Assembly: GCA_020846515.1 (NCBI GenBank)
Contig: JADLDX010001046.1
Span: 1 to 5,549 of the forward strand
DNA length: 5,549 nucleotides
Direction of reading: 5' to 3'
Source of the DNA: Pirellulaceae bacterium
Lineage (GTDB): Bacteria; Planctomycetota; Planctomycetia; Pirellulales; Pirellulaceae
Shown: positions 1 to 5,549 of the stretch, piece after piece
Layout of the letters: each line of letters begins with the position of its first letter
Position numbering within the stretch: position 1 is the stretch's first letter
The notes under the pieces: generated by a model
Told to the model about the DNA's origin: nothing
The model's database searches: none
Seen by the model: only the letters and a program-made list of their open reading frames with translations
Made by a program: the position numbers and the translations under genes

Positions 1-660
1 CCACGCCAGCTGCTATGCGAGTCGCTGGACAAGTTGTTCGCAGAACCACTGCATGCGCAGCACGTACGCGATGCGGTAGAGTGCAAATTGTTTGGCCTGG
101 GTTCGGAAAGCTACGTCGTTGGCTCGCACGAATTCTACTTGGGGTATGCCATCAGCCGTCGTAAACTGCTCTGCTTGGATGCTGGCCATTTTCATCCTAC
201 GGAAGTGATCTCGGACAAGATTTCATCAACCTTGCTGTGGGTCGACGAGTTGCTGTTGCATGTCAGTCGCGGTGTCCGTTGGGACAGCGATCATGTGGTT
301 GTCCTGAATGATGAATTGAGCGCGATTGCCCAGGAAATCGTGCGTAATGGCTTGTTACCACGCGTCCATCTTGGACTGGATTATTTTGATGCGAGCATCA
401 ATCGCGTAGCCGCGTGGGTGATCGGGACGCGGAATCTACTGAAAGCTCTACTGGCCGCGTTATTGGAGCCCAATCAATCATGGCGAGCACTTGAACGATC
501 GGGTGACACCACGGCTCGACTGGCTCTACTAGAAGAACAAAAGACAATGCCGCTGGGGGCTGTCTGGAATGAATACTGTCAACGGCAAGGTGTGCCTACC
601 GGACAAGACTGGCTGACCGACGTCCGGTCTTACGAACAAAATGTATTGCTCAAACGCTAA
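1..660 (+). CDS. rhaA: L-rhamnose isomerase, C-terminal half (5' end outside the window)
   Basis: RhaA interconverts L-rhamnose and L-rhamnulose in the cytoplasm, the first step of L-rhamnose catabolism. The frame is open from base 1 and ends with TAA at 658-660, giving 219 residues. The family is about 420 residues long, so roughly 200 N-terminal residues lie upstream. The TTG at 34 is internal and not the start. The seven metal ligands known from the E. coli enzyme all appear with identical spacing, numbered from base 1: E27, D60 and H63 (in [10 protein letters not shown]), H87 (LLLHVSR), D95 and D97 (RWDSDH), and D127 ([10 protein letters not shown]). The C-terminal blocks [15 protein letters not shown] and the near-terminal YE motif also match the family. 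The enzyme should therefore be active. One small deviation is HVSRGVRWD, where E. coli has Pro in place of Gly. The importer ATPase follows 30 nt later on the same strand, consistent with an uptake and catabolism operon. Recognition is from family knowledge. Confidence 0.96.
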
Positions 661-677
661 GCCATCGAAGCGAATCC

Positions 678-682
678 TGGAG
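678..682 (+). promoter_or_regulatory. Ribosome binding site of the ABC ATPase gene
   Basis: TGGAG sits 8 nt before the ATG at 691, inside the 30-nt gap after rhaA. It is a reasonable Shine-Dalgarno match and supports the chosen start. The rest of the gap shows no hairpin and no clear promoter, which favours co-transcription with rhaA. Confidence 0.55.
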
Positions 683-690
683 TTAACGAT

Positions 691-2232
691 ATGGTTTTGC
701 GTCTGAACCACATTTCGAAATCCTTTGGTGTTGTTCGCGCGCTGCAGGACGTGTCTCTCGAGGTAGCCGCGCGTGAAGTGCATGCTCTGGTGGGTGAAAA
801 CGGGGCCGGGAAATCGACATTGATCAAGATTGTGACGGGCGCTTATCGGCCCGACGCTGGTGAAATCTACCTTGGCGGCTCCCGGGTCAGCCAGTTTGAT
901 CCGATCGTGAGCAAACAACTGGGCGTGGCGGTCGTCTATCAACAACCGACCTTGTTTCCGGATTTGTCCGTTGCCGAAAACCTAGCCTACGGCTGCGAAG
1001 GCGATACTGGTTGGCGGCTTATCAATTGGAACGCTCGGCGTCGACTGGCGACACAATTGCTTGCGCGCGTGGGCGCGGAGATATCGCCCGATACCTTGGC
1101 CAGAGATCTAAGCATGCCGCAGCAGCAGTTGGTCGAGATCGCCCGTGCCATCGGCCAAAAAGCTCAGTTAGTCATCATGGATGAACCAACGGCATCCTTG
1201 AACACGCGTGAAGTCGAACACTTACTCGGTGTGATTAAGGAATTACGCGCTAATGGTTTGGGCATTCTGTACGTTACACATCGCCTCGAGGAACTAACGC
1301 AGATTGCCCAGCGAGTCACCGTGCTCCGCGATGGAACATGGATCGCTACGCGACCCTCCAACGAGATATCGCCAGCCGAGTTGATTCGCTTGATGGTCGG
1401 CCGCGATGTCTCAACAATCTTCCCTAAAACGACCGTCCCCATTGGCAAACCACGCTTGCGCGTAGAACAATTGTCTTCCAGTACCGTCGGCATTCACGAT
1501 GTCTCGTTCCATGTCAGCGCTGGTGAGATTTTGGGAATTGGTGGGCTGATGGGCGCAGGCAGAACGGAACTCGCCCAGGCTCTGTTCGGCCTGGTGCCGA
1601 CCGACTCAGGCGCGGTGTTGATTGACGAGCAGCCGGTCACCCTGGACTCGCCAGGCCAGGCTATTTCGCAAGGGCTGGCTTATGTGCCGGAAGACCGGCG
1701 TCGTCATGGTGTCATCCCCGAGATGCCGATCGCCGCCAACGTTACGCTCAGCCTCTTGGATGCGGCCCCGGCCAGCGCCAGATCGGGTCTGATTTCTGGT
1801 GCCGCCTCCGATAGGAGTCTCATCAAAGGTCGATGGGGAATTGACTTCCAAAACGAACAGCAGATGGCTGTGCAGGCTATCGAACAGTTGCAAATAAAGA
1901 CCTCGTCTGCTCAAGCCAAAGTGGAATCATTGTCTGGTGGCAATCAACAAAAGGTGGCTTTGGGACGTTGGTTGGCCATTGGTCCCAGGATTTTGATTCT
2001 GGATGAGCCGACGCAAGGCATTGACGTGGGGGCCAAGTCAGAAATCTATCGCGTCATGACCGAGTTGGCTGGACAGGGAATGGCCATTGTGCTCATCTCC
2101 TCCGAGATCCAAGAATTGCTGGGCATGTGCGATCGCATCACTGTTATGCGTAGCGGTACAATCAGCGGCACGCTCGACCGAAGCCAGGCGACCGCCGAGC
2201 AGATCATGCATTTAGCCCTGCCAGACGCCTAA
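691..2232 (+). CDS. rhaT: Rhamnose-type sugar ABC transporter, two-domain ATP-binding protein (CUT2 family)
   Basis: Cytoplasmic ATPase that powers a CUT2 sugar importer. The symbol follows the rhizobial rhaSTPQ system, not the unrelated E. coli rhaT symporter. At 513 residues it has the usual RbsA/MglA length and two fused nucleotide-binding domains. Domain 1: Walker A GENGAGKST (35-43), Q-loop near Q84, signature LSMPQQQ (141-146), Walker B ending D164-E165, switch H197. Domain 2: degenerate Walker A GLMGAGRTE (285-293) with Arg291 in place of Lys, signature LSGGNQQ (414-420), Walker B ending D438-E439, and SSE in place of the switch His. One canonical and one degenerate domain is normal for this family. 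Residues about 370-388 look like a short insertion relative to E. coli RbsA as I remember it. The ATG at 691 is favoured by the upstream GGAG. The first permease starts 23 nt downstream. L-rhamnose specificity is inferred from neighbours, because the ATPase does not reveal the sugar. Confidence 0.93.
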   Translation: MVLRLNHISKSFGVVRALQDVSLEVAAREVHALVGENGAGKSTLIKIVTGAYRPDAGEIYLGGSRVSQFDPIVSKQLGVAVVYQQPTLFPDLSVAENLAYGCEGDTGWRLINWNARRRLATQLLARVGAEISPDTLARDLSMPQQQLVEIARAIGQKAQLVIMDEPTASLNTREVEHLLGVIKELRANGLGILYVTHRLEELTQIAQRVTVLRDGTWIATRPSNEISPAELIRLMVGRDVSTIFPKTTVPIGKPRLRVEQLSSSTVGIHDVSFHVSAGEILGIGGLMGAGRTELAQALFGLVPTDSGAVLIDEQPVTLDSPGQAISQGLAYVPEDRRRHGVIPEMPIAANVTLSLLDAAPASARSGLISGAASDRSLIKGRWGIDFQNEQQMAVQAIEQLQIKTSSAQAKVESLSGGNQQKVALGRWLAIGPRILILDEPTQGIDVGAKSEIYRVMTELAGQGMAIVLISSEIQELLGMCDRITVMRSGTISGTLDRSQATAEQIMHLALPDA

Positions 2233-2255
2233 TACTAAGAGCTGTTTAAGAAAAC

Positions 2256-3278
2256 ATGCCATCCCCCAACTCAATGCTTACTCGCTACGGACGCGAGGTT
2301 TCGATAGCCGCTGCGCTGATTGGATTGTTGGCGATCGTGGCGTTGTTTGCACCAGCCTTCTTTCGCCCTGAGCATGTGCGCGACAAATTGGTGGCCAACG
2401 CACCGGTACTGGTCGCAGCCATAGGGATGACGTTGGTCATCATGGCTCGACAAATTGATATCTCTATTGGTTCACAATACAGCGTCTGTGGCGTGGTGAG
2501 TGCACTGGCAGCGGCCGAAGGCTGGCCTCTGCCGCTGGTTATTTGCTTGTCGATTGGGACAGGCGCTTTGATGGGGTTGGTCAACGGATACTTCGTGGCC
2601 TATGTGAAGTTACCAGCCATCGTGGTCACACTTGCGACCATGGTCATCTTTCGAGAAGCCTTGCGTTGGTGGCGCGAAGGTGAATTTGTGCGAGGCTTGC
2701 AGGATCATCTCCAATGGTTTGGGGCTGATCAATGGACAGGTCAGTGGATCATCGTGGGCGTTAGCAGTTCAGTCTTGCTGTCCATGGCAATCTGGCTGCG
2801 CAGTGCGCGCAGCGGGCGCAGTGTCTTGGCCGTTGGGTCCAATCAAGAGGCAGCCCGCTTGGTGGGCATACGACCGCAACGCGTGCTTTTGGCGGTTTTT
2901 GTACTGATGGGGGGACTAACCGGTTTGGCCGCCTTGCTGGGAGCAGCACGCTTCGGGGACATCGATCCCAACGCAGGCAGTGGCTTGGAATTACAGGTTA
3001 TCGCGGCAGTGGTTATCGGTGGTACGGCCATCGCCGGTGGGCGAGGGTCCATGATCGGTACACTCTTGGGGGTCGCTCTGCTGGGATTGATTGGACCGAC
3101 ATTGGTATTCTTGCACATTCAGCCGCAATGGGAGAAAGCACTGCAAGGCGTGATCATATTGGCGGCGGTAGCCTCTGAGTCTATATGGCAAGTTCGACCG
3201 GCTCGTAAACGTAGCCAGATCCCCCCTGCTCTGCCGGGCGTCCTTCCAGCGACCAATAGGTCCCAACCTTCACCATGA
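2256..3278 (+). CDS. rhaP: Rhamnose-type sugar ABC transporter, first permease subunit (CUT2, RbsC-like)
   Basis: Inner-membrane permease that should pair with the second permease to form the transport channel. The 340 residues are mostly hydrophobic, compatible with the eight to ten membrane segments of the RbsC/BPD_transp_2 family. The first hydrophobic stretch is about residues 17-36. Family marks are RQIDISIG (65-72), the cytoplasmic coupling loop GRSVLAVGSNQEAARLVGI (187-205), which meets the ATPase, and VIGGTAIAGGRGS (253-265) ahead of the last membrane segments. The final 30 or so residues form a basic, proline-rich tail, probably cytoplasmic. The ATG at 2256 lacks a strong Shine-Dalgarno sequence. 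An alternative ATG at 2274 would remove six residues without touching any motif. The stop overlaps the next start as ATGA. The RhaP label rests on gene order (T, P, Q, S) and on rhaA. The protein alone shows only that it is a CUT2 permease. Confidence 0.9.
   Translation: MPSPNSMLTRYGREVSIAAALIGLLAIVALFAPAFFRPEHVRDKLVANAPVLVAAIGMTLVIMARQIDISIGSQYSVCGVVSALAAAEGWPLPLVICLSIGTGALMGLVNGYFVAYVKLPAIVVTLATMVIFREALRWWREGEFVRGLQDHLQWFGADQWTGQWIIVGVSSSVLLSMAIWLRSARSGRSVLAVGSNQEAARLVGIRPQRVLLAVFVLMGGLTGLAALLGAARFGDIDPNAGSGLELQVIAAVVIGGTAIAGGRGSMIGTLLGVALLGLIGPTLVFLHIQPQWEKALQGVIILAAVASESIWQVRPARKRSQIPPALPGVLPATNRSQPSP
3275..3278 (+). promoter_or_regulatory. ATGA stop/start overlap between the two permease genes
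   Basis: The first permease ends TGA at 3276-3278 and the fusion frame begins ATG at 3275. No Shine-Dalgarno sequence is evident before this ATG, so translation probably depends on ribosomes finishing the upstream gene. That suits two permeases needed in equal amounts. In-frame ATGs at 3290 and 3305 could be used instead. Confidence 0.55.
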
Positions 3279-3304
3279 CAGCAGCCAACATGACAGCAGC
3301 CGCC
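3275..3304 (+). repeat. Tandem 15-bp repeat at the start of the fusion gene
   Basis: ATGACAGCAGCCAAC is followed directly by ATGACAGCAGCCGCC, matching at 13 of 15 positions. A third unit beginning ATGAC at 3305 is more diverged. The repeat encodes MTAAN-MTAAA-MTHAT, supplies three in-frame start codons, and keeps frame when copies are gained or lost. Confidence 0.8.
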
Positions 3305-5443
3305 ATGACGCATGCCACTCATCGACAACATCTATCATTGATGCTCATGTTGGTCGTCGAGGTTTCGCTCTTTGCGATACTGGGCACCAACTTCTTCTCT
3401 GTTGCTAACGCATTTGAAGTGCTCAGGCTGAGTGTTGAAATTGGACTGCTAACTCTAGCGATGACATTGGTCATTGTCAGTGGCGGCATCGATTTGTCGG
3501 TCGGTTCGCTGATGGGATTGTGCGCGGTGATTTTCGGAGGGCTGTGGCGTGATGCCCAGTTGCCGTTGCCGTTGGCAGCCTTGGCGACGATCGGTGTAGG
3601 CGCGGCCTGCGGCGCGATTAACGGCTGGCTGGTTGCCAAACTACGCCTGCCGCCGCTGATCGTGACCCTGGGGACATATTCTTTGTTTCGCGGTTTGGCC
3701 GAAGGTCTGACCGGTGGCGTTGAAAACTATACGGGATTGCCCGAATCTTTTCTGTTTCTCGGACAAGGTTATTGGTTCGGATTCATTCCCGCGCAATTGC
3801 CACTGCTAGTCGTGCTGGCTGGGCTGAGCTACTGGTGGCTGAACCGCGCAGCGTTGGGTCGAGCGCTCACGGCGATTGGCTTCTCGCTCGAGGGCGCCCA
3901 GTATGCAGGCATCCAGGTCGATCGTCGACTGATGAGCGTGTATGTCATCAGCGGTCTGTTTGCCAGTCTGGCCTCACTGGTATATGTGGCCCACTTGGGA
4001 CAAGCCAAAGCCGATGCGGGTACAGGCTATGAGTTAATGGCCATCACCGCCGTTGTCTTAGGCGGCACTTCGATATTCGGCGGACGAGGCACGATTGTCG
4101 GATCGTTGCTAGGCTTATTGGCGATTGCAGTATTGCAAAATGGATTGCGTCTATCGGACCTACCAGCCGAACTGGCCGGAATCCTGAGTGGTGTACTACT
4201 GCTCGCGACGATCTGCATCGACCGATATCGCAGTCAGTCGGCGGCGGGCTCGGCGGCCAACGTCGCCGCTCTTCCTACCCATTCGACATCCGATAAGATG
4301 TGGCTTCCCCCAACGTCAACCGGACAGGAGTTTGAAATGAAGTACGGTCAGTTAGCCATCCTGTGCGCCACCATTTTGCTGGGCGCATTGATCATCGCCG
4401 GCAGCAACCGGGCCGTCGTCGACGCCATAGAGCAATCGTCTCGGTTCGGCCAAGCAGACAGCGTTGGGAAAGGCAGCCAGGCCTCAGCCGGTACGATTCC
4501 ACCGACGGCCAGTCGCCAAACCTCGCCGCCAGCCACGGAGCGATTGACAGTGGCGATGATGCCCAAGAGCAAAGGCAATGCCTACTTCATTGCGTGTCGA
4601 AAGGGTGCTGAAGAAGCCGCTGCCGAACTGAATGTAAACCTTTTGTGGGACGGACCAACAGATCCGGATCCCGCCAAGCAGAACGAAGTGATCGATACTT
4701 GGATCACGCGCGGCGTGGATGTATTGGCCGTCGCGGTCGAGAATCGCGCGGGTATCTCCAGCGTCCTACGCAAGGCACGTCAGCGCGGCATCAAAGTGAT
4801 CACTTGGGATTCGGATGCCGAGGTCGATGCTCGCGACTTTTTCGTCAACCAGGCGACACCCGAGGGCATTGGCACAACGCTGATGGACCAGGCCGCCAAG
4901 AGCATGGGTGGCAAGGGAGAATTCGCGATCATCACAGCCTCTCTGACGGCGGCCAACATGATCGAATGGCAGAAGCATATCGAACTGCGCCGCGCGGAAA
5001 AGTATCCAGACATCAAAATGGCCGTGCTGCGTCCATGCGACGACAAGCAACCCAAAGCTTTCGATGAAGCGAACAATATTCTGAACGCTTATCCAAACGT
5101 GAAACTGATCATGGGCATCTGCTCGCCCAGCGTGCCGGGGGCAGCCGAAGCAGTCAAGCAGTCCGGTCGATCGAACGTTAAAGTCATCGGCTTAGGCTTG
5201 CCCAACGACAGCAAACGGTTCGTACACGACGGGATCACCGACGCAGTTATTCTGTGGAACACCATGGACTTGGGTTACTTGACCGTCCACGCTGCACGGC
5301 AACTGTGCGATGGCAAGCTGACTCCGCAATCCACTTCCATCACGGGCGGCCGCTTGGGAGAAATTCAAATCGTCGACCAAAACATCTTGCTTGGTCAGCC
5401 GTTTGTATTTACCAAAGAAAACATAGACAGCTTTGATTTCTAG
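3275..5443 (+). CDS. rhaQ/rhaS: Fused sugar ABC permease and substrate-binding protein (RhaQ-RhaS type)
   Basis: A single 722-codon frame with no internal stop encodes two importer subunits that rhizobial rha operons keep separate. Residues about 17-315 are a CUT2 permease: SGGIDLSVG (69-77), coupling loop GRALTAIGFSLEGAQYAGI (195-213), VLGGTSIFGGRGT (261-273), last membrane segment ending near residue 315. Residues 316-354 are a polar linker, and about 359-377 form an extra hydrophobic segment. Residues 380-423 are rich in Ser, Thr, Pro, Ala and Gln. Residues 424-722 are a periplasmic-binding-protein domain of RhaS/RbsB type, with MPKSKGNAYF (429-438), ITWDSD (509-514), NQATP (525-529), IGLGLP (638-643) and WNTMDLGY (661-668). 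A permease C-terminus inside the cell and one added membrane segment would put the binding domain outside, so the fusion is topologically sound. The start overlaps the previous stop. ATGs at codons 6 and 11 are alternative starts. Met355 could start a separate binding protein. L-rhamnose as ligand is inferred from rhaA and RhaS-like motifs. Confidence 0.88.
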   Translation: MTAANMTAAAMTHATHRQHLSLMLMLVVEVSLFAILGTNFFSVANAFEVLRLSVEIGLLTLAMTLVIVSGGIDLSVGSLMGLCAVIFGGLWRDAQLPLPLAALATIGVGAACGAINGWLVAKLRLPPLIVTLGTYSLFRGLAEGLTGGVENYTGLPESFLFLGQGYWFGFIPAQLPLLVVLAGLSYWWLNRAALGRALTAIGFSLEGAQYAGIQVDRRLMSVYVISGLFASLASLVYVAHLGQAKADAGTGYELMAITAVVLGGTSIFGGRGTIVGSLLGLLAIAVLQNGLRLSDLPAELAGILSGVLLLATICIDRYRSQSAAGSAANVAALPTHSTSDKMWLPPTSTGQEFEMKYGQLAILCATILLGALIIAGSNRAVVDAIEQSSRFGQADSVGKGSQASAGTIPPTASRQTSPPATERLTVAMMPKSKGNAYFIACRKGAEEAAAELNVNLLWDGPTDPDPAKQNEVIDTWITRGVDVLAVAVENRAGISSVLRKARQRGIKVITWDSDAEVDARDFFVNQATPEGIGTTLMDQAAKSMGGKGEFAIITASLTAANMIEWQKHIELRRAEKYPDIKMAVLRPCDDKQPKAFDEANNILNAYPNVKLIMGICSPSVPGAAEAVKQSGRSNVKVIGLGLPNDSKRFVHDGITDAVILWNTMDLGYLTVHAARQLCDGKLTPQSTSITGGRLGEIQIVDQNILLGQPFVFTKENIDSFDF
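4326..4339 (+). promoter_or_regulatory. Possible internal ribosome binding site and start codon at the fusion junction
   Basis: AGGAG at 4326-4330 is followed by a 6-nt spacer and an in-frame ATG at 4337-4339 (Met355). This is the best Shine-Dalgarno match before any of the ATG starts considered in the window. It lies exactly where the binding-protein half would begin. Whether ribosomes use it cannot be told from sequence. Confidence 0.45.
4337..5443 (+). other. Possible separately translated binding protein within the fusion frame
   Basis: Starting at Met355 gives a 368-residue protein beginning MKYGQLAILCATILLGALII. That resembles an export signal or N-terminal membrane anchor: a short basic start, an apolar core, then AGS as a possible signal-peptidase site. 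A long Ser/Thr/Pro-rich stretch and the full binding domain follow. The Cys in LAILC has Leu just before it, which argues against a lipoprotein box. This is an alternative product of the same frame, not an additional locus. Free binding protein in excess over permease is usual for ABC importers, which makes the idea plausible but unproven. Confidence 0.35.
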
Positions 5444-5456
5444 GACGTGGCGGGGG

Positions 5457-5528
5457 TTGCCTTTTCGTAGCCTGCGCTGCCAAGCGGTGGACTTGGCTTT
5501 TCGTAGCCAACGCTGCCAAGCGGTGGAC
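5457..5528. repeat. Two tandem 36-bp repeat copies downstream of the operon
   Basis: Copies at 5457-5492 and 5493-5528 abut exactly and match at 33 of 36 positions, differing at unit positions 4, 17 and 18. Each contains CTTTTCGTAGCC and GCTGCCAAGCGGTGGAC. The repeat begins 14 nt after the operon's stop codon. Overlapping inverted repeats are present: TTGGCT/AGCCAA (5493-5498 and 5505-5510), GCCAAG/CTTGGC (5479-5484 and 5492-5497), and an 8-bp arm pair with one mismatch (5507-5514 and 5519-5526). It looks like a dispersed intergenic repeat family. A memory of similar repeats in Pirellulaceae genomes is unverified. It has hairpin potential but no T-run expected of an intrinsic terminator. Confidence 0.8.
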
Positions 5529-5549
5529 ATCGCCTCCGCCTTAGTCCAC

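Follow-up and report, generated by a model that had tools for sequence, protein, structure and literature searches.

A conserved internal start codon in a CUT2-type permease-receptor fusion gene predicts both tethered and untethered receptors

Rhizobia import L-rhamnose through RhaSTPQ (RhaFGHJ; named in PMC3870299), an importer of the CUT2 family. In GlnPQ and OpuA importers, substrate-binding domains are attached to the membrane domain (PMC8025302, PMC11065425), and the ergothioneine importer EgtUBC is described as having a TMD and a receptor in one chain, EgtU, with the permease first (PMC9732360). In-frame internal starts that give two proteoforms are likewise described in bacteria, with the AerR isoforms as one example (PMC6199135; see also PMC11005335). 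Here, we describe a locus from a Pirellulaceae bacterium in which a CUT2-type permease is fused to a receptor and the fused gene carries a conserved internal start at the junction. Whether an importer benefits more from tethering its receptor or from having free receptors in excess has long been asked, mostly in separate families; if both products predicted here are made, nature has kept tethered and free receptors from one gene, and close relatives without the internal start or with a split gene are natural controls. To our knowledge, no internal start is known for GlnPQ or OpuA, and searches of the openly accessible literature found no permease-receptor fusion of the CUT2 type that carries one. 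As judged from sequence, what is new here is the conserved internal start, the permease-receptor fusion itself being widespread.

The window (the whole stretch of 5,549 nucleotides analyzed) corresponds to one 5.5-kb contig from a draft assembly (80.8% complete, 1089 contigs), and all features below lie on its forward strand. It opens with the 3' part of rhaA, the L-rhamnose isomerase gene (1..660; Pfam RhaA PF06134, E 9.1e-108), whose residues 1-219 match profile positions 199-417. Downstream are a RhaT-like importer ATPase of 513 aa (691..2232; ABC_tran, two stretches), whose top NCBIfam scores are to xylose/arabinose/ribose CUT2 ATPases, every one under its cut-off, and a separate RhaP-like permease of 340 aa (2256..3278; BPD_transp_2). 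The fused RhaQ-RhaS-like gene follows at 3275..5443 (722 aa, 76.4 kDa), with its ATG at 3275 overlapping the rhaP stop (ATGA); the database copy of the protein (P0001, 712 aa) starts at residue 11, base 3305, and which of the two is the exact start is uncertain. The importer shows the marks of the CUT2 type, namely a single-chain ATPase with two ABC domains, PF02653 (BPD_transp_2) in each permease (E 1.7e-40 for the separate one, 8.5e-41 for the fused one), and a Peripla_BP_4/RbsB-type receptor (PF13407, E 2.4e-58) that is also recognized in fold searches. A separately encoded receptor, which is usual for CUT2 importers but not strictly defining, is absent from this single open frame and may be restored by the internal start.

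Within the fused protein, the permease domain (residues 46-312; 3410..4210) is followed by a linker (residues 328-354; 4256..4336) that varies in an alignment of 120 relatives, has low pLDDT, and is predicted to be disordered and presumably cytoplasmic. An extra membrane helix (residues 358-377; 4346..4405) comes next, lying in a predicted helix at 358-394, in a conserved block (355-385), and at the hydropathy maximum (residue 358; hydropathy 2.17). The chain ends in a RhaS/LsrB-like binding domain (residues 425-722; 4547..5440), with a Peripla_BP_4 match at residues 426-681. Since it scores 242.5 bits across the full RhaS equivalog model TIGR02637 (1-302), under the curated cut-off of 342.25, we name this domain only RhaS-like. 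The structure model (pLDDT 82.6, pTM 0.48) supports the domains and the extra helix, though not their arrangement, and places low-confidence stretches at 329-360 and 395-419 on either side of the helix. Fold searches gave, among the matches listed, receptor matches only, and a search of the permease half against PDB sequences gave no match apart from one unrelated hit (E 0.42). A first-pass annotation had proposed a stop-free frame running from permease through an extra hydrophobic segment to a receptor, mounted on just one of the two halves of a heteromeric channel, and each of these points holds; the second permease and the ATPase are encoded separately.

The locus resembles RhaSTPQ in its two-domain ATPase, two permeases, RhaS-like receptor, and rhamnose gene cluster, but whereas the rhizobial receptor is a protein of its own, the receptor of this locus is joined to one permease and carries an internal start. 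With GlnPQ and OpuA, the locus shares a receptor covalently tethered to the channel. Those importers are built from other permease and receptor families, whereas here a single receptor sits on half of a heteromeric CUT2 channel; since Pfam finds only BPD_transp_2 in the membrane part of the fusion and no OpuA/GlnPQ-family domain, the gene product may work by analogy with these importers but belongs to neither family. EgtU is likewise a permease-first, single-chain fusion, but its receptor is described as type II/cluster F and follows six predicted helices, unlike the CUT2 permease, single extra helix, and internal start found here. As in the nested-proteoform genes exemplified by AerR, one frame would give two nested products, with the difference that the inner product is predicted to be an untethered form of the transporter's receptor domain.

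Among 6734 database matches, the 120 relatives listed, one of them the window's own protein, all contain both domains and align over 84-100% of the query. They include Isosphaeraceae, Singulisphaera, Tautonia, and Aureliella, in line with an earlier suspicion that the architecture already existed in Planctomycete annotations. At the DNA level, we gathered 82 distinct fused loci from five phyla, once 3 copies of the window, 15 duplicate loci, and 6 loci that gave no receptor hit had been removed. Since relatives span both domains and so many loci are fused, the fusion is neither chance nor sequencing error. An artefact that joined two genes might be suspected in a short contig of a fragmented draft, but with some fused loci in complete chromosomes, such as that of Limnoglobus roseus, we regard this reading as rejected and its probability as negligible.

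The junction holds a Shine-Dalgarno sequence, AGGAG (4326..4330), and an in-frame start codon, ATG in the window (4337..4339), placed directly ahead of the extra helix. The duplex energy with a general anti-Shine-Dalgarno tail, which may differ from that of the host's own 16S, is -6.9 kcal/mol, a stronger pairing than at the window's five other tested starts (-5.9 to +0.3). This motif is kept in 67 of the 82 fused loci, where the start codon is GTG in 36, ATG in 31, and never another; one further locus with Met, L215, lies outside these counts. Every valine at this column is thus encoded by GTG, against a background of 41%, which gives a log10 P of -14.5 if loci are treated as independent. Among 66 columns with at least 20 valines, it is the only one that is 100% GTG (the next reaches 0.68), and no other column consists solely of Val and Met with at least 5 of each. 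On the tree, GTG and ATG switch at least 8 times at this column, and no synonymous change occurs among the 36 Val rows, compared to at least 6 in each of the 65 other Val columns (mean 14.6). At the protein level, all 120 listed relatives have V (102) or M (18) at the start residue, and among 119 additional database proteins at least 15 have their N-terminus exactly at the internal start codon; against this, three database proteins (P0202, P0238, and P0239) read as Leu at this residue.

The surrounding nucleotides point in the same direction. Mean duplex energy is -7.16 kcal/mol at the motif versus -2.98 at 2408 other in-frame ATG/GTG codons, though 6 of the 67 motif loci lack a recognizable Shine-Dalgarno word, and mRNA folding is weaker at the internal start (-13.4 vs -19.2). 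At codon -4, GAG encodes 45 of 50 glutamates (28.9 expected, z 5.15), without enrichment at neighboring positions, and in L035 the sole GAG among 29 Glu codons is codon -4. Glutamine at +4 is encoded by CAA in 44 of 67 loci (16.5 expected). When the eight upstream codons were shuffled synonymously with amino acids fixed, the natural Shine-Dalgarno was slightly better than random (mean z 0.49, Wilcoxon p 2.5e-4), and 52% of loci fell below the median of their shuffles; the effect is weak, as a Shine-Dalgarno is already encoded by the residues themselves (E in most cases at -4 and often at -3), and the GAG bias at codon -4 is the sharper test. Together, these patterns indicate selection at the nucleotide level on the Shine-Dalgarno and start codon, as is expected of a functional internal start.

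We therefore consider it likely that one frame gives a 76-kDa permease-receptor fusion and, from the internal start, a 40-kDa receptor with its own membrane anchor (4337..5443; predicted 368 aa, 39.5 kDa). One mRNA would then supply one tethered receptor per transporter together with extra membrane-anchored receptors without a channel. Since the permease C-terminus probably lies in the cytoplasm, the extra helix would be needed to bring the receptor outside; it is predicted to be the last helix of the fusion and, when translation begins at 4337, an uncleaved signal-anchor. The extra receptors may lift sugar capture beyond the 1:1 ratio imposed by fusion alone. The first-pass annotation's view of a receptor permanently attached at a fixed ratio is thus probably half the picture: the fusion in the gene is real, but the conserved signals at 4326-4339 predict an additional unattached receptor. 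A lipoprotein anchor was also considered and set aside, as the fused anchor has no lipobox, unlike many separate relatives.

Could the fusion be the sole product, with the E-E-x-x-[V/M]-K-N-x-Q block kept for helix packing or membrane insertion and GTG/ATG incidental? The helix after the block is also strongly conserved in the motif loci (Q359 in 67/67, N357 and N378 in 66/67), positive charge ahead of a helix is usual, and the small shuffle effect fits this reading; part of the motif (K/R-N-x-Q) could indeed be retained for protein reasons. No protein reason, however, explains why all 36 valines at the start column alone are GTG without a synonymous change, or why the GAG bias is confined to codon -4, and we judge this reading improbable. 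Equally improbable is the converse, that the gene mainly yields free receptor, the fusion being either a read-through by-product or cut after the extra helix to release the receptor. The receptor is separate in most other CUT2 systems, and small residues resembling a -3/-1 pattern occur at 375 (Ala in 53/67) and 377 (S, T, G, or A in 67/67), just ahead of N378. Against this, residues 378-385, past the putative cut, are conserved as strongly as the helix, which disfavors a loose mature N-terminus released by signal peptidase, and 15 of the 82 fused loci have lost the start motif yet remain fused and in frame, so the fusion itself appears functional.

These 15 loci also indicate that the internal product of the favored two-product gene is dispensable in some bacteria. 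In five of them (L041, L145, L154, L174, and L175), an alternative ATG, GTG, or TTG reaches a duplex energy of at most -5, and some of the 15 may therefore still initiate internally; a search for alternative starts in the other 10 gave nothing convincing. With somewhat less confidence than in the two products themselves, we favor a single-frame design of tethered and untethered receptors that persists across five phyla but has been lost bit by bit within Acidobacteriota, leaving the tethered form alone, with an anchor helix that may dock loose receptors beside the channel.

The fusion likely originated by loss of the stop codon between adjacent rhaQ and rhaS genes, with the old rhaS ribosome-binding site and start retained. 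In-frame rhaQ and rhaS neighbors with an intervening stop are present in L012, L219, L221, L223, and L224, and in L012, from the window's own family, a single stop codon parts them. A stop between the halves in close relatives had been raised earlier as evidence against a true fusion, and this applies only in part: every one of the 120 listed relatives is fused, but in the family's 13 other genomes with a relative RhaS is separate throughout. On the tree (a quick LG+G4 search with midpoint root, omitting 17 of 90 separate loci and carrying many weak inner forks and a long-branch warning), 46 separate-scored loci, 39 of them in one Verrucomicrobiota clade, nest with fused ones in a 128-row group (99 SH-aLRT), and the state changes 7 times, for which secondary splitting of the fused gene would be a simpler reading than repeated fusion. 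The start motif was found in 0 of the 90 loci scored as separate, a set that includes duplicates (L048, L103, and L114 represent a single place) as well as loci that are broken or lie at a contig edge (L139, L147, L160, L163, and L185). Of 19 fused genomes searched, 18 gave no second RhaS at E 1e-30, and the window's genome has no close second copy, the next match being 26% identical. More generally, a gene fusion can retain the start of its inner gene, and an annotated fusion may mean two products.

With rhaA immediately upstream, L-rhamnose is the probable substrate of the importer. RhaA adjoins the gene at 10 of the 27 long fused loci, and with one exception these are Planctomycetota; the rhamnose assignment is therefore weak elsewhere. 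Autoinducer-2 or another sugar would be an unlikely substrate here, given this gene neighborhood and the top PDB sequence matches, which are rhamnose-binding proteins.

The window carries the end of a rhaA gene (1-660), followed by genes for a two-domain ABC ATPase (691-2232) and a permease (2256-3278), whose stop is overlapped by the ATG of the fused gene (3275-5443, + strand). The first-pass annotation had described a stop-free frame running from the permease via an extra hydrophobic segment into the receptor, and we confirm this as a single open frame of 722 codons containing both Pfam domains, BPD_transp_2 (residues 46-312) and Peripla_BP_4 (residues 426-681); between them, a hydrophobic helix is flanked by two linkers, of which the first is variable. 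When we searched for proteins aligning over both domains, limited by length to fused-size proteins, all 120 listed of the 6734 matches (one being the window's own protein) had both, at 84-100% query coverage and 62-100% identity. Their sources include Isosphaeraceae, Singulisphaera, Tautonia, and Aureliella, which bears out the suggestion that a similar architecture may exist in Planctomycete annotations.

From 80 named loci plus loci of further genomes, we assembled at the DNA level a collection of 82 distinct fused genes and a set of 90 loci scored as separate, in which the receptor is its own gene; the separate set is not deduplicated and has a few members truncated at contig ends. The fused genes come from records named as Planctomycetota, Acidobacteriota, Armatimonadota, Lentisphaerota, and Verrucomicrobiota. 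In whole-genome sampling, with a receptor relative counted at E 1e-70, the Isosphaeraceae group had one in 16 of 45 genomes, and all 16 were fused. Relatives in the following groups were fused in part: they were present in 15/247 Acidobacteriota, 35/200 genomes of one Acidobacteriota order, 17/198 Phycisphaerae-type genomes, and 1/95 of the Limnoglobus family. The fusion is real and widespread. At one Acidobacteriota locus (L139), permease and receptor appear joined yet lie in different frames, and the gene is broken or mis-assembled.

The fused architecture is already present in public annotation, and the new element is the internal start. Receptor tethering has precedents in GlnPQ, OpuA, and EgtU, and the portion of the main comparative rhamnose-transporter study covered here (PMC3870299) mentions neither Planctomycetes nor a fused transporter. 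In the openly searchable literature, we came across neither a CUT2 permease-receptor fusion nor an importer in which a fused receptor carries an internal start of its own.

Across the 120 aligned proteins, the variable linker closes with a conserved block, E-E-x-x-[V/M]-K-N-x-Q, immediately ahead of the extra helix, and the V/M column holds valine in 102 and methionine in 18. The window's DNA at this block reads AGGAG (4326-4330), six bases, and ATG AAG, a putative ribosome-binding site and start codon (4337, residue 355) in frame with the fusion. The motif is kept in 67 of the 82 fused loci, where its codon is GTG in 36, ATG in 31, and never GTC, GTT, GTA, or any other. GTG accounts for 41% of valine codons in the motif-bearing genes, and the odds of finding GTG alone are 10^-14.5 assuming independence. 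Because the loci are related, we ran a tree-aware control, in which the motif column showed no synonymous changes vs at least six (mean 14.6) at 65 other alignment columns with at least 20 valines. On the tree, the motif codon underwent at least eight GTG/ATG switches, and its column was the only one with 100% GTG (the next reached 68%) and the only one mixing valine and methionine alone. At least 15 of the 119 further database proteins start exactly at this codon, with short contigs accounting for some, and P0202, P0238, and P0239 have leucine in this column, where TTG would likewise be a start.

Predicted anti-Shine-Dalgarno pairing averaged -7.16 kcal/mol at the motif vs -2.98 kcal/mol across the other 2408 ATG/GTG codons lying in frame in these genes, reaching -5 kcal/mol in 87% vs 22%; a clear Shine-Dalgarno word is missing in 6/67 motif loci. 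Synonymous shuffling with amino acids held revealed a small Shine-Dalgarno effect (mean z 0.49, p 2.5e-4), and a local GAG bias at codon -4 from the motif codon, at the Shine-Dalgarno itself, is the sharper result: glutamate there is encoded by GAG rather than GAA in 45/50 cases vs 28.9 expected. This enrichment is absent at codons -10 to -5, -3, and -1, with 4/5 at codon -2, and one fused gene (L035) places the single GAG among its 29 glutamates at codon -4. Downstream, glutamine at codon +4 is CAA in 44/67 loci vs 16.5 expected, and the mRNA is predicted to fold less strongly near the motif than in the rest of the genes (-13.4 vs -19.2 kcal/mol). Altogether, selection on the start signal is shown, and the predicted internal start is strongly supported by these sequence patterns.

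The full-length protein is 76.4 kDa, and the predicted internal product, from residue 355, would have 368 aa and 39.5 kDa; both would contain the helix at residues 358-394. In the fusion, this helix would cross the membrane once more, carrying the receptor from the permease's cytoplasmic end to the outer side, while in the internal product it would act as a signal-anchor. No lipobox was found in the helix region of the fused gene, although one occurs in many of the separate relatives. Conservation of the helix block spans residues 355-385, and the block is missing from 15/15 fused loci without the internal start and from 90/90 separate loci; since it is missing wherever the internal start is missing, the two travel together. 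This pairing suggests a possible docking role for the anchor, and both the making of two proteins and the role of the second are predictions. No second RhaS was found at E 1e-30 in 18 of the 19 fused-gene genomes searched (of 27 named) and no close one in the window's genome; without the internal start, the tethered receptor would be the sole one.

The 15 fused loci lacking both the motif and the conserved helix sequence (L041, L042, L101, L105, L142-L146, L150, L154, L164, L174, L175, and L177) are natural tether-only controls, although five retain a fair Shine-Dalgarno ahead of some ATG, GTG, or TTG. Motif absence corresponds to six changes on the tree, with 14/15 loci in the Acidobacteriota group. 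The genome of L101 (G600) also carries a second, partial long-frame receptor relative (contig C360:4-693).

As for the origin of the fusion, five more distant relatives (L012, L219, L221, L223, and L224) have adjacent rhaQ and rhaS in the same frame with one stop between them, and two stops separate the in-frame neighbors in L220 and L228. The observed arrangement would result if such a stop were lost and the rhaS start kept. In a tree whose method infers no root, 39 separate loci that form one Verrucomicrobiota clade sit among the fused loci, together with a few others. This is most simply explained by later splitting, although repeated fusion could also account for it. The RhaS at L104 is separate, has a membrane anchor that looks uncleaved, and lies several kb from its permease; it may descend from a fused gene that split.

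Among 27 long fused loci, the ATPase and second permease adjoin the fused gene in 25, rhaA is nearby in 10, and a RhaEW-like aldolase-dehydrogenase (identified by Pfam in L028) in three. For the fused gene at L035:7001-8959, relatives of the ATPase and second permease were not found within 7 kb on each side, on a contig of 163 kb. Because rhaA is present, L-rhamnose is the likely substrate in the window. The best PDB sequence matches of the receptor are the rhamnose-binding proteins 4kvf and 5bq3, its best fold matches are LsrB, and it scores below the cut-off of the RhaS equivalog.

In the window's own family, 14/199 genomes had a match, and the receptor is separate in all 13 other than the window's; RhaS in these other members is also more distant. 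At E 1e-60, no match was found in any of the 13 listed same-genus genomes, and the contig could have been mis-binned (contamination 4.96%) or acquired horizontally. Directly 3' of the fused gene, at 5461-5527, the window contains two copies of an imperfect direct repeat (...TTTTCGTAGCC..GCTGCCAAGCGGTGGAC...).
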